From positions 1 through 53,951 of the forward strand of contig CALWHG010000010.1 of NCBI GenBank assembly GCA_944380315.1: DNA of 53,951 nt. The letters are read 5' to 3'. Positions 1-53,951 of the stretch are shown piece after piece. The position numbers and the translations under genes were made by a program. Under the pieces are notes generated by a model. It had not been told where the DNA came from and did not search any database. It was given only the letters and a program-made list of their open reading frames with translations. This DNA is from an uncultured Lachnospiraceae bacterium (GTDB lineage: Bacteria > Bacillota > Clostridia > Lachnospirales > Lachnospiraceae). Every line of letters starts with the position of its first letter. The stretch's first letter is position 1.

Positions 1-654
1 CGCAGGGAGGACTGCTTCATACTCATGCCTCACCCCGACACCAAGGCAAATGACGGACTCCCCTACGACTGCAAAAATGAAGCCTGGTTCAATGACGAGC
101 GCTGGTTCGGCATAGGCTGCCGCATGCTGCCTGCCGATAACTCAGTGCCCACCATGATCTCCGGACGTACGGACAGGGTATGGAACGATATCAACAACTG
201 GAGCGACAGGCCCAGGTATATCATAAGCGAGCTGGATACCTACACAAAGGTAGACGAGAGCGAGGAGGACTGGGAGATGTATCCCATGACCAACTGTACC
301 TATGTACAGCTTGACGAGCTCCCCGGAGCAGACAACTGGCAGCCGCTTGTAGATGCACTCAGGGCAGGAAAGCACTTCTACTCCACAGGAGAGATACTGC
401 TTGAGAAGCAGGACATGAAGGACGGCTCCTGTGATGCCACCTTCAGCTGGACCTACCCGCTGGCTTTCGTACAGCTCGTATACTCTGACGGAGAGAATGT
501 CTCTACAGTAGACATAAAGACGGACGAGTCAAAGCCCTATGGCAAGGAGACCTTCCACTTTGACTTCCCCGCTGGTATGAAATGGGCGAGAGTGCTGGCC
601 ACCGATATAGCAGGCAATTCAGCATTTGGCATGCCCGTATTCCTTCGCAAATAA
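1..654 (+). CDS. PHP/CehA-McbA-like metallohydrolase, C-terminal part (5' end outside window)
   Basis: The reading frame is open from the first base, so this is the last ~217 codons of a gene that begins upstream. An MPHPDTKAND stretch near residue 9 looks like a metal-site loop (His-Pro-Asp). ALRAGKHFYSTGEILL near residue 120 matches the 'LRAGR.fvTnG..l' segment typical of PHP-like hydrolases of the CehA/McbA type. The tail (WARVLATDIAGNSAFGMPVF) resembles the small beta domain ending those proteins. This assignment rests on motifs only; the N-terminal metal ligands are not visible. The stop is followed at once by the first copy of the paired-hairpin repeat, whose first hairpin can end transcription. 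Confidence 0.55.
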   Translation, partial: RREDCFILMPHPDTKANDGLPYDCKNEAWFNDERWFGIGCRMLPADNSVPTMISGRTDRVWNDINNWSDRPRYIISELDTYTKVDESEEDWEMYPMTNCTYVQLDELPGADNWQPLVDALRAGKHFYSTGEILLEKQDMKDGSCDATFSWTYPLAFVQLVYSDGENVSTVDIKTDESKPYGKETFHFDFPAGMKWARVLATDIAGNSAFGMPVFLRK

Positions 655-658
655 ACAG

Positions 659-893
659 ATCTGAACAAGACCCGGTCATATCCGGTGGGCCCTTTGCCCC
701 TGCGGGGCGGCAGACACCCACTCGGATATGACCGGGCCTTTTTATTGTATCGGCTTTTGAATGGAGTCTTTCGGTAGCTGGATAGCGATCTGACATAAGT
801 ATATATGAAGCTCTCCGGCTGTGCCCGGCGGGTGTCTGCTGCCTCGTAAGAGGCAAAGGGCCCGCAGGCACAGCCGGGGAGCTTCTTATATAT
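659..893 (+). repeat. Paired-hairpin dispersed repeat, copy A
   Basis: Copy A of a ~230 bp element seen again at 8668-8893 in the same orientation, with only a handful of differences. Hairpin 1 (672-736) has outer arms CCCGGTCATATCCG / CGGATATGACCGGG and is followed by a T-rich stretch. Hairpin 2 (809-893) has different outer arms (GGCTGTGCC / GGCACAGCC core). The inner part of hairpin 1 (687-719) is the reverse complement of the inner part of hairpin 2 (830-863), so the element is also one large inverted repeat. Each inner part carries a small apical stem; here hairpin 2 has GCCTC-GTAA-GAGGC, a GNRA-type loop. A linker of about 70 nt between them is almost identical in both copies. With the promoter at 976 this fills the 410 nt gap between genes; no coding sequence is evident there. 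Confidence 0.85.
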
Positions 894-959
894 ATGTGTT
901 ATTTGGCAATAGTGCAACATGCATAAAAATCTTCGATAAAAATTGTATAATTGTACAGA

Positions 960-1035
960 ACTTTTATAAAGCATATTGACAAAAGCCTCTTCCGGAATTA
1001 CCATGTCTGCAGAAAGTACTTTTATAAAACATATT
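960..1035 (+). promoter_or_regulatory. Promoter and candidate operator pair of the sugar ABC operon
   Basis: The -35 box is TTGACA (976-981), and the -10 box is TACCAT (999-1004) after 17 bp. Two 18-nt direct repeats, ACTTTTATAAAGCATATT (960-977) and ACTTTTATAAAACATATT (1018-1035), match at 17 of 18 positions. One overlaps the -35 box and the other lies just past the expected start of transcription. Each contains the palindrome TTTATAAA, and a further TTTATAAA begins at 1034. The palindrome ATTTATAAAT also precedes the ROK regulator (6796-6805). The promoter is clear; the operator role is inferred. Confidence 0.6.
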
Positions 1036-1064
1036 TATAAAACCATTCAAAAAGGAGAGGAACT

Positions 1065-2114
1065 ATGAAAAAAGCATTGACATTCATCATTGCAGCAGCT
1101 ATGGCACTGAGCCTTGTTGCATGCAGCGGCGGAGAGAAGGAGACAGAAGCTCCTGCCGAGACTGCAGCAGAGACCGCAGCTGAGGGAGAAGCAGCAGAGG
1201 CAGAGACCTCAGATGAGCCCCTGACCGTAGGCTTCGTGCTCAACAGCTTCGACAGCACCATGTCTACCATGAAGACACTTTTTGAAACAGCATGTGAGGA
1301 CCACGGCTATGAGTATGTGACCCTTAACTCAAACAGTGACGTGAGCACCGAGATGAGCAACATGGAGTCCATGGTCACCCAGGGTGTGGACGTGGTAGTC
1401 ATCATGGGCTGCGACGGCGAGGGCAGCGCAGCAGCAGTTTCCTACGCTGCAAATGCAGGCATCCCCGTCATCATCTGCGGACGCAGCATCGCTGCTGAGG
1501 AGTCAGACTACTACCTGTATCTTGCAGGAGACCATGAGGAGGCTGGAAGAGCTCAGGGCGAGTATATCAACAATTATCTGGCTGAAAATCCCGACGCTGT
1601 ACTTAATGTCTGCGTCATAAGAGGAACCAGCGGAAATGCTGCAGTAGAGAGCAGATACCAGGGCTTCTATGACTCAGCGCTTACCGGAGAGTATGCAGAC
1701 AGGATCAACGTGCTCGTAGATCTTTACGGTGAGTATGATGCTACCAAGGCAAACAGCATAGCAAGTGATGCCCTCATAGCAAATCCCGATATCAACTGCT
1801 TTGTTACCATGTCCGATGATATGGCCGGCGGCATAGTAAGCGCCATCTCAGCAGCTGGCAAGGATCCTCAGGACTACATGATCCTTTCCATAGACCTGAG
1901 CAACGTAGGACAGGGACTCCTTGAGGATGGCACCCTCACAGGTACCGTCATGATGAACATGAAGTCCATGGCTGATCAGGCTATAGGATTTGTGGAGTCT
2001 GCAGTTGCAGGTGAGGCTCCCGAGAGCAAGAACATGACAGTTGAAGGCTACTATCAGATGGCACTTCCTGATACCTACAAGCAGATGCTTGAGGATGCAG
2101 GCATGGCCGAGTGA
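1065..2114 (+). CDS. Sugar ABC transporter substrate-binding lipoprotein
   Basis: A 349-residue extracellular binding protein of the periplasmic-binding-protein type I (ribose/galactose-binding) family. It has a lipoprotein signal with lipobox LVAC and Cys20 as the lipidated residue, then an acidic Glu/Ala/Thr linker to about residue 50. The core begins LTVGFVLNSFDSTMSTMKTLFE and includes SNMESMVTQGVDVVVIMGCD and AANAGIPVIICGR, the usual sugar-binding segments. An AAAGGAGAGG ribosome site precedes the ATG. It is the first gene of an importer operon with the ATPase at 2193 and permease at 3706. A strong intercistronic hairpin follows, as is common where the binding protein is made in excess. 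The substrate is unknown; the GH3 enzyme downstream suggests a glycoside or small oligosaccharide. Confidence 0.9.
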   Translation: MKKALTFIIAAAMALSLVACSGGEKETEAPAETAAETAAEGEAAEAETSDEPLTVGFVLNSFDSTMSTMKTLFETACEDHGYEYVTLNSNSDVSTEMSNMESMVTQGVDVVVIMGCDGEGSAAAVSYAANAGIPVIICGRSIAAEESDYYLYLAGDHEEAGRAQGEYINNYLAENPDAVLNVCVIRGTSGNAAVESRYQGFYDSALTGEYADRINVLVDLYGEYDATKANSIASDALIANPDINCFVTMSDDMAGGIVSAISAAGKDPQDYMILSIDLSNVGQGLLEDGTLTGTVMMNMKSMADQAIGFVESAVAGEAPESKNMTVEGYYQMALPDTYKQMLEDAGMAE

Positions 2115-2142
2115 TAAGGACCTGGACTGAAGCCATTGAATC

Positions 2143-2170
2143 TGTGGCGGGGCATAGCTGTCCCGCCACA
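2143..2170 (+). other. Intercistronic hairpin between binding protein and ATPase genes
   Basis: TGTGGCGGG (2143-2151) pairs with CCCGCCACA (2162-2170) around a 10-nt loop. There is no T-run after it, so it is more likely an mRNA-stabilising or partial attenuating structure for the 3' end of the binding-protein message than a full terminator. Confidence 0.55.
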
Positions 2171-2192
2171 GTTCTTGAAAGGGACATATCAG

Positions 2193-3701
2193 ATGAAAGT
2201 ATTTGAAGCGAAAAAGATATGCAAAAACTTTTACAGGACCCATGCGCTGACGGACGTGGACTTTGACCTTGAGGAAGGCGAGGTCATGGCCCTGGCGGGA
2301 GAGAATGGCGCCGGCAAAAGCACCCTCATGAAATGCCTCCTGGGCATACATGAGCCCACCAGCGGAGAGATGTATCTCTTCGGAAAGAAATATGAGCCCA
2401 AGTCACCCTATGATGCTCTTATGCAGGGCATAAGCATGGTCCATCAGGAGCTCTGCCTGGTACCCAGCATGACAGTCTCAGACAATGTCTGGATAGGCAG
2501 AGTGAAGAAATTCTCCAAAAACGGACTTTACGATCCTGAGTTGGCAGTGGCAGCTACCAGGAAGCTTTTCGACGAATATGGCATAAATGTGGATCCCAGG
2601 GCCACCGTAAAGACCCTGAGCACGGCTCAGATGCAGATGGTGGAGATAGGAAGAGCCATAAGCTACGATCCCAAGGTCATCATACTGGATGAGCCTACCA
2701 GCGCACTCAGCGAAAGCGAGGTAGAGGTCCTTTACAAGGTCATAAGGAACATGACAGCCAGGAAGACCAGTATCATCTTCATTAGCCACAAGCTGGAGGA
2801 GGTCTTTGAGGTGGCAAACAGAGTCACCGTGTTCCGTGACGGACATTCCATAAGCGTAAGGAACGTTGAGTCCCTGACCATGGACATGCTCATCAACGAC
2901 ATAGCTGGCAGAGAGGTCGGAAACATCTATCCCAAGATAGACGTGAAGCCCGGTCAGGTAGAGCTGGAGGTAAAGAATCTTTCCAAGGCCGGAAAGTATA
3001 AGGACATAAGCTTCAAGGTCCATGCAGGAGAGATCCTGGGCTTTGCGGGACTTGTGGGAGCCGGACGTACCGAGATCATGGACGGCATCTACGGCATAGA
3101 CCCTGTTGACAGCGGCGAGATCCTGCTGGAGGGAAAGAAGGTAGTAAACAAGACTCCCAGACATGCCCTCAACAACGGCATAGCCATGGTGACTGAGGAC
3201 AGGCTCAGGAGAGGCGTCAACAAAAAGATGAATGTCAAGATGAACATGACACTGGCTTATCTATACAGGATCTGCAAGGGCATATTCATAGACATGAACA
3301 GGGAAAACACCGATGCCGAGAACATGGCAAAGAGGCTGAAGGTCAAGACTGCAGGCATACAGATGCCAATATGGTCGCTTTCTGGAGGAAATCAGCAGAA
3401 GGTCATGGTAGGAAGGGCCCTGCTTACGGATCCCAAGGTGCTCATCATGGATGAGCCCACCAGAGGCGTGGACGTGGGAGCCAAGCAGGAGATATATGAA
3501 TATCTCAATGAGCTGGCAGCCCAGGGACTGGCCATACTGCTCATATCCAGTGATCTGCCCGAGGTCATGGGCATGAGTGACCGTATGCTGGTGCTCAGGG
3601 AAGGCAAGATCGTAGGAGAGCACATCAGAAATGACGGAACCAGCTCAGACAAGGTCATGAGCGAGATGTTCGGACTCACATCATCTGTTTCGGAGGAATA
3701 A
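2193..3701 (+). CDS. Sugar ABC transporter ATP-binding protein (two ABC domains)
   Basis: A 502-residue RbsA/MglA-type ATPase with two nucleotide-binding domains. NBD1 has Walker A GENGAGKST (about residues 36-44) and Walker B VIILDEPTSAL, with a relaxed signature LSTAQMQMVEIGRAI. NBD2 has a degenerate Walker A (GLVGAGRTEI), a canonical signature LSGGNQQKVMVGRALL, and VLIMDEPTRGVDVGA. The ATG at 2193 is chosen because a GAAAGGGA ribosome site lies just upstream. An in-frame ATG at 2136 would translate through the intercistronic hairpin and add 19 residues unlike the family start. It energises import with the permease at 3706. Confidence 0.93.
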   Translation: MKVFEAKKICKNFYRTHALTDVDFDLEEGEVMALAGENGAGKSTLMKCLLGIHEPTSGEMYLFGKKYEPKSPYDALMQGISMVHQELCLVPSMTVSDNVWIGRVKKFSKNGLYDPELAVAATRKLFDEYGINVDPRATVKTLSTAQMQMVEIGRAISYDPKVIILDEPTSALSESEVEVLYKVIRNMTARKTSIIFISHKLEEVFEVANRVTVFRDGHSISVRNVESLTMDMLINDIAGREVGNIYPKIDVKPGQVELEVKNLSKAGKYKDISFKVHAGEILGFAGLVGAGRTEIMDGIYGIDPVDSGEILLEGKKVVNKTPRHALNNGIAMVTEDRLRRGVNKKMNVKMNMTLAYLYRICKGIFIDMNRENTDAENMAKRLKVKTAGIQMPIWSLSGGNQQKVMVGRALLTDPKVLIMDEPTRGVDVGAKQEIYEYLNELAAQGLAILLISSDLPEVMGMSDRMLVLREGKIVGEHIRNDGTSSDKVMSEMFGLTSSVSEE

Positions 3702-3705
3702 AAAG

Positions 3706-4692
3706 ATGGAAGCAAAAGCAAAGAAGAAATGGTCAAAGGATGACCTGTTGATATTTTTCCTTAAGAACAGAGCACTGACACTGGTACTCCTGTTCGCACT
3801 GGTACTGACGGTACTGGAGGAGACCTTCCTGACCACCGGCAACATGCTGAGCCTTGCAAGGCAGATAAGCGCAAACGGTATCATAGGTGTAGGATACACA
3901 CTGCTCCTTGCCAGCGACAGCGTAGACCTGAGTGCGGGCTATACCATGTGTCTGGTAGGCATAGTCAGCGGACTTCTCAGCCAGGCAGGCATGCCCTTTG
4001 TAGTCATCCTTATAGTATGTGTGCTGGTAGGCGTGGTATGCGGCATGTGGAACAGTACCATCATCACGAAGTTCGGACTGGCACCCTTCCTTGTTACCCT
4101 TGCCATGCAGCAGATATACAAGGGAGCCATGATGCTCCTCTGTAACGGTACTCCCATAGGCAACCTCAACGACACCATAGTATTTATGGGTCAGGGCTAT
4201 GTGGGTCCTATTCCCTTCTGTGTCATACTCATGCTGGCCTTCATCCTCATAGGAGCAGTAGTGTTCAACAGGACCCAGTTTGGCAGGGATGTCATAGCCG
4301 TAGGCGGAAACAGTGAGGCAGCCAGAGTATCCGGTATAGACGTGGCTAAGACCAGGCTCAAGGTAGGTATGGTGCTCGGATTTACCATATCCATCACAGC
4401 TCTGGTAAGCTGCGGACGTGTAGGCAGCGCCCAGACCAGCCTTGGACAGGATACTGTCATGGATATCATAGCTGCGGTAGTCATCGGTGGCACTCCCATG
4501 GGAGGCGGAAGCGGAACAGTAGTAGGTACACTGTTCGGATGTCTCGTCATAGGACTTATAAGTAACGGCCTAAATCTGATGGGAGTAAACAGCTATTGGC
4601 AGATGGTATCAAAAGGAGTCATCATCCTGGTGGCAGTCATACTCGATGTCTACACCGAGAGGATCTATGACCGCATGAGGAACAGAGACTGA
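3706..4692 (+). CDS. Sugar ABC transporter permease (RbsC/BPD_transp_2 family)
   Basis: A 328-residue very hydrophobic protein with about eight to ten membrane segments and the family loop GGNSEAARVSGIDVAKTRLKV, which contacts the ATPase. The length is normal for RbsC/XylH-type permeases. It starts 4 nt after the ATPase stop behind AGGAATAAAAAG. The importer has a single permease gene, so the channel is presumably a homodimer. Translation continues into the GH3 gene 29 nt downstream. Confidence 0.92.
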   Translation: MEAKAKKKWSKDDLLIFFLKNRALTLVLLFALVLTVLEETFLTTGNMLSLARQISANGIIGVGYTLLLASDSVDLSAGYTMCLVGIVSGLLSQAGMPFVVILIVCVLVGVVCGMWNSTIITKFGLAPFLVTLAMQQIYKGAMMLLCNGTPIGNLNDTIVFMGQGYVGPIPFCVILMLAFILIGAVVFNRTQFGRDVIAVGGNSEAARVSGIDVAKTRLKVGMVLGFTISITALVSCGRVGSAQTSLGQDTVMDIIAAVVIGGTPMGGGSGTVVGTLFGCLVIGLISNGLNLMGVNSYWQMVSKGVIILVAVILDVYTERIYDRMRNRD

Positions 4693-4721
4693 TAAAAATG
4701 GATAAAAGGAGATGATCGAAT

Positions 4722-6419
4722 ATGATAGATCTTAAGGCAAAGCCCTTTTATCTTGACGATGAGGGCGTAAGATGGGTCGAGGATACGCTTAAGAGCATGA
4801 GCACGGAGGATAAGGTGGGACAGCTGTTCTGTGATATCCTCTGGGACAAGCCCGGTTCGGACCCGCTGAAGCTTTTTGACAACGTACAGATAGGCGGCTT
4901 CATGTACAGGCCCTTCCCGGGTAAGCGCATGAACGAGGTATCGAGGGAGCTGCAGAGCAAGGCCAGGATACCTCTCCTCATAGCCTGCAACCTTGAGAGA
5001 GGAGGCAGCGGCGGAAACGGAGGCCTGACGGACGGCACCTATGTCTCCAGCCCCATGGGCGCAGCAGCTACCGACGATCCCATGATGGAATATAAGCTGG
5101 GAAAGGTGGCTGCAGAGGAAGGAGCAGCCTGCGGCATAAACTGGACCTTTGAGCCTATCATCGATATAGACATGAATCCTGAAAATCCCATAACCAATGT
5201 CAGGACCTTCGGCTCCGACCCGGACAGGATCATAGCCATGGCCAAGGGCTATATCGATGCCTGCAGGGAGAGACATATAGCTACCACCATCAAGCATTTC
5301 CCCGGAGACGGAGTGGATTACAGGGACCAGCATCTCATGAGCACGGTCAACAGTCTTTCCGCTGATGAGTGGTACAGCACCTACGGACGCATATATAAGG
5401 AGCTGATAGACTACGGAGCGCCTACGGTCATGTCTGCACATATCAGGCAGCCCGCTCTCACAAGGTCCATAGCTCCTGACATAAAGGATGAGGACATACT
5501 TCCCGGAAGCCTGAGCAGGGAGCTCAATGAGGGAGTACTGAGAGGCAAGCTGGGCTTCAATGGAGTCATAGTGAGCGATGCTACCCAGATGGTAGGCTTC
5601 ACCTGCAGCATGCCCAGATACAAGGCCGTTCCCACAGCCATAGAGCACGGAGTCGATATCTTCCTGTTCACAATAGATCAGAAGGAAGACATAGGCTACA
5701 TGCTTGACGGACTTAAAAACGGGCTCCTTTCCGAGAGGAGACTTGACGAGGCCGTGACACGTATACTGGCCCTCAAGGCAAGCCTCGGACTCAATAAGCC
5801 TGTGGAGCTTCCCGATGAGGAGGGACTTAAGAAGATCCTCAGATGTGAGGAGCATCTGGCCATAGGCAGAGAGGTGGCTGACAAAAACATCACTCTCGTA
5901 AAGGACAGACAGTCCCTGCTTCCGCTGGATCCCGCAAAGCATCGCAGGATCAAGCTGATACAGTGTACGAATGAGCGCATACCCAAGGGCGATTATCTTC
6001 CCGAGGTCAAGCTTTTCAAGAGCCTTATGGAGAAGGAGGGCTTTGAGGTCTCATATTTTGACGACTGTCCTTATCCCGGAAATGGAGTGAGCCTTGAGGA
6101 GTACAAGCAGGAGACAGACCTGATCCTGTACTTTGCCAACATGAAAGTGGGAAGCAACCAGACCACCATAAGGCTCGTATGGGATGACTTCCTCGGGGAG
6201 GATTCGCCCAAGTACGTAAAGGACATACCCACACTGTTCCTGTCCTTCTCGAATCCTTATCACCTTGTGGATGTGCCCATGGTACAGACCTATGTAAATG
6301 CCTATGCCTGCAATGAATTTGCGGTGGAGGCCATGGTGGAGAAGCTGATGGGCAGGAGCGACTTCAAGGGTGTGAGCCCGGTGGATCCTTTTGCGGGACT
6401 CTGGGACACAAGACTGTAA
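4722..6419 (+). CDS. Glycoside hydrolase family 3 enzyme, cytoplasmic
   Basis: A 565-residue GH3 protein with no signal peptide, so it acts on imported sugar. The (alpha/beta)8 N-terminal domain contains IKHFPGDGVDYRDQHL near residue 190; KHFPG followed by a conserved D-x-H is the signature of the beta-N-acetylhexosaminidase/NagZ-like branch. GVIVSDATQM near residue 285 holds the likely nucleophile Asp. The C-terminal third resembles the GH3 alpha/beta sandwich (NITLVKDRQSLLPLD). The operon position behind an ABC importer suggests hydrolysis of an imported oligosaccharide. Beta-glucosidase or N-acetylglucosaminidase are both possible; the KHFPG...D-x-H region favours the latter. Confidence 0.85.
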   Translation: MIDLKAKPFYLDDEGVRWVEDTLKSMSTEDKVGQLFCDILWDKPGSDPLKLFDNVQIGGFMYRPFPGKRMNEVSRELQSKARIPLLIACNLERGGSGGNGGLTDGTYVSSPMGAAATDDPMMEYKLGKVAAEEGAACGINWTFEPIIDIDMNPENPITNVRTFGSDPDRIIAMAKGYIDACRERHIATTIKHFPGDGVDYRDQHLMSTVNSLSADEWYSTYGRIYKELIDYGAPTVMSAHIRQPALTRSIAPDIKDEDILPGSLSRELNEGVLRGKLGFNGVIVSDATQMVGFTCSMPRYKAVPTAIEHGVDIFLFTIDQKEDIGYMLDGLKNGLLSERRLDEAVTRILALKASLGLNKPVELPDEEGLKKILRCEEHLAIGREVADKNITLVKDRQSLLPLDPAKHRRIKLIQCTNERIPKGDYLPEVKLFKSLMEKEGFEVSYFDDCPYPGNGVSLEEYKQETDLILYFANMKVGSNQTTIRLVWDDFLGEDSPKYVKDIPTLFLSFSNPYHLVDVPMVQTYVNAYACNEFAVEAMVEKLMGRSDFKGVSPVDPFAGLWDTRL

Positions 6420-6429
6420 GAGGCGTCCT

Positions 6430-6723
6430 ATGATATTTGAGATACTGATGATAGTCTGCTTTGGCTTCGCCTGGCCCATAAACCTGTACAACAGTGTGAG
6501 GACCAGATCCACCAAGGGAAAGAACCTGCTGTTTCAGTGCATGATAGTGCTGGCATATTTCTTTGGAGTGGTACACAAGCTCTTTTTCTCCAGGGACATA
6601 GCGTTGTATTTCTATCTGCTCAACTCAGCCATGGTCATAGCAGACCTGATACTGTACTTTATAAACAGGAATGGAGAGATAAGGAAAGGACTGATAGGAA
6701 ACTACCATTCGGTCCTGGTGTGA
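6430..6723 (+). CDS. Small three-helix membrane protein, SemiSWEET/PQ-loop-like
   Basis: A 97-residue protein with three predicted membrane helices. The first contains FGFAWPINLYNSVRTRSTKG: a Pro in mid-helix followed by a basic, Ser/Thr-rich loop, the pattern of PQ-loop/SemiSWEET half-transporters. It begins 10 nt after the GH3 stop with an AGAGG ribosome site; an upstream in-frame start at 6391 lies inside the GH3 gene. Its place at the end of a sugar importer-hydrolase operon fits a sugar-related role. Sequence support for true SemiSWEET membership is modest. Confidence 0.55.
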   Translation: MIFEILMIVCFGFAWPINLYNSVRTRSTKGKNLLFQCMIVLAYFFGVVHKLFFSRDIALYFYLLNSAMVIADLILYFINRNGEIRKGLIGNYHSVLV

Positions 6724-6742
6724 TCAAACTTCCCCCTGTGCA

Positions 6743-6805
6743 TTGTACATTTTCAGCTGGATTTGTTATATTATAAATATACTTTTACAAATCTGATTTA
6801 TAAAT
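6743..6805 (+). promoter_or_regulatory. Promoter region of the ROK regulator gene with ATTTATAAAT palindrome
   Basis: A plausible -35 TTGTAC (6743-6748) and -10 TATATT (6767-6772) are 18 bp apart. The perfect palindrome ATTTATAAAT (6796-6805) lies before the gene and shares TTTATAAA with the repeats at the upstream ABC promoter. This suggests autoregulation by the ROK protein, but the region is AT-rich. Confidence 0.4.
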
Positions 6806-6828
6806 GAATACATTGTCAGGGGGATACT

Positions 6829-7995
6829 ATGACATTTGGTACGGACATCCTGAAAAATGATCAAATAAATACGATGGCTGTCAAGCGCATAAACGAAAGC
6901 AGGATACTCAAGCTTTTGTATGATGAGCAGGAGCTGACCCAGATAGAGATAAAGGAGAGACTGGGGCTCAGCGCTCCCACCATAAATCAGGCGCTCCAGC
7001 TCTTTAGGCGGGCCGGGATCTTTGTGGACGGAGAGGAGCTCAAGTCCTCGGGCGGTCGGAAGCCCAGGAAGATAGCCTTCAATTACAGTGCCTTCTACTC
7101 AGTGGGGGTAGAGATACGTCCCCATCATGTGGACATAGTGGTCATAGATCTCAAGGGAAATGTTGAACGGACGAAGACATTTTCGTTGGATTTTAAAAAC
7201 AGCTCAGCCTACTGGTCCGGTATAAATGACCGGATACTGGAGCTGATCTCCGGATCCATGGACAGGGACAGCATACTGGGAGTGGGCATATCGTTCCCGG
7301 GCGAGGTGTCCTTCAGCGGCGACATGATAGAGAGAGCCACTGTACTTGGACTTTACAATGTGTCCCTCGACAACATAAAAAGGTATTTTGATTTCAATGT
7401 CTATATAGAAAATGGTGCCCGGGCGGCGGGCTTTGGAGCTCTCTGGAGGAACGAGTCCATAAGCGATGCGGTATATATAGTCGTGACCGACGATGGAGTG
7501 GCAGGTGCGGTCATACTCAACGACCGGATATTCAAGGGGACCGGCAAGGCCGGAGCCTTCGGACACATGACCCTGGATCCAAACGGCAAGCGCTGCTTCT
7601 GCGGAGCCAGAGGCTGCTGGACGGCCTACTGCGCTCTGTCAAACCTTTCGGAGCTTACGGATGGGGACCTCAAGGAGTTCTTCCGGAGGAAGGATGAGGG
7701 AGATGAGCTCTGTCTCAAGGCCTGGGACCGATACCTTGATTATTTTGCACAGGCCCTCGATACCATACTGCTCAGTATGGACCTGGATATCATCATAGGC
7801 GGAAAGCTGGCCAGATACCTGAGGGACGACCTCCCTCTCCTCAAGGAGAAGATGAGGAGGCACCCGGTGCTCAGCAATGAGGAGGCAAAGGTCAGCATAG
7901 ATGATACCTACAGCAACGCTCTTGCAGTAGGGGCCGCACTGATCTTCGTATCCAAATTCCTCAACGGGGATATGAGAGCACTGCAGGCAGGCTGA
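6829..7995 (+). CDS. ROK family transcriptional regulator
   Basis: A 388-residue repressor of the NagC/XylR type. An N-terminal winged HTH (about residues 15-75) contains EIKERLGLSAPTINQALQLF. The ROK sugar-binding domain has GVGISFPGEV, and the zinc motif GHMTLDPNGKRCFCGARGCW supplies His and the C-x-C-G-x2-G-C cysteines. Where ROK sugar kinases carry an Asn-Asp catalytic pair, this protein reads IENGARA, so the Asp is replaced by Gly and it should sense rather than phosphorylate sugar. Its position inside the cassette makes it the probable regulator of the importer and GH3 genes. Confidence 0.9.
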   Translation: MTFGTDILKNDQINTMAVKRINESRILKLLYDEQELTQIEIKERLGLSAPTINQALQLFRRAGIFVDGEELKSSGGRKPRKIAFNYSAFYSVGVEIRPHHVDIVVIDLKGNVERTKTFSLDFKNSSAYWSGINDRILELISGSMDRDSILGVGISFPGEVSFSGDMIERATVLGLYNVSLDNIKRYFDFNVYIENGARAAGFGALWRNESISDAVYIVVTDDGVAGAVILNDRIFKGTGKAGAFGHMTLDPNGKRCFCGARGCWTAYCALSNLSELTDGDLKEFFRRKDEGDELCLKAWDRYLDYFAQALDTILLSMDLDIIIGGKLARYLRDDLPLLKEKMRRHPVLSNEEAKVSIDDTYSNALAVGAALIFVSKFLNGDMRALQAG

Positions 7996-8034
7996 TACCG
8001 TACCACATGTCTCATTTTAAGGAAGGGACATGTT

Positions 8035-8673
8035 ATGAAGTTTAAGGCGGTCATATTTGACCTTGATGGCGTGATATGCTTTACGGATGAATATCATTAT
8101 CTGGCGTGGAAGCAGGTCGCCGATGAGCTCGGCGCATATTTTGACAGAGACATAAACAACAGGCTGAGAGGCGTCTCCCGTATGGACAGTCTGGACATAA
8201 TCCTTGAGAACTATCATGGGGAGCCCCTGTCAGCGGAGCGAAAGCAGGATATAGCGGAAAGGAAGAATGGCCTTTACCGGGAGTATCTTAAGAAGATGAG
8301 CACTGCTGATCTGTCGGATGAGGTCAGGGATACCCTGATAAGGCTTCGGGAGCTGGGACTTAAGCTGGCCATAGGCTCCTCCAGTAAAAACACGAAGCTC
8401 ATACTCGAGCGAATAGGCCTGTCGGGCTTTTTCGATGCTGTCAGCGACGGCAACAACATCAGCCGTTCAAAGCCGGACCCGGAGGTGTTCCTTAAGGCAG
8501 CAGACATGCTGGGAGAAGCCCCTGCAGACTGTCTGGTGGTCGAGGATGCGGTGAGCGGAGCACAGGCCGGGCATGCGGGCGGCATGCAGGTGGCCTGCCT
8601 CGGGGATGCATCTGAGAAGAAGGCCGGGGACTACAACCTCTCGGCATTTTCACAGCTTTTGGATATCATCTGA
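8035..8673 (+). CDS. Beta-phosphoglucomutase-like HAD hydrolase
   Basis: A 212-residue HAD-superfamily protein. The DxD motif is FDLDGV (Asp9, Asp11). A cap with HYLAWKQVADELG and LRGVSRMDSLDIILE is close to beta-phosphoglucomutases (usual length ~215-220). Motif II is IGSSSKN, motif III is around KPDPEVFLKAADMLG, and VVEDAVSGAQAG holds the motif IV acids. It probably interconverts beta-glucose-1-phosphate and glucose-6-phosphate, feeding the isomerase gene downstream. No disaccharide phosphorylase is present nearby to supply beta-G1P, so another sugar phosphate is possible. Its stop codon lies within repeat copy B. Confidence 0.8.
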   Translation: MKFKAVIFDLDGVICFTDEYHYLAWKQVADELGAYFDRDINNRLRGVSRMDSLDIILENYHGEPLSAERKQDIAERKNGLYREYLKKMSTADLSDEVRDTLIRLRELGLKLAIGSSSKNTKLILERIGLSGFFDAVSDGNNISRSKPDPEVFLKAADMLGEAPADCLVVEDAVSGAQAGHAGGMQVACLGDASEKKAGDYNLSAFSQLLDII

Positions 8674-8893
8674 ACAAGACCCGGTCATATCCGGTGGGCC
8701 CTTTGCCCCTGCGGGGCGGCAGACACCCACTCGGATATGACCGGGTTCTTTTTTATTGTATCGGCTTTTAAATGGAGTCTTTCGGTAGCTGGATAGCGAT
8801 CTGACATAAGTATATATGAAGCTCCCCGGCTGTGCCCGGCGGGTGTCTGCCGCCTCGCAGAGGCAAAGGGCCCGCGGGTACAGCCGGGGAGCT
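8668..8893 (+). repeat. Paired-hairpin dispersed repeat, copy B
   Basis: Second copy of the element described at 659-893, in the same orientation. Hairpin 1 (8681-8745) is identical over its stem and inner part and is followed by a T-run, so it can terminate the mutase message. Hairpin 2 (8819-8893) has inner part 8841-8873, the reverse complement of 8696-8728. Differences from copy A preserve pairing: T-G becomes C-G in one stem step, C-G becomes G-T in another, and the apical loop is GCA instead of GTAA. The first bases overlap the preceding stop codon. Together with the isomerase promoter it accounts for the 365 nt gap. Confidence 0.85.
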
Positions 8894-8963
8894 TTATGTA
8901 CTTGTGTATAGAACGCATGATCATAGCCTGCAAAATATTTGAGTATATTGTTTCCGGAACTTA

Positions 8964-8972
8964 TGTTATAAT
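8964..8972 (+). promoter_or_regulatory. Extended -10 promoter of glucose-6-phosphate isomerase
   Basis: TGTTATAAT fits the extended -10 pattern TGnTATAAT. No good -35 box sits at 17 bp, which extended -10 promoters tolerate. Confidence 0.5.
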
Positions 8973-9038
8973 GTCTCTGAATCGTGAAGATATAAACAAG
9001 GCGTCCGTCGGCGCCGCATCACATCAGGAGGTATTGAG

Positions 9039-10388
9039 ATGTCTCAGATGCTGAGCCTTGATTATTCCAAGGCATTTAAGTTCATTTCAAAGGAAGAGAT
9101 CGACAATTTTGAAAAGATCACTGAGGCTGCCCGCAGGGAGCTCGTAGAGGGCACCGGAGCAGGCAGTGATTATATCGGATGGGTGGATCTTCCCGTCAAC
9201 TATGACAAGGAGGAGTACGCCCGCATAAAGAAGGCTGCTGCCAAGATCCAGTCTGATTCAGAGGTGCTGGTGGTAGTAGGTATCGGAGGCTCCTATCTGG
9301 GAGCCAGAGCTGCCATAGAGTTCCTGACAAACAGCTTTTACAATGTGCTCGACAAGGGACAGCGTAAGTTCCCTCAGGTGTTTTTTGCAGGCAATTCCAT
9401 AAGCTCCAAGTATCTGACAGACCTTCTTGAGGTCATAGGAGACAGGGACTTTTCTGTCAACATCATCTCCAAGTCAGGCACCACCACTGAGCCCGCCATA
9501 GCCTTCAGGGTGCTCAAGGAGAAGCTGGAGGAGAAGTACGGCAAGAAGGAGGCTGCCTCCCGTATATATGCCACCACTGACAAGGCCAGAGGAGCACTCA
9601 AGAGCCTTGCAGATGAGGAGGGCTACGAGGAGTTCGTGGTACCTGACGAGGTCGGCGGACGTTATTCAGTGCTTACTGCCGTAGGACTTCTGCCCATAGC
9701 AGTAGCCGGAGTGGACATAGATCAGCTCATGCTGGGTGCTCAGGACATGCGTACAGCCTGCCTTGAGAAGCCCTATAAGGACAATGATGCCATGCTCTAT
9801 GCTGCCATCCGCAACATGCTCCATCGCAAGGGCAAGATGGTGGAGATACTTGCCAACTATGAGCCCTCCTTCCATTATGTGGGAGAGTGGTGGAAGCAGC
9901 TCTACGGAGAGTCCGAGGGCAAGGACCGCAGAGGCATTTTCCCTGCTGCAGTAGACCTTACCACTGACCTGCACTCCATGGGACAGTTCATCCAGGACGG
10001 CTCACGCATACTCATGGAGACCGTGGTCGACATAAATGAGAGCCCTGCAGAGGTAGTCCTCAAGAAGGAGGAGAAGGATACCGACGGCATGAATTATCTT
10101 GCCGGCAGGACCGTGGACTTTGTCAACAAGTCAGCCATGAACGGCACCCTCATCGCCCATACAGATGGCGATGTGCCCTGCATGAAGATAAACATGCCCC
10201 TTCAGGATGCCCGCAGCCTTGGCCAGCTCTTCTATTTCTTTGAGTTTGCCTGCGGAGTGAGCGGATATATCCTCGGAGTCAATCCCTTCAATCAGCCGGG
10301 CGTTGAGAGCTACAAGAGGAACATGTTTGCACTGCTTGGAAAGCCCGGATATGAGGAGCTTTCCGCAGAGCTTGCAAAGAGAGTATGA
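9039..10388 (+). CDS. pgi: Glucose-6-phosphate isomerase
   Basis: A 449-residue cytosolic enzyme interconverting glucose-6-phosphate and fructose-6-phosphate, of the short Firmicutes type (about 450 residues). Visible signatures are [38 protein letters not shown] in the phosphate-binding SIS region, [19 protein letters not shown], and the C-terminal [13 protein letters not shown] with the catalytic Lys region. It starts with ATG behind AGGAGG. It follows repeat copy B, has its own promoter, and is followed 81 nt later by the aldolase, giving a short glycolytic cluster. Confidence 0.97.
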
Positions 10389-10394
10389 GCTCAG

Positions 10395-10426
10395 GATGCC
10401 CTGCTGGGCGAAGGCCCCGGGGCGTC
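10395..10426 (+). other. Intergenic hairpin between pgi and aldolase genes
   Basis: GATGCCC (10395-10401) can pair with GGGGCGTC (10419-10426) around an inner GC-rich loop. No T-run follows, so it is either a processing or stability structure or chance in a GC-rich spacer. Confidence 0.3.
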
Positions 10427-10469
10427 TTCAGTGATAAAGTAAATTTATAAGGATCCAGGAGGTATAATT

Positions 10470-11345
10470 ATGGGAAGGTTAGTACCCGCAAAGGAGATGC
10501 TCGATAAGGCGCTTGCAGGAAAGTATGCCATAGGTCATTTCAACATCAACAATCTTGAGTGGACAAAGGCTATCCTTATGGAGGCTCAGGAGCTCAACAC
10601 CGCAGTCATCCTCGGAGTTTCCGAGGGAGCCGGCAAGTATATGTGCGGCTTCAAGACCATCACCAACATGGTGAACGGCATGCTGGATGAGCTGGATATC
10701 ACGGTGCCCGTAGCGCTCCATCTTGATCATGGAAGCTATGAGGGATGTCTGAAGTGCATCGATGCAGGATTTTCATCGATCATGTTCGATGGTTCACATT
10801 TCCCCATCGACGAAAACATCGAGAAGACCAAGGAGCTGGTAAAGCTGGCGCATGGGCATGGTATGTCCATAGAGGCCGAGGTAGGCGCCATCGGCGGAGA
10901 AGAGGACGGAGTAGTAGGCAAGGGCGAGTGCGCAGATCCCGATGAGTGCAAGCGCATAGCCGATCTCGGAGTGGATTTCCTGGCTGCAGGCATAGGCAAC
11001 ATCCACGGAGTATATCCCGAGAACTGGCAGGGACTTTCCTTTGATACCCTGGCTGCCATCAAGGAGAAGATAGGAGATCTTCCTCTGGTGCTTCACGGCG
11101 GTACAGGTATCCCTGAGGACATGGTAAAGAAGGCCATCTCCCTCGGAGTATCAAAGATCAATGTCAACACCGAGTGCCAGCTGGCATTTGCCAAGGCCAC
11201 CAGAGAGTACATCGAGGCAGGCAAGGACCACGAGAAGAAGGGCTTTGATCCCCGTAAGCTCCTCAAGCCCGGCACCGATGCCATCATGGCTACGGTCAAG
11301 GCTAAGTGCGAGATGTTTGGCTGCATAGGAAGTGCTGCAAACTAA
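10470..11345 (+). CDS. fba: Class II fructose-bisphosphate aldolase
   Basis: A 291-residue zinc-dependent aldolase of the Fba/GatY type. Recognisable parts are GHFNINNLEWTKAILMEAQE at the N-terminus, VALHLDHGSYEGC (Asp and zinc-ligand His), SSIMFDGSHFP, IEAEVGAIGGEEDG, LHGGTGIPEDMV with a zinc ligand, and VSKINVNTECQ. Fructose-1,6-bisphosphate is the likely substrate given pgi upstream; tagatose-bisphosphate cannot be excluded from sequence. It starts at ATG behind CCAGGAGG. Codon choice favours ATC for Ile more than most neighbours, consistent with high expression. Confidence 0.93.
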   Translation: MGRLVPAKEMLDKALAGKYAIGHFNINNLEWTKAILMEAQELNTAVILGVSEGAGKYMCGFKTITNMVNGMLDELDITVPVALHLDHGSYEGCLKCIDAGFSSIMFDGSHFPIDENIEKTKELVKLAHGHGMSIEAEVGAIGGEEDGVVGKGECADPDECKRIADLGVDFLAAGIGNIHGVYPENWQGLSFDTLAAIKEKIGDLPLVLHGGTGIPEDMVKKAISLGVSKINVNTECQLAFAKATREYIEAGKDHEKKGFDPRKLLKPGTDAIMATVKAKCEMFGCIGSAAN

Positions 11346-11370
11346 GCCAAAAGCGATATCGATACTTTTA

Positions 11371-11400
11371 AGTGGGCAGGAACAGGCTTCCTGCCCGCTT
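11371..11400 (+). terminator. Hairpin after aldolase gene, weak terminator
   Basis: AGTGGGCAGGA (11371-11381) pairs with TCCTGCCCGCTT (11389-11400) around a 7-nt loop. The downstream tract has only a few T residues, so some read-through into the cupin gene is expected. Confidence 0.55.
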
Positions 11401-11421
11401 GTATATGAAAGGAGTCAGGTC

Positions 11422-11751
11422 ATGAACATAGATTTCAGGAAGATGGAGGCAGAAAAAAAGGAAAACTTCAAGGGAGGAGAAAAGACTCTTGTCATGAAGG
11501 CCTATGATGACGGCCAGAACCGTGTGATGGAGCTCTGCCTGGAGCCCGGAGCAAGCATAGGACTGCATACTCATATAGATGACAGTGAGATAGTATATAT
11601 CCTGAGCGGTACCGGCAGGGCCATATATGATGGGGGCGAGGATAAGCTTGAGCCCGGCGTCTGCCATTACTGCCCTACAGGACATACCCACAGCATCATA
11701 AATGACGGCACGGAGGAGCTCCGCTTCTTTGCCGTGGTGCCGAAGAACTGA
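11422..11751 (+). CDS. Small cupin-domain protein
   Basis: A 109-residue single-domain cupin. Motif 1 is GLHTHIDDSEIVYILSGTG (two His and one Glu metal ligands) and motif 2 is PTGHTHSIIND with the third His. The ATG at 11422 is preferred because AAAGGAG precedes it and an upstream in-frame start at 11332 lies inside the aldolase gene. The position suggests a sugar-related or regulatory role, but small cupins bind many ligands and the function cannot be named. Confidence 0.85.
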   Translation: MNIDFRKMEAEKKENFKGGEKTLVMKAYDDGQNRVMELCLEPGASIGLHTHIDDSEIVYILSGTGRAIYDGGEDKLEPGVCHYCPTGHTHSIINDGTEELRFFAVVPKN

Positions 11752-11788
11752 CAGCTGGCATAGAGCTGACTATGCTGCGATTTATTAA

Positions 11789-11820
11789 AGCCTGCAGACC
11801 TAAGGAGCTGCAGGCTTTTT
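11789..11820 (+). terminator. Intrinsic terminator between convergent cupin and folT genes
   Basis: AGCCTGCAG (11789-11797) pairs with CTGCAGGCT, followed by TTTTT; preceding A residues on the plus strand allow it to work for the minus-strand folT gene as well. Confidence 0.85.
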
Positions 11821-11824
11821 CATG

Positions 11825-12376
11825 TCATCTGAGTGCCGGCTGCTTACGGAGCAGCTTAACCAGGGGTATGGCTACGGTGGCCACGACTATGGCAGTTATG
11901 ATGCCTATGACGAAGCGGTAAGCCATGCCTCCGAAGATGAGGGCGGGAGTATAGTAGTTGAAAAGTATGCTGTCCAGCCAGTTGACCAGAGTGTTGCCTA
12001 TGGTGGTCAGGGTAGCTGCTATGGAGCATACCACATAGAGTATCCATCTGTACTGCTCCGGACGCTTACCCTGCTTTTTCATGGCCAGGGTGAAAAGCCC
12101 TATGCAAAGGCCTCGCAGTGCCGGAGGTATGAGATAAAATACTGTGGTATAGGTTATGCCATAGGTTAGCAGCTGCTTGCAGAACTCGCCTATGAGAGCT
12201 GTGGACACGGCATCCACCGGCCCGAAGAGCAGGGCCATGACCACGGTGGGCAGGGATGCAAAGGATATGCGTACCGTGCCTATATTGACTGCAAGGTACA
12301 TGGACATGGGCACGTACATGGCTGCACACAGTGCTACGCAGCAGATCCTCAGAGTCTTATTTTGTTTTTGTGACAT
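11825..12376 (-). CDS. folT: ECF transporter S component, folate-type (FolT-like)
   Basis: A 183-residue integral membrane protein with about six helices, the substrate-specific subunit of an energy-coupling-factor vitamin importer. IGTVRISFASLPTVVMALLFGP resembles the first conserved helix of FolT-like S components ('lrIgf..lP...ag.lfGP'). The general ECF ATPase/EcfT genes are not in the window, so it would share a module encoded elsewhere. Folate specificity is inferred chiefly from the upstream tetrahydrofolate riboswitch. AAGGAGG lies 8 nt before the ATG at 12376; a TTG codon at 12379 is an alternative start. Confidence 0.87.
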   Translation of the reverse strand: MSQKQNKTLRICCVALCAAMYVPMSMYLAVNIGTVRISFASLPTVVMALLFGPVDAVSTALIGEFCKQLLTYGITYTTVFYLIPPALRGLCIGLFTLAMKKQGKRPEQYRWILYVVCSIAATLTTIGNTLVNWLDSILFNYYTPALIFGGMAYRFVIGIITAIVVATVAIPLVKLLRKQPALR

Positions 12377-12384
12377 CAAAAAAA

Positions 12385-12423
12385 CCTCCTTTCATAACGG
12401 CAGCTATGCCGCATAGAAGGAGG
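12385..12423 (-). promoter_or_regulatory. Anti-Shine-Dalgarno / Shine-Dalgarno hairpin (expression platform)
   Basis: On the minus strand CCTCCTT (12423-12417) is perfectly complementary to the ribosome site AAGGAGG (12391-12385), with a structured loop between. A competing stem GCCGCAT / ATGCGGC forms just upstream. The arrangement points to ligand control of translation initiation rather than transcription termination; there is no terminator T-run. Confidence 0.65.
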
Positions 12424-12455
12424 CCGCATCATCCGATCCGAAACTCCATGAATGC

Positions 12456-12598
12456 GGCAGCGGGATGCGGGATAGATACTGCGCGGCTCTGTCACATGCC
12501 CTGCGATATCATGAGATATCCTATGGCGCTGAGCCCCTTCGTCCGGAAAGCAACTCCCCGTCTTTCCGGCACTTTTACACATATATCCCTACTCTGCC
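12456..12598 (-). promoter_or_regulatory. Tetrahydrofolate (THF) riboswitch aptamer
   Basis: Reading the minus strand, the leader has the conserved blocks of the THF-I aptamer in order: GAGTAG, AAAGTGCC, ACGGGGAGTTG, ACGAAGGG and finally GCATCCCGCT. The closing stem GGCAG (12598-12594) pairs with CTGCC (12460-12456). The order and wording agree with the class known upstream of folT and folate genes in Clostridia. An extra stem is inserted between the ACGAAGGG and GCATCCCGCT blocks. With its platform and promoter it fills the space between folT and the licC-like gene. Confidence 0.85.
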
Positions 12599-12637
12599 AA
12601 GAGCTCACCAGTGGTGAGAAATGATATTGTTGTCGAT

Positions 12638-12666
12638 ATTATAGTCCAAGTCGGGAGGAAATACAA
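12638..12666 (-). promoter_or_regulatory. Promoter of the folT riboswitch transcript
   Basis: On the minus strand a -35 TTGTAT (12666-12661) and a perfect -10 TATAAT (12643-12638) are 17 bp apart. The -35 abuts the stop codon of the upstream licC-like gene. A short hairpin CTCACC-ACT-GGTGAG (12618-12604) lies between the start point and the aptamer. Confidence 0.7.
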
Positions 12667-12668
12667 CA

Positions 12669-14558
12669 TCAAAGAGCTTTTTTACTGTAATCCTTAAAAT
12701 ACCGGTACATCTTGAGGGTGTAATCCGTGAACTGTACCCCCAGGTTTTCCTTATACACTCCCCAGAGGGCCCACAGGAGGCCGCCAAGGGCCATGTAGGC
12801 GTAGACCAGCCTTCGCTCCTCGTCCTCGGGCTCTCTCCCGAGATACCAGGAAAGCAGGCGATCGGCGCCCGCCTGATCCATATAGGAATAGATGGCGCAC
12901 ATGCCTATGTCCATGAGAGGATCGCACATGCCTGCATATTCCCAGTCTATGAGCTTGATCCGGCTCGGATCCCGTTCAGTCTCAGATATGTCTGCACCGG
13001 GAAGGAAGAGGAAGTTGTCCTGTACCGAATCTATGTGGGCCAGCACCTCAGGCCTGTGCTTTGCCCGAAGCCATGCACAGAGCCGATCCTTAGCTTCCCT
13101 TATATCCATATAGTCGGAAAATGGTATGGCTCCGACAGGGCTGCTCTCCAGGCAGAGGCCCTCATACCAGTCTATGCGCTCGGCTATGTCAAAGTGGTGC
13201 TCCACCCGGGCCCCGGAGCTGTGGAGCTCTCTGAGCTTTTCCATGCAGCAGCGCATGTCTGTCTCATTTTTTGAGTCTGCATTTCTGGAGCCCTCATAAT
13301 AATGGGATATCTTGTATCCGGTCTCCTCATCGAGATAGACGAGCTCCTCGGAGATACATAGCGGGGCTATGGCCTCGTAGACAGCCTTTTCCTGGTGCCT
13401 GTTTATGAGCTTTTCCGTGCCCTCGCCCGGTATACGGCAGATATAGTCCCTGCCTCTTACGGAAAAGAGCCAGGAGTTGTTTGTCATGCCGGCCTTCAGC
13501 CGCTTTATGCGTACTATCTCCGATTCGGGGACTGAAAGCACCCGGCTCACAAGCCGCATGGCCTCGGAGCCGGAGTCATTTTGATATTTGGGATCGAAGA
13601 GACGCAGCTCCTCGAGGTTTTCAAATTCATATACCGTATCATTTGGAAGGAGATTTACATACATCTCCACATCCTTCCAGCGGTCGGAGCCCCTGATGTT
13701 GCCAAAGTAAGCAGTGACACGCTTTCGTGCCCGGCCCTCCAGCATCTCCATGAGCACATGCTCCCAGTAGTACTGCTCAGTGCCCGGCATGTCGTGGTAG
13801 TATCTGAGCACCGGCATGAACATGGCTGAAAACTCCCGGGAGAAGTATGCAGGGCCGTACATGTAGTCACAGTCCATGCCCCCGGGATAGGTATCAGTGA
13901 TCCTGCCATGGCCATCGGTCTCCAGCACCCACTCTGAGCAGGAGCCCTCCGCATGCTGGGCGCAGTACCAGGCTGCGGGCTCGTAGCCATGATAGACATT
14001 TTCCCTGATCCAGTTATCGGAATTGAGTATGTAGGTGTTGTGTCCCTCAAATTCGGAGGCGGCAAAAAATACGGTGGATATGGTGTTTCTGGTGGAGTAC
14101 TCGGGATTGTATATGAGCTTCACTCCGTAGAGGTCGGTCAGATATTCAAACTTTTCCTTGAGATAGCCCACCATGATGCTTATGTCAGTGATGCCGGCCT
14201 CATGAAGCTGCTTTATCTGACGCTCTATCATGGGCTCTCCGAAGACCTCAAGGAGACCCTTGGGAGTCTCGTAGGTAAGTGGTACGAAGCGGGAGCCGAA
14301 GCCCGCCGCAAGTATGACTGCCTTCTCGACCTTATAGGGAGCCAGATAGGAGAGCCCCTGCTCTGTCAGCACATAGCCGAGCCTTGCATCATCCGCAAGG
14401 AGCCCCTGCTCACGGCACTGGACTATGAGCTTATTGGCCTTTCCCAAGGATATGCCGGCTTCCTTTGCCAGGTCCCGCTGGGTCAACTTCCCTTTGGAGC
14501 TGCCTGAGCTGTCTGCATTTTCATATATTTTTCTCAATATATATACTTTTCTGTCCAT
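12669..14558 (-). CDS. HTH-nucleotidyltransferase-choline kinase fusion (LicC/LicA-like)
   Basis: A 629-residue three-part protein. Part 1 (about residues 1-75) is a winged HTH with LTQRDLAKEAGISLGKANKL. Part 2 is an NTP transferase with KAVILAAGFGSRFVPLT, TPKGLLEVFGEPMIERQI and LNSDNW, similar to CTP:phosphocholine cytidylyltransferase (LicC). Part 3 is an aminoglycoside/choline kinase fold with HIDSVQDN as the H-x-D-x4-N catalytic loop and IDWEYAGMCDPLMDIG. Together they could make CDP-choline from choline. A start at 14666 adds 36 residues but lies within a few bases of a TATACT -10 box (14685-14680) with no ribosome site. The ATG at 14558 has GAAGG just upstream and is preferred. Confidence 0.82.
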   Translation of the reverse strand: MDRKVYILRKIYENADSSGSSKGKLTQRDLAKEAGISLGKANKLIVQCREQGLLADDARLGYVLTEQGLSYLAPYKVEKAVILAAGFGSRFVPLTYETPKGLLEVFGEPMIERQIKQLHEAGITDISIMVGYLKEKFEYLTDLYGVKLIYNPEYSTRNTISTVFFAASEFEGHNTYILNSDNWIRENVYHGYEPAAWYCAQHAEGSCSEWVLETDGHGRITDTYPGGMDCDYMYGPAYFSREFSAMFMPVLRYYHDMPGTEQYYWEHVLMEMLEGRARKRVTAYFGNIRGSDRWKDVEMYVNLLPNDTVYEFENLEELRLFDPKYQNDSGSEAMRLVSRVLSVPESEIVRIKRLKAGMTNNSWLFSVRGRDYICRIPGEGTEKLINRHQEKAVYEAIAPLCISEELVYLDEETGYKISHYYEGSRNADSKNETDMRCCMEKLRELHSSGARVEHHFDIAERIDWYEGLCLESSPVGAIPFSDYMDIREAKDRLCAWLRAKHRPEVLAHIDSVQDNFLFLPGADISETERDPSRIKLIDWEYAGMCDPLMDIGMCAIYSYMDQAGADRLLSWYLGREPEDEERRLVYAYMALGGLLWALWGVYKENLGVQFTDYTLKMYRYFKDYSKKAL

Positions 14559-14792
14559 GATCCTTCTGTCTGCGGAGTTTAAGTGTAAAACCGATCCTGT
14601 CTTAAACAGGTTTCGCCCTAAACCAATTTCGCCGTAAACTGATTTTACCTTAACCGTTTCCGCCATAGTTATACGCCAAAGTATAGCACGGACAATGTCT
14701 CTTTGCCATAGTTTCTGTTCAAAAATTTGACCTTGACGGGAAATATGAACACGACTTGTAAATAAATATTTATAAAAGCTACGGAAAAAAGA

Positions 14793-14822
14793 TATACATT
14801 ATGCAAGATGTTGTATTATAAT
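14793..14822 (+). promoter_or_regulatory. Promoter of choline-binding repeat protein gene
   Basis: A -35-like TATACA (14793-14798) and a perfect -10 TATAAT (14817-14822) are 18 bp apart. It is divergent from the licC-like gene; the spacer of about 210 nt between the two is AT-rich and holds no other gene. Confidence 0.5.
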
Positions 14823-14877
14823 ATGAAAATAGTGAGATATACCATCATTATCATGTGATCGGGGGACTTTTAAGGTT

Positions 14878-16104
14878 ATGAAAAAAAGGTTCAGAGTCCT
14901 TGCAGCCATATTGGGCCTGTCCACTGCCATGCTCATGACAGTGCCGGCTACAGCTGCCTGGCAGCAGGACGCCAACGGATATTATTATCTTAATGGCAAT
15001 CAGCGCGTCTATTCAAACTGGCTCCGCATGGCAAACAACAGCGGAGGCTATACCTATTATTATATAAATGCCAACGGCTACATGGTCACCGGCTGGCAGA
15101 AGATCAACAACGTATGGTACTATTTCAACGGTGACGGTACCATGGCTACGGGCTGGAAGCAGGTGGACGGACAGTGGTACTATCTGGACACCCAGAGCGG
15201 CCAGATGAAGACCGGTTGGCACAACCAGCAGAACAACGGAGTGACCGAGTACTACTATCTCAAGGAGTCCGGTGCCATGGCAGTGGGCTGGAGACAGATA
15301 GATGGGGCCTGGTACTATTTCCTTGACGACGGCGTATGCGTCATCAATCTCTGGGTACAGGTCGGCGGCAAGTGGTATTTCTGCGGCACGGACGGCAAGA
15401 TGAAGACCGGCTGGCAGCAGATAAACGGCAACTGGTACTACCTGGACAGCTCGGGCGCCATGCAGACCGGCTGGCTCCGCAACAATACTGACAACACCAT
15501 GTACTACTGCGACACCCAGACCGTCACCATGGCCAAGGGCTGGAAGCAGATAGGCGGTACCTGGTATTATTTCAATGATTCCGGAATCATGCAGACCGGC
15601 TGGATCAAGGACAACTCCACCGGAGTATACTATTATCTCCAGTCAAACGGAGCCATGGCCGCCAACACGACTCTCAATATCAACGGTATCAATTACAGCT
15701 TCGATCAGAACGGAGCCTACAGCGGTACGGTAAGCAACACCGGCGGCAGCGTGACGAACACCACATCGCCCTCAGGCAATGTGACGAACAGCAACACACC
15801 TACGGGAGTGACCGGCTCAGGCACTGCGGCCACAGGTCCTTCAGGGGCAGTGGGCAGCAACGGCGGACCTTCTTCCTCACCGGTATATACGGGCGGAAAC
15901 AACGGAGGAGCTCCTTCCTCCAACTATGGTCCCGGCTTTGTAAACAGCGGCAGCATAGCCTCCAACGGCAGCTCCGTCATAACGGCTACATCGCCTACGG
16001 TGAGCAGCAGCGGATCTCAGATCATCACAGGCTCAAATGTGTCAAATGCCTATGATTCCTTTGGAAATCTGATACCCGGACTCACCAGCGGACCTCCGGC
16101 CTGA
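14878..16104 (+). CDS. Secreted choline-binding-repeat protein
   Basis: A 408-residue secreted protein. The signal peptide is about residues 1-26 (MKKRFRVLAAILG..., cut near ATAA). About eleven ~20-residue repeats follow to residue ~280, each with the pattern GW..ING.WYYLD..G.M.TGW, the choline-binding (CW_binding_1) repeat that holds proteins on phosphocholine-decorated wall polymers. The last 120 residues are a low-complexity Ser/Gly/Asn/Thr tail. There is no catalytic domain, so it is an adhesin or structural wall protein. The divergent neighbour encodes choline activation enzymes, which supports a functional link. Confidence 0.87.
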   Translation: MKKRFRVLAAILGLSTAMLMTVPATAAWQQDANGYYYLNGNQRVYSNWLRMANNSGGYTYYYINANGYMVTGWQKINNVWYYFNGDGTMATGWKQVDGQWYYLDTQSGQMKTGWHNQQNNGVTEYYYLKESGAMAVGWRQIDGAWYYFLDDGVCVINLWVQVGGKWYFCGTDGKMKTGWQQINGNWYYLDSSGAMQTGWLRNNTDNTMYYCDTQTVTMAKGWKQIGGTWYYFNDSGIMQTGWIKDNSTGVYYYLQSNGAMAANTTLNINGINYSFDQNGAYSGTVSNTGGSVTNTTSPSGNVTNSNTPTGVTGSGTAATGPSGAVGSNGGPSSSPVYTGGNNGGAPSSNYGPGFVNSGSIASNGSSVITATSPTVSSSGSQIITGSNVSNAYDSFGNLIPGLTSGPPA

Positions 16105-16136
16105 TCCGGAAGCCGGAGCATATCATATTTGATCAA

Positions 16137-16171
16137 AAGGTTGGGATGAGTATATCGTCCCAACCTTTTTA
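16137..16171 (+). terminator. Intrinsic terminator after choline-binding-repeat gene
   Basis: AAGGTTGGGA (from 16137) pairs with TCCCAACCTT followed by TTT; it ends 15 nt before addB. Confidence 0.85.
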
Positions 16172-16185
16172 AGATAAGGAGCGGC

Positions 16186-19100
16186 ATGTACGACTTTATC
16201 CTTGGAGGGGCAGCCTCCGGAAAGACCACACATATCTATAAGGAGCTCATAGAGGAGAGCCTGAGATGCCCGGGGCAGTCCTTTTATCTGTTCGTTCCCG
16301 AGCAGTATACCCTGAGGGCACAGCAGGCCCTTGCCGCCATGAGTCCCAGAGGAGGCATCCTCAACATAGACGTCCTGTCCTTTACCCTGCTCAGCTACAG
16401 GGTATTTTCAGAACTTGGGGTGAAAAAGCCGGACATACTGGACGACATGACCAAGTCCCTGCTCATAAGGAAGGCCATGAGGCTCAAGAAGGATGAGCTC
16501 AGGATCTATGCCAGGAAGACCGACAGTCAGGGCTTCATGGAGGAGATCAAGCAGGCCATAGCAGAGTTCTGCCAGTATGACATAGATACGGACAGGCTGA
16601 GGCAGCTCTCCGGGGAGGGCGTGTCCAGGAGGCTTTCAGACAAGCTCTCTGACATAGCAGCCATATATGAGTGCTTCAGTGACCTCTTAAGGGAGGGAGA
16701 GTGCATACCTGAGGAGCTTCCGAAGCTGCTCCTTTCCCTGCTGCCCCGCTCAGAGTATCTGAGAGGGAGCCGGGTGTATTTTGATGGATTTACGGGCTAT
16801 ACCCCCATTCAGCTGAGGATCATAGCTCACATACTTGATCAGGCGGAGCGGGTCAGCTTTGCAGTGACCATACCGAAGGCAGAGCTGGGCCCCGGAAGGA
16901 GCCGGGACGCGGGCTCTGACACGGACATATACTGGCTCAGCCGGGACAGCATAAGCAGCATAGGAGAGCTGGGAGACCGGGGCGGCATAGCCCATGGAGA
17001 GGATCTGATCCTCGATGGGACTAGGACCTCGCCGGAAGTACTGGTCCGCGACTTTGAGGATCCCCTGAGAGAGACCGAGGAGCTGGCACGTATCATAAAA
17101 AAGACGGTACTCATGGATGAGAGCTGCAGGTACAGGGACATAGCAGTGGCGGTATCCGACCAGTCCACATACAGGGACCTGATCAGGAACGCCTTTGACC
17201 GGGCCGGCATCCCCTTCTTTATGGATGAAAATGCCTCTTCCGATCAGTCTGCCTCCGCATCCCTGCTTCACGCGGTGCTGCAGCTTGTGATCAAGGGATA
17301 CAGATACGATGACCTGAGCAGATACATCAAAAATCCTCTCATAAAGAGGGCTGTGGACAGCTCAGGAGTCTATACGGATATATTTGACAATTACATAAGA
17401 GCCAGAGGCATAAGAGGAAGGCGGGCCTGCGAGGCTCCCTTTACCGACACCTGGAGGGGAGCGGAGGGGCTGGATCTGGACGGACTCAATGCCTACAGGG
17501 AGACGCTCATGAAGCCGGTGCTGGAGCTTCACGACAGGCTTCGGGAGCAGAGGACCATAGGGGACTATGCCATTTCCCTTAAAAACTATATGGATGCAGC
17601 CGGAGCGGAGACGGCGGACCGGGAGCTTTGTCAAAGGCTCAGGAGCTCAGGCTATGTAAATGAAGCCGCAGCGGAGGAGAGCTTCATGGAGCAGTGTCTG
17701 CTGCTCCTTCAGCGCATGTCAGAGCTCATGGGAGAGGAGCGGTCCTCCATAAAGGCCTTTGCAGAGCTTCTGGATGCGGGACTGTCGTCCCTCAAGGCAG
17801 CCCTGATTCCCCAGAGCATGGACATGCTGACCGTGGGAGATATCCGCAGGAGCCGCTTTGACGGCATAAGGCAGCTTTATGTACTGGGGGCAAATGACGG
17901 ACTCATACCGAGGGCCTCTGAGGTGAGGGGCATATTTACCCAGCAGGAGAGGGACGAGCTCACTGCCCTGGGGCTCAGTCTGGCACCCCAGTCAGCAAGG
18001 CTGGTATCATCAGAAAACTTTTATCTCTACCTTCTGCTCCATAAGCCCTCGGACAGGCTTTATATCTCCTGGCCCAGGGAGGACCGGGAGGGCAGGGAGC
18101 TTCGGCCCGCAGGCTTCATAGGAGAGCTTGGGGAAAGGCATGAGCCCGCTGATGGAGAGACATTTTATGCATCCTATGAGGATGCCATTTCAGCATTTTC
18201 CGGACTCCTCATGAAGGAGGGAGAGGACATGGAGGAGCTCAGGGCACTCTTTGATCTCCTTTCCGGTGATGAAAGGACCAGGGACAGGGTCGGAACACTG
18301 CTTAAGGAGGCCCTGTTCAGGTATGAGGGAGCGCCCATGGATGGAGAGACTGCCAGGGAGCTCTATGGTGGCGTGCTCTACGGCTCGGTCACCCGTATGG
18401 AGAGCTTCGAGCGCTGCGCCTATGCGCATTTCCTCAGGTATGGCCTCAGGCTCATGGAGAGGCAGGAGTATGATGTGGAGGCAGCCGACATGGGCAACCT
18501 CTATCATGCAGCCCTGGAGCTCAGCTTCCGAAGGCTCAGTGAGCAGGGACTTGAGCTGAGGGATGTGTCTGAGGAGGAGCTTGAGGGCATAGGCAGGGCT
18601 GCGGTCGAGGAGGTCAGCAGCGAATACAACGGCAGCATCATGAATGCCAGCGCCCGCAATGTATTCCTTAAGGAAAAGGTGGGCAGGATAACCAGACGTA
18701 CTCTCTGGGCCCTGCGTACTCAGTCAAGGAAGGGCAGCTACCGGACCCTCTCCTGTGAGCTTCCTTTCAGGCTCAGGGATGAGGGACTTGAGCTTCATGG
18801 ACGCATAGACCGGGTGGACGTGTGTGATGACAGCATCGATACCTATGTAAGAGTCATAGACTATAAATCAGGCAGGACACGATTTGACCTTTCCCTCATA
18901 TATCATGGACTTCAGATGCAGCTCATAACCTATATGGATGCTGCCATAGGTGAGGCCAGACGGAGAGGAAAGGGAGGCAGGGTGCTGCCCGCAGGACTTT
19001 ATTATTATAATATCGACGACCCGGTGGTCAGCTATGAGACCGCAGGGGAGGGAGACGGAGCGGAGGACCGGGCAAAGGACGGCATACTGTCTGAGCTCCG

Positions 19101-19506
19101 CATGAACGGGCTTACAAACTCGGATCCGGACATACTGAAGAGCCTTGATGAGGACCTGGGCCCTGAAAGCACGGCTACCTCAGGCGTAGTGCCAGTGAGG
19201 CTCAAGGAGGGCAGCATAGTGCCCTCGTCCTCCATGGTCTGCGGGACCGAGGGCTTCCTGCGCCTCATGGAGAGGACGGAAAAGAGGATAAAGGATGATA
19301 CCAGGGACATACTTTCCGGAGACATAGATATCAGGCCCTACAGGCTGGGAGGCAGGACGGGCTGTGACTACTGCCCGTATCACAGCGTATGCGGCTTCGA
19401 TACCTCGCTGCCGGGCTACGGCTACAGAAGACTTGGAAGCATCTCTCCCGACAGGCTTCGGGCTGAGCTTTTCGGGGAGGACGGAGAAGGACATGCAGTG
19501 GACTGA
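16186..19506 (+). CDS. addB: ATP-dependent helicase/nuclease subunit B
   Basis: A 1106-residue AddB, partner of AddA in the Firmicutes double-strand-break processing enzyme. The N-terminal Walker A is ILGGAASGKTTHI, followed by FYLFVPEQYTLRAQQAL and VLSFTLLSYRVF as in clostridial AddB. The nuclease region has GRIDRVDV and RVIDYKSG. The iron-sulfur cluster ligands are visible as FERCAYAHFLRYG in the middle and GCDYCPYHSVCGFD near the end (three Cys), giving four in all. ATG lies behind AAGGAG. It overlaps addA by 14 nt, indicating translational coupling. Confidence 0.96.
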   Translation: MYDFILGGAASGKTTHIYKELIEESLRCPGQSFYLFVPEQYTLRAQQALAAMSPRGGILNIDVLSFTLLSYRVFSELGVKKPDILDDMTKSLLIRKAMRLKKDELRIYARKTDSQGFMEEIKQAIAEFCQYDIDTDRLRQLSGEGVSRRLSDKLSDIAAIYECFSDLLREGECIPEELPKLLLSLLPRSEYLRGSRVYFDGFTGYTPIQLRIIAHILDQAERVSFAVTIPKAELGPGRSRDAGSDTDIYWLSRDSISSIGELGDRGGIAHGEDLILDGTRTSPEVLVRDFEDPLRETEELARIIKKTVLMDESCRYRDIAVAVSDQSTYRDLIRNAFDRAGIPFFMDENASSDQSASASLLHAVLQLVIKGYRYDDLSRYIKNPLIKRAVDSSGVYTDIFDNYIRARGIRGRRACEAPFTDTWRGAEGLDLDGLNAYRETLMKPVLELHDRLREQRTIGDYAISLKNYMDAAGAETADRELCQRLRSSGYVNEAAAEESFMEQCLLLLQRMSELMGEERSSIKAFAELLDAGLSSLKAALIPQSMDMLTVGDIRRSRFDGIRQLYVLGANDGLIPRASEVRGIFTQQERDELTALGLSLAPQSARLVSSENFYLYLLLHKPSDRLYISWPREDREGRELRPAGFIGELGERHEPADGETFYASYEDAISAFSGLLMKEGEDMEELRALFDLLSGDERTRDRVGTLLKEALFRYEGAPMDGETARELYGGVLYGSVTRMESFERCAYAHFLRYGLRLMERQEYDVEAADMGNLYHAALELSFRRLSEQGLELRDVSEEELEGIGRAAVEEVSSEYNGSIMNASARNVFLKEKVGRITRRTLWALRTQSRKGSYRTLSCELPFRLRDEGLELHGRIDRVDVCDDSIDTYVRVIDYKSGRTRFDLSLIYHGLQMQLITYMDAAIGEARRRGKGGRVLPAGLYYYNIDDPVVSYETAGEGDGAEDRAKDGILSELRMNGLTNSDPDILKSLDEDLGPESTATSGVVPVRLKEGSIVPSSSMVCGTEGFLRLMERTEKRIKDDTRDILSGDIDIRPYRLGGRTGCDYCPYHSVCGFDTSLPGYGYRRLGSISPDRLRAELFGEDGEGHAVD

Positions 19507-22500
19507 GGAACAGAAAAGAGTCATAGAGGAGAGAGGCAGCAACATACTGGTCTCGGCAGCTGCAGGCAGCGGCAAGACCGCCGTGCTCTGCGAGCGCATC
19601 ATAGAGAGGCTGACTGACAGTGAGGCACCCCTGAGCCTTGATCGCCTGCTGGTCATGACCTTTACCAGGGCGGCTGCAGAGGAGATGAGGGACCGTATAT
19701 CCAGGGCCCTCCTTGCCCGCATGGATGGCATGGAGGAGGGAGATATGCTTCAGCATCTGAGACGGCAGAGACTGCTCCTTAAAAATGCTGACATCTCCAC
19801 CATAGACAGCCTGTGCAGCAGGCTCATAAAGGAATATTACCAGGACCTGGACATAGATCCGGGCTTTCGGACTGCCGAGGAGGGGGAGCTCAAGGTGCTC
19901 AGAGCCGATGTGCTTTCTGAGCTCCTGGAGGAATGCTATGCCTCGGGAGACCGGGACTTTATGGACTTTGCCGAGAGCTTTTCCAGCAGGCGGAGCGAGG
20001 AGAAGCTTTCTGACATGATAGAGTCTGCATTTACATTTATACAGGGAGACCCCTGGCCGGAGCATTTCCTTAAGCGCATGCTGGAGGAGAGCGGGTCTGA
20101 GGCTGAGGGAGCTTACGAGGAGCTCCCCTGGTTCAGATATCTCCTGGAGTCCATAAGGAAGGACTCGGAGGAGAGGATCAGGCTCCTTGAGCAGTGCCTT
20201 GAGCTGTGCTCAGAGGAGGACGGACCTCAGGCCTATGGGGATACGATATCGGAGCTCATGGCAGTATATGGAAGGCTGGCAGGGGCGGGGGACTACACCG
20301 GGCTCTATGGCCTGATGCATGGCTATACGGCTCCACGCCTCAAGGCAGTGCGCGGAAAGGATGTGGATCCCTGGAAAAAGGATACCGTAAAGCAGTGCAT
20401 AGACTCCGCCAGGGACAGGCTGAAGGCCCTCAGGGAGGAGCTGGCCCTGTCGCCGGAGCTCCTTGGGGAGACCGTAAAGGGCTCTGCGGCTTACATAAGG
20501 GAGCTGGCCCTCCTTACCTCCCGCTTCATGGAAAGGTATGAGGCGGAAAAGAGGGAGCGCGGCATAGTGGACTTCAATGACATGGAGCATCTGTGCCTCC
20601 GGGTCCTTTATGATGAGACCGATGAGGGCATGCGTCCCTCTGCCATAGCCGATGAGCTGGCGGCACGCTATGACGAGATACTGGTGGACGAGTACCAGGA
20701 CTCCAATCTGGTGCAGGAGGCTCTCCTGCAGGCCCTTTCCGCAGAGAGGTTCGGAAGGCCTGACGTATTTATGGTGGGCGACGTAAAGCAGAGCATATAC
20801 AGATTCAGGCTCGCAAAGCCGGAGCTCTTCATGTCGAAGTACCACAGCTACGGAAGGGGACAGGGCGGCATACGCATAGACCTGAACCGCAACTTCCGCA
20901 GCCGCCCGGAGGTCATAGCCTCGGTAAATGATGTATTTTCAGGCATCATGGGAGAGGACCTGGGCGGCATAGACTACGATGACAGTGCCAGACTCTGGCA
21001 GGGGGCGGCATTTGACGAGGACAGGACTGACTGCGGTACGGAACTTTTGCTTCTTGAGACGGGAGATGAGGAGCAGGACGCAGACACGGACGAGCTTGAG
21101 GCCACTCTCATAGCAGCCAGGATCAGGGAGCTGGTAAATGAAGACGAGCCCGATAAGGGCTTCATGGTCACGGACCGCGAGCATGGCGGACTGCGGCCGG
21201 CATCCTATAAGGACATAGCCATACTCCTCAGGGCACCCGGCAGGAGGGCAGACACCTATGTGGATGTGCTCAATGCACACGGCATACCTGCATATACGGA
21301 ATCCTCCCACGGCTATTTTTCCGCCCCTGAGGTGGAGACCATGCTGGCCTGCCTGAGCGTCATAGACAATCCCCGTCAGGACATAGAGCTGGCTGCGGTC
21401 ATGCGCAGCACCATAGGCGGCTTTTCTGACGAGGAGCTGGCAAGGATCAGGATAGCCTTTGATGAGAGGCTGAGGAGCAGGGATCTGGAGGAGAAGAGCG
21501 AGCGGCTTCCCGGAGAGACGGGACTTGCGGATCTTTATAAGGCCCTGAGATACTGTGCGGGCCAGGCGACCACGTCCGCCGGGTCGGAAGGAGCTGAGCT
21601 ATACAGTGCAGAAGGAGCTGAGCTATACAGAAAATGCGGCAGCTTCCTTTCAAGGCTTATGGAGCTTCGGGAGCTCTCGGATATGCTCCCGGTAAACCGG
21701 CTCCTGGATCGTATATACGCCATGACAGGCTACTACGATCAGACAGGGCTGCTGCCCCTGGGCAGGACCCGCAGGAGGAACCTGGACATGCTCCTTGAGA
21801 GGGCAGAGGCCTATGGAGCTACCGGGGAGCGCAGCCTGTCCGGCTTTGTCAGATACATAGAGATGCTTAAGAGATACGATACTGACTATGGCGAGGCCGG
21901 TGAGGCCTCAGGAGCGGAGGATACGGTACGGATCATATCCATACACCGCTCCAAGGGACTTGAGTACCCCATAGTCATACTGGCAAACATGGCCAAGCTC
22001 TTCAACCGGGAGGACCGGAGGGATGATGTGCTCATGGACAGCGAGCTTGGCATGGGAGCCGACTACATAGATACCGAGAAGCGCATACGCTACCCCGGGC
22101 TCAAGCGGACTGCCATAAAGCAGAAGCTGACGGAGGAAAGCCTGGCCGAAGAGCTGCGCATACTTTATGTGGCCATGACCAGGGCCAGGGAAAAGCTGAT
22201 CATGACGGCGGCAGCCAAAAACATGGACAGGAAGCTGGAAAAGCTGGGAGCCGCGGATATGGGGATCGGAAACCAAGGAGGCATGCCCTCTGCTGACAGG
22301 AGGGTGCCCAGGAGCGTACTGCTTTCAGCAGGCTCCCTGCTTGATCTGGTGCTCATGAGCGGGGCAACGGGTGGTGACAGCATGGCCCTCAGCTTGCGGA
22401 CAGTATTTGAGCTCCAGGATATCCAGACTGCCAGGGCTCATGATGAGCAGGGCAGGAGAGAGGCGCTCATAAGGGAGCTTCTGGCCGGAGACTGTGGCGG

Positions 22501-23254
22501 GACCAGAGCCGAAGCAGGGCAGGAGGAAAGGACGGAGCGCATAAGGAAGGCCCTGGGCAGGACATACCGATTTGCCGCAGAGACCGGTCTTCCGCCCAAG
22601 GTATCAGTATCCGAGCTCAAGAGGGCGCAGGCGGACTACGATGATGACGCCATGGAGGGTGAGGGCCTGGATCCTGAGAGGGAGGTGCTTCCCCTGGGAC
22701 GCTCCGGAGGCGGTACTGCCTACGGCAACGCCTTCCATCGCATGATGCAGCTCCTTAGCTTTGCCGACCTTCCGGAGGGGACGGAGGTGGGGGCCTACCT
22801 GACCTCAGAAAAGGAAAGGATAAGGTCTCAGGGACTCATGTCAGGTGAGGAGCTTTATCTCATATCTGATGAGGAGCTTAAGGCCTTCCTTTTGAGCGAT
22901 ACGGCGAAAGCCATGGCGGCAGCGGCCCGCAGAGGTGAGCTTTGGAGAGAGCAGCGCTTCATGGCTACATTTCCTGCAGATGAGCTCATGCCCGAGGCAG
23001 GGAGTCATGAGCCTCAGCTCCTTCAGGGCATAGTGGATGCTTTCTATGCCGATGAGGCAGGGGAGCTCAGCATAGTGGACTATAAAACGGACCGGCTGTT
23101 TGACAGAGAGGCCTTCATAGAGAGGTATGGGCTCCAGCTTGAGCTCTATCGCAGGGCCCTTCAGAAGCTGACCGGCAGGAGGGTCAGGAGCACGGTCATA
23201 TACAGCACTGCCATGGGCTGTACTATTTTATGTACACATGAGGAAGAGACTTGA
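19493..23254 (+). CDS. addA: ATP-dependent helicase/nuclease subunit A
   Basis: A 1253-residue UvrD-family helicase with a C-terminal nuclease. The start MQWTEEQKRVIEERGSNILVSAAAGSGKTAVL is the family start, so ATG 19493 is right; a longer frame from 19364 would only read through addB. Later motifs are ILVDEYQDSN, FMVGDVKQSIYRFRLAKP, SIHRSKGLEYPIVILAN, LYVAMTRAREKLI, and the nuclease motifs GNAFHRMMQLL and SIVDYKTDRL. It works with AddB to resect DNA ends for RecA-dependent repair. The gene's last bases contain the -35 box of the next promoter. Confidence 0.96.
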   Translation: MQWTEEQKRVIEERGSNILVSAAAGSGKTAVLCERIIERLTDSEAPLSLDRLLVMTFTRAAAEEMRDRISRALLARMDGMEEGDMLQHLRRQRLLLKNADISTIDSLCSRLIKEYYQDLDIDPGFRTAEEGELKVLRADVLSELLEECYASGDRDFMDFAESFSSRRSEEKLSDMIESAFTFIQGDPWPEHFLKRMLEESGSEAEGAYEELPWFRYLLESIRKDSEERIRLLEQCLELCSEEDGPQAYGDTISELMAVYGRLAGAGDYTGLYGLMHGYTAPRLKAVRGKDVDPWKKDTVKQCIDSARDRLKALREELALSPELLGETVKGSAAYIRELALLTSRFMERYEAEKRERGIVDFNDMEHLCLRVLYDETDEGMRPSAIADELAARYDEILVDEYQDSNLVQEALLQALSAERFGRPDVFMVGDVKQSIYRFRLAKPELFMSKYHSYGRGQGGIRIDLNRNFRSRPEVIASVNDVFSGIMGEDLGGIDYDDSARLWQGAAFDEDRTDCGTELLLLETGDEEQDADTDELEATLIAARIRELVNEDEPDKGFMVTDREHGGLRPASYKDIAILLRAPGRRADTYVDVLNAHGIPAYTESSHGYFSAPEVETMLACLSVIDNPRQDIELAAVMRSTIGGFSDEELARIRIAFDERLRSRDLEEKSERLPGETGLADLYKALRYCAGQATTSAGSEGAELYSAEGAELYRKCGSFLSRLMELRELSDMLPVNRLLDRIYAMTGYYDQTGLLPLGRTRRRNLDMLLERAEAYGATGERSLSGFVRYIEMLKRYDTDYGEAGEASGAEDTVRIISIHRSKGLEYPIVILANMAKLFNREDRRDDVLMDSELGMGADYIDTEKRIRYPGLKRTAIKQKLTEESLAEELRILYVAMTRAREKLIMTAAAKNMDRKLEKLGAADMGIGNQGGMPSADRRVPRSVLLSAGSLLDLVLMSGATGGDSMALSLRTVFELQDIQTARAHDEQGRREALIRELLAGDCGGTRAEAGQEERTERIRKALGRTYRFAAETGLPPKVSVSELKRAQADYDDDAMEGEGLDPEREVLPLGRSGGGTAYGNAFHRMMQLLSFADLPEGTEVGAYLTSEKERIRSQGLMSGEELYLISDEELKAFLLSDTAKAMAAAARRGELWREQRFMATFPADELMPEAGSHEPQLLQGIVDAFYADEAGELSIVDYKTDRLFDREAFIERYGLQLELYRRALQKLTGRRVRSTVIYSTAMGCTILCTHEEET

Positions 23255-23304
23255 AAGACGATATAGTTTGTGATATCATTAACACAAATGTTAAATTATT
23301 AACA
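23251..23304 (+). promoter_or_regulatory. Alcohol dehydrogenase promoter with Rex-like operator
   Basis: The -35 TTGAAA (23251-23256) and -10 TATCAT (23274-23279) are 17 bp apart. TGTTAAATTATTAACA (23289-23304) is a perfect 6-4-6 palindrome that matches the clostridial Rex consensus TTGTTAAnnnnTTAACAA except for the outermost base on each side. It covers the expected transcription start, where a repressor would block initiation until the NADH/NAD ratio rises. Confidence 0.75.
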
Positions 23305-23364
23305 CTTTATGAACAAAGGTAACATTTCCTCATATTTTTTATATTTGACAGGAGGTCAGATAAC

Positions 23365-24555
23365 ATGAGCAGATTTACATTACCCAGAGACGTATATCAC
23401 GGCGCAGGCTGCCTTTCCGAGCTTAAGAACCTTCCCGGAAAGAAGGCTATAGTAGTTACCGGCGGACATTCCATGAGAGCTACCGGCTTCCTTCAGAAGA
23501 CCATCGACTACCTCAAGGAGGCAGGTATGGAGGTCATCACCTTTGAAGGCGTTGAGCCCGATCCCTCAGTTGAGACAGTCATGAAGGGCGCCAAGGCCAT
23601 GCAGGACTTCCAGCCCGACTGGATCGTAGCCATCGGCGGCGGCTCACCCATAGACGCAGCCAAGGCCATGTGGGTATTTTATGAGTATCCCGATGCCAAG
23701 TTTGAGGATCTGATCACACCCTTCAGCTTCCCCACACTTCGTACCAAGGCAAAGTTCTGCGCTATACCTTCAACTTCCGGCACTGCTACAGAGGTAACGG
23801 CATTTGCAGTCATCACTGACTATGCAAAGGGCATCAAGTACCCTCTGGCAGATTTCAACATCACTCCCGATGTTGCTATCGTTGATTCCGAGATAGCTGA
23901 GACCATGCCTCAGGAGCTCTGCGCAAACACCGGTATGGATGCATTTACCCATGCAACAGAGGCATTTGTATCCACACTCCACTGCGAGTACACAGATCCT
24001 CTGGCTATCAGGGCTCTGCAGATCATCAACGAGTACCTTGTTAAGTCCTATCATGGCGACAAGGAAGCCCGCGAGAAGATGCACGATGCACAGTGCCTTG
24101 CCGGTATGGCATTTTCAAATGCACTGCTTGGCATAGTTCACTCCATGGCACACAAGACCGGTGCCGCATATACAGGCGGACACATCGTACACGGTGCAGC
24201 AAATGCCATGTATCTTCCCAAGGTCATCGCATACAATGCCAAGGATCCCGAGGCTCTCAAGAGATATGCCATCATCGCACGCTACATCGGACTCAAGGGA
24301 GAGACCGATGAGGAGCTCAAGGATGCGCTCATCGCACGTGTAAGAGAGCTCGACAAGGAGCTCAATATAGCGCTCTGCATCAAGGACTACAAGGGCGGCA
24401 TCATCGATGAGAAGGAATTCCTCGACAAGCTTCCCGAGGTTGCCAAGAATGCAGTAGGCGATGCCTGCACAGGTTCCAACCCTCGTGCCATCACACCCGA
24501 GGTCATGGAGAAGCTGCTCAAGGCATGCTACTACGATGAGGAAGTAGATTTCTGA
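23365..24555 (+). CDS. Iron-containing alcohol dehydrogenase
   Basis: A 396-residue type III (Fe-dependent) alcohol dehydrogenase. The nucleotide-binding motif is IVAIGGGSPIDAAKAMW. Metal ligands are in GMDAFTHATEAFVS and in GIVHSMAHKTGAAYTGGHIVHG. The family includes 1,3-propanediol, butanol and ethanol dehydrogenases; the exact alcohol cannot be read from sequence. The start is behind AGGAGG. The upstream Rex-like operator indicates a role in regenerating NAD during fermentation. Ile is nearly always ATC here, unlike the ATA-rich neighbours, consistent with high expression. Confidence 0.93.
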   Translation: MSRFTLPRDVYHGAGCLSELKNLPGKKAIVVTGGHSMRATGFLQKTIDYLKEAGMEVITFEGVEPDPSVETVMKGAKAMQDFQPDWIVAIGGGSPIDAAKAMWVFYEYPDAKFEDLITPFSFPTLRTKAKFCAIPSTSGTATEVTAFAVITDYAKGIKYPLADFNITPDVAIVDSEIAETMPQELCANTGMDAFTHATEAFVSTLHCEYTDPLAIRALQIINEYLVKSYHGDKEAREKMHDAQCLAGMAFSNALLGIVHSMAHKTGAAYTGGHIVHGAANAMYLPKVIAYNAKDPEALKRYAIIARYIGLKGETDEELKDALIARVRELDKELNIALCIKDYKGGIIDEKEFLDKLPEVAKNAVGDACTGSNPRAITPEVMEKLLKACYYDEEVDF

Positions 24556-24615
24556 TCGTTGAAGTGACAGAAAAATGAAGCTGCGGTAGGATCGCAGCAG
24601 GAGAAGGTCTATATA

Positions 24616-24660
24616 AGCCCCGGCGGCTGTTCAGTGATGGACAGCTGCCGGGGCTGTTTT
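24616..24660 (+). terminator. Intrinsic terminator after alcohol dehydrogenase gene
   Basis: AGCCCCGGCGGCTGT (24616-24630) pairs with ACAGCTGCCGGGGCT (24641-24655), followed by GTTTT. Confidence 0.88.
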
Positions 24661-24713
24661 ACCGGGAAGTCTTCCCACCTTATATGGGTGCCTCCGGAAT
24701 GATATAACAGCTT

Positions 24714-25940
24714 TTATATGAGACTGCAGGGGATAAAGCAGTTTTTCTGATCTATGGGTATCACTTCCTCACACATGCAGATGATGCCACCGCTGCCTCG
24801 CTGCAGACTGGTCTTGTCAAGGACCTCATATTTTTTGATCTCTCTGCGATCAGGACTTGCAGCTTTCTTGATCTCCAGTGGATGGACATATCCATTTTCC
24901 TCCACTATCACATCTATCTCCTTTGAATTTGAATCCCGATAGTATGTCAGATTTGCTTTGTCTGAAGAGTATGAAAAGCTCTTCAGGAGCTCGACTACGA
25001 CATGGTTTTCAAAGTAATGTCCACTTACGGCACCATTCATCAGCGTGTCACGGGTAAGCCACATGGACAGATAGGCACACAGTCCGGTGTCGCAGAAATA
25101 CAGCTTGGGAGTCTTTGTCAGACGCTTCAGCTCATTGTTCGCAAATGGCGGCAGAAGATAGATGATCCCAAGGCCCTGGAGGATGCGTAACCATTCCCTG
25201 GCTGTAGGCTGTGAGATCTCAGCTGCTTCAGCCAGAGCCTTATAGTTTACCTGTTCAGCGGTCAGGGCAGCACAGGCATTAAGAAATCTACGGAAGCGAA
25301 TGGAATCGGTTATACCTCCTGCCTCTGCCACATCCCTCATGAGATAAGTCTCGATATAGGAATTGAAATATTCCTGTCTTTGCTCAGAGTCTGCTTTTAA
25401 TACATCAGGCATCCCACCTCGCCAGATATGCTCAAAGATATCCACTATATCGGGCTTTTTGGCCGATCGTTGCCTGTCCAAAAGACACTGAAGAGAGAAG
25501 TCAAGCTTATCAGTAAAAATGGTCCCATCCACTTCAGCCTTTGATAAACTGTACAGTTCAAGTATGCCTATCCTTCCTGCCAGAGTATCACGGATGTTTT
25601 TCATCATCTGATACTGCTGAGAGCCTGTCAGCCAGAAAAGCCCTTTTTCTTCGGTCTCATCACATATGAGTTTTATTTGTTCAAAAAGCTCAGGAGCCTT
25701 CTGGATCTCGTCAATGATGATCGGAGGCTTATAGGTCTGGAAAAATAATACGGGATCAGATTGGGCCAGGGCCCTTGCCATGGTGTTGTCCATGGAGACA
25801 TAGGTGCGTCCCTGCCCCTCTGCCAGATGCTTCAGCATGGTGGTCTTTCCTACCTGGCGTGCGCCAGTCACAAGTACTGCCTTGAAAAAGGAAGACATAC
25901 GCATAAATTTACGTTCCAAAGCTCTTTCGATATATGGCAT
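24714..25940 (-). CDS. AAA ATPase of the DUF4143 family
   Basis: A 408-residue protein. The N-terminal ATPase has Walker A VTGARQVGKTT and Walker B PIIIDEIQKAPELF, and LFWLTGSQQ is the sensor region. It is followed by a winged-helix segment (LAEAAEISQPTAREWLRIL) and the DUF4143 C-terminal domain, ending in a nuclease-like strand PLEIKKA. The ATG has GAGGAGG 7 nt upstream. Members are common, often single genes in anaerobes, and their role is not established. It stands alone, convergent with the alcohol dehydrogenase gene and divergent from the exporter, with no toxin or antitoxin partner. Confidence 0.87.
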   Translation of the reverse strand: MPYIERALERKFMRMSSFFKAVLVTGARQVGKTTMLKHLAEGQGRTYVSMDNTMARALAQSDPVLFFQTYKPPIIIDEIQKAPELFEQIKLICDETEEKGLFWLTGSQQYQMMKNIRDTLAGRIGILELYSLSKAEVDGTIFTDKLDFSLQCLLDRQRSAKKPDIVDIFEHIWRGGMPDVLKADSEQRQEYFNSYIETYLMRDVAEAGGITDSIRFRRFLNACAALTAEQVNYKALAEAAEISQPTAREWLRILQGLGIIYLLPPFANNELKRLTKTPKLYFCDTGLCAYLSMWLTRDTLMNGAVSGHYFENHVVVELLKSFSYSSDKANLTYYRDSNSKEIDVIVEENGYVHPLEIKKAASPDRREIKKYEVLDKTSLQRGSGGIICMCEEVIPIDQKNCFIPCSLI

Positions 25941-26060
25941 AGCAACGCCTCCTCAAATTTACGAAATTATAAAGTCTACTTTATTTTATCCTAAATCCTC
26001 TGCCGGTGTCAATCCGGTGAGATAAACATTTCTGCGTGATAAAACCATTTAGAAAGCACG

Positions 26061-26089
26061 TTGCGGTCGATATCAATATATTATACAAT
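26061..26089 (+). promoter_or_regulatory. Promoter of the EamA exporter gene
   Basis: TTGCGG (26061-26066) and TACAAT (26084-26089) are 17 bp apart. Their position rules out an in-frame start at 26061 and supports the ATG at 26121. Confidence 0.5.
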
Positions 26090-26120
26090 GATCCCATCAT
26101 CTGAAAGGGAAGACAGCCGT

Positions 26121-27053
26121 ATGAAAAGATATTTTCCGCTGATAGCAAATCTGGCGTCCCAGGTTATATTTGGCTTTGCCGTACTGTTCATCAAGATGGG
26201 CATGGCAGTAGTGGATCAGGATACGATCAAGTTCCTGTCCTTCCGCTTCGGGCTCGGGTTCCTGGCACTTACAGTAGTGCTGCTCCTTGGCATACAGAAG
26301 GCCCACTATCGGGGAAGGCCCGTGGGTCTCATACTGCTGTGCGGACTGTTCAATCCCATGATCAGTCAGATCATAGAGACTACCTCGACAACCTATGCGC
26401 CCTCATCCCAGATAGCTATGTACAACAGTCTGCTCCCGGTGATCATGCTGATATTTTCTGCGCTCATAAATCATGAGTACCCCACCAGGAGACAGCTCAT
26501 GTTCGTGCTGGTGACCGTGGCAGGAGTGTTCGTCACCACGCTGGCGGACAAGTCAGAGAGCGGACTTACCAGTCTGGGGCTCATACTCATCATAGGCACC
26601 ATGATAGCAGTATCCATAAACAGGGTGCTGGTGCGCAGGGCCTCGGCGGAGTTTTCATCCTTTGAGATCATATATCTGACCACAGCCATGGGAGCGGTCT
26701 TCTTCAACATACTGTCCATAGGCAAGCACCTGAGCACATCGCCTCTCAGCACCTACCTGGCAGGACTTGATGACCCCGGGTTCCTCATATCACTTCTGTA
26801 CATGGGCATAGGCTCCTGCGTCGTAGCCTTCCTGCTCATGACCTATGCCTCAGCCAACCTGCCCTTTGCAGTATATTCCTCCACCTGTACCCTCAGCACT
26901 GTGGTGGGCATACTGGCGGGAGTGTTCCTGCTCCATGAGACCTTCCATATGGTGGAGGCAGTTGGAGTGGTCATCATACTCATAGGCATCATAGGTGTCA
27001 GCCTGTCCTACGACAAGGGCGATGCCGAAGCAAATCGCTATCACGCCAAATAA
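26121..27053 (+). CDS. EamA/DMT-family membrane transporter
   Basis: A 310-residue protein with about ten membrane helices arranged as two EamA halves. The first half starts MKRYFPLIANLASQVIFGFAVLF and contains TSTTYAPSSQIAMYNSLLPV. The second half ends GVFLLHETFHMVEAVGVVIILIGIIGVSLS, the usual last helix of drug/metabolite exporters. The ATG at 26121 is chosen because AAAGGGAAG lies upstream and a promoter occupies the earlier in-frame ATG. The substrate cannot be deduced. Confidence 0.85.
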   Translation: MKRYFPLIANLASQVIFGFAVLFIKMGMAVVDQDTIKFLSFRFGLGFLALTVVLLLGIQKAHYRGRPVGLILLCGLFNPMISQIIETTSTTYAPSSQIAMYNSLLPVIMLIFSALINHEYPTRRQLMFVLVTVAGVFVTTLADKSESGLTSLGLILIIGTMIAVSINRVLVRRASAEFSSFEIIYLTTAMGAVFFNILSIGKHLSTSPLSTYLAGLDDPGFLISLLYMGIGSCVVAFLLMTYASANLPFAVYSSTCTLSTVVGILAGVFLLHETFHMVEAVGVVIILIGIIGVSLSYDKGDAEANRYHAK

Positions 27054-27060
27054 GACGACA

Positions 27061-27109
27061 AGGACCCGCTGTCACATGGCCTTTGGAGGCCACGGGATCA
27101 GCGGGTCCT
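27061..27109. terminator. Hairpin between convergent exporter and nuclease genes
   Basis: AGGACCCGCTG (27061-27071) pairs with CAGCGGGTCCT (27099-27109), with an inner GGCCT-type stem. T-tracts are short on both strands, but the convergent position fits a shared terminator. Confidence 0.65.
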
Positions 27110-27127
27110 GATAAAAGTAAGCCCAGC

Positions 27128-27940
27128 TCAGAACTCCCGGCTGTCGAGGTCCTCGTCATCGAGGAGCCAGTTGTCTCCGTCTGAGTAGTCTATGCCTATG
27201 CCGGGCTGCACGTTGTAGCAGTATATGCAAAACTGCAGACTATCTCCGTCATCGCTGACGGACTTTGCCTCCATCAGCACGCCTGAGGCAAGCAGGTCGT
27301 CCCCCTCAAAGTAGGGAGTGACACGGTAAAGCACATAGTCGTCACTGTAGCGCAGATAGTCGGCCACCTCCTCCTCATAGGGCAGCATGCCGGTGGCATT
27401 CATATAGCGGGTGCCGGTGATCAGATTGAGAGGATTGGCTCCCTGACCCGTAAACATGAAGGCTATGAGATGACTGCGGTTATAGAGCAGCTCGCCGTCT
27501 ATGAAATCATAGGTGTCCCTGTGCCAGGCCGTGGGCTTTACGGAGGAGATATTTTCCCTCTCCCAGTCAGGCATCATGTCCCGATGCAGCATACCCATGG
27601 CAGGGCCGCAGCGCCCAAGCTTGTCGAGCTCCGAAAAGCTCTCGTAGGGCTCATCCTTTATGTCGTTCTCCGTAAAGAAGGGTACATCGTCATTGACTAT
27701 ATATACCGGGCTTCCGCTGTAGGGAGGTATCTCAGAAAAGGAAAATATCTCCGCGCTGAGCTCACCGCCCGGCCCAGAGTCCGCATCGCCTCCGGTATGG
27801 GAGGCATCAGCCTCCTGCGATACTGCGCCTGCATCGTGGCCGGCACCCCTGTCCAGGCTGTCCCAGTCAAAGCGGGAAGCAAAAAACAGCAGGACCAGGA
27901 TTATGAGAGTTACTATCTGTTTTGATCTGTACTTTTTCAT
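27128..27940 (-). CDS. Secreted or membrane-anchored DNA/RNA non-specific endonuclease
   Basis: About 270 residues. A hydrophobic N-terminal anchor (MKKYRSKQIVTLIILVLLFF) precedes an acidic linker and the nuclease domain. NRSHLIAFMFTGQ, NLITGTRYMNATGMLPYEEEVADYL and YRVTPYFEGDDLLASGV match the beta-beta-alpha-metal nuclease family of DNA-entry and streptococcal nucleases; His in NRSHLI is the general base and the Asn of TRYMN binds metal. No start has a convincing ribosome site. In-frame ATGs at 27982 and 28084 would add hydrophobic residues. A TATAAT box (27953-27948) lies just before the 27940 ATG, so the start is uncertain. Confidence 0.75.
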   Translation of the reverse strand: MKKYRSKQIVTLIILVLLFFASRFDWDSLDRGAGHDAGAVSQEADASHTGGDADSGPGGELSAEIFSFSEIPPYSGSPVYIVNDDVPFFTENDIKDEPYESFSELDKLGRCGPAMGMLHRDMMPDWERENISSVKPTAWHRDTYDFIDGELLYNRSHLIAFMFTGQGANPLNLITGTRYMNATGMLPYEEEVADYLRYSDDYVLYRVTPYFEGDDLLASGVLMEAKSVSDDGDSLQFCIYCYNVQPGIGIDYSDGDNWLLDDEDLDSREF

Positions 27941-27984
27941 AAGTGCTATTATATACGGCAGTAGTAAAACTGCAAACAACATTT

Positions 27985-28077
27985 GTAACTGATAAAATGA
28001 TATAAAAACAGGATTATATAAGTTATAACTGATAAAAACAGGAAAATACGCTTGTTTATAAGCTGTAACTGATGAAA
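27985..28077. repeat. 40-bp-period repeat in the nuclease/HD intergenic region
   Basis: TAACTGAT occurs at 27986, 28026 and 28066, exactly 40 bp apart. The match extends around it: TATAAGTTATAACTGATAAA at the second and TATAAGCTGTAACTGATGAA at the third copy. The third copy runs into the ribosome site of the HD gene. The spacing is close to four helical turns, which would suit a protein binding side by side, but no regulator is known. Confidence 0.6.
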
Positions 28078-28086
28078 GGAGCATAT

Positions 28087-28677
28087 ATGAGACCTGAAGA
28101 GATGCTGGATATACTTAAGAGGGCCGGGAGGCTAAAGACCATGACGAGGCACTGCTATACGGAGCCGGACCGCAAGGAGAGCGTGGCCGACCACAGCTGG
28201 CGCATAGCTCTCATGGCCATGCTGCTTACCGGAGAGGGAGACCTCAGGGGAGTTGACATGGACAGGGTCATACGCATGTGCCTCATACACGATCTGGGGG
28301 AGGCATTTACAGGGGATGTGCCTACCTTCATGAAGAGCGACGGGGACGAGAAAAAGGAGGAGCAGCTCTACCTTGAGTGGGTGGAGACATTTCCGCAGGC
28401 TCAGAGAGAGGAGTGGCTGGGTCTGCTTAAGGAGATGATCGAGCTTGAGACCCCGGAGGCCAGGACCTACAAGGCCCTGGATAAGCTGGAGGCCCTCATA
28501 GCCCACGACGAGTCGGACATAGATACTTGGCTGCCCCTGGAGTACGAGCTCCAGCTCACCTACGGCAAGGACGCCGTCTCCTTTTCCACATACCTGACCG
28601 CCCTTAGGGAGGCCATAGACCGCTGGACCCTGGAAAAGATCGAAAAGGAGGGCCACGGCGGGCCTGACAACGGCTGA
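28087..28677 (+). CDS. HD-domain hydrolase (HDDC2/YfbR-like)
   Basis: A 196-residue protein of the HD phosphohydrolase superfamily. ESVADHSWRIALMAMLL gives the first His (about 36) and MCLIHDLGEAFTGDVP gives the HD pair (about 67-68) and following acids, close to the HDDC2/YfbR group of 5'-deoxynucleotidases. The ATG at 28087 follows AAAGGAG; an in-frame ATG at 28072 lies before that ribosome site. It may act on dNMPs, but some of the group have other nucleotide substrates. Confidence 0.83.
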   Translation: MRPEEMLDILKRAGRLKTMTRHCYTEPDRKESVADHSWRIALMAMLLTGEGDLRGVDMDRVIRMCLIHDLGEAFTGDVPTFMKSDGDEKKEEQLYLEWVETFPQAQREEWLGLLKEMIELETPEARTYKALDKLEALIAHDESDIDTWLPLEYELQLTYGKDAVSFSTYLTALREAIDRWTLEKIEKEGHGGPDNG

Positions 28678-28686
28678 TATGATGAC

Positions 28687-28736
28687 TATACCCAATTATC
28701 CCACAAGCTTGAATTTATGGGATAATTGGGTATAAT
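28687..28736 (+). promoter_or_regulatory. Perfect 17-bp inverted repeat embracing the ATPase promoter
   Basis: TATACCCAATTATCCCA (28687-28703) and its exact reverse complement (28718-28734) are separated by 14 nt. A -35 TTGAAT (28709-28714) sits in the spacer, and a perfect -10 TATAAT (28731-28736) overlaps the end of the right arm, 16 bp apart. No T-run follows the right arm, so an operator is more likely than a terminator, though it does follow the HD gene by only 9 nt. Confidence 0.65.
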
Positions 28737-28770
28737 AATATATATCTATCTATAATGAGGAGGTGGCGGT

Positions 28771-30576
28771 ATGAGATCGGATCAAGACCATATGAGTATA
28801 GATGAGCTGAAAAAAAAGATAGCTGCGCTTCCTAAGGGTTCGGTTTCAAAAAAGGATATCAATGGGAAAACATATTATTATCACAGGTGGCAGGAGGATA
28901 AAAGACGTCATGAAAAGTATGTACCCTTTGATGAGGTGGATGAACTGAAGAGGAAGATAGAGTCAAGGAAACAGCTGGAGGCAGAGCTCGAAAAGCTTGG
29001 CCGTGTATCTGGATCTATGGGACAGGAGAATACCACGGACAGACAGGAGCATGCTTTTGAGACTCACGTCAGGATCGGGAAAGAGCTCAGGACATATGCA
29101 TTTTCAGTTCGTAATTATAAAAAAAGAGAAGGCTATAAAAGGCTTAAGGAGTATGTTTATGGCGATAGCTTTGATAAGGTGTTCGTACTTTATGGGCTGC
29201 GCCGTACCGGAAAAACGACGCTTATAAGGCAGATCCTCTGGGATATGTCAGATGAGGACATTGAAAAAGCTGCATTTATACAGATAACGGCAAGGGACGA
29301 TCTGGCCAGAGTCAACAGGGATCTTCGTTATCTTGAAAAGGAAGGTTTCAGATATGTCTTTATGGATGAGGTCACTCTCATGGAGGACTTTATAGAAGGA
29401 GCAGCGCTTTTCTCGGATATATTTGCCGCCTGCGGCATGAAGATAGTACTTTCAGGTACTGATTCGCTGGGCTTTTTGTTTACGGAGGATGAGCAGCTGT
29501 ACGATCGCTGCGAGATGCTTCACACTACATTCATACCTTACAGAGAGTTCGAGACTGTGCTGGGCATAAAGGGTATAGACGAATATATACGCTATGGGGG
29601 GACCATGAGCCTTGGAGGTATGCATTACAATGAGACCTCTACCTTTGCCAGTAAGGAGAGGGCGGATGAATATGTAGATACAGCCATAGCTCATAATATA
29701 CAGCACAGTCTCAGATGCTATCAGGGTGGCGGACATTTCAGGGCACTGCAAAGATTATATGAAAAGGATGAGCTGACCAGTGCCATAAACCGAGTAGTAG
29801 AGGATATGAATCATCGGTTCACCATGGAAGTGCTTACAAGAGACTTCAGATCATCAGATCTTGCCATATCTGCAAGAAATCTGAGAAGGGACAGAAGCGA
29901 GCCTACGGATATACTTGATCGCATAGATGTAGATACAGTTACATCCAGACTTATGCAGCTGCTTGAGATCAGGAACAGGGACGAGCAGAGCCTTGAGCCT
30001 GATGATGAGTGTGCCTGGCAGATCAGAGAGTATCTCCATCTGCTTGATCTTATAGAGTACATAGATGTTGCAAGCCTGCCAGAGGTGAATCAAAGAGGGA
30101 GCAGGACAGTCATAGCGCAGCCCGGATTGAGATATGCTCAGGCAGATGCGCTGATAAAGAGCCTTATGGAGGACCAGCTGTTCAGTGAGCTCTCCCTGAC
30201 CGAAAGAAATGCTGTGACAGAACGGATAAGAAGTGAGATCAGGGGACGTATGATGGAAGACATAGTACTGCTGGAGACAAAGCTTGCATACAAGGAAAAG
30301 GACATCTTTGTGCTTCAGTTCCCAGTAGGAGAATTTGATATGGTGGTAGCTGATCCGCAGAAGGGTGTCTGCAGCATATATGAGATCAAACACAGCAGGG
30401 AGGCTGTGCCTGAGCAGTACAGACATCTGAAGGATGAAGAAAAATGTGCAGCAGTCGAGCATCGCTATGGCCCTATCGCTTCCAGGGCTGTTATATACCG
30501 GGGAGAGGACCAGAAAGTAGATGATATAACTTATATAAATGTAGAAAAATACCTTAAGGGATTAATAACAGTCTAA
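28771..30576 (+). CDS. AAA ATPase with N-terminal KYYYHR-type module and nuclease-like C-terminus
   Basis: A 601-residue protein. Residues 10-70 (LPKGSVSKKDINGKTYYYHRW, then a Lys/Glu-rich helix) resemble a small DUF6788-type module usually found alone. The ATPase core has Walker A LYGLRRTGKTTL (about 140-151) and Walker B RYVFMDEVTLM (about 195), of the MNS/STAND-related ATPase kind. The C-terminus has EFDMVVAD (about 520) and YEIKHS (about 536), a D...E-x-K pattern of PD-(D/E)XK nuclease folds. The ATG is behind GAGGAGG. The promoter is surrounded by a perfect inverted repeat. The biological role is unknown; a defence or DNA-handling role is only a guess. Confidence 0.75.
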   Translation: MRSDQDHMSIDELKKKIAALPKGSVSKKDINGKTYYYHRWQEDKRRHEKYVPFDEVDELKRKIESRKQLEAELEKLGRVSGSMGQENTTDRQEHAFETHVRIGKELRTYAFSVRNYKKREGYKRLKEYVYGDSFDKVFVLYGLRRTGKTTLIRQILWDMSDEDIEKAAFIQITARDDLARVNRDLRYLEKEGFRYVFMDEVTLMEDFIEGAALFSDIFAACGMKIVLSGTDSLGFLFTEDEQLYDRCEMLHTTFIPYREFETVLGIKGIDEYIRYGGTMSLGGMHYNETSTFASKERADEYVDTAIAHNIQHSLRCYQGGGHFRALQRLYEKDELTSAINRVVEDMNHRFTMEVLTRDFRSSDLAISARNLRRDRSEPTDILDRIDVDTVTSRLMQLLEIRNRDEQSLEPDDECAWQIREYLHLLDLIEYIDVASLPEVNQRGSRTVIAQPGLRYAQADALIKSLMEDQLFSELSLTERNAVTERIRSEIRGRMMEDIVLLETKLAYKEKDIFVLQFPVGEFDMVVADPQKGVCSIYEIKHSREAVPEQYRHLKDEEKCAAVEHRYGPIASRAVIYRGEDQKVDDITYINVEKYLKGLITV

Positions 30577-30609
30577 AATCTGTCATATTTCTGACAAAAA
30601 TCTTACAAA

Positions 30610-30652
30610 ACACCGATCTGACATATAAATGTGTCCGGTCGGTGTATTTTTA
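30610..30652 (+). terminator. Intrinsic terminator after the ATPase gene
   Basis: ACACCGA (from 30610) pairs with TCGGTGT with an inner GACA/TGTC extension, followed by ATTTTTATT. Confidence 0.8.
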
Positions 30653-30675
30653 TTGCTCAAAAACCTCCATAATTA

Positions 30676-30704
30676 TTGACTAATAACAAATACCGAACTA
30701 AAAT
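30676..30704 (+). promoter_or_regulatory. Promoter of the large surface protein gene
   Basis: TTGACT (30676-30681) and TAAAAT (30699-30704) are 17 bp apart, the same boxes as used by the tRNA-Cys gene. The leader to the ATG is about 70 nt and AT-rich. Confidence 0.7.
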
Positions 30705-30776
30705 TTTTAGTAAATACGATGGTTTATTGTCTATTTTGAGTAATAAGCATTAAACCTGGGTTATGGAGGAAAGGAT

Positions 30777-33700
30777 ATGAAAAGGATAGTAAAGAGAAGC
30801 CTGGCCATGTTCCTCGCTATGGTCATGCTGCTCAGCAGCACCACGAGTGCGCTGGCTACCGTGCCTCCCACAGATGAGACAACAAATGTAGAGACAACAG
30901 AAAATGTGGTAGAAAACGAGGAAGGATCCGAGGAGGATACGGAGGAGATAAAGGAGCATACGGATGCTGCCTCTCCCGGCAATGCGAAGGATCCCGACGC
31001 CTCAGATGATGATGGCAACGAAAACGACGAAGGAGACGGAAACGGAGGAAATGACGATGAGACCGTATACGTCAGCGTCTCCTATGAGCTGACTCCTGAG
31101 GACGGTGGAAGTATCTCCGTAAAGGATGAGATAGAGGCAGGCGATAACCTCAGCTTTTCAGTCACCTCTGAGGATGGCTACGAGATAGCCTCCGTCACGG
31201 TAGACAGTGAGGAGCTTGAGCCCATCAGTGAAAACGAGTCTACTGGTGCGTGCCGCTATACCATAAAGGATGTCATGACCGACACCCACATCGATGTCGA
31301 GTTCGCCGAGGTGGAGGACGAGGCTGAGATAGATGAGGATGAGGATCTCACTGGTGAGCTTGAGGGTGAGGAGCTCTTAGGTGAGGATGAAACTGAGGAG
31401 GAAAAAGAGACAAAATCTCATAGCTTCAATTATAAGAAGACTATAAATGGAGTAACTATATCCATTTATGCTGAGGCAGGAGTCCTTCCTGATGGAACTA
31501 CTGCTGAGATAAAAGAGATAAAGGCCGAGGACGTTGAAGGCGTATCTGAGGAAGAGTTAGAGGAGTATGAGGAAGTTTATGCATACGACATAACTCTTTA
31601 TGATGCAGACGGTGAAGTCCTTCCAAATGACTGGGCAAAAAATGGCAGTGTTTCTGTAGAGTTTTCCGGAAAAAGGATAGAGGATGTATCTGAGTCTGCT
31701 GAAAAGATAGACATCATTCATGTAGATCATGAGACTAACGATGTAAACGTAGAGGAATTTGAGCCGGCTGAGGAGATAGTTTATGAAGCTGATCACTTTT
31801 CGAGCTTTTTGATCGGTGTTAGAAAGCAGCAGGCAAGGATAGCAGATGCTGGTGTCATAGAGCTTCAGGTAAGGGTTGAAGATCGTATAGTAGGTAAAGA
31901 TTTTGGATTTTGGTCAGATACCGAGCACTCATGGGAAATAATAGATAATGATAATGAAAACGTTACTTCCAAGCCTTCCTGGATTGAGTTAGATAATACT
32001 GATAAAAAAACTTTAACTGTCAAAATTGTTAATGATAACAGTAATAATATTAAATCAATATATGAAGAAATAGAGAAAATTGCTTTAAAACATACATATT
32101 CTAATACTTTTTTTGGATATGTAACGGAAACCAAAGAAGAAAAATTCTCTCTTGAATTAGTAGGCTCACCTGTTTATTTTTATGTAGCTAAGGATCCTAC
32201 TGTTACGGCATTAGGAAGCACTAATGCTGAGGACTGTATTTACTGGGGCAAAGGAACTATTCCCTTTGGCCCTGCAAGCGAATATGAGTCTGGCTTCAGA
32301 GGGGAAATAGCTAATTCCTGGCGTGGCCTTATAGATTTTGGAGAAGAGCCTTATTTCTCCAATAATCAGGACGTTTATGATGAAGAAGGCTGGCCTATGC
32401 TCACCATAGATAGTGAGAAATATTATAATGTAGAATCTCCTTACTATAAGAATTTGACAGAAGAAGAAAAAAAGTCAACCAATACGTATGAGACTTTTTG
32501 GGAGATATATACTATTGCTTCTGGAGCTGTAGATGAGAACTACCAGCCGATAGAGGGTACTGTCGATCGCAGCGGACAAAACCTTCCTACCTGGCATATA
32601 GATGCAAGAGTTGAAGTACATAAGAAGGATATGATTCAGATAGATGTTCGTTATCAGAATCCTGATAAAATAGGACAGAATCCCTATGAATTCGAGCACG
32701 TTAGACTGACAGAACTTGTAAACAAAGAAAATGTTCAGGCAGAATGCGATGCATATCTGAATGAAATGGAGTCCAAGATATTTAAAGATACTAAACTTGA
32801 CTCTACTAAGTATGACATAATCTGGTATGTTGGAAACCCGAATGATGGTGGAACGCGTTATTCAAGAGTTGATTTGAATGAGCTCATTCAGTCATCAGGT
32901 GATGACCGGATAGAGATTTATGCCATTTTTGAGTCTAATGTACCAGAGGAGACCATAAAGCTTACATATCATCCCAATGGTGGAAGAGGTGAAGTTCCTA
33001 ATCAGCAAGAATATAGTAAGGATTATGCTGAACCAATAACCCTGGTAGATGTAGAGGAAGTTTCTCTTACTAAAGATAAGGCTGTCCTTATAGGTTGGAG
33101 TGAAGAGTTACATGATCAGCCCTTTGCAGACAAAGAGGATGCAGAAGAAGCCAAGGTTTCGACTGTTACTTTAATAGGTGAGGATAAGACAGTATATGCT
33201 CTTTGGGCTGAGGATAATAATTCAGATAATATCCCTGACTATGAGCAGATACAGATAGTATTTGACCTCGATAAGGCAAATCATCTGGATGCTTCTTTTG
33301 ATGAGTCAACTATTATTGGTGGCGCATATCATGACGAGGCTAATGGTACTGTAACATATTATTATAATAAGAAAGACATATTTGATTTTGATGAGATAGA
33401 GGATTTTGTTTATAGTAATCATCCTGATGATAAGGAACTTCTAAACTTTATCAACGAGAATGTTAAAGAGGCTCTTTTTGAAGCGGCTCCTCAGGTAGAA
33501 GCTGATTCAGAAATATTTGTTGATTGGATAGGTGTAGATGGACTCAGTTATGATGCATTTAAAGGTACAACTAATGTAACAAATGCAGAACCTGGAATAA
33601 ATACCTTTACTGCTGAATATAAGAAAGCAGCCATAGAAGTCAACTTCATTATTAAAGATGATGAGAAGGACAGAGGCTATTTCGAAGCAAGTGAAGATCC

Positions 33701-36068
33701 CTATAAGGCTACATATACGAGGCAAGCAGGAGATACTCTTACTCCTCCTAATGTAATAGATACTCCTAAGGATGGATGGATACCTGATGCCTGGGAGCCT
33801 TCGCTGCCTGCTACAGTACAGGGTGATGAGGAGTCCTATACTTACTATGTTACATGGGCAGAGGACAAGAACAATGATGGTGTCAAGGACGACGCTCAGG
33901 TAAGGGTAACATTTAAACTTACCGGTATTGACGGCGAAGACCACGGAGCCCAGTTTACTTCCTTTGATGATGGCTCAGTTACCATTAGTGATGATGGAAG
34001 GAAAGCTATCTTCTGGTATGCTTTAGATAAGGGAGAAACATATAAGCCGGCACCTTCCATGGACAACATTTCCGTAGACGGTTGGACAGTTACTGGCTGG
34101 CAATATGGTGGAGCTGATTATTCCGATACCCTTGAGGGAGCAGAGGTAACAGATGACTTTGCAGCATTTGACAATTACTTCTCTGCCGTATGGGCAAAGG
34201 ATGAAAACAACGATCATGTTCCCGACTCTGAGGAAAGGGTGGTCACACTCAGACCTTACGAGACCTCTATCTACTTTGGTGGATCTAATGATGAGGGAGA
34301 GACCACGGGACTTCCTAATCTTGAGCTTGAAGTAGAAGAGCTGAATAGAGCTGTAATAGAGTCAAATATCAACAAAGTAACTCTTAATGGACACTCTTTC
34401 AGTGGAGCAGAGCTTGGATACAGTCTTAGTACGCTTTTCAAACCGATCTATGTCTATGCCGATGAGGCTACAGAGGATTATGTTCTCGTAAATAATGACG
34501 AGGAAGGTCTTGGACATGAGGTCAAGATAGTTATAGCAGTTAAAGCAGCCGCCATGCCTGCATTTGAAGGAAAAGGCAACTATAAGGTGGATGCAGAGAC
34601 TGGCCTTATTAAGAATCCTGATAACGGAGACCGTTATGTAACGATCAATTCTCTTAGTAATGCTGAGATAAACAGCATAGGTATCAATGCGGTTGATGAC
34701 GAGACAGGAGAGGATGTTGATTACTTCGTAAAGGTAGAGTCAGGAGACCTTACCGTAAGAGAGGTGACAAATGATACGGACACTACCAGAGAACTGGTAG
34801 ATACCGAGGCCGAGGCAGTGGCTCAAAATGCCTCTGACAGAGCAGCTGCCATGCCTGGAGAGGATGGCACTGTTCAGTTCTTCACAAATGGAGACGAGGA
34901 CAGAGCTACGGCTGATCCCGATCATGTTAGGCTCTTGGTGGATGATGTCAAGGACGAGGATAACAGGATCACACTTCTTGAGGACAGAGCATTTGCAAAG
35001 GCCTATGGCATGACCTCTGAACAGGCAGAGGCCCAGGGTTATGATTCCCAGCTTAAGTTCCTTGATCTGGTAGATACGCAAAACGGCAACGCCTGGGTAA
35101 AGAGTGCTACAGGAACCTATGTATACTGGCCTTACCCCGATGGCACAGACCAGGATACTGAGTTTAAGCTCGTTCACTTCATGGACCTTGACAGAGAGAC
35201 CAACTACGACGGTGCAGAGGCAGTAGCGACTGCCATATCGGGAGCAGAGCTTCAGGACCATGTGGACCTTAAGATGGAAAAGACCGCTGAGGGCATAAAG
35301 TTCTTTACCAAGGGCGATCTGGCATTCAGCCCCTTCATGCTTATGTGGGAGACTGACGATACTACCACCGATCCCGACCAGCCCGGCACCGACGATCCCG
35401 GTACAGGTGGCGATACACCTACCACTGGCGGCAGCACCCCTGTAAGCGTAAGCTCTGATTCCAGCGACACTGGCTATTACTATACCGTAGGTGTCAATGG
35501 GCAGTGGGTACACATGGACAATGTCGATGTCAACCAGCCTCTGGATGAGGATGTTCCTGCAGGAGCTACTGCAGTAGACTTCCCTGAGTGGCACCGCTGG
35601 AAGTTCTTCCGCTCAAACGGCCTGATGCTCAACAACCAGTGGGCTCATATCGAAAATCCTTACGCAGTGGACGGACAGCCCAGAAGCGGATGGTTCTACT
35701 TCGATTATGACGGACTCATGAGGTACGGCTGGTATCTGGATGTAAGGAGCGGAGACTGGTACTACATGCATTCAGTATCCGATGGTATGCTGGGCACCAT
35801 GATGACCGGATGGCATTATGATGACCACGACAAGAGATGGTATTATCTGGATCCCGCTACAGGAGCCATGGTCACAGGCTGGAAGCAGATCGACGGCAAG
35901 TGGTATTATTTCAATCCCACACCCTTCGGTGAGACCTGGACCCTGGACCACAGCCAGAGCGTATGGAGATTCAACGGCAACACCGTAAGGCCCTTCGGTT
36001 CCATGTATCAGAACGAGATGACGCCTGACGGATATTTTGTAGATGAAAATGGAGTCTGGGTACAATGA
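30777..36068 (+). CDS. Large secreted surface protein with repeat modules and choline-binding C-terminus
   Basis: 1763 residues. The signal peptide is about 1-27 (MKRIVKRSLAMFLAMVMLLSS, cut near ALA). An acidic Glu/Asp/Asn segment follows to ~95, then a beta module (SYELTPEDGGSISV). A Listeria-Bacteroides-type segment has LTYHPNGGRGEVPN (about residue 725). Three units end in WA(E/K)D.NND..PD near residues 810, 1026 and 1138, Asp-rich loops that may bind calcium. After a Thr/Pro/Asp/Gly linker (about 1525-1565) come choline-binding-type repeats (GWYLDVRSGDWYYM, GWKQIDGKWYYFNP). No LPxTG motif is present. Codon use between about 31.4 and 33.8 kb is markedly more AT-rich than at both ends, suggesting a mosaic gene. 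It overlaps the XRE gene. Confidence 0.85.
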   Translation: MKRIVKRSLAMFLAMVMLLSSTTSALATVPPTDETTNVETTENVVENEEGSEEDTEEIKEHTDAASPGNAKDPDASDDDGNENDEGDGNGGNDDETVYVSVSYELTPEDGGSISVKDEIEAGDNLSFSVTSEDGYEIASVTVDSEELEPISENESTGACRYTIKDVMTDTHIDVEFAEVEDEAEIDEDEDLTGELEGEELLGEDETEEEKETKSHSFNYKKTINGVTISIYAEAGVLPDGTTAEIKEIKAEDVEGVSEEELEEYEEVYAYDITLYDADGEVLPNDWAKNGSVSVEFSGKRIEDVSESAEKIDIIHVDHETNDVNVEEFEPAEEIVYEADHFSSFLIGVRKQQARIADAGVIELQVRVEDRIVGKDFGFWSDTEHSWEIIDNDNENVTSKPSWIELDNTDKKTLTVKIVNDNSNNIKSIYEEIEKIALKHTYSNTFFGYVTETKEEKFSLELVGSPVYFYVAKDPTVTALGSTNAEDCIYWGKGTIPFGPASEYESGFRGEIANSWRGLIDFGEEPYFSNNQDVYDEEGWPMLTIDSEKYYNVESPYYKNLTEEEKKSTNTYETFWEIYTIASGAVDENYQPIEGTVDRSGQNLPTWHIDARVEVHKKDMIQIDVRYQNPDKIGQNPYEFEHVRLTELVNKENVQAECDAYLNEMESKIFKDTKLDSTKYDIIWYVGNPNDGGTRYSRVDLNELIQSSGDDRIEIYAIFESNVPEETIKLTYHPNGGRGEVPNQQEYSKDYAEPITLVDVEEVSLTKDKAVLIGWSEELHDQPFADKEDAEEAKVSTVTLIGEDKTVYALWAEDNNSDNIPDYEQIQIVFDLDKANHLDASFDESTIIGGAYHDEANGTVTYYYNKKDIFDFDEIEDFVYSNHPDDKELLNFINENVKEALFEAAPQVEADSEIFVDWIGVDGLSYDAFKGTTNVTNAEPGINTFTAEYKKAAIEVNFIIKDDEKDRGYFEASEDPYKATYTRQAGDTLTPPNVIDTPKDGWIPDAWEPSLPATVQGDEESYTYYVTWAEDKNNDGVKDDAQVRVTFKLTGIDGEDHGAQFTSFDDGSVTISDDGRKAIFWYALDKGETYKPAPSMDNISVDGWTVTGWQYGGADYSDTLEGAEVTDDFAAFDNYFSAVWAKDENNDHVPDSEERVVTLRPYETSIYFGGSNDEGETTGLPNLELEVEELNRAVIESNINKVTLNGHSFSGAELGYSLSTLFKPIYVYADEATEDYVLVNNDEEGLGHEVKIVIAVKAAAMPAFEGKGNYKVDAETGLIKNPDNGDRYVTINSLSNAEINSIGINAVDDETGEDVDYFVKVESGDLTVREVTNDTDTTRELVDTEAEAVAQNASDRAAAMPGEDGTVQFFTNGDEDRATADPDHVRLLVDDVKDEDNRITLLEDRAFAKAYGMTSEQAEAQGYDSQLKFLDLVDTQNGNAWVKSATGTYVYWPYPDGTDQDTEFKLVHFMDLDRETNYDGAEAVATAISGAELQDHVDLKMEKTAEGIKFFTKGDLAFSPFMLMWETDDTTTDPDQPGTDDPGTGGDTPTTGGSTPVSVSSDSSDTGYYYTVGVNGQWVHMDNVDVNQPLDEDVPAGATAVDFPEWHRWKFFRSNGLMLNNQWAHIENPYAVDGQPRSGWFYFDYDGLMRYGWYLDVRSGDWYYMHSVSDGMLGTMMTGWHYDDHDKRWYYLDPATGAMVTGWKQIDGKWYYFNPTPFGETWTLDHSQSVWRFNGNTVRPFGSMYQNEMTPDGYFVDENGVWVQ

Positions 36069-36406
36069 TCCAGGTCAAAAATGCAGCTTCGGCAGATATG
36101 AAGCTTGGAGAAAGAGTCAAGAAACAGAGGCTCTCAAAGGGCATGACTCAGACTGAGCTGGCAAGGCGCCTGGGGGTCACCCCGGGTGCAGTGTCCAGGT
36201 TTGAGGCGGGGGAGACCATGATAGGCGTCCGTACTCTCCTTGACATAGTGGAGATACTAGGCATAGGCATAGAAGACCTCCTTCCGGAGTACAGCCTCAA
36301 GACAAAGTACAGCTACCTCTATGAGCTCATGGAGGCCATACCTGAAGCCAAGCGTGACAAGCTGGTCGAAGGCTTTAAAACAACATTGGAGGCAGTGACT
36401 GACTGA
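36065..36406 (+). CDS. XRE-family HTH regulator, overlapping the surface protein gene
   Basis: A 113-residue Cro/C1-type regulator. RVKKQRLSKGMTQTELARRLGVTPGAVSRFEAGE is a complete XRE helix-turn-helix, followed by a short helical tail that may dimerise. Its ATG shares bases with the surface-protein stop (ATGA), and GGAG lies about 9 nt before it inside that gene, so the two are translationally coupled. It may control the surface protein or wall genes. An internal ATG at 36098 is possible but lacks a ribosome site. Confidence 0.83.
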   Translation: MIQVKNAASADMKLGERVKKQRLSKGMTQTELARRLGVTPGAVSRFEAGETMIGVRTLLDIVEILGIGIEDLLPEYSLKTKYSYLYELMEAIPEAKRDKLVEGFKTTLEAVTD

Positions 36407-36419
36407 GACACTGCTGTCA

Positions 36420-36458
36420 GGCCCCGGGCCGCCGGATACACGGCCCCGGGGCCTTTTT
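36420..36458 (+). terminator. Intrinsic terminator after the XRE gene
   Basis: GGCCCCGGGCCG (from 36420) pairs with CGGCCCCGGGGCC, followed by TTTTT. The next ~200 nt to the nuclease gene hold nothing else I can recognise apart from a weak promoter-like TAGACA-17-TAAAAT at 36627-36655. Confidence 0.88.
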
Positions 36459-36671
36459 ATGTCCTGACATCCTATCATGAGGCCTGTCGCCACCTGCCTT
36501 CGGGCCCTGAGGGCATATGTTACAAAAATGGGTGTCTTGTTTCAGTGGAAATGTCAATGGACTTGAACGGTCTGTATCGGCTATACTTTACTCACTTTCA
36601 TCGGAATTCTTCTGAAACATATCTTTTAGACATATCTGTTCATTCATGTTAAAATCTAAGGAGGGATCATC

Positions 36672-37499
36672 TTGAACATTACCCGGAAACAACAGAAAGA
36701 GCACAAAGACGCACTTTCAAGGCTGAGCCTCATGGATGATGCATTCATGGCCAAATGCTTTGAAGACAACATCACCTGTACAGAACTGGTCATAAGTATC
36801 ATACTTGATCGGTCGGACATAAGGGTAAAAAGTGTCCATACACAGCATCAACTGAAAAATCTGCAGGGAAGGTCAGCCATATTGGATATCTATGCAGAAG
36901 ATGAGGATGGAAAGGTCTATGATATAGAGATCCAGAAGGCAAAGGAAGGAGCAACGCCAAAAAGGGCGAGATACTACAGCAGTCTCATGGATGCCAATAT
37001 CACAGAACCTGGAGATGACTTTGAAAAGCTGCGGGAGAGCTATGTGATATTCATAACTGAGACAGACGTATTAAAGAATGGAAAGGCCATATATCACATA
37101 GAAAGATATATAGAAGAGGCCAGTGAAAGGTTCAAGGATGGAGCCCATATCATATATGTAAACGGAGATAACAGGGACGGGAGTCCTTTGGGGCTCCTTA
37201 TGCAGGATCTGAGATGCAGTGATCCTGACAGGATGAACTATAAGGAGTTGTCGGAAAGGACCAGATATTTCAAGGAAGATAAGGAGGGAATGAAAAGAAT
37301 GGGAAGCGTTATAGATGAGCTTATACAGGAAGGGAAAATGGAAGGCCTTAAAGAAGGCAAGCTTGAAGCAGCCCAAAGCACTGCCTGTAAGCTGCTTAAA
37401 AGCGGCAAGTTCTCCGTAAAGGAGATAGCGGAATATGTTTCACTGCCTGTAGAGGAGATAGAGGAGCTTGCGAAAAAAGGAGATGGACATATATGCTGA
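36672..37499 (+). CDS. PD-(D/E)XK nuclease family transposase / Rpn-like protein
   Basis: A 275-residue protein of the PD-(D/E)XK 'transposase' group (related to Rpn recombination-promoting nucleases). RLSLMDDAFMAKCFED at the start and SAILDIYAEDEDGKVYDIEIQ (about residues 68-88) give the catalytic D...E-x-Q core; Gln in place of Lys is usual here. The C-terminus is a charged helical tail (EGKMEGLKEGKLEAAQ) and a small HTH-like end. The start is TTG with a strong AAGGAGGG 6-7 nt upstream; the first in-frame ATG would remove the conserved N-terminus. Such genes often occur in multiple copies. It overlaps the next gene by 7 nt. Confidence 0.83.
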   Translation: MNITRKQQKEHKDALSRLSLMDDAFMAKCFEDNITCTELVISIILDRSDIRVKSVHTQHQLKNLQGRSAILDIYAEDEDGKVYDIEIQKAKEGATPKRARYYSSLMDANITEPGDDFEKLRESYVIFITETDVLKNGKAIYHIERYIEEASERFKDGAHIIYVNGDNRDGSPLGLLMQDLRCSDPDRMNYKELSERTRYFKEDKEGMKRMGSVIDELIQEGKMEGLKEGKLEAAQSTACKLLKSGKFSVKEIAEYVSLPVEEIEELAKKGDGHIC

Positions 37500-38809
37500 T
37501 CGAAAACGGTAAGGAGATACTCAGGGCCTTTGATGACAGGGAGCACAAGTCACAGGAGATCCTGGAGGTCACGGACGGAGTATGGTTTGCAAGAGGCGTG
37601 GGCCACAGCAATGCCATATTTGTGGAAGCGGATGAGAGCCTCATACTTATAGATACACTGGACACTCTTGAGAGAGGCCAGAAGCTTCGCTCAGCCATAG
37701 AGGAGAGGTGCCGTAAGCCTGTACGGACTATCATATATACCCATGGACATCCTGATCACAGAGGAGGAGCGGGTGCCTTTGAAGACACTGTCTCTGAGAT
37801 CATAGCCTTCAGCGCCTGCAAGCCTCAGCTTGCTGGTATGGAGAGGCTTAGCGGTATACAGGGCCTGAGAGCCCGCAGGCAGTTCGGCTATGGCATGAGC
37901 GATGAAGAGGCGGTATCTCAGGGCCTTGGGCCCAGAGAGGGCATGAACTATGGCGAGCATAAGGGAACTCTTGATCCGACTACGGTCTATGATCAGGAGC
38001 TTGTCGTCAGGACCATAGATGGAGTGGAGCTCGAGCTTCGCAGGCTTCCCGGAGAGACCGATGATCAGATAGCAGTGTGGATTCCAAAAGCCAAGGTGCT
38101 TTGCTGCGGCGACAATTATTATGGCTGCTTTCCCAATCTTTATGCCATCAGAGGCGGACAGTACAGGGACATAGCCTCCTGGATAGAAAGTCTGGGACAG
38201 GTCAGGGACTATCCTGCAGAGTATCTGCTTCCGGGACATACAGGGGCCATAATGGGTCAGGAGCATATCAGGGAGGTCCTCGAAAACTACAGGGCTATGA
38301 TGCAGTATATACTCGATGAGACCCTCAGGGGCATGGATGCTGGAAAGACTGCCGATGAGCTTGCGGAGGAGATCAGACTTCCCCGGGAGCTTTCAGAGCT
38401 TCCCTATCTGGGGGAGCACTACGGCTGTGTGGAGTGGACCGTCAGGGAGATATATGCTGCTTATATGGGCTGGTTTGATGGGGATCCCGCAAAGCTCCAC
38501 CCCATGCCTGTAAGAGAGCGCAGCTTAAGGCTCACAGAGCTCATGGGAGGTGAGGCGAAGGTCCTTGAGGCGGCAGAGGCTGCTATGGACAGAGGCGAGG
38601 CCCAGCTTGCACTTGAGCTCTGCAGCATGGCAGAGCAGAGCCTTGAGACCGACGTGCTGCAGGCTGAGACATTCTCACAGTCAGAGCTCAGGAAGGCCCT
38701 TGAGCTCAAGGCAAGGGCTCTCAGGACACTTGCGGATATGGAGACCAGCGCCAACGGAAGGCATTACTATATAGCCTGTGCAAAGGAGATAGAGAACAGG
38801 ATCGTTTAA
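37493..38809 (+). CDS. Metallo-beta-lactamase-fold hydrolase, alkylsulfatase-like
   Basis: A 438-residue cytoplasmic protein. The metal site is YTHGHPDHRGGAGAF (H-x-H-x-D-H, about residues 82-96). LCCGDNYYGCFPNLYAIRGG and LLPGHTGAIMG supply further ligands. The C-terminal half contains YGCVEWTVREIYAAYMGWFDGDPAKLHP and a helical region matching the dimerisation domain of SdsA1-type alkylsulfatases. The enzyme is shorter than SdsA1 (no SCP2-like last domain). It may cleave alkyl sulfates or related esters. AAGGAG inside the end of the nuclease gene sets the ATG, so the two genes are co-translated. Confidence 0.85.
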   Translation: MLIENGKEILRAFDDREHKSQEILEVTDGVWFARGVGHSNAIFVEADESLILIDTLDTLERGQKLRSAIEERCRKPVRTIIYTHGHPDHRGGAGAFEDTVSEIIAFSACKPQLAGMERLSGIQGLRARRQFGYGMSDEEAVSQGLGPREGMNYGEHKGTLDPTTVYDQELVVRTIDGVELELRRLPGETDDQIAVWIPKAKVLCCGDNYYGCFPNLYAIRGGQYRDIASWIESLGQVRDYPAEYLLPGHTGAIMGQEHIREVLENYRAMMQYILDETLRGMDAGKTADELAEEIRLPRELSELPYLGEHYGCVEWTVREIYAAYMGWFDGDPAKLHPMPVRERSLRLTELMGGEAKVLEAAEAAMDRGEAQLALELCSMAEQSLETDVLQAETFSQSELRKALELKARALRTLADMETSANGRHYYIACAKEIENRIV

Positions 38810-38822
38810 ATTTTACTTATTG

Positions 38823-38852
38823 TTGACAAAAGTGATTCGTGTCCTGTATACT
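38823..38852 (+). promoter_or_regulatory. Promoter of the BMP/nucleoside ABC operon
   Basis: A perfect -35 TTGACA (38823-38828) and -10 TATACT (38847-38852) are 18 bp apart, 14 nt after the previous stop. Confidence 0.75.
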
Positions 38853-38870
38853 GAAGGCGGTTAAGGTATA

Positions 38871-38912
38871 AAAAAGGGGTAGCTGACAGAGTCAGACTGC
38901 CCTTTTTTATTT
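38871..38912 (+). terminator. Terminator between promoter and BMP lipoprotein gene (possible attenuator)
   Basis: AAAAAGGGGTAGCTGAC (38871-38887) pairs with GTCAGACTGCCCTTTTTT (38891-38908), with one bulge, and a long T-rich tract follows. It lies after the operon promoter and before the ribosome site AGGAGG, so it either attenuates the operon or ends transcripts of the upstream gene. Confidence 0.75.
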
Positions 38913-38941
38913 TTTATTTTAATCACATAGGAGGAAAAGTT

Positions 38942-40204
38942 GTGAAGAAGAAATTGCTGGGTTTACTTGTTGGCGTAGCGATCATGGGTGGCATCCTTGC
39001 AGGTTGCGGATCATCCGGCAGCAGTACAGAGGCGGAGACCAGTGCGGAAACCGAAGCGGCAGCAGAGGCAGAGGGCACAGAGGGAACTGCATTATCTGAA
39101 CTGAAGGCCGGATTTATTTTTTTGCATGATGAGAATTCTACCTATGACCTCAACTTCATGAATGCAGCCAAGGCTGCCTGTGAGAAGCTCGGAGTAGAGA
39201 TGGTTTCAAAGACCAACATCCCCGAGGGACAGGAGTGCTATGAGGCTGCCTGTGAGCTTGCTGATGCAGGCTGTGACTTCGTATTTGCTGACAGCTTTGG
39301 ACATGAGGACTACATGATAGAGGCAGCCAAGGAGTATCCTGAGGTGCAGTTCTGCCATGCTACCGGTACCAAGGCTCACACAGAGGGACTCGACAATTTC
39401 CACAACGCCTTCGCCTCCATCTATGACGGCCGTTATCTGGCTGGTATAGTAGCCGGACTGAAGCTCAATGAGATGATCGAGAACGGCGATATCACTGAGG
39501 ATCAGGCAAAGATGGGCTACGTAGGCGCATATACCTATGCAGAGGTCATCTCAGGCTACACCTCATTCTTCCTGGGAGCACGCTCTGTGTGTCCTTCAGT
39601 CACCATGGAGGTAACCTTCACCGGATCCTGGTATGATGAGACAGCTGAGAAGGAGGGCGCAAACAAGCTCATCGAAAATGGCTGCGTGATCATAAGCCAG
39701 CACGCAGATTCCATGGGCGCACCTACTGCCTGCGAGACTGCAGGAGTACCTAACGTATCCTACAACGGAAGCACCATAGACGCTTGCCCCAACACCTTCC
39801 TGGTATCCTCCAGAGTGAACTGGGAGCCTTACTTTGAGTACTGCCTCAACTCCATAGCAGAGGGCACACCCATAGCTGCTGACTGGTGTGGATCACTTGA
39901 GACCGGCTCCGTAGAGCTCAGCGAGTTCGGAACCGCTGTTGCAGAGGGCACCGAGGAGGCTGTAAATGTTGCCAAGGAAGCTATCATCGCTGGAGAGCTT
40001 CATGTATTTGACATCTCCACCTTTACAGTAGACGGCGCAGAGCTTACAAGCTACATGGCTGATGTCGACACCGATGCAGACTACACTCCCGATCACGAGG
40101 CAGTGGTAGACGGATACTTCAATGAATCCGGCGACGGACTTCGTTCAGCACCTTACTTCGATGTACAGATCGATGGCATCGACCTGCTGGATACAGCATT
40201 TTAA
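38942..40204 (+). CDS. BMP-family ABC transporter substrate-binding lipoprotein
   Basis: A 420-residue lipoprotein: lipobox LAGC with Cys22, Glu/Ala-rich linker to about residue 50, then the BMP (Med/PnrA) domain with LKAGFIFLHDENSTYDLNFMNAAK, GCDFVFADSFGHEDYM and VGYVGAYTYAEVISGYTSFFLGAR-like segments. BMP proteins of this sort bind nucleosides; some bind other small molecules. The start is GTG behind AGGAGG. The following three genes complete the importer. Confidence 0.9.
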   Translation: MKKKLLGLLVGVAIMGGILAGCGSSGSSTEAETSAETEAAAEAEGTEGTALSELKAGFIFLHDENSTYDLNFMNAAKAACEKLGVEMVSKTNIPEGQECYEAACELADAGCDFVFADSFGHEDYMIEAAKEYPEVQFCHATGTKAHTEGLDNFHNAFASIYDGRYLAGIVAGLKLNEMIENGDITEDQAKMGYVGAYTYAEVISGYTSFFLGARSVCPSVTMEVTFTGSWYDETAEKEGANKLIENGCVIISQHADSMGAPTACETAGVPNVSYNGSTIDACPNTFLVSSRVNWEPYFEYCLNSIAEGTPIAADWCGSLETGSVELSEFGTAVAEGTEEAVNVAKEAIIAGELHVFDISTFTVDGAELTSYMADVDTDADYTPDHEAVVDGYFNESGDGLRSAPYFDVQIDGIDLLDTAF

Positions 40205-40323
40205 CAAGTAATACAATGAATGCCTTGCAATAAAGATCATGATTTTTGCAGAGGGCGGCATAGCGAGCATCGCCAGGCCGCCCTCTTAAAATTTCACACA
40301 GGCGGTCTGGATAAGGGGGACAC

Positions 40324-41859
40324 ATGATGGAAGCTGGAAACGCTGCTGTTTCCATGAGGAACGTATCAAAATCCTTTGGTGCCGTAAGGGCAAACCATAA
40401 GGTGGATCTGGACATATATAAGGGAGAGATACTGGCTCTCCTGGGAGAAAACGGCAGCGGAAAGACTACTCTCATGAATATGCTCTCGGGCATATATTTT
40501 CCGGATGAGGGACAGATATATATAAATGGGACGGAAAGGATCATCAGATCTCCCAGGGATGCCCACGCTCTCGGTATAGGCATGGTGCATCAGCATTTCA
40601 AGCTGGTGGATGTACTGACTGCCGCAGAAAATATCACCCTCGGACTTCATGAGAGACTCAATATCCGTGAGACTACGGAAAAGATCATAGACATTTGCAA
40701 CAGATATGGCTTTGATATAGATCCTGAACAGAAGGTATATGACATGTCTGTTTCACAGAAGCAGACGGTCGAGATAGTAAAGGTACTGTACCGTGGTGCG
40801 GACATACTCATACTGGATGAGCCCACTGCAGTGCTGACTCCCCAGGAGACGGAAAAGCTTTTTACGGTACTTCGGAAGATGAGGAACGATGGCAAGGCCA
40901 TAGTCATCATCACCCACAAGATGCATGAGGTGGAGGAGCTTTCCGACAGAGTGGCAGTGCTCCGCGGCGGAGAATACATAGGCAGTGTAAGGACCTGTGA
41001 CATGGATGTGTCTGAGATGACCAGCATGATGGTTGGCCATGCGGTCTCACTGAACATACACAGGGAGGAGCCCAGGGGAGTGAAGCCCCGTATAGAGGTG
41101 AAGGGACTCACTGTCAGAAACGATGAGGGTGTGCTCAAGCTCAGGGATGTGAGCTTCACTGCAAACACGGGCGAGATCCTTGGCATAGCAGGCATATCGG
41201 GCTGTGGCCAGAAGGAGCTCCTGGAGGCCATAGCAGGGCTTCAGCCTGTGGAGTCAGGTGAAGTGGTATATGTGGAGGATGACGGCAGGAGAGAGTCCCT
41301 CCTCGGCAAGGATCCTCTGTCCATATCGGAGATGGGGGTATCACTGTCCTTCGTCCCGGAGGACAGGCTGGGCATGGGCCTGGTAGCCAACATGGACATA
41401 GCCGACAATATGATGCTCCGTACCTTCAGGAAAGGTCGGGGACCCTTTACGGACAGGAAGCCCTCCAAGAAGCTGGCTAAGGAAGTGGTAAAGAAGCTGG
41501 AGATAGTTACTCCGGGCATCACCACGCCGGTCAGAAGGCTTTCCGGAGGAAATGTACAGAAGGTACTGGTAGGACGTGAGATAGCCTCCGAGCCTACCGT
41601 GCTGCTCACGGCATATGCGGTGAGAGGCCTGGACATCAATTCCTCCTATACCATATATGACCTTATAAATGAACAGAAGAACAGAGGTGTGGCCGTCATT
41701 TTCGTAGGTGAGGACCTGGATGTGCTCCTGGAGCTCTCCGACCGGATCATGGTGCTCTGCGGAGGAGAGGTCAGCGGCATACTGGATGCCCGGACAGCAG
41801 ACAAAAATCAGATAGGCATGCTGATGACAAGGAAGGGAGGAAGCGAGCATCATGAATGA
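40324..41859 (+). CDS. Nucleoside-type ABC transporter ATP-binding protein (two ABC domains)
   Basis: A 511-residue NupO/YufO-like ATPase. NBD1 has Walker A GENGSGKTT and Walker B ILILDEPTAVL, but its signature reads MSVSQKQTVEI, where Gly of the usual LSVGQ is Ser. NBD2 has degenerate Walker A (GISGCGQKEL), an intact signature LSGGNVQKVLVGRE, and a Walker B/Pro loop degenerated to VLLTAYAVRGLD. Only the site made of NBD1 Walker A/B and NBD2 signature looks catalytic. ATG at 40324 follows AAGGGGG. Its 3' end overlaps the first permease by 8 nt. Confidence 0.92.
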   Translation: MMEAGNAAVSMRNVSKSFGAVRANHKVDLDIYKGEILALLGENGSGKTTLMNMLSGIYFPDEGQIYINGTERIIRSPRDAHALGIGMVHQHFKLVDVLTAAENITLGLHERLNIRETTEKIIDICNRYGFDIDPEQKVYDMSVSQKQTVEIVKVLYRGADILILDEPTAVLTPQETEKLFTVLRKMRNDGKAIVIITHKMHEVEELSDRVAVLRGGEYIGSVRTCDMDVSEMTSMMVGHAVSLNIHREEPRGVKPRIEVKGLTVRNDEGVLKLRDVSFTANTGEILGIAGISGCGQKELLEAIAGLQPVESGEVVYVEDDGRRESLLGKDPLSISEMGVSLSFVPEDRLGMGLVANMDIADNMMLRTFRKGRGPFTDRKPSKKLAKEVVKKLEIVTPGITTPVRRLSGGNVQKVLVGREIASEPTVLLTAYAVRGLDINSSYTIYDLINEQKNRGVAVIFVGEDLDVLLELSDRIMVLCGGEVSGILDARTADKNQIGMLMTRKGGSEHHE

Positions 41860-42955
41860 TAAGATAAAAGAGCCCCTTTTCCATATAGTCAAGAGAGATG
41901 CTCCGCCCATAAGCAGGGCGCTGGCAGTAAGGGCCGTGGCCATAATCCTTGCCATGATACTCTGCGGGATAGTCACCACAGTGACCACGGGCCTGGATCC
42001 CATACAGGTCTATGAGTCCCTGTTCGTGGGAGCCTTCGGAAGCAGGAGGAAGATCTGGATCACCATGCAGAATGTCTCCATCCTGCTCCTTATAGCAGTG
42101 GCCCTGACCCCTGCATTCCGCATGAGGTTCTGGAACGTAGGAGGAGAAGGTCAGATACTGGCAGGCGGACTTGCTGCGGCGGCATGCATGATATGCCTCG
42201 GGGACAAGCTTCCAAATGCGCTGGTCATACTGTGCATGGTGGTCGGAAGCCTGGCGGCAGGAGCCCTGTGGGGCTTTATCCCTGCATTTTTCAAGAGCCG
42301 CTGGAATACCAATGAGACCCTGTCCACCCTCATGATGAATTATATAGCTACCCAGCTGGTGGCCTTCTTTACCATAGTATGGGAGGTACCCAAGGGCTCA
42401 GGCAAGATAGGCATCATAAACCAGGATTCAAATGTGGGCTGGCTGCCTCAGCTTTTCGGCTCCAGATATATACTGCCCATACTCGTGGCGGTAGTCATCA
42501 CTATCCTGATGTACGTCTATCTCAACTATTTCAAGCATGGCTATGAGATATCGGTAGTGGGAGAGAGTGAAAAGACCGCCCGCTATGTGGGCATAAAGGT
42601 AGGAAAGGTCATAGTGCGCACCATGCTCCTTTCCGGAGCCCTCTGCGGCCTGGTGGGGCTGCTCCTGGTAGGCGGCATCAACCATACAGTCACCACCACC
42701 ATAGCCGATGGTCAGGGCTTTACCGGTGTGCTGGTGGCCTGGATGTGCAAATTCAATCCGCTGACCATGGTGTTTTCCAGTCTCCTGATCATATTCATGA
42801 ACAGGGGAGCCAGCGAGATATCCACGAGCTTCGGACTCAATCAGTCCTATGCCGATATACTTACGGGCATCATCCTGTTCTTCATCATAGGCTGTGAGTT
42901 CTTCATAAACTACAAGGTACAGTTTCGTAAAAAGTCCGCAAAGGAGGTGCAGTAA
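41852..42955 (+). CDS. Nucleoside-type ABC transporter permease 1
   Basis: A 367-residue BPD_transp_2 family permease (NupP/YufP-like) with about ten membrane segments. It contains FRMRFWNVGGEGQILAGGLAAA and FKSRWNTNETLSTLMMNYIA, which are hallmark segments of this subfamily. Its length is typical. The start lies inside the ATPase gene behind a GGGAGG site. It forms a heterodimeric channel with the next gene product. Confidence 0.92.
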   Translation: MNDKIKEPLFHIVKRDAPPISRALAVRAVAIILAMILCGIVTTVTTGLDPIQVYESLFVGAFGSRRKIWITMQNVSILLLIAVALTPAFRMRFWNVGGEGQILAGGLAAAACMICLGDKLPNALVILCMVVGSLAAGALWGFIPAFFKSRWNTNETLSTLMMNYIATQLVAFFTIVWEVPKGSGKIGIINQDSNVGWLPQLFGSRYILPILVAVVITILMYVYLNYFKHGYEISVVGESEKTARYVGIKVGKVIVRTMLLSGALCGLVGLLLVGGINHTVTTTIADGQGFTGVLVAWMCKFNPLTMVFSSLLIIFMNRGASEISTSFGLNQSYADILTGIILFFIIGCEFFINYKVQFRKKSAKEVQ

Positions 42956-42957
42956 GC

Positions 42958-43959
42958 ATGCTGAGCTTTTTGACTACTTTTATCCCCAGGGCTGTGGTAC
43001 AGGGCATCCCCCTGCTGTTTGGCTGTACTGGTGAGATAATCACGGAAAAATCCGGCAATCTCAATCTGGGTATCCCGGGCGTCATGTACGTAGGTGCCAT
43101 CTGCGGCGTCATAGGCTCATTTTTCTACGAGAGGTCAGTTCCGGATCCCTCCATGATGAGCCCCGTGCTGGCCATAATGATACCTCTTTTATGCTGCCTG
43201 CTGGGCTCGCTCCTTATGGGACTTCTGTATTCCTTCCTGACGGTGACCCTCAAGGCAAATCAAAATGTGGTCGGCCTCGCCATGACCACCTTCGGCGTGG
43301 GCTTCGGCAACTTCTTCGGTGGCTCGCTGATCAAGCTGGTGGACAGTGATGTGCCCTCCATAGCCCTCACAAATACCAGCGCATATTTCAGCCGGAAGCT
43401 GCCCTTTGCAGAGGACCTGGGCTGGTTTGGAGACCTGTTCCTTTCATATGGCTTCATGACCTACCTGAGCGTGGCCATAGCCCTCCTTGCCGCATATGTG
43501 CTCAGGCATACCAGGGTGGGCCTTCATCTGAGAGCCGTGGGAGAGAACCCCTATACCGCAGATGCGGTAGGCATAAGCGTATCCAGATATAAATATGCGG
43601 CCACCTGTATAGGCTGTATGATAGCCGGCCTCGGAGGCCTTTACTATGTCATGGACTATGCCACCGGAGTGTGGTCAAACAATGCCTTCGGGGACCGCGG
43701 CTGGCTGGCCATAGCCCTGGTCATCTTTACCGTCTGGAGGCCTGTGCTGGGCATATTTGCCTCCTTCCTTTTCGGAGGCCTGTACATACTTTACCTCTAC
43801 ATCCCCACGGGCATGGACCATATGGAGCTTCGTGAGCTTTACAAGATGATCCCCTATATCGTCACCCTCGTGGTGCTGGTCATAACCAGCATACGCAACA
43901 AAAAGGACGATCAGCCCCCTGAGAGCCTGGGACAGTCCTATTTCAGAGAGGAACGCTGA
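42958..43959 (+). CDS. Nucleoside-type ABC transporter permease 2
   Basis: A 333-residue NupQ/YufQ-like permease with about eight to ten helices. The N-terminal segment PLLFGCTGEIITEKSGNLNLGIPG is the subfamily hallmark; VGLHLRAVGENPYTADAVGISV is the ATPase-contact loop. It begins 2 nt after permease 1 stops, with AAAGGAGG inside the previous gene. It is the last gene of the operon. The 522 nt after it holds tRNA-Cys and the asnB leader. Confidence 0.92.
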   Translation: MLSFLTTFIPRAVVQGIPLLFGCTGEIITEKSGNLNLGIPGVMYVGAICGVIGSFFYERSVPDPSMMSPVLAIMIPLLCCLLGSLLMGLLYSFLTVTLKANQNVVGLAMTTFGVGFGNFFGGSLIKLVDSDVPSIALTNTSAYFSRKLPFAEDLGWFGDLFLSYGFMTYLSVAIALLAAYVLRHTRVGLHLRAVGENPYTADAVGISVSRYKYAATCIGCMIAGLGGLYYVMDYATGVWSNNAFGDRGWLAIALVIFTVWRPVLGIFASFLFGGLYILYLYIPTGMDHMELRELYKMIPYIVTLVVLVITSIRNKKDDQPPESLGQSYFREER

Positions 43960-44045
43960 TTGCGAGGGCTTATAAGAAGATTTCCGCCTATCAAATCAAT
44001 AAAAAACTGAAAATGCTTCAAAGCCTTATCTTTTTACAAAATTCC

Positions 44046-44074
44046 TTGACTTAAGAGGGGTTTTAGGATAAAAT
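44046..44074 (+). promoter_or_regulatory. Promoter of tRNA-Cys
   Basis: TTGACT (44046-44051) and TAAAAT (44069-44074) are 17 bp apart; transcription would begin just before the tRNA. Confidence 0.75.
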
Positions 44075-44087
44075 GAATAGGCTTTAA

Positions 44088-44158
44088 GGCGACATAGCCA
44101 AGTGGTAAGGCGTGGGTCTGCAACACCCTGATCACCAGTTCGAATCTGGTTGTCGCCT
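44088..44158 (+). tRNA. tRNA-Cys (anticodon GCA)
   Basis: The acceptor stem GGCGACA pairs with TGTCGCC and is followed by discriminator T. The anticodon stem-loop is GGGTCTGCAACACCC with anticodon GCA. The T arm is CCAGTTCGAATCTGG. No CCA is encoded. The tRNA has its own promoter and terminator. Confidence 0.95.
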
Positions 44159-44164
44159 TTACGG

Positions 44165-44195
44165 AGGAGTCGGTATGGACCGGCTCCTTTTTTTG
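44165..44195 (+). terminator. Intrinsic terminator of tRNA-Cys
   Basis: AGGAGTCGGT pairs with ACCGGCTCCT around ATGG-like loop bases, followed by seven T residues. Confidence 0.85.
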
Positions 44196-44258
44196 TACCT
44201 GTCGATTTTACCAAAGCAAAGCGTTAAAACGATAAAATATTTTGTGAAATATTCCATC

Positions 44259-44287
44259 TTTTCAAATGCGGGATGCAGCGATATAAT
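44259..44287 (+). promoter_or_regulatory. Promoter of the asnB-pyrG-glnN leader
   Basis: TTTTCA (44259-44264) and a perfect TATAAT (44282-44287) are 17 bp apart. The expected start near 44294 leaves a leader of nearly 190 nt before asnB. Confidence 0.65.
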
Positions 44288-44293
44288 GAACGA

Positions 44294-44449
44294 GTTTTTT
44301 TAAAAAAGAAGGTTCGGGAGGAGCTTTGGATCTGTGGATGCTTCCCGAAGGAAGAGGACTATATGCTTAGCTTTATACCAAAAAAGTCCATAAGCTTTGC
44401 ACAAAATAGGGAGCTTTGAGCCGCCTGGCTTAGAGCCCCCTTTTTTAGT
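44294..44449 (+). promoter_or_regulatory. Structured leader with terminator upstream of asnB (unknown attenuator)
   Basis: In order: hairpin P1 (44313-44349), TTCGGGA...TCCCGAA plus an inner AGC/GCT step. Next is a pseudoknot-capable segment, GGACT (44356-44360) with AGTCC (44385-44389) crossing GCTTA (44365-44369) with TAAGC (44391-44395). Last is an intrinsic terminator (44408-44446), where GCTTTGAGCC pairs with GGCTTAGAGC through two wobble pairs, followed by six T residues. AGCTTT recurs four times (44322, 44369, 44393, 44412). The layout of sensor-like structure then terminator then gene implies control by premature termination. I cannot match it to a known riboswitch class. Confidence 0.6.
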
Positions 44450-44481
44450 GATAAAAATACTGAAGAAAAGGAGGAATTGCT

Positions 44482-46068
44482 ATGTGTACTGTATTTGGAT
44501 ATTGGGGGAGGAGCATAAATAATAACGACGTCAGGCGCTGTATCGATACTACCATATCCCGGGGACCCGACGACTACAGGATCAGGGACCTTGACGGCAA
44601 GGGCTTTCTGGCATTTCAGAGACTGGCCATCATGGATCTGTCTGACAGCGGCATGCAGCCCTTTGAGCTGGATGGCAGCGCTGTGGTCTGCAACGGCGAG
44701 ATCTACGGATTCCGCCCGATCAAGGAAGAGCTTATAAGGAAGGGCTACAGCTTCAATAGCGATTCCGACTGTGAGATACTGCTTCCCTTATATAAGGAAT
44801 ATGGGAGCGACATGTTTGCAAGGCTTGATGCGGAGTATGCTCTCATCATATATGATGCGGAGACCGACAGCCTGGTGGCAGCCAGGGATCCCATAGGCAT
44901 CAGGCCCCTGTACTATGGCTATGGAGAGGACGGAGGCATAGCCTTTGCATCCGAGCCCAAGGAGCTTCTGACGATCTGCAAAAACATCATGCCCTTCCCG
45001 CCGGGACATTATTATATGAACGGAGCATTTCACTGCTACATGGACATGACCAGGACCTATCCTGAGCTTCGGAGCGACGATGAGCAGGTCATACTGAAAA
45101 ACATCAGGGAAAAGCTCATAAAGGGCGTGGAAAAGAGGCTGGATGCGGATGCACCGCTTGGCTTCCTGCTTTCCGGAGGACTGGACAGCTCCCTGGTATG
45201 CTCCATAGCCGCCAGATCGCTTGGAAAGCAGATCAGGACCTTTTCCATAGGCATGACCACCGATGCCATAGACCTCAAGTATGCCCAGGAGGTGGCAGAC
45301 TATCTAGGTACGGAGCACCATGTCATATACATGGATGAGGAGGAGGTGCGAAGCACTCTCAGGGAGCTCATATGGGTGCTTGGGACCTATGACATCACCA
45401 CCATCAGGGCCAGCATGGGCATGTACCTCATGTGCAGGGCCATACATGAGACCACCGATGTGAGGGTGCTCCTGACAGGTGAGATATCCGACGAGCTCTT
45501 TGGATACAAGTATACGGACTTTGCACCCAGTCCCGAGGCCTTCCAGGAGGAGAGCTGCAAGCGCATAAGAGAGCTCCATGCCTATGACGTGCTGAGAGCG
45601 GATCGCTGCATAGCCTCGAACAGCATAGAGGCCAGAGTGCCCTTCGGAGATCTGGACTTCGTAAGGTATGTTATGTCCATAGATCCGAAGTACAAGATGA
45701 ACACCCATGGCATGGGCAAATATCTGCTGCGCAAGGCCTTTGAGGGAGACTGGCTTCCGGAGGATATACTCTGGAGGGAAAAGGCAGCATTTTCAGATGC
45801 AGTGGGACACAGCCTGGCGGACGATCTGAAGAAGCTGGCTGAGGAGACCTACCCGGGGGACGGCTGGAAGGAAAAGTGCAGGAAGTATACCTATGCTCCG
45901 CCCTTTACAAAGGAGTCCCTTATGTACAGGGAGATATTTGAGGAGCTTTATCCGGGACAGGACGAGATGATACCCGGCTATTGGATGCCAAACAGGGAGT
46001 GGGAGGGCTGCGATGTGGATGATCCCTCCGCCCGTGTACTGTCAAATTATGGAAAGAGTGGGGAATGA
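44482..46068 (+). CDS. asnB: Asparagine synthetase, glutamine-hydrolysing
   Basis: A 528-residue AsnB-type enzyme making asparagine from aspartate, ATP and glutamine. Cys2 (MCTVFGYWG) is the glutaminase nucleophile; RGPDDYRIRD, FQRLAIMDLS and VVCNGEIYGF are the Ntn-domain signatures. The synthetase domain has the ATP PP-loop LSGGLDSSLVCSIAAR, GEISDELFGYKY and RVPFGDLDFVRYVM. Its length matches the short AsnB of about 525-550 residues. It leads an operon of amide-nitrogen enzymes, with AAAGGAGG before ATG. Confidence 0.94.
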   Translation: MCTVFGYWGRSINNNDVRRCIDTTISRGPDDYRIRDLDGKGFLAFQRLAIMDLSDSGMQPFELDGSAVVCNGEIYGFRPIKEELIRKGYSFNSDSDCEILLPLYKEYGSDMFARLDAEYALIIYDAETDSLVAARDPIGIRPLYYGYGEDGGIAFASEPKELLTICKNIMPFPPGHYYMNGAFHCYMDMTRTYPELRSDDEQVILKNIREKLIKGVEKRLDADAPLGFLLSGGLDSSLVCSIAARSLGKQIRTFSIGMTTDAIDLKYAQEVADYLGTEHHVIYMDEEEVRSTLRELIWVLGTYDITTIRASMGMYLMCRAIHETTDVRVLLTGEISDELFGYKYTDFAPSPEAFQEESCKRIRELHAYDVLRADRCIASNSIEARVPFGDLDFVRYVMSIDPKYKMNTHGMGKYLLRKAFEGDWLPEDILWREKAAFSDAVGHSLADDLKKLAEETYPGDGWKEKCRKYTYAPPFTKESLMYREIFEELYPGQDEMIPGYWMPNREWEGCDVDDPSARVLSNYGKSGE

Positions 46069-46069
46069 T

Positions 46070-47713
46070 ATGGCAAAATATGTATTTGTGACGGGTGGAG
46101 TGGTGTCCGGACTCGGGAAGGGCATAACCGCAGCCTCCCTCGGAAGGCTCCTTCGGGCCCGGGGCTTCAAGGTGGCTGCCCAGAAGCTGGATCCCTATAT
46201 CAATGTGGATCCAGGCACCATGAGCCCTCTTCAGCATGGAGAGGTATTTGTCACCGAGGATGGGGCGGAGACGGACCTTGACCTGGGACATTATGAGAGG
46301 TTCATAGACGAGGATCTCAACCGCTTCTCGAACCTGACCACAGGCAGGGTCTACAGCAACGTCATAGAAAAGGAAAGACAGGGCGCTTACCTTGGCAGGA
46401 CGGTCCAGGTCATACCTCATATCACTGATGAGATCAAGAGCTTCATCTATGGAGTCCGGGACAAGACCTCTGCTGACGTGGTCATCACGGAGATAGGCGG
46501 CACAGTGGGAGACATGGAATCCCAGCCCTTTCTGGAGGCCATCAGGCAGGTGGGCCGGGAGCATGAGGCCGACTGCATCTACATACACGTGACCCTGATA
46601 CCCTATCTGGAGGCCTCAAAGGAGCACAAATCAAAGCCCACCCAGCACAGCGTCAGGGAGCTTCGGTCCTACGGCATAAGCCCGGACATCATAGTGTGCC
46701 GGAGCGACAGACCTGTAGCTCGAGAAGTACTTGACAAGATCGCACTTTTCTGTAATGTTAAAAAAGATTGTGTCATGGAAAATGTCACCCTGGATTCCAT
46801 ATATGACGCACCCCTGGCTCTTGAGAGGGCAGGACTCTGCAGGATAGTGCTGAGAGAGCTAGGCATGGATCCGGATATCCCGGCTGATCTCAGGGATTGG
46901 GAGGAGCTTTCCTACCGCATACACCATACTGAGAGCAGTATAAGGATAGCCCTGGTGGGAAAGTATACGGCACTCCATGACGCCTACCTTTCGGTGGTGG
47001 AGGCCCTTCACCACGGAAGCTGGCAGCAGGGCTGCAGCCTGGATCTTGGCTTTGTGGACAGTGAGGACATAGAGAGGAGAGACGCCGGGACGATGCTCCA
47101 GGGCTATGACGGCATCATCATCCCCGGAGGCTTTGGAAGCCGCGGCACGGAGGGTATGATGGCAGCAGCCTGCTATGCAAGAGAGCAGGGAGTGCCCTAT
47201 CTGGGACTCTGCCTTGGCATGCAGATAGCGGCCATAGAGTTTGCCCGCGATGTGCTCGGACATCTTGGAGCCAATTCCACTGAGCTCTATCCGGATACGG
47301 ACTACCCTGTCATACATATCATGGAGGATCAAAAGGCCGTGGATAAAAAGGGAGGCACCATGAGGCTGGGCGCCTATCCCTGCAGGCTCATGACGGGCAC
47401 CAGACTGTGTGACATCTACTCAGACATAAGCGACGATGACGGTATCATATATGAAAGGCATCGCCATCGCTATGAGTTCAACAACGCCTGCAGGCAGGAA
47501 TTTGAAGCCTCGGGCATGCTGCTTTCCGGCAGGTCCCCTGATGACAGGCTTACGGAGGCCATGGAGCTCAAGGGGCATCCGTTTTTCATAGGAGTGCAGT
47601 ACCATCCGGAGTTCAAAAGCAGACCAAACAGGCCGCATCCGCTGTTTTCGGCATTTTCAGCCGCAGCGGTGGCATATAGATCAAATAAAAAAGAAAAGGA
47701 GGAAGCAAGATGA
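46070..47713 (+). CDS. pyrG: CTP synthase
   Basis: A 547-residue enzyme aminating UTP to CTP with glutamine. The start MAKYVFVTGGVVSGLGKGITAAS is the family start; an upstream in-frame ATG at 46013 lies in asnB. The synthetase part has KLDPYINVDPGTMSP and VTEDGAETDLDLGHYERF. The C-terminal class I glutaminase has PYLGLCLGMQ with the catalytic Cys and YHPEFKSRP with the His-Glu pair. It begins 1 nt after the asnB stop and overlaps glnN by 4 nt. Confidence 0.96.
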   Translation: MAKYVFVTGGVVSGLGKGITAASLGRLLRARGFKVAAQKLDPYINVDPGTMSPLQHGEVFVTEDGAETDLDLGHYERFIDEDLNRFSNLTTGRVYSNVIEKERQGAYLGRTVQVIPHITDEIKSFIYGVRDKTSADVVITEIGGTVGDMESQPFLEAIRQVGREHEADCIYIHVTLIPYLEASKEHKSKPTQHSVRELRSYGISPDIIVCRSDRPVAREVLDKIALFCNVKKDCVMENVTLDSIYDAPLALERAGLCRIVLRELGMDPDIPADLRDWEELSYRIHHTESSIRIALVGKYTALHDAYLSVVEALHHGSWQQGCSLDLGFVDSEDIERRDAGTMLQGYDGIIIPGGFGSRGTEGMMAAACYAREQGVPYLGLCLGMQIAAIEFARDVLGHLGANSTELYPDTDYPVIHIMEDQKAVDKKGGTMRLGAYPCRLMTGTRLCDIYSDISDDDGIIYERHRHRYEFNNACRQEFEASGMLLSGRSPDDRLTEAMELKGHPFFIGVQYHPEFKSRPNRPHPLFSAFSAAAVAYRSNKKEKEEAR

Positions 47714-49797
47714 GCAGCAACATTACGGAATATTTCGGCAGCATGGTGTTCAATGAAAAAGAGATGAGAAAAAGTCTCCCCAAGCATGTATTTTCCGAAC
47801 TTCAGAAGACAAGAAAGGAAGGTAAGGCGCTTAACCAGGATATCGCTGATGCAGTGGCTGCTGCCATGAAGAGCTGGGCATTAGAAAAGGGTGCGACTCA
47901 CTTCACTCACTGGTTCCAGCCTATGACCGGCTTTACGGCCGAGAAGCACGACTCCTTCGTAAATCCTGATGAGGGCGGCAGGGTCATAATGGATTTTTCC
48001 GGAAAGGAGCTCCTGAGAGGAGAGCCTGATGCCTCAAGCTTTCCCTCCGGCGGCCTTCGCGCCACCTTCGAGGCCAGAGGCTATACTGCCTGGGACCCTA
48101 CCTCAGATGCCTTCATAAAGGATGATACCCTCTGCATACCCACGGCCTTCTGTTCCTACAACGGAGACATCCTGGACAAGAAGACCCCGCTCCTTCGCAG
48201 CATGGACGCCCTGAGCATACAGGCCTGCAGAGTGCTGTCACTCATGGGCAAGCATCCCAAGAGGGTGTCGGTATCCCTTGGATGTGAGCAGGAGTATTTT
48301 CTTATAGATATAAAGGATTATGCAAAACGTCCGGATCTCAAGCTTTGCGGAAGGACACTCTTCGGAGCACCCTCACCCAAGGATCAGCAGCTTGGAGATC
48401 ACTACTTTGGCTCCATACGTCCCAGGGTCAAGGCCTTCATGGCAGATCTTGACGAGGAGCTGTGGAAGCTGGGCATATATGCAAAGACTGAGCACAACGA
48501 GGTTGCTCCCTGTCAGCATGAGCTGGCTCCCATATATACCACCTGCAACCTGGCAGCGGATCAGAATGAGCTCATGATGGACATCATGAAGAAGGTGGCT
48601 GAAAGACACGGGTTTGCCTGCCTGCTCCATGAGAAGCCCTTTGAAGGCATCAACGGCTCCGGCAAGCACAACAACTGGTCCATGTGTACGGACGAGGGCG
48701 AGAACCTGCTCAAGCCCGGCAAGTCACCGGCAGACAACCGTCAGTTCCTGCTCGTGCTTGCGGCAGTGGTCAAGGCAGTAGACGATTATGCTGATCTGAT
48801 CAGGGTATCCGTAGCTACCGCAGGAAACGACTGCAGGCTTGGAGGCCATGAGGCTCCTCCTGCCATAGTGTCGGTATACCTGGGCGAGACTCTTGAGCGG
48901 GTGGTGGATTCCATCATAAGCGGAGATGTCTATAAGGATGTGGATTATGGAAAGCTCAACACAAAGACCCTTGCGCTTCCTGAGATCCCCAAGGACAACT
49001 CTGACCGCAACCGTACCTCTCCCTTTGCATTTACAGGAGAAAAGTTTGAGTTCCGTATGCCCGGCTCCTCGATGAATGTCTCCTGCATGAACATCATGCT
49101 CAACACCGCAGTGGCGGAGAGCTTCAGGCAGTTTGCGGATGAGCTTGAGAAGGTGGAGTTCGATAAGAGAGCCGATGAGATAGACCGCATAGTCAAGAGG
49201 GAGTTTACGGATCACCGCAGGATCATATTCAACGGCAACGGCTACGGTCATGAGTGGATAGAGGAGGCGGCCCGCAGAGGACTTCACAACCTTCGCAACA
49301 CTCCAGAGGCCCTCAGGTATTTCATGACGGACAGCAATCTGGAGCTGTTCCAGAAGCACCATATATATAACCGCACGGAGATGCAGGCCAGACATGACAT
49401 CACCCTCGATGAATATATCAAGGTCAAGAGCATAGAGGCGGAGACCATGATATACATGTCTGACAAGCTCATCTTTCCTTCAGTGCTCAGGTACACCACT
49501 GATCTGGCCGCAGGGCTCAAGAGGATCAAGGAGCTGGAGCTCATAGGCAATGAGGATCTGGAACTCATCAAGGGCTATGTCACCAGACTGAAGGCGCTCA
49601 AGAGGGATACTGATCTGCTTTCAGAGAAGCTTGACAAGGTGCCCTCGGATGATGTGGTGGAAGGCAGTGACTACATCATAAATGAGGTGGTGCCTCTCAT
49701 GGACAGCATCAGGGAGTCTGCGGATGCCCTTGAAAAGAAGGTGGCCAAGGACTACTGGCCTTATCCTGATTATGCTGATATACTGTTCTATGTATGA
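47710..49797 (+). CDS. glnN: Glutamine synthetase type III
   Basis: A 695-residue GSIII enzyme, the large form found in Bacteroidetes and many Clostridia. The N-terminal SEYFGSMVF-like start (ITEYFGSMVFNEKEM), THFTHWFQPMTGFTAEKHDSF, NEVAPCQHELAPIY and FEGINGSGKHNNWSM carry the metal, glutamate and ATP-site residues. It makes glutamine from glutamate and ammonia, supplying the two amidotransferases encoded just upstream. Its start overlaps pyrG (ATGA) behind AAGGAGG, so all three genes are coupled. No GlnR or TnrA site was recognised; control is probably through the leader at 44.3 kb. Confidence 0.95.
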   Translation: MSSNITEYFGSMVFNEKEMRKSLPKHVFSELQKTRKEGKALNQDIADAVAAAMKSWALEKGATHFTHWFQPMTGFTAEKHDSFVNPDEGGRVIMDFSGKELLRGEPDASSFPSGGLRATFEARGYTAWDPTSDAFIKDDTLCIPTAFCSYNGDILDKKTPLLRSMDALSIQACRVLSLMGKHPKRVSVSLGCEQEYFLIDIKDYAKRPDLKLCGRTLFGAPSPKDQQLGDHYFGSIRPRVKAFMADLDEELWKLGIYAKTEHNEVAPCQHELAPIYTTCNLAADQNELMMDIMKKVAERHGFACLLHEKPFEGINGSGKHNNWSMCTDEGENLLKPGKSPADNRQFLLVLAAVVKAVDDYADLIRVSVATAGNDCRLGGHEAPPAIVSVYLGETLERVVDSIISGDVYKDVDYGKLNTKTLALPEIPKDNSDRNRTSPFAFTGEKFEFRMPGSSMNVSCMNIMLNTAVAESFRQFADELEKVEFDKRADEIDRIVKREFTDHRRIIFNGNGYGHEWIEEAARRGLHNLRNTPEALRYFMTDSNLELFQKHHIYNRTEMQARHDITLDEYIKVKSIEAETMIYMSDKLIFPSVLRYTTDLAAGLKRIKELELIGNEDLELIKGYVTRLKALKRDTDLLSEKLDKVPSDDVVEGSDYIINEVVPLMDSIRESADALEKKVAKDYWPYPDYADILFYV

Positions 49798-49832
49798 TAA
49801 GACCTCTTAAGGTACTATATGGAGGATAAGAT

Positions 49833-51182
49833 TTGAAGCTATACAACAGATCAGAAACAAGGATCTGCAGAGCGTGGGGCTGTCTTCGGATGGCCCTTGT
49901 CTGTCTCTGCACGATCGGCATGGTGGCATGGGCCCTTCCTATAACTGCCCTTGCCTCAGGCTATGTGCCCGGACTATCCCAGGTGGAGATAGGCCCCGGA
50001 GCAGGACTTACGGAGGCCGACGGCCAGCCCAGTAAGCCGGAGCAGTCAGATGCGGCAGCCGGTCAGCCTGGCAGTACAGGTGCTGCCCAGGGCCAGGTTC
50101 TGGATCCAGCCACGCTCCCTGACATAGCAGTCAGCTACAGCGCCTATATCCATGGAGGCACCTGGAGTGCGGAGACTCCTGACCATACGGTGGTCAAGGC
50201 ACCCACGGGAGGGTTCCTTACTGCCTTCAGGGCCAGCCTGGAAAAGCCCGAGGGCTTTGACCTGGGAGTGGCCTATGCGGTAAATCTCAGCGGCTCCTGG
50301 TGGCTTGCAGAGTCCAGGGATGGAGCTGAAAATGGAGGCGCCGGAGGTGATTCACCTCTGGAGGGAGTGCGCTTCTGGCTGACAGGCTCCATGGTTGACT
50401 ATTATGACATATGCTATCGAGTGCTGCAGAACGGAGTCTGGACTGACTGGGTGCGAAACGGTGAGACCGCAGGTACGGTCAGCGCCGCCATATGGGTAGA
50501 GGGCTTTGCGGCTGCTGTAGTAAAGAAGGGAGCCGAGCCCCCGGAGATGGTGGAGAGATCGGTGGATCCCACGAGGCCCATGATAGCCCTTACCTTTGAT
50601 GACGGACCCTCTGCTACGGTTACCGGACGCATACTCAACGCCCTTGAGCAGAACGGGGGCAGAGCCACATTTTTTGTGGTGGGGAGCCGTGTCCAGTCAA
50701 ATGCAGCCAGCATACTGAGGGGTTATCAGCTCGGCTGTGAGATAGGTAACCATACCTATGGACATAAATACATAAGCAAGATCGGAGCCGATGCCATACG
50801 CTCGGAGCTTGGCACCACAAATCAGCTGGTGGCAGGCATCACGGGAGTATCGCCTGTGCTCATGAGACCGCCGGGAGGCTTCTATGACAGTGCTTCCCTG
50901 GGCACCGTAGGTGAGCTTGGCATGTCGGCAGTGCTCTGGTCCATAGATACCAGGGACTGGCAGCATAAAAATGCTCAGAAGACCATAGATACGGTCCTGT
51001 CCCAGGTGAAGGACGGAGACATCATACTCATGCATGATCTCTATACGGCCTCTGCCGATGCTGCGGAGGTGCTCATCCCTGAGCTTACCCGCAGGGGCTA
51101 TCAGCTGGTGACGGTCAGTGAGCTGGCTTCATACAGGGGAGGCCTTGCACCGGGACATATATACAGCCGGTTCAGACCCTGA
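49833..51182 (+). CDS. Secreted polysaccharide deacetylase with ChW-like repeats
   Basis: 449 residues. The signal peptide is about 1-40 (long, cut near ITALAS). Residues ~85-230 hold three repeats with the pattern Y.A....G.W.....G...G......F...L, close to clostridial hydrophobic (ChW) repeats. The NodB domain begins ~250: IALTFDDGP (catalytic base and metal Asp), GNHTYGH (zinc His pair), RPPGGFYD, SIDTRDWQ and DIILMHD. It likely deacetylates peptidoglycan or another wall polysaccharide. The start is TTG with GGAGG 7 nt upstream; the first ATG would cut the signal peptide. Confidence 0.88.
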   Translation: MKLYNRSETRICRAWGCLRMALVCLCTIGMVAWALPITALASGYVPGLSQVEIGPGAGLTEADGQPSKPEQSDAAAGQPGSTGAAQGQVLDPATLPDIAVSYSAYIHGGTWSAETPDHTVVKAPTGGFLTAFRASLEKPEGFDLGVAYAVNLSGSWWLAESRDGAENGGAGGDSPLEGVRFWLTGSMVDYYDICYRVLQNGVWTDWVRNGETAGTVSAAIWVEGFAAAVVKKGAEPPEMVERSVDPTRPMIALTFDDGPSATVTGRILNALEQNGGRATFFVVGSRVQSNAASILRGYQLGCEIGNHTYGHKYISKIGADAIRSELGTTNQLVAGITGVSPVLMRPPGGFYDSASLGTVGELGMSAVLWSIDTRDWQHKNAQKTIDTVLSQVKDGDIILMHDLYTASADAAEVLIPELTRRGYQLVTVSELASYRGGLAPGHIYSRFRP

Positions 51183-51269
51183 TCGTGAATCAGCTCCTTA
51201 ATAACAGGCCCGGCTCATGTCCGTCAACCCGGCCCTGAGAAGTTTATGCAAATTTAAGATTATTTTTAT

Positions 51270-51297
51270 TTGAAAGAGGCTCCGGAGCTGTTATAGT
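51270..51297 (+). promoter_or_regulatory. Promoter of the thioredoxin operon
   Basis: TTGAAA (51270-51275) and TATAGT (51292-51297) are 16 bp apart. An imperfect GC-rich hairpin just after the deacetylase stop (around 51205-51240) may end that gene's transcripts. Confidence 0.55.
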
Positions 51298-51369
51298 AGA
51301 TAGACTGGAGCTTTATTTTGCGACGGAGGCATTTTCATATACAGACTTTGAGATCAGGAGGAAAAAAAC

Positions 51370-51684
51370 ATGGAAGTTTTGACCATAACCAAGGATAATT
51401 TTGAAGCAGAGGTAGTCAAGAGCGATAAGCCCGTGCTCGTTGATTTCTGGGCTGAGTGGTGCGGCCCCTGCCGCATGCAGCTCCCCATAGTGCATGAGCT
51501 TGCGGAGGAGCTTACAGAGGCTGAGGCGAAGGTAGGCAAGATCAATGTAGACGAGCAGCCTGAGCTTGCAAGGAAGTTCATGGTCATGAGCATACCCACC
51601 ATCATCGTTTTCAAGGGCGGCGAGGTATACAAGAAGGCTGTGGGAGTACAGCAGAAGGAACAGCTCAAGGAGATGCTCAAGTGA
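51370..51684 (+). CDS. trxA: Thioredoxin
   Basis: A 104-residue cytoplasmic dithiol oxidoreductase. The active site is FWAEWCGPCRMQ with Cys31 and Cys34; the cis-Pro loop is MSIPTII. Its length is standard. ATG follows AGGAGG. It overlaps the following lipoprotein gene by one base (TGATG). No thioredoxin reductase gene is in the window. Confidence 0.94.
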   Translation: MEVLTITKDNFEAEVVKSDKPVLVDFWAEWCGPCRMQLPIVHELAEELTEAEAKVGKINVDEQPELARKFMVMSIPTIIVFKGGEVYKKAVGVQQKEQLKEMLK

Positions 51685-53342
51685 TGACAGATAAGAGACT
51701 CAGGGTCGGAGCGCTGGCTCCGGCCCTTATCATGGCAGTGCTTTCTGCAGGCCTCCTGCTTGCAGGCTGCTCAGGAAACACCAGCGAGACAGAGACCGCT
51801 GCAGAGACGGCGGCGGAAACTCAGAGTTCAGAAGCAGACGGCGCCGGAGAGACAGAGGAGCCTGCCAGAGAGGAGGCGGCTGCAGATGCAGGAGCTGGGA
51901 CTTCGGAGGCTGAGAACTCGGAGGATGGCCCTCTCCATCCTGTGATAAAGTCCAGGACAGAGTCCGAGTATGACGAGGACGGCAGCCTCCTGTGCTCCGT
52001 ATCCTGGCAGGAACCCGGCATAAGGGACGAAGGACATGAGGAGCTTCGGGCAGCGCTTGAGGCCTATGCGGCTTCCAGGGCTGAGTCTGCAGCCGCAGCT
52101 CATGATGAGCTGCTTCTGGCGGCAGAGGAAGGAAAGGCTGTCATGGAGGAGGGAGCATTTTACGGCTATACCTCTGACAGCAGCATAGAGTTCCTGAGGG
52201 CTGACGACAAGGTACTCTCCTTCTCAGACACTACCTACAGCTTTACGGGCGGAGCCCATGGCAACGGTGGCTCTGAGCAGAGGGTCTATGATGTCAGGAC
52301 AGGAGAGGAGCTTGGCCTTTCAGATGTAGTAGCTGACAAGGCTGCCCTTGAGGCATTTGTGGTGGACTATCTGGAAGAGAACTATGGCTCAGAGGACATG
52401 CTCCTTGAGGGCTGGGAGGATGCGGTGGCAGCTGCATTTTCCGAAGGCCTGAAGCACAGCTTCGGACTGACTCCCGAGGGGATCAGGATCAGCTTCGACC
52501 CCTATGAGATAGGACCCTGGGCTCTTGGCACAGTCACGGTGGACGTGCCTTATACTGCAGAGGGCATAGGCTTCAATGCCGATTATATGCCGGCCGGGGA
52601 GCAGACCGTATGGTCCATAGAGCCCTATGAGGATATCGCCCTTGATGTGGATGGGGATGGTACCAAGGAGAGCGTAGGCATCAGCTTCCAGGTTCAGGAG
52701 GATCAGAGTCAGTCTACCTACACCCTGTATGTAGCTTCAGGAGAGGGAGAGGACATAGCATCCATAAACGGCGTCTGCGGCTACGGCATGGAAAAGGCAT
52801 ATATCATGAAGGCACCGGACGGGAGCTATGAGTTCTATGGCGAGTGCAGGTCCGACAATGACTGGCGCTATCTTACCATGGCAGATCTTACGGAGCTGTG
52901 GACCAGCAGAGCAGATGGAGAGGCTAAAGCTCCTTCGGAGTACTACGAGTCCTTCTATGACAATGTGCCCACCTCCGCAGACAGCTTCTATCTGTCCACC
53001 AGAGGAAGCCTCATATCCACAGTATCCATAAGCCGTGAGCATCGTGTGGGTGAGAGTGGATTTCCGGAGGCAGTACAGGAGGATTTCCTTTTTGACGGGC
53101 TTGAGCTCACTGCAAAGCAGGACGTGCCCGGTACTTCTGTGGATGATGACACGGAGGAGATCATCATACCTTCCGGCACCGTACTCAGGGCAGTGTCGAC
53201 TGATGAGTATAGCTATGTCATATTTGAGCTTGCAGGGACTGGCGAGATGGTCAAGGTAGCCATAAACGGCGAGAGCTGGCCTCATACTGCAGGAGATGTG
53301 GACATAGAGCAGTGCTTTGAGGGCCTGATATTTGCAGGCTGA
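51684..53342 (+). CDS. Lipoprotein with DUF4163/DUF3298 (RsiV-like) domain
   Basis: A 552-residue lipoprotein with lipobox LAGC and Cys29, followed by a Glu/Ala/Thr linker to about residue 85. Residues ~95-300 look like DUF4163 plus DUF3298: YSFTGGAHGNGGSEQRVYDVRTGEEL and LTPEGIRISFDPYEIGPWALG. This module is also found in anti-sigma factor RsiV and can bind lysozyme there, but no sigma factor or transmembrane anti-sigma part is present here. The remaining ~250 residues, beginning with an EF-hand-like DVDGDGTKE, are unrecognised. ATG 51684 is used; a GTG one codon earlier is an alternative. AAGGAG lies inside the thioredoxin gene. Confidence 0.78.
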   Translation: MTDKRLRVGALAPALIMAVLSAGLLLAGCSGNTSETETAAETAAETQSSEADGAGETEEPAREEAAADAGAGTSEAENSEDGPLHPVIKSRTESEYDEDGSLLCSVSWQEPGIRDEGHEELRAALEAYAASRAESAAAAHDELLLAAEEGKAVMEEGAFYGYTSDSSIEFLRADDKVLSFSDTTYSFTGGAHGNGGSEQRVYDVRTGEELGLSDVVADKAALEAFVVDYLEENYGSEDMLLEGWEDAVAAAFSEGLKHSFGLTPEGIRISFDPYEIGPWALGTVTVDVPYTAEGIGFNADYMPAGEQTVWSIEPYEDIALDVDGDGTKESVGISFQVQEDQSQSTYTLYVASGEGEDIASINGVCGYGMEKAYIMKAPDGSYEFYGECRSDNDWRYLTMADLTELWTSRADGEAKAPSEYYESFYDNVPTSADSFYLSTRGSLISTVSISREHRVGESGFPEAVQEDFLFDGLELTAKQDVPGTSVDDDTEEIIIPSGTVLRAVSTDEYSYVIFELAGTGEMVKVAINGESWPHTAGDVDIEQCFEGLIFAG

Positions 53343-53379
53343 GCCAGACATGTTTTAAAATTAAACCATTTTTAGATCA

Positions 53380-53408
53380 GGCAGGGGGTTTATTTGCCCC
53401 CTGCTTTG
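53380..53408 (+). terminator. Intrinsic terminator after the lipoprotein gene
   Basis: GCAGGGGG (53381-53388) pairs with CCCCCTGC (53397-53404), followed by a short TTT tract. Confidence 0.75.
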
Positions 53409-53501
53409 TGTTATATATATGTCTTGTATTAAGATAGTATTAAGATGTAGGATCTCCGGGCCCCAGGGCATAAACGGAGACAAAGCTGGAGGCAGGATAT
53501 T

Positions 53502-53951
53502 ATGAACGCTGTGATCGTGGGCTGCGGCAAGGTAGGCACGGAGCTGGCGAAGACGCTGGTCAATGATGGCCACAATGTATCTGTTATCGACAGAAATGAA
53601 AAGGCACTTGCTCTTATCACTGAAGCAGTGGATATACTGCCTGTGCTGGGAAATGGAGCAGACATAAATACCCTGAGGGATGCGGGCATAGACGGGGCTG
53701 ATATCTTCATAGCCGTAAGTCCTTCGGACGAACTCAATCTTCTGGCCTGTCTCATAGCCGGAAGCGAATCAGAAAACATAAAGACCATAGCCAGAGTACG
53801 CAATCCTCTCTATTCAAAGGAGACGGGATTCCTGAAGAACAGGCTGGGACTTTCCAAGATCATAAATCCTGAGTACATGGCGGCATCCGAGATATTCAAG
53901 CTGCTCCAGTATCCGGCGCTTAGCCGTATAGACACCTTTGCCGAGGGCAGA
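53502..53951 (+). CDS. trkA: Trk potassium uptake regulator TrkA, N-terminal part (3' end outside window)
   Basis: The first 150 codons are present. MNAVIVGCGKVGTELAKTL is the Rossmann G-x-G-x-x-G of an RCK_N domain. VSVIDRNEKAL follows, with Asp at the end of the second strand, which binds NAD, and later IAVSPSDELNLLACLIA and NPLYSKE. It regulates a TrkH/KtrB potassium channel, whose gene is probably downstream of the window. ATG is behind GGAGG. Confidence 0.93.
   Translation, partial: MNAVIVGCGKVGTELAKTLVNDGHNVSVIDRNEKALALITEAVDILPVLGNGADINTLRDAGIDGADIFIAVSPSDELNLLACLIAGSESENIKTIARVRNPLYSKETGFLKNRLGLSKIINPEYMAASEIFKLLQYPALSRIDTFAEGR

Follow-up and report, generated by a model that had tools for sequence, protein, structure and literature searches.

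A REP-like but non-REP family of dispersed hairpins with a near-constant tip and changing, self-complementary stems in a Lachnospiraceae bacterium and its sister species

The paired hairpins studied here belong to a lineage-specific, dispersed palindromic repeat which is REP-like without being REP, is probably mobile and appears to be kept behind genes as a two-way terminator; we give this reading a probability of roughly 0.6. The family consists of a dispersed hairpin of 70–80 bp, a unit both smaller and commoner than the ~230-bp copy originally described. A non-autonomous mobile palindrome also terminating transcription, as proposed in the initial annotation, would fit this family as far as its sequences go.

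The window is the whole stretch of DNA that was analysed, i.e., positions 1–53951 of contig C10 in a genome (G000) of 80 contigs and 2.19 Mb, and contains the following features:

659..899, no strand: first copy of a ~240-bp duplicated doublet, 93.8% identical to 8668–8907 over 243 aligned bases
665..741, + strand: hairpin element 1 of the first doublet, stem GACCCGGTCATATCCG..., core 687–719 on +, 85.8 bits with covariance model R1
742..807, no strand: doublet linker of ~66 nt, nearly the same in both doublets
808..885, - strand: hairpin element 2 of the first doublet, stem AGCTCCCCGGCTGTGCC..., core 830–863 on -, R1 64.7 bits
1065..8673, + strand: gene run separating the doublets (ORF prediction and Pfam)
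8668..8907, no strand: second doublet copy, in direct orientation relative to the first
8674..8750, + strand: hairpin element 1 of the second doublet, core 8696–8728, R1 87.5 bits
8819..8895, - strand: hairpin element 2 of the second doublet, core 8841–8873, R1 76.8 bits

As first described, two near-identical copies are present (96% identity between 659–893 and 8668–8894 over query bases 1–226), each has two hairpins with inner parts that are reverse complements of each other (73% for 687–719 and 830–862, 89% for 8691–8728 and 8841–8878, as ungapped inverted repeats), and sequence comparison of the copies showed that their differences preserve pairing on the + strand. The pair itself, in contrast, is not the unit but one local arrangement of single hairpins, and its linker at 742–807 has no further genome match at E ≤ 0.001 (blastn against G000). 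The suggested long-range stem between both cores is conceivable on paper, but the local hairpins win: the mean core1–core2 pairing probability was 0.0 in both complete-ended copies, and copy 1 reached -97.1 kcal/mol in one forced long-range register vs. -135.3 kcal/mol. The long-range fold became the minimum in the trimmed stretch 8668–8893, in which the second outer stem is cut. The GNRA loop is likewise present, as GUAA in the core at 830–863, and a GAAA loop is possible in the C8 copy; it is not, however, a family feature, as the apical loop comprises 3 nt in the majority of the other copies.

In the first doublet, the core of element 665..741, which has a T-rich tail seen in the sequence, lies 32 nt past the end of a + strand gene stopping at 654, and element 808..885 is inverted with respect to it, sharing its stem subfamily with window 8819–8895 and C28:9582–9658. 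In the second, the core of element 8674..8750 lies 22 nt past a HAD-family gene ending at 8673. Bounded by the two doublets in direct orientation is a sugar-transport gene run encoding, in this order, a sugar-binding protein, an ABC ATPase, a permease, a GH3 glycosidase, a small ORF without family, a ROK regulator and the HAD phosphatase. The phosphoglucose-isomerase-family gene next after this run has a different upstream neighbourhood in the sister species Ca. Avilachnospira avicola (G007), and another hairpin-like stretch, ATACCACAGCCG...CGGCTGTGGTATAAT, is found upstream of this gene and near its start in G009 and G003 (loci L156 and L157). Further observations in the window are a gene fragment at 1–645, which shows 89% DNA identity to a gene end on C28 (locus L084, 14420–15064) with the match ending just short of the element, a THF riboswitch (RF01831, 73.8 bits) at 12456–12598 on the - strand, upstream of the - strand gene 11825–12379, and a tRNA gene (RF00005, 63.6 bits) at 44088–44158 on the + strand.

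The blastn comparison of 659–893 with its own genome gave 47 matches, far beyond two copies. The full copies account for two of these (100% and 96%); the other 45 are weaker, mostly of 30–60 bp and centred on a core. A strict core pattern was found at 17 places in G000, its reverse at none, and among 61 genomes (its own and 60 relatives) the pattern recurred only in G007, at 3 places. With up to 3 mismatches, it gave 3 matches in the window vs. 0 in 100 dinucleotide shuffles, missing the fourth window core, whose loop is longer. Covariance model R1, built on an alignment (A1) of 26 copies and applied to 25 genus genomes with 150 first-look candidates scored per genome, returned 31 matches in G000, 12 in G007 and 0 in the remaining 23; after removal of three opposite-strand echoes per genome, 28 places are left in G000, including one truncated copy (C9:19321), and 9 in G007, where C7:1120, among the two weakest matches, is a genuine element whose core is short. 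Among 299 family genomes, scanned with stricter filters and 16 candidates per genome, only G000 gave a match, in a draw that did not include G007 and with a recovery of 16 of G000's own 28 copies. A looser pattern in GTDB r220 had Ca. A. avicola as its sole match, in a search that may leave out records very near the window. Plasmid and phage records held no match to 659–893 at E ≤ 0.01, and a single viral match to the pattern was taken as chance. In the literature, no described family of such form was found among the matches listed, as far as the excerpted texts go.

The core, GGGCCCTTYGC(CTCnnnGAG)GCNGCAGACACCC, is nearly fixed. Read along the core strand, an element consists of an A/T-rich flank, a lower stem with a G+C-rich base and a middle tending to TATA, GGG, CCCTTYGC, usually a small CTC-nnn-GAG hairpin, GC N GCAGACA, CCC, the second arm and finally a flank rich in T. 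Of the 37 copies, 35 carry CCCTTYGC and 34 carry GCAGACA without any change. The small inner hairpin is shortened or gone in three G007 copies (C92:49731, C30:4441 and C7:1120), so that the conserved part comes down to the two short flanking strands. The Y/N position seems to retain a weak or wobble pair, with T.G in 17 copies, C.A in 9, T.T in 4, T.A in 2, G.G in 1 and C.G in 0 (33 of the 37 copies being readable).

The lower stems, by contrast with this fixed tip, fall into subfamilies of unrelated sequence whose arms nevertheless remain paired, e.g., CTCCGGCCGTATA (C17 twice, C2 and G007 C103), CCCCATTTTATATC (C3 twice, C4, C79 and C20) and CAGGCCATAT (C47 twice and C79), and further subfamilies exist. 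In alignment A1, 89.5% of 572 cells were paired vs. 72.0% in shuffles, slid registers pairing at 35–55%, and 110 cells changed on both sides vs. 37.7 after shuffling. RNAalifold predicted 22 pairs with changes on both sides at 15, and the covariation score was 0.441 vs. 0.134. In the lower helix, both sides change in 10/10 consensus pairs, compared with 2/7 in the inner helices. Compensatory changes were also found between orthologous copies, namely T-A to C-G at C28:1917 and G007 C103:3568 and A-T to G-C at C9:19476 and G007 C30:4441. The refuting condition named in the initial annotation, two copies only and no covariation, did not hold, given 37 copies in two genomes and strongly covarying stems.

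Inter-locus matches of more than 60 bp that touch an element mostly cover the hairpin alone, i.e., about 60–95 bp. Exceptions are the window doublet, copied whole, and an Rpn-like (PDDEXK_2) gene or fragment repeated nearby at C79, C4 and C20. Some copies have therefore moved within larger duplications, and the spread could in part be due to ordinary duplication. Rpn-like (PDDEXK_2) genes or fragments adjoin one subfamily (L085 2144–3650, L090 491–1481 and L094 6464–7140), the C4 copy being in pieces. Partial left arms or halves stand beside whole copies at C9, behind gyrA and at G007 C92, on the core-strand 5' side in all three. At G007 C103 (L097, about 3500–3567), the right-half-like sequence aaagggccctgggatatatggg adjoins a whole element and is perhaps a decayed copy.

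At the site shared by C9:19476 and G007 C30:4441, flanks and arms align while the cores lie on opposite strands; the core has been inverted in one of the two species. Template switching at imperfect inverted repeats, as described for yeast in the excerpted source, homogenises the arms and inverts the spacer (PMC8604942), and what we observed resembles this prediction, in that the arms stay matched and the core, which corresponds to the spacer, flips. Template switching could consequently account for both the matched arms and the flipped core. Being a mutational process, it would not, however, multiply copies as the spread of an element does.

A fixed core on free stems suggests that something reads the core. 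In the mechanism we favour, the element would spread, perhaps as a single-stranded DNA hairpin, via a trans-acting enzyme reading the core, and would land or survive mainly behind genes, where it would terminate transcription both ways. Selection acting on the hairpin and template switching from one arm to the other would jointly keep the arms complementary; the switching would also flip the core and may create the partial tandem copies beside some elements. A more far-reaching version, rather unlikely as a whole, would have an unknown enzyme read only the CCCTTYGC/GCAGACA internal-loop motif on one folded DNA strand, the long stem being of any sequence provided that its arms match, with arms re-matched and core flipped in situ and with pairs of hairpins letting whole operons come and go.

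The elements are intergenic and lie mainly 3' of genes, often as inverted pairs; the C28:9582 copy overlaps a predicted ORF start. For 33 scored copies, the upstream nearest gene on the core strand was co-oriented in 24, and in 20 of these the core was located at most 60 nt from its stop codon. Adding three copies judged by eye from gene lists (C8 sense; C47:7455 and C6 not), with one of 37 unscored, 25/36 are gene-oriented (p 0.029). The copies show the layout of a terminator, with a folded G+C-rich stem, a T-rich tail and a location behind a gene. T-rich tails (at least 6 T in the 12 nt past the stem clamp) follow in 23/35 copies on the core strand and in 27/35 on the other strand, compared with 3% after like triplets in the window, a control that is mostly coding DNA. 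On this basis we infer that copies could act as terminators in both directions. A terminator scan, which accepts loops of 3–8 only, stayed near chance (2 sites vs. 0.5, sd 0.7, in shuffles, and 1 vs. 0.4, sd 0.6).

These positions would also suit a structured RNA in mRNA 3' ends, in which a terminator hairpin would carry, as its core, a site for a protein or ligand; its lower stem would be free to vary since pairing alone matters, and nothing would be mobile. The gene orientation and closeness to stop codons, the near-invariant core between covarying stems and the compensatory changes at the two orthologous sites (C28:1917 and C9:19476) are all in line with such an RNA, and terminator-like hairpins with conserved tips have been reported as riboswitches and candidates, i.e., gene-control elements (PMC8632094, in the part available). 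The likeness to the hairpins of that report extends to the strong stem, the U-rich tail and the conserved apical residues. Unlike gene-control hairpins, as far as that part of the report describes them, the copies here stand behind unrelated genes and in both orientations, 11/36 not being gene-oriented. Moreover, subfamily members at different loci have only the hairpin in common, the core was flipped at C9/G007 C30 with arms and flanks kept, and Rfam gave no match at gathering score for the elements and only weak matches, far under threshold, below it. We therefore regard a purely RNA-based role as unlikely.

The strand on which mismatches are tolerated also argues against it. In the inner stem, A.C-type mismatches outnumber G.T-type ones on the core strand (22 vs. 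7, p 0.008; 13 to 2 with 5 ties by subfamily vote, p 0.007), so that the G.U tolerance falls on the strand which, as a rule, is antisense to the gene. Since the bias is alike in sense (14:5) and other copies (7:2), the strand preference is the element's own and not that of the gene. The folding energy of the anti-core strand was lower in 30/36 copies and higher in 5 (mean -47.9 vs. -43.3 kcal/mol); these counts, like those of mismatches, exclude one truncated copy of the 37. With a neutral loop in place of the core, the energy gap shrank to a non-significant 21 vs. 15 copies (p 0.096). The preference owes most to the core and to which mismatches are retained; if real, it would indicate either a step with single-stranded DNA or transcription of the unexpected strand.

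Elements lie close together more often than expected: adjacent sites less than 10 kb apart occur in 8 pairs vs. 2.2 expected (p 0.0004; 23 sites after merging copies less than 300 bp apart, with the expectation under uniform placement ignoring contig ends), and adjacent pairs of one subfamily are found at C17, C3, C47 and C10. At C17, two inverted elements of the same subfamily bound a 6.4-kb gene run comprising surE, a gene for a beta-lactamase-fold protein and a sugar-type ABC transporter. In G007, the corresponding site holds a single element carrying the outer flank of each G000 element, and the 6.4-kb operon is absent; surE paralogues occur in relatives. Judged from the sequences, either G007 may have lost the operon or G000 may have gained it. 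At C47 (L086 7455–9051), a lone ATPase_2/DUF234 gene stands between two inverted elements of the same subfamily, with an outline like that of an insertion sequence, and a DUF4143 gene at C28 also lies between inverted elements.

attC sites of integrons are hairpins kept by pairing over sequence, with one strand favoured and adjoining gene units. The elements described here resemble them in these three respects, albeit only in outline. A recombinase could accordingly be imagined to read one folded strand and to swap cassettes of element-bounded operons, for which the excess of close pairs, several of one subfamily, the operon present or absent exactly between elements and the mismatch strand bias tied to the element would speak. 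Plain recombination of matching arms, however, explains the operon event equally: matching palindromic arms provide direct repeats whichever way the core points, so that arm recombination suffices. If elements with different stems recombined within the core, mismatched arms would moreover result, and none were seen. As for neighbouring ATPase/nuclease genes, an autonomous and obligate partner of this kind was rejected, since related G000 genes occur at C10:24714, C12 and C68 without an R1-listed element and an 86% homologue is present in G003, where R1 lists none; this likewise counts against attC-like recombination sites, which we consider distinctly improbable.

Comparison of orthologous sites, with gene names from NCBIfam and Pfam, gave further hints on how elements arrive. 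Behind thrS, an element is present in G000 and G007, and G009, G010 and G003 have unrelated core-less hairpins (ThrS being 90–92% identical). The gyrA gene is followed by an element in G000 but by an unrelated core-less hairpin in G007. Elements also follow phoU, mgsA and an Xaa-Pro-peptidase-like gene in G000, and the relatives read, G007 among them, show none there, although the nearest homologues of the last gene (58–64% identical) are perhaps not orthologues. In G000, elements also follow the potD, amidohydrolase, racemase and M20 peptidase genes, and none were found at the 2, 3, 2 and 2 loci read for these genes in G003, G009 and G010. In G007, elements follow potD, the amidohydrolase and the M20 gene, another standing on the racemase side of the amidohydrolase. 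The racemase gene on C16 (L089 3894–5012) scores above the cut-off for alr and, by a small margin, above that of the VanT-G catalytic-subunit model. At mgsA of G000, extra sequence with the element precedes a stretch common to G000, G007, G003 and G009; in this sole clean insertion inspected, whose flanks have diverged, no target-site duplication of the kind that marks MITEs was evident.

Stems that differ among subfamilies, together with core-less hairpins at some of the same places in relatives, could mean that mobility is confined to the 33-nt core, which would insert into loops of pre-existing terminator hairpins. The relatives' hairpins read there have unrelated stems, however, with the ACCCC/GGGGTATTTT base behind gyrA in G000 and G007 as the sole contrary hint; the whole hairpin is common to subfamily members at unrelated loci, and the shared stretch at mgsA persists downstream of the new hairpin. 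Core-only jumping is thus disfavoured and, in our view, highly doubtful. That nothing but a recent duplication of a double terminator lies behind the window doublets is barely tenable: their 94–96% identity would fit, but 28 copies in G000 and 37 in two genomes, strongly covarying stems and a lineage-specific gain refute it.

The preferred reading, a mobile repeat kept behind genes, invites comparison with REP sequences and REPINs, which the excerpted literature describes as dispersed intergenic hairpins, GTAG/CGTC-tagged, RAYT-associated and mostly 3' of genes (PMC3733652, PMC3116915, PMC2817692). The initial annotation had pointed to this likeness, and the resemblance to inverted pairs holds, as does that in dispersed intergenic hairpins 3' of genes, in singles besides inverted pairs, in expanding subfamilies and in a possible terminator role (PMC3733652, in the portion seen). 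However, GTAG and CGTC were each found near the stem base in only 1/36 copies and their complements in 0, and a RAYT gene (Y1 transposase, PF01797) gave no match at E ≤ 0.001 in G000 and G007, genomes 95% and 91% complete in which a gene may be missed; PF01797 is present in 15/25 genus genomes. The hairpin is also longer (70–80 bp vs. 20–40 bp) and its copies are fewer (28 vs. >100), and here the tip is the fixed part and the stems are unrelated in sequence, whereas the REP stem is conserved. With neither tag nor transposase found, membership in REP/RAYT was rejected. No mobiliser was found among Y1_Tnp and the neighbouring ATPase/nuclease genes. SLS families are, in the excerpted account, repeated and mostly intergenic stem-loops defined by sequence clustering and HMMs (PMC2267715); compared with that account, most of the stem here lacks sequence conservation.

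Searches for short palindromic repeats generally rely on conserved sequence, and a family whose stems drift to unrelated sequences while staying paired would escape them; it also suggests that what is recognised can be a small motif at the apex. Occurrence in only 2 of the 25 genus genomes examined implies that the gain may be recent and traceable. In this context, the flipped core shows inverted arms at work, and the site with one element in one species and element, operon and element in the other provides an instance in which gain or loss of an operon between repeats can be tested. With its near-constant tip and its changing yet self-complementary stem, the repeat forms a new and unusual family when set beside the small palindromic repeats known from bacteria.
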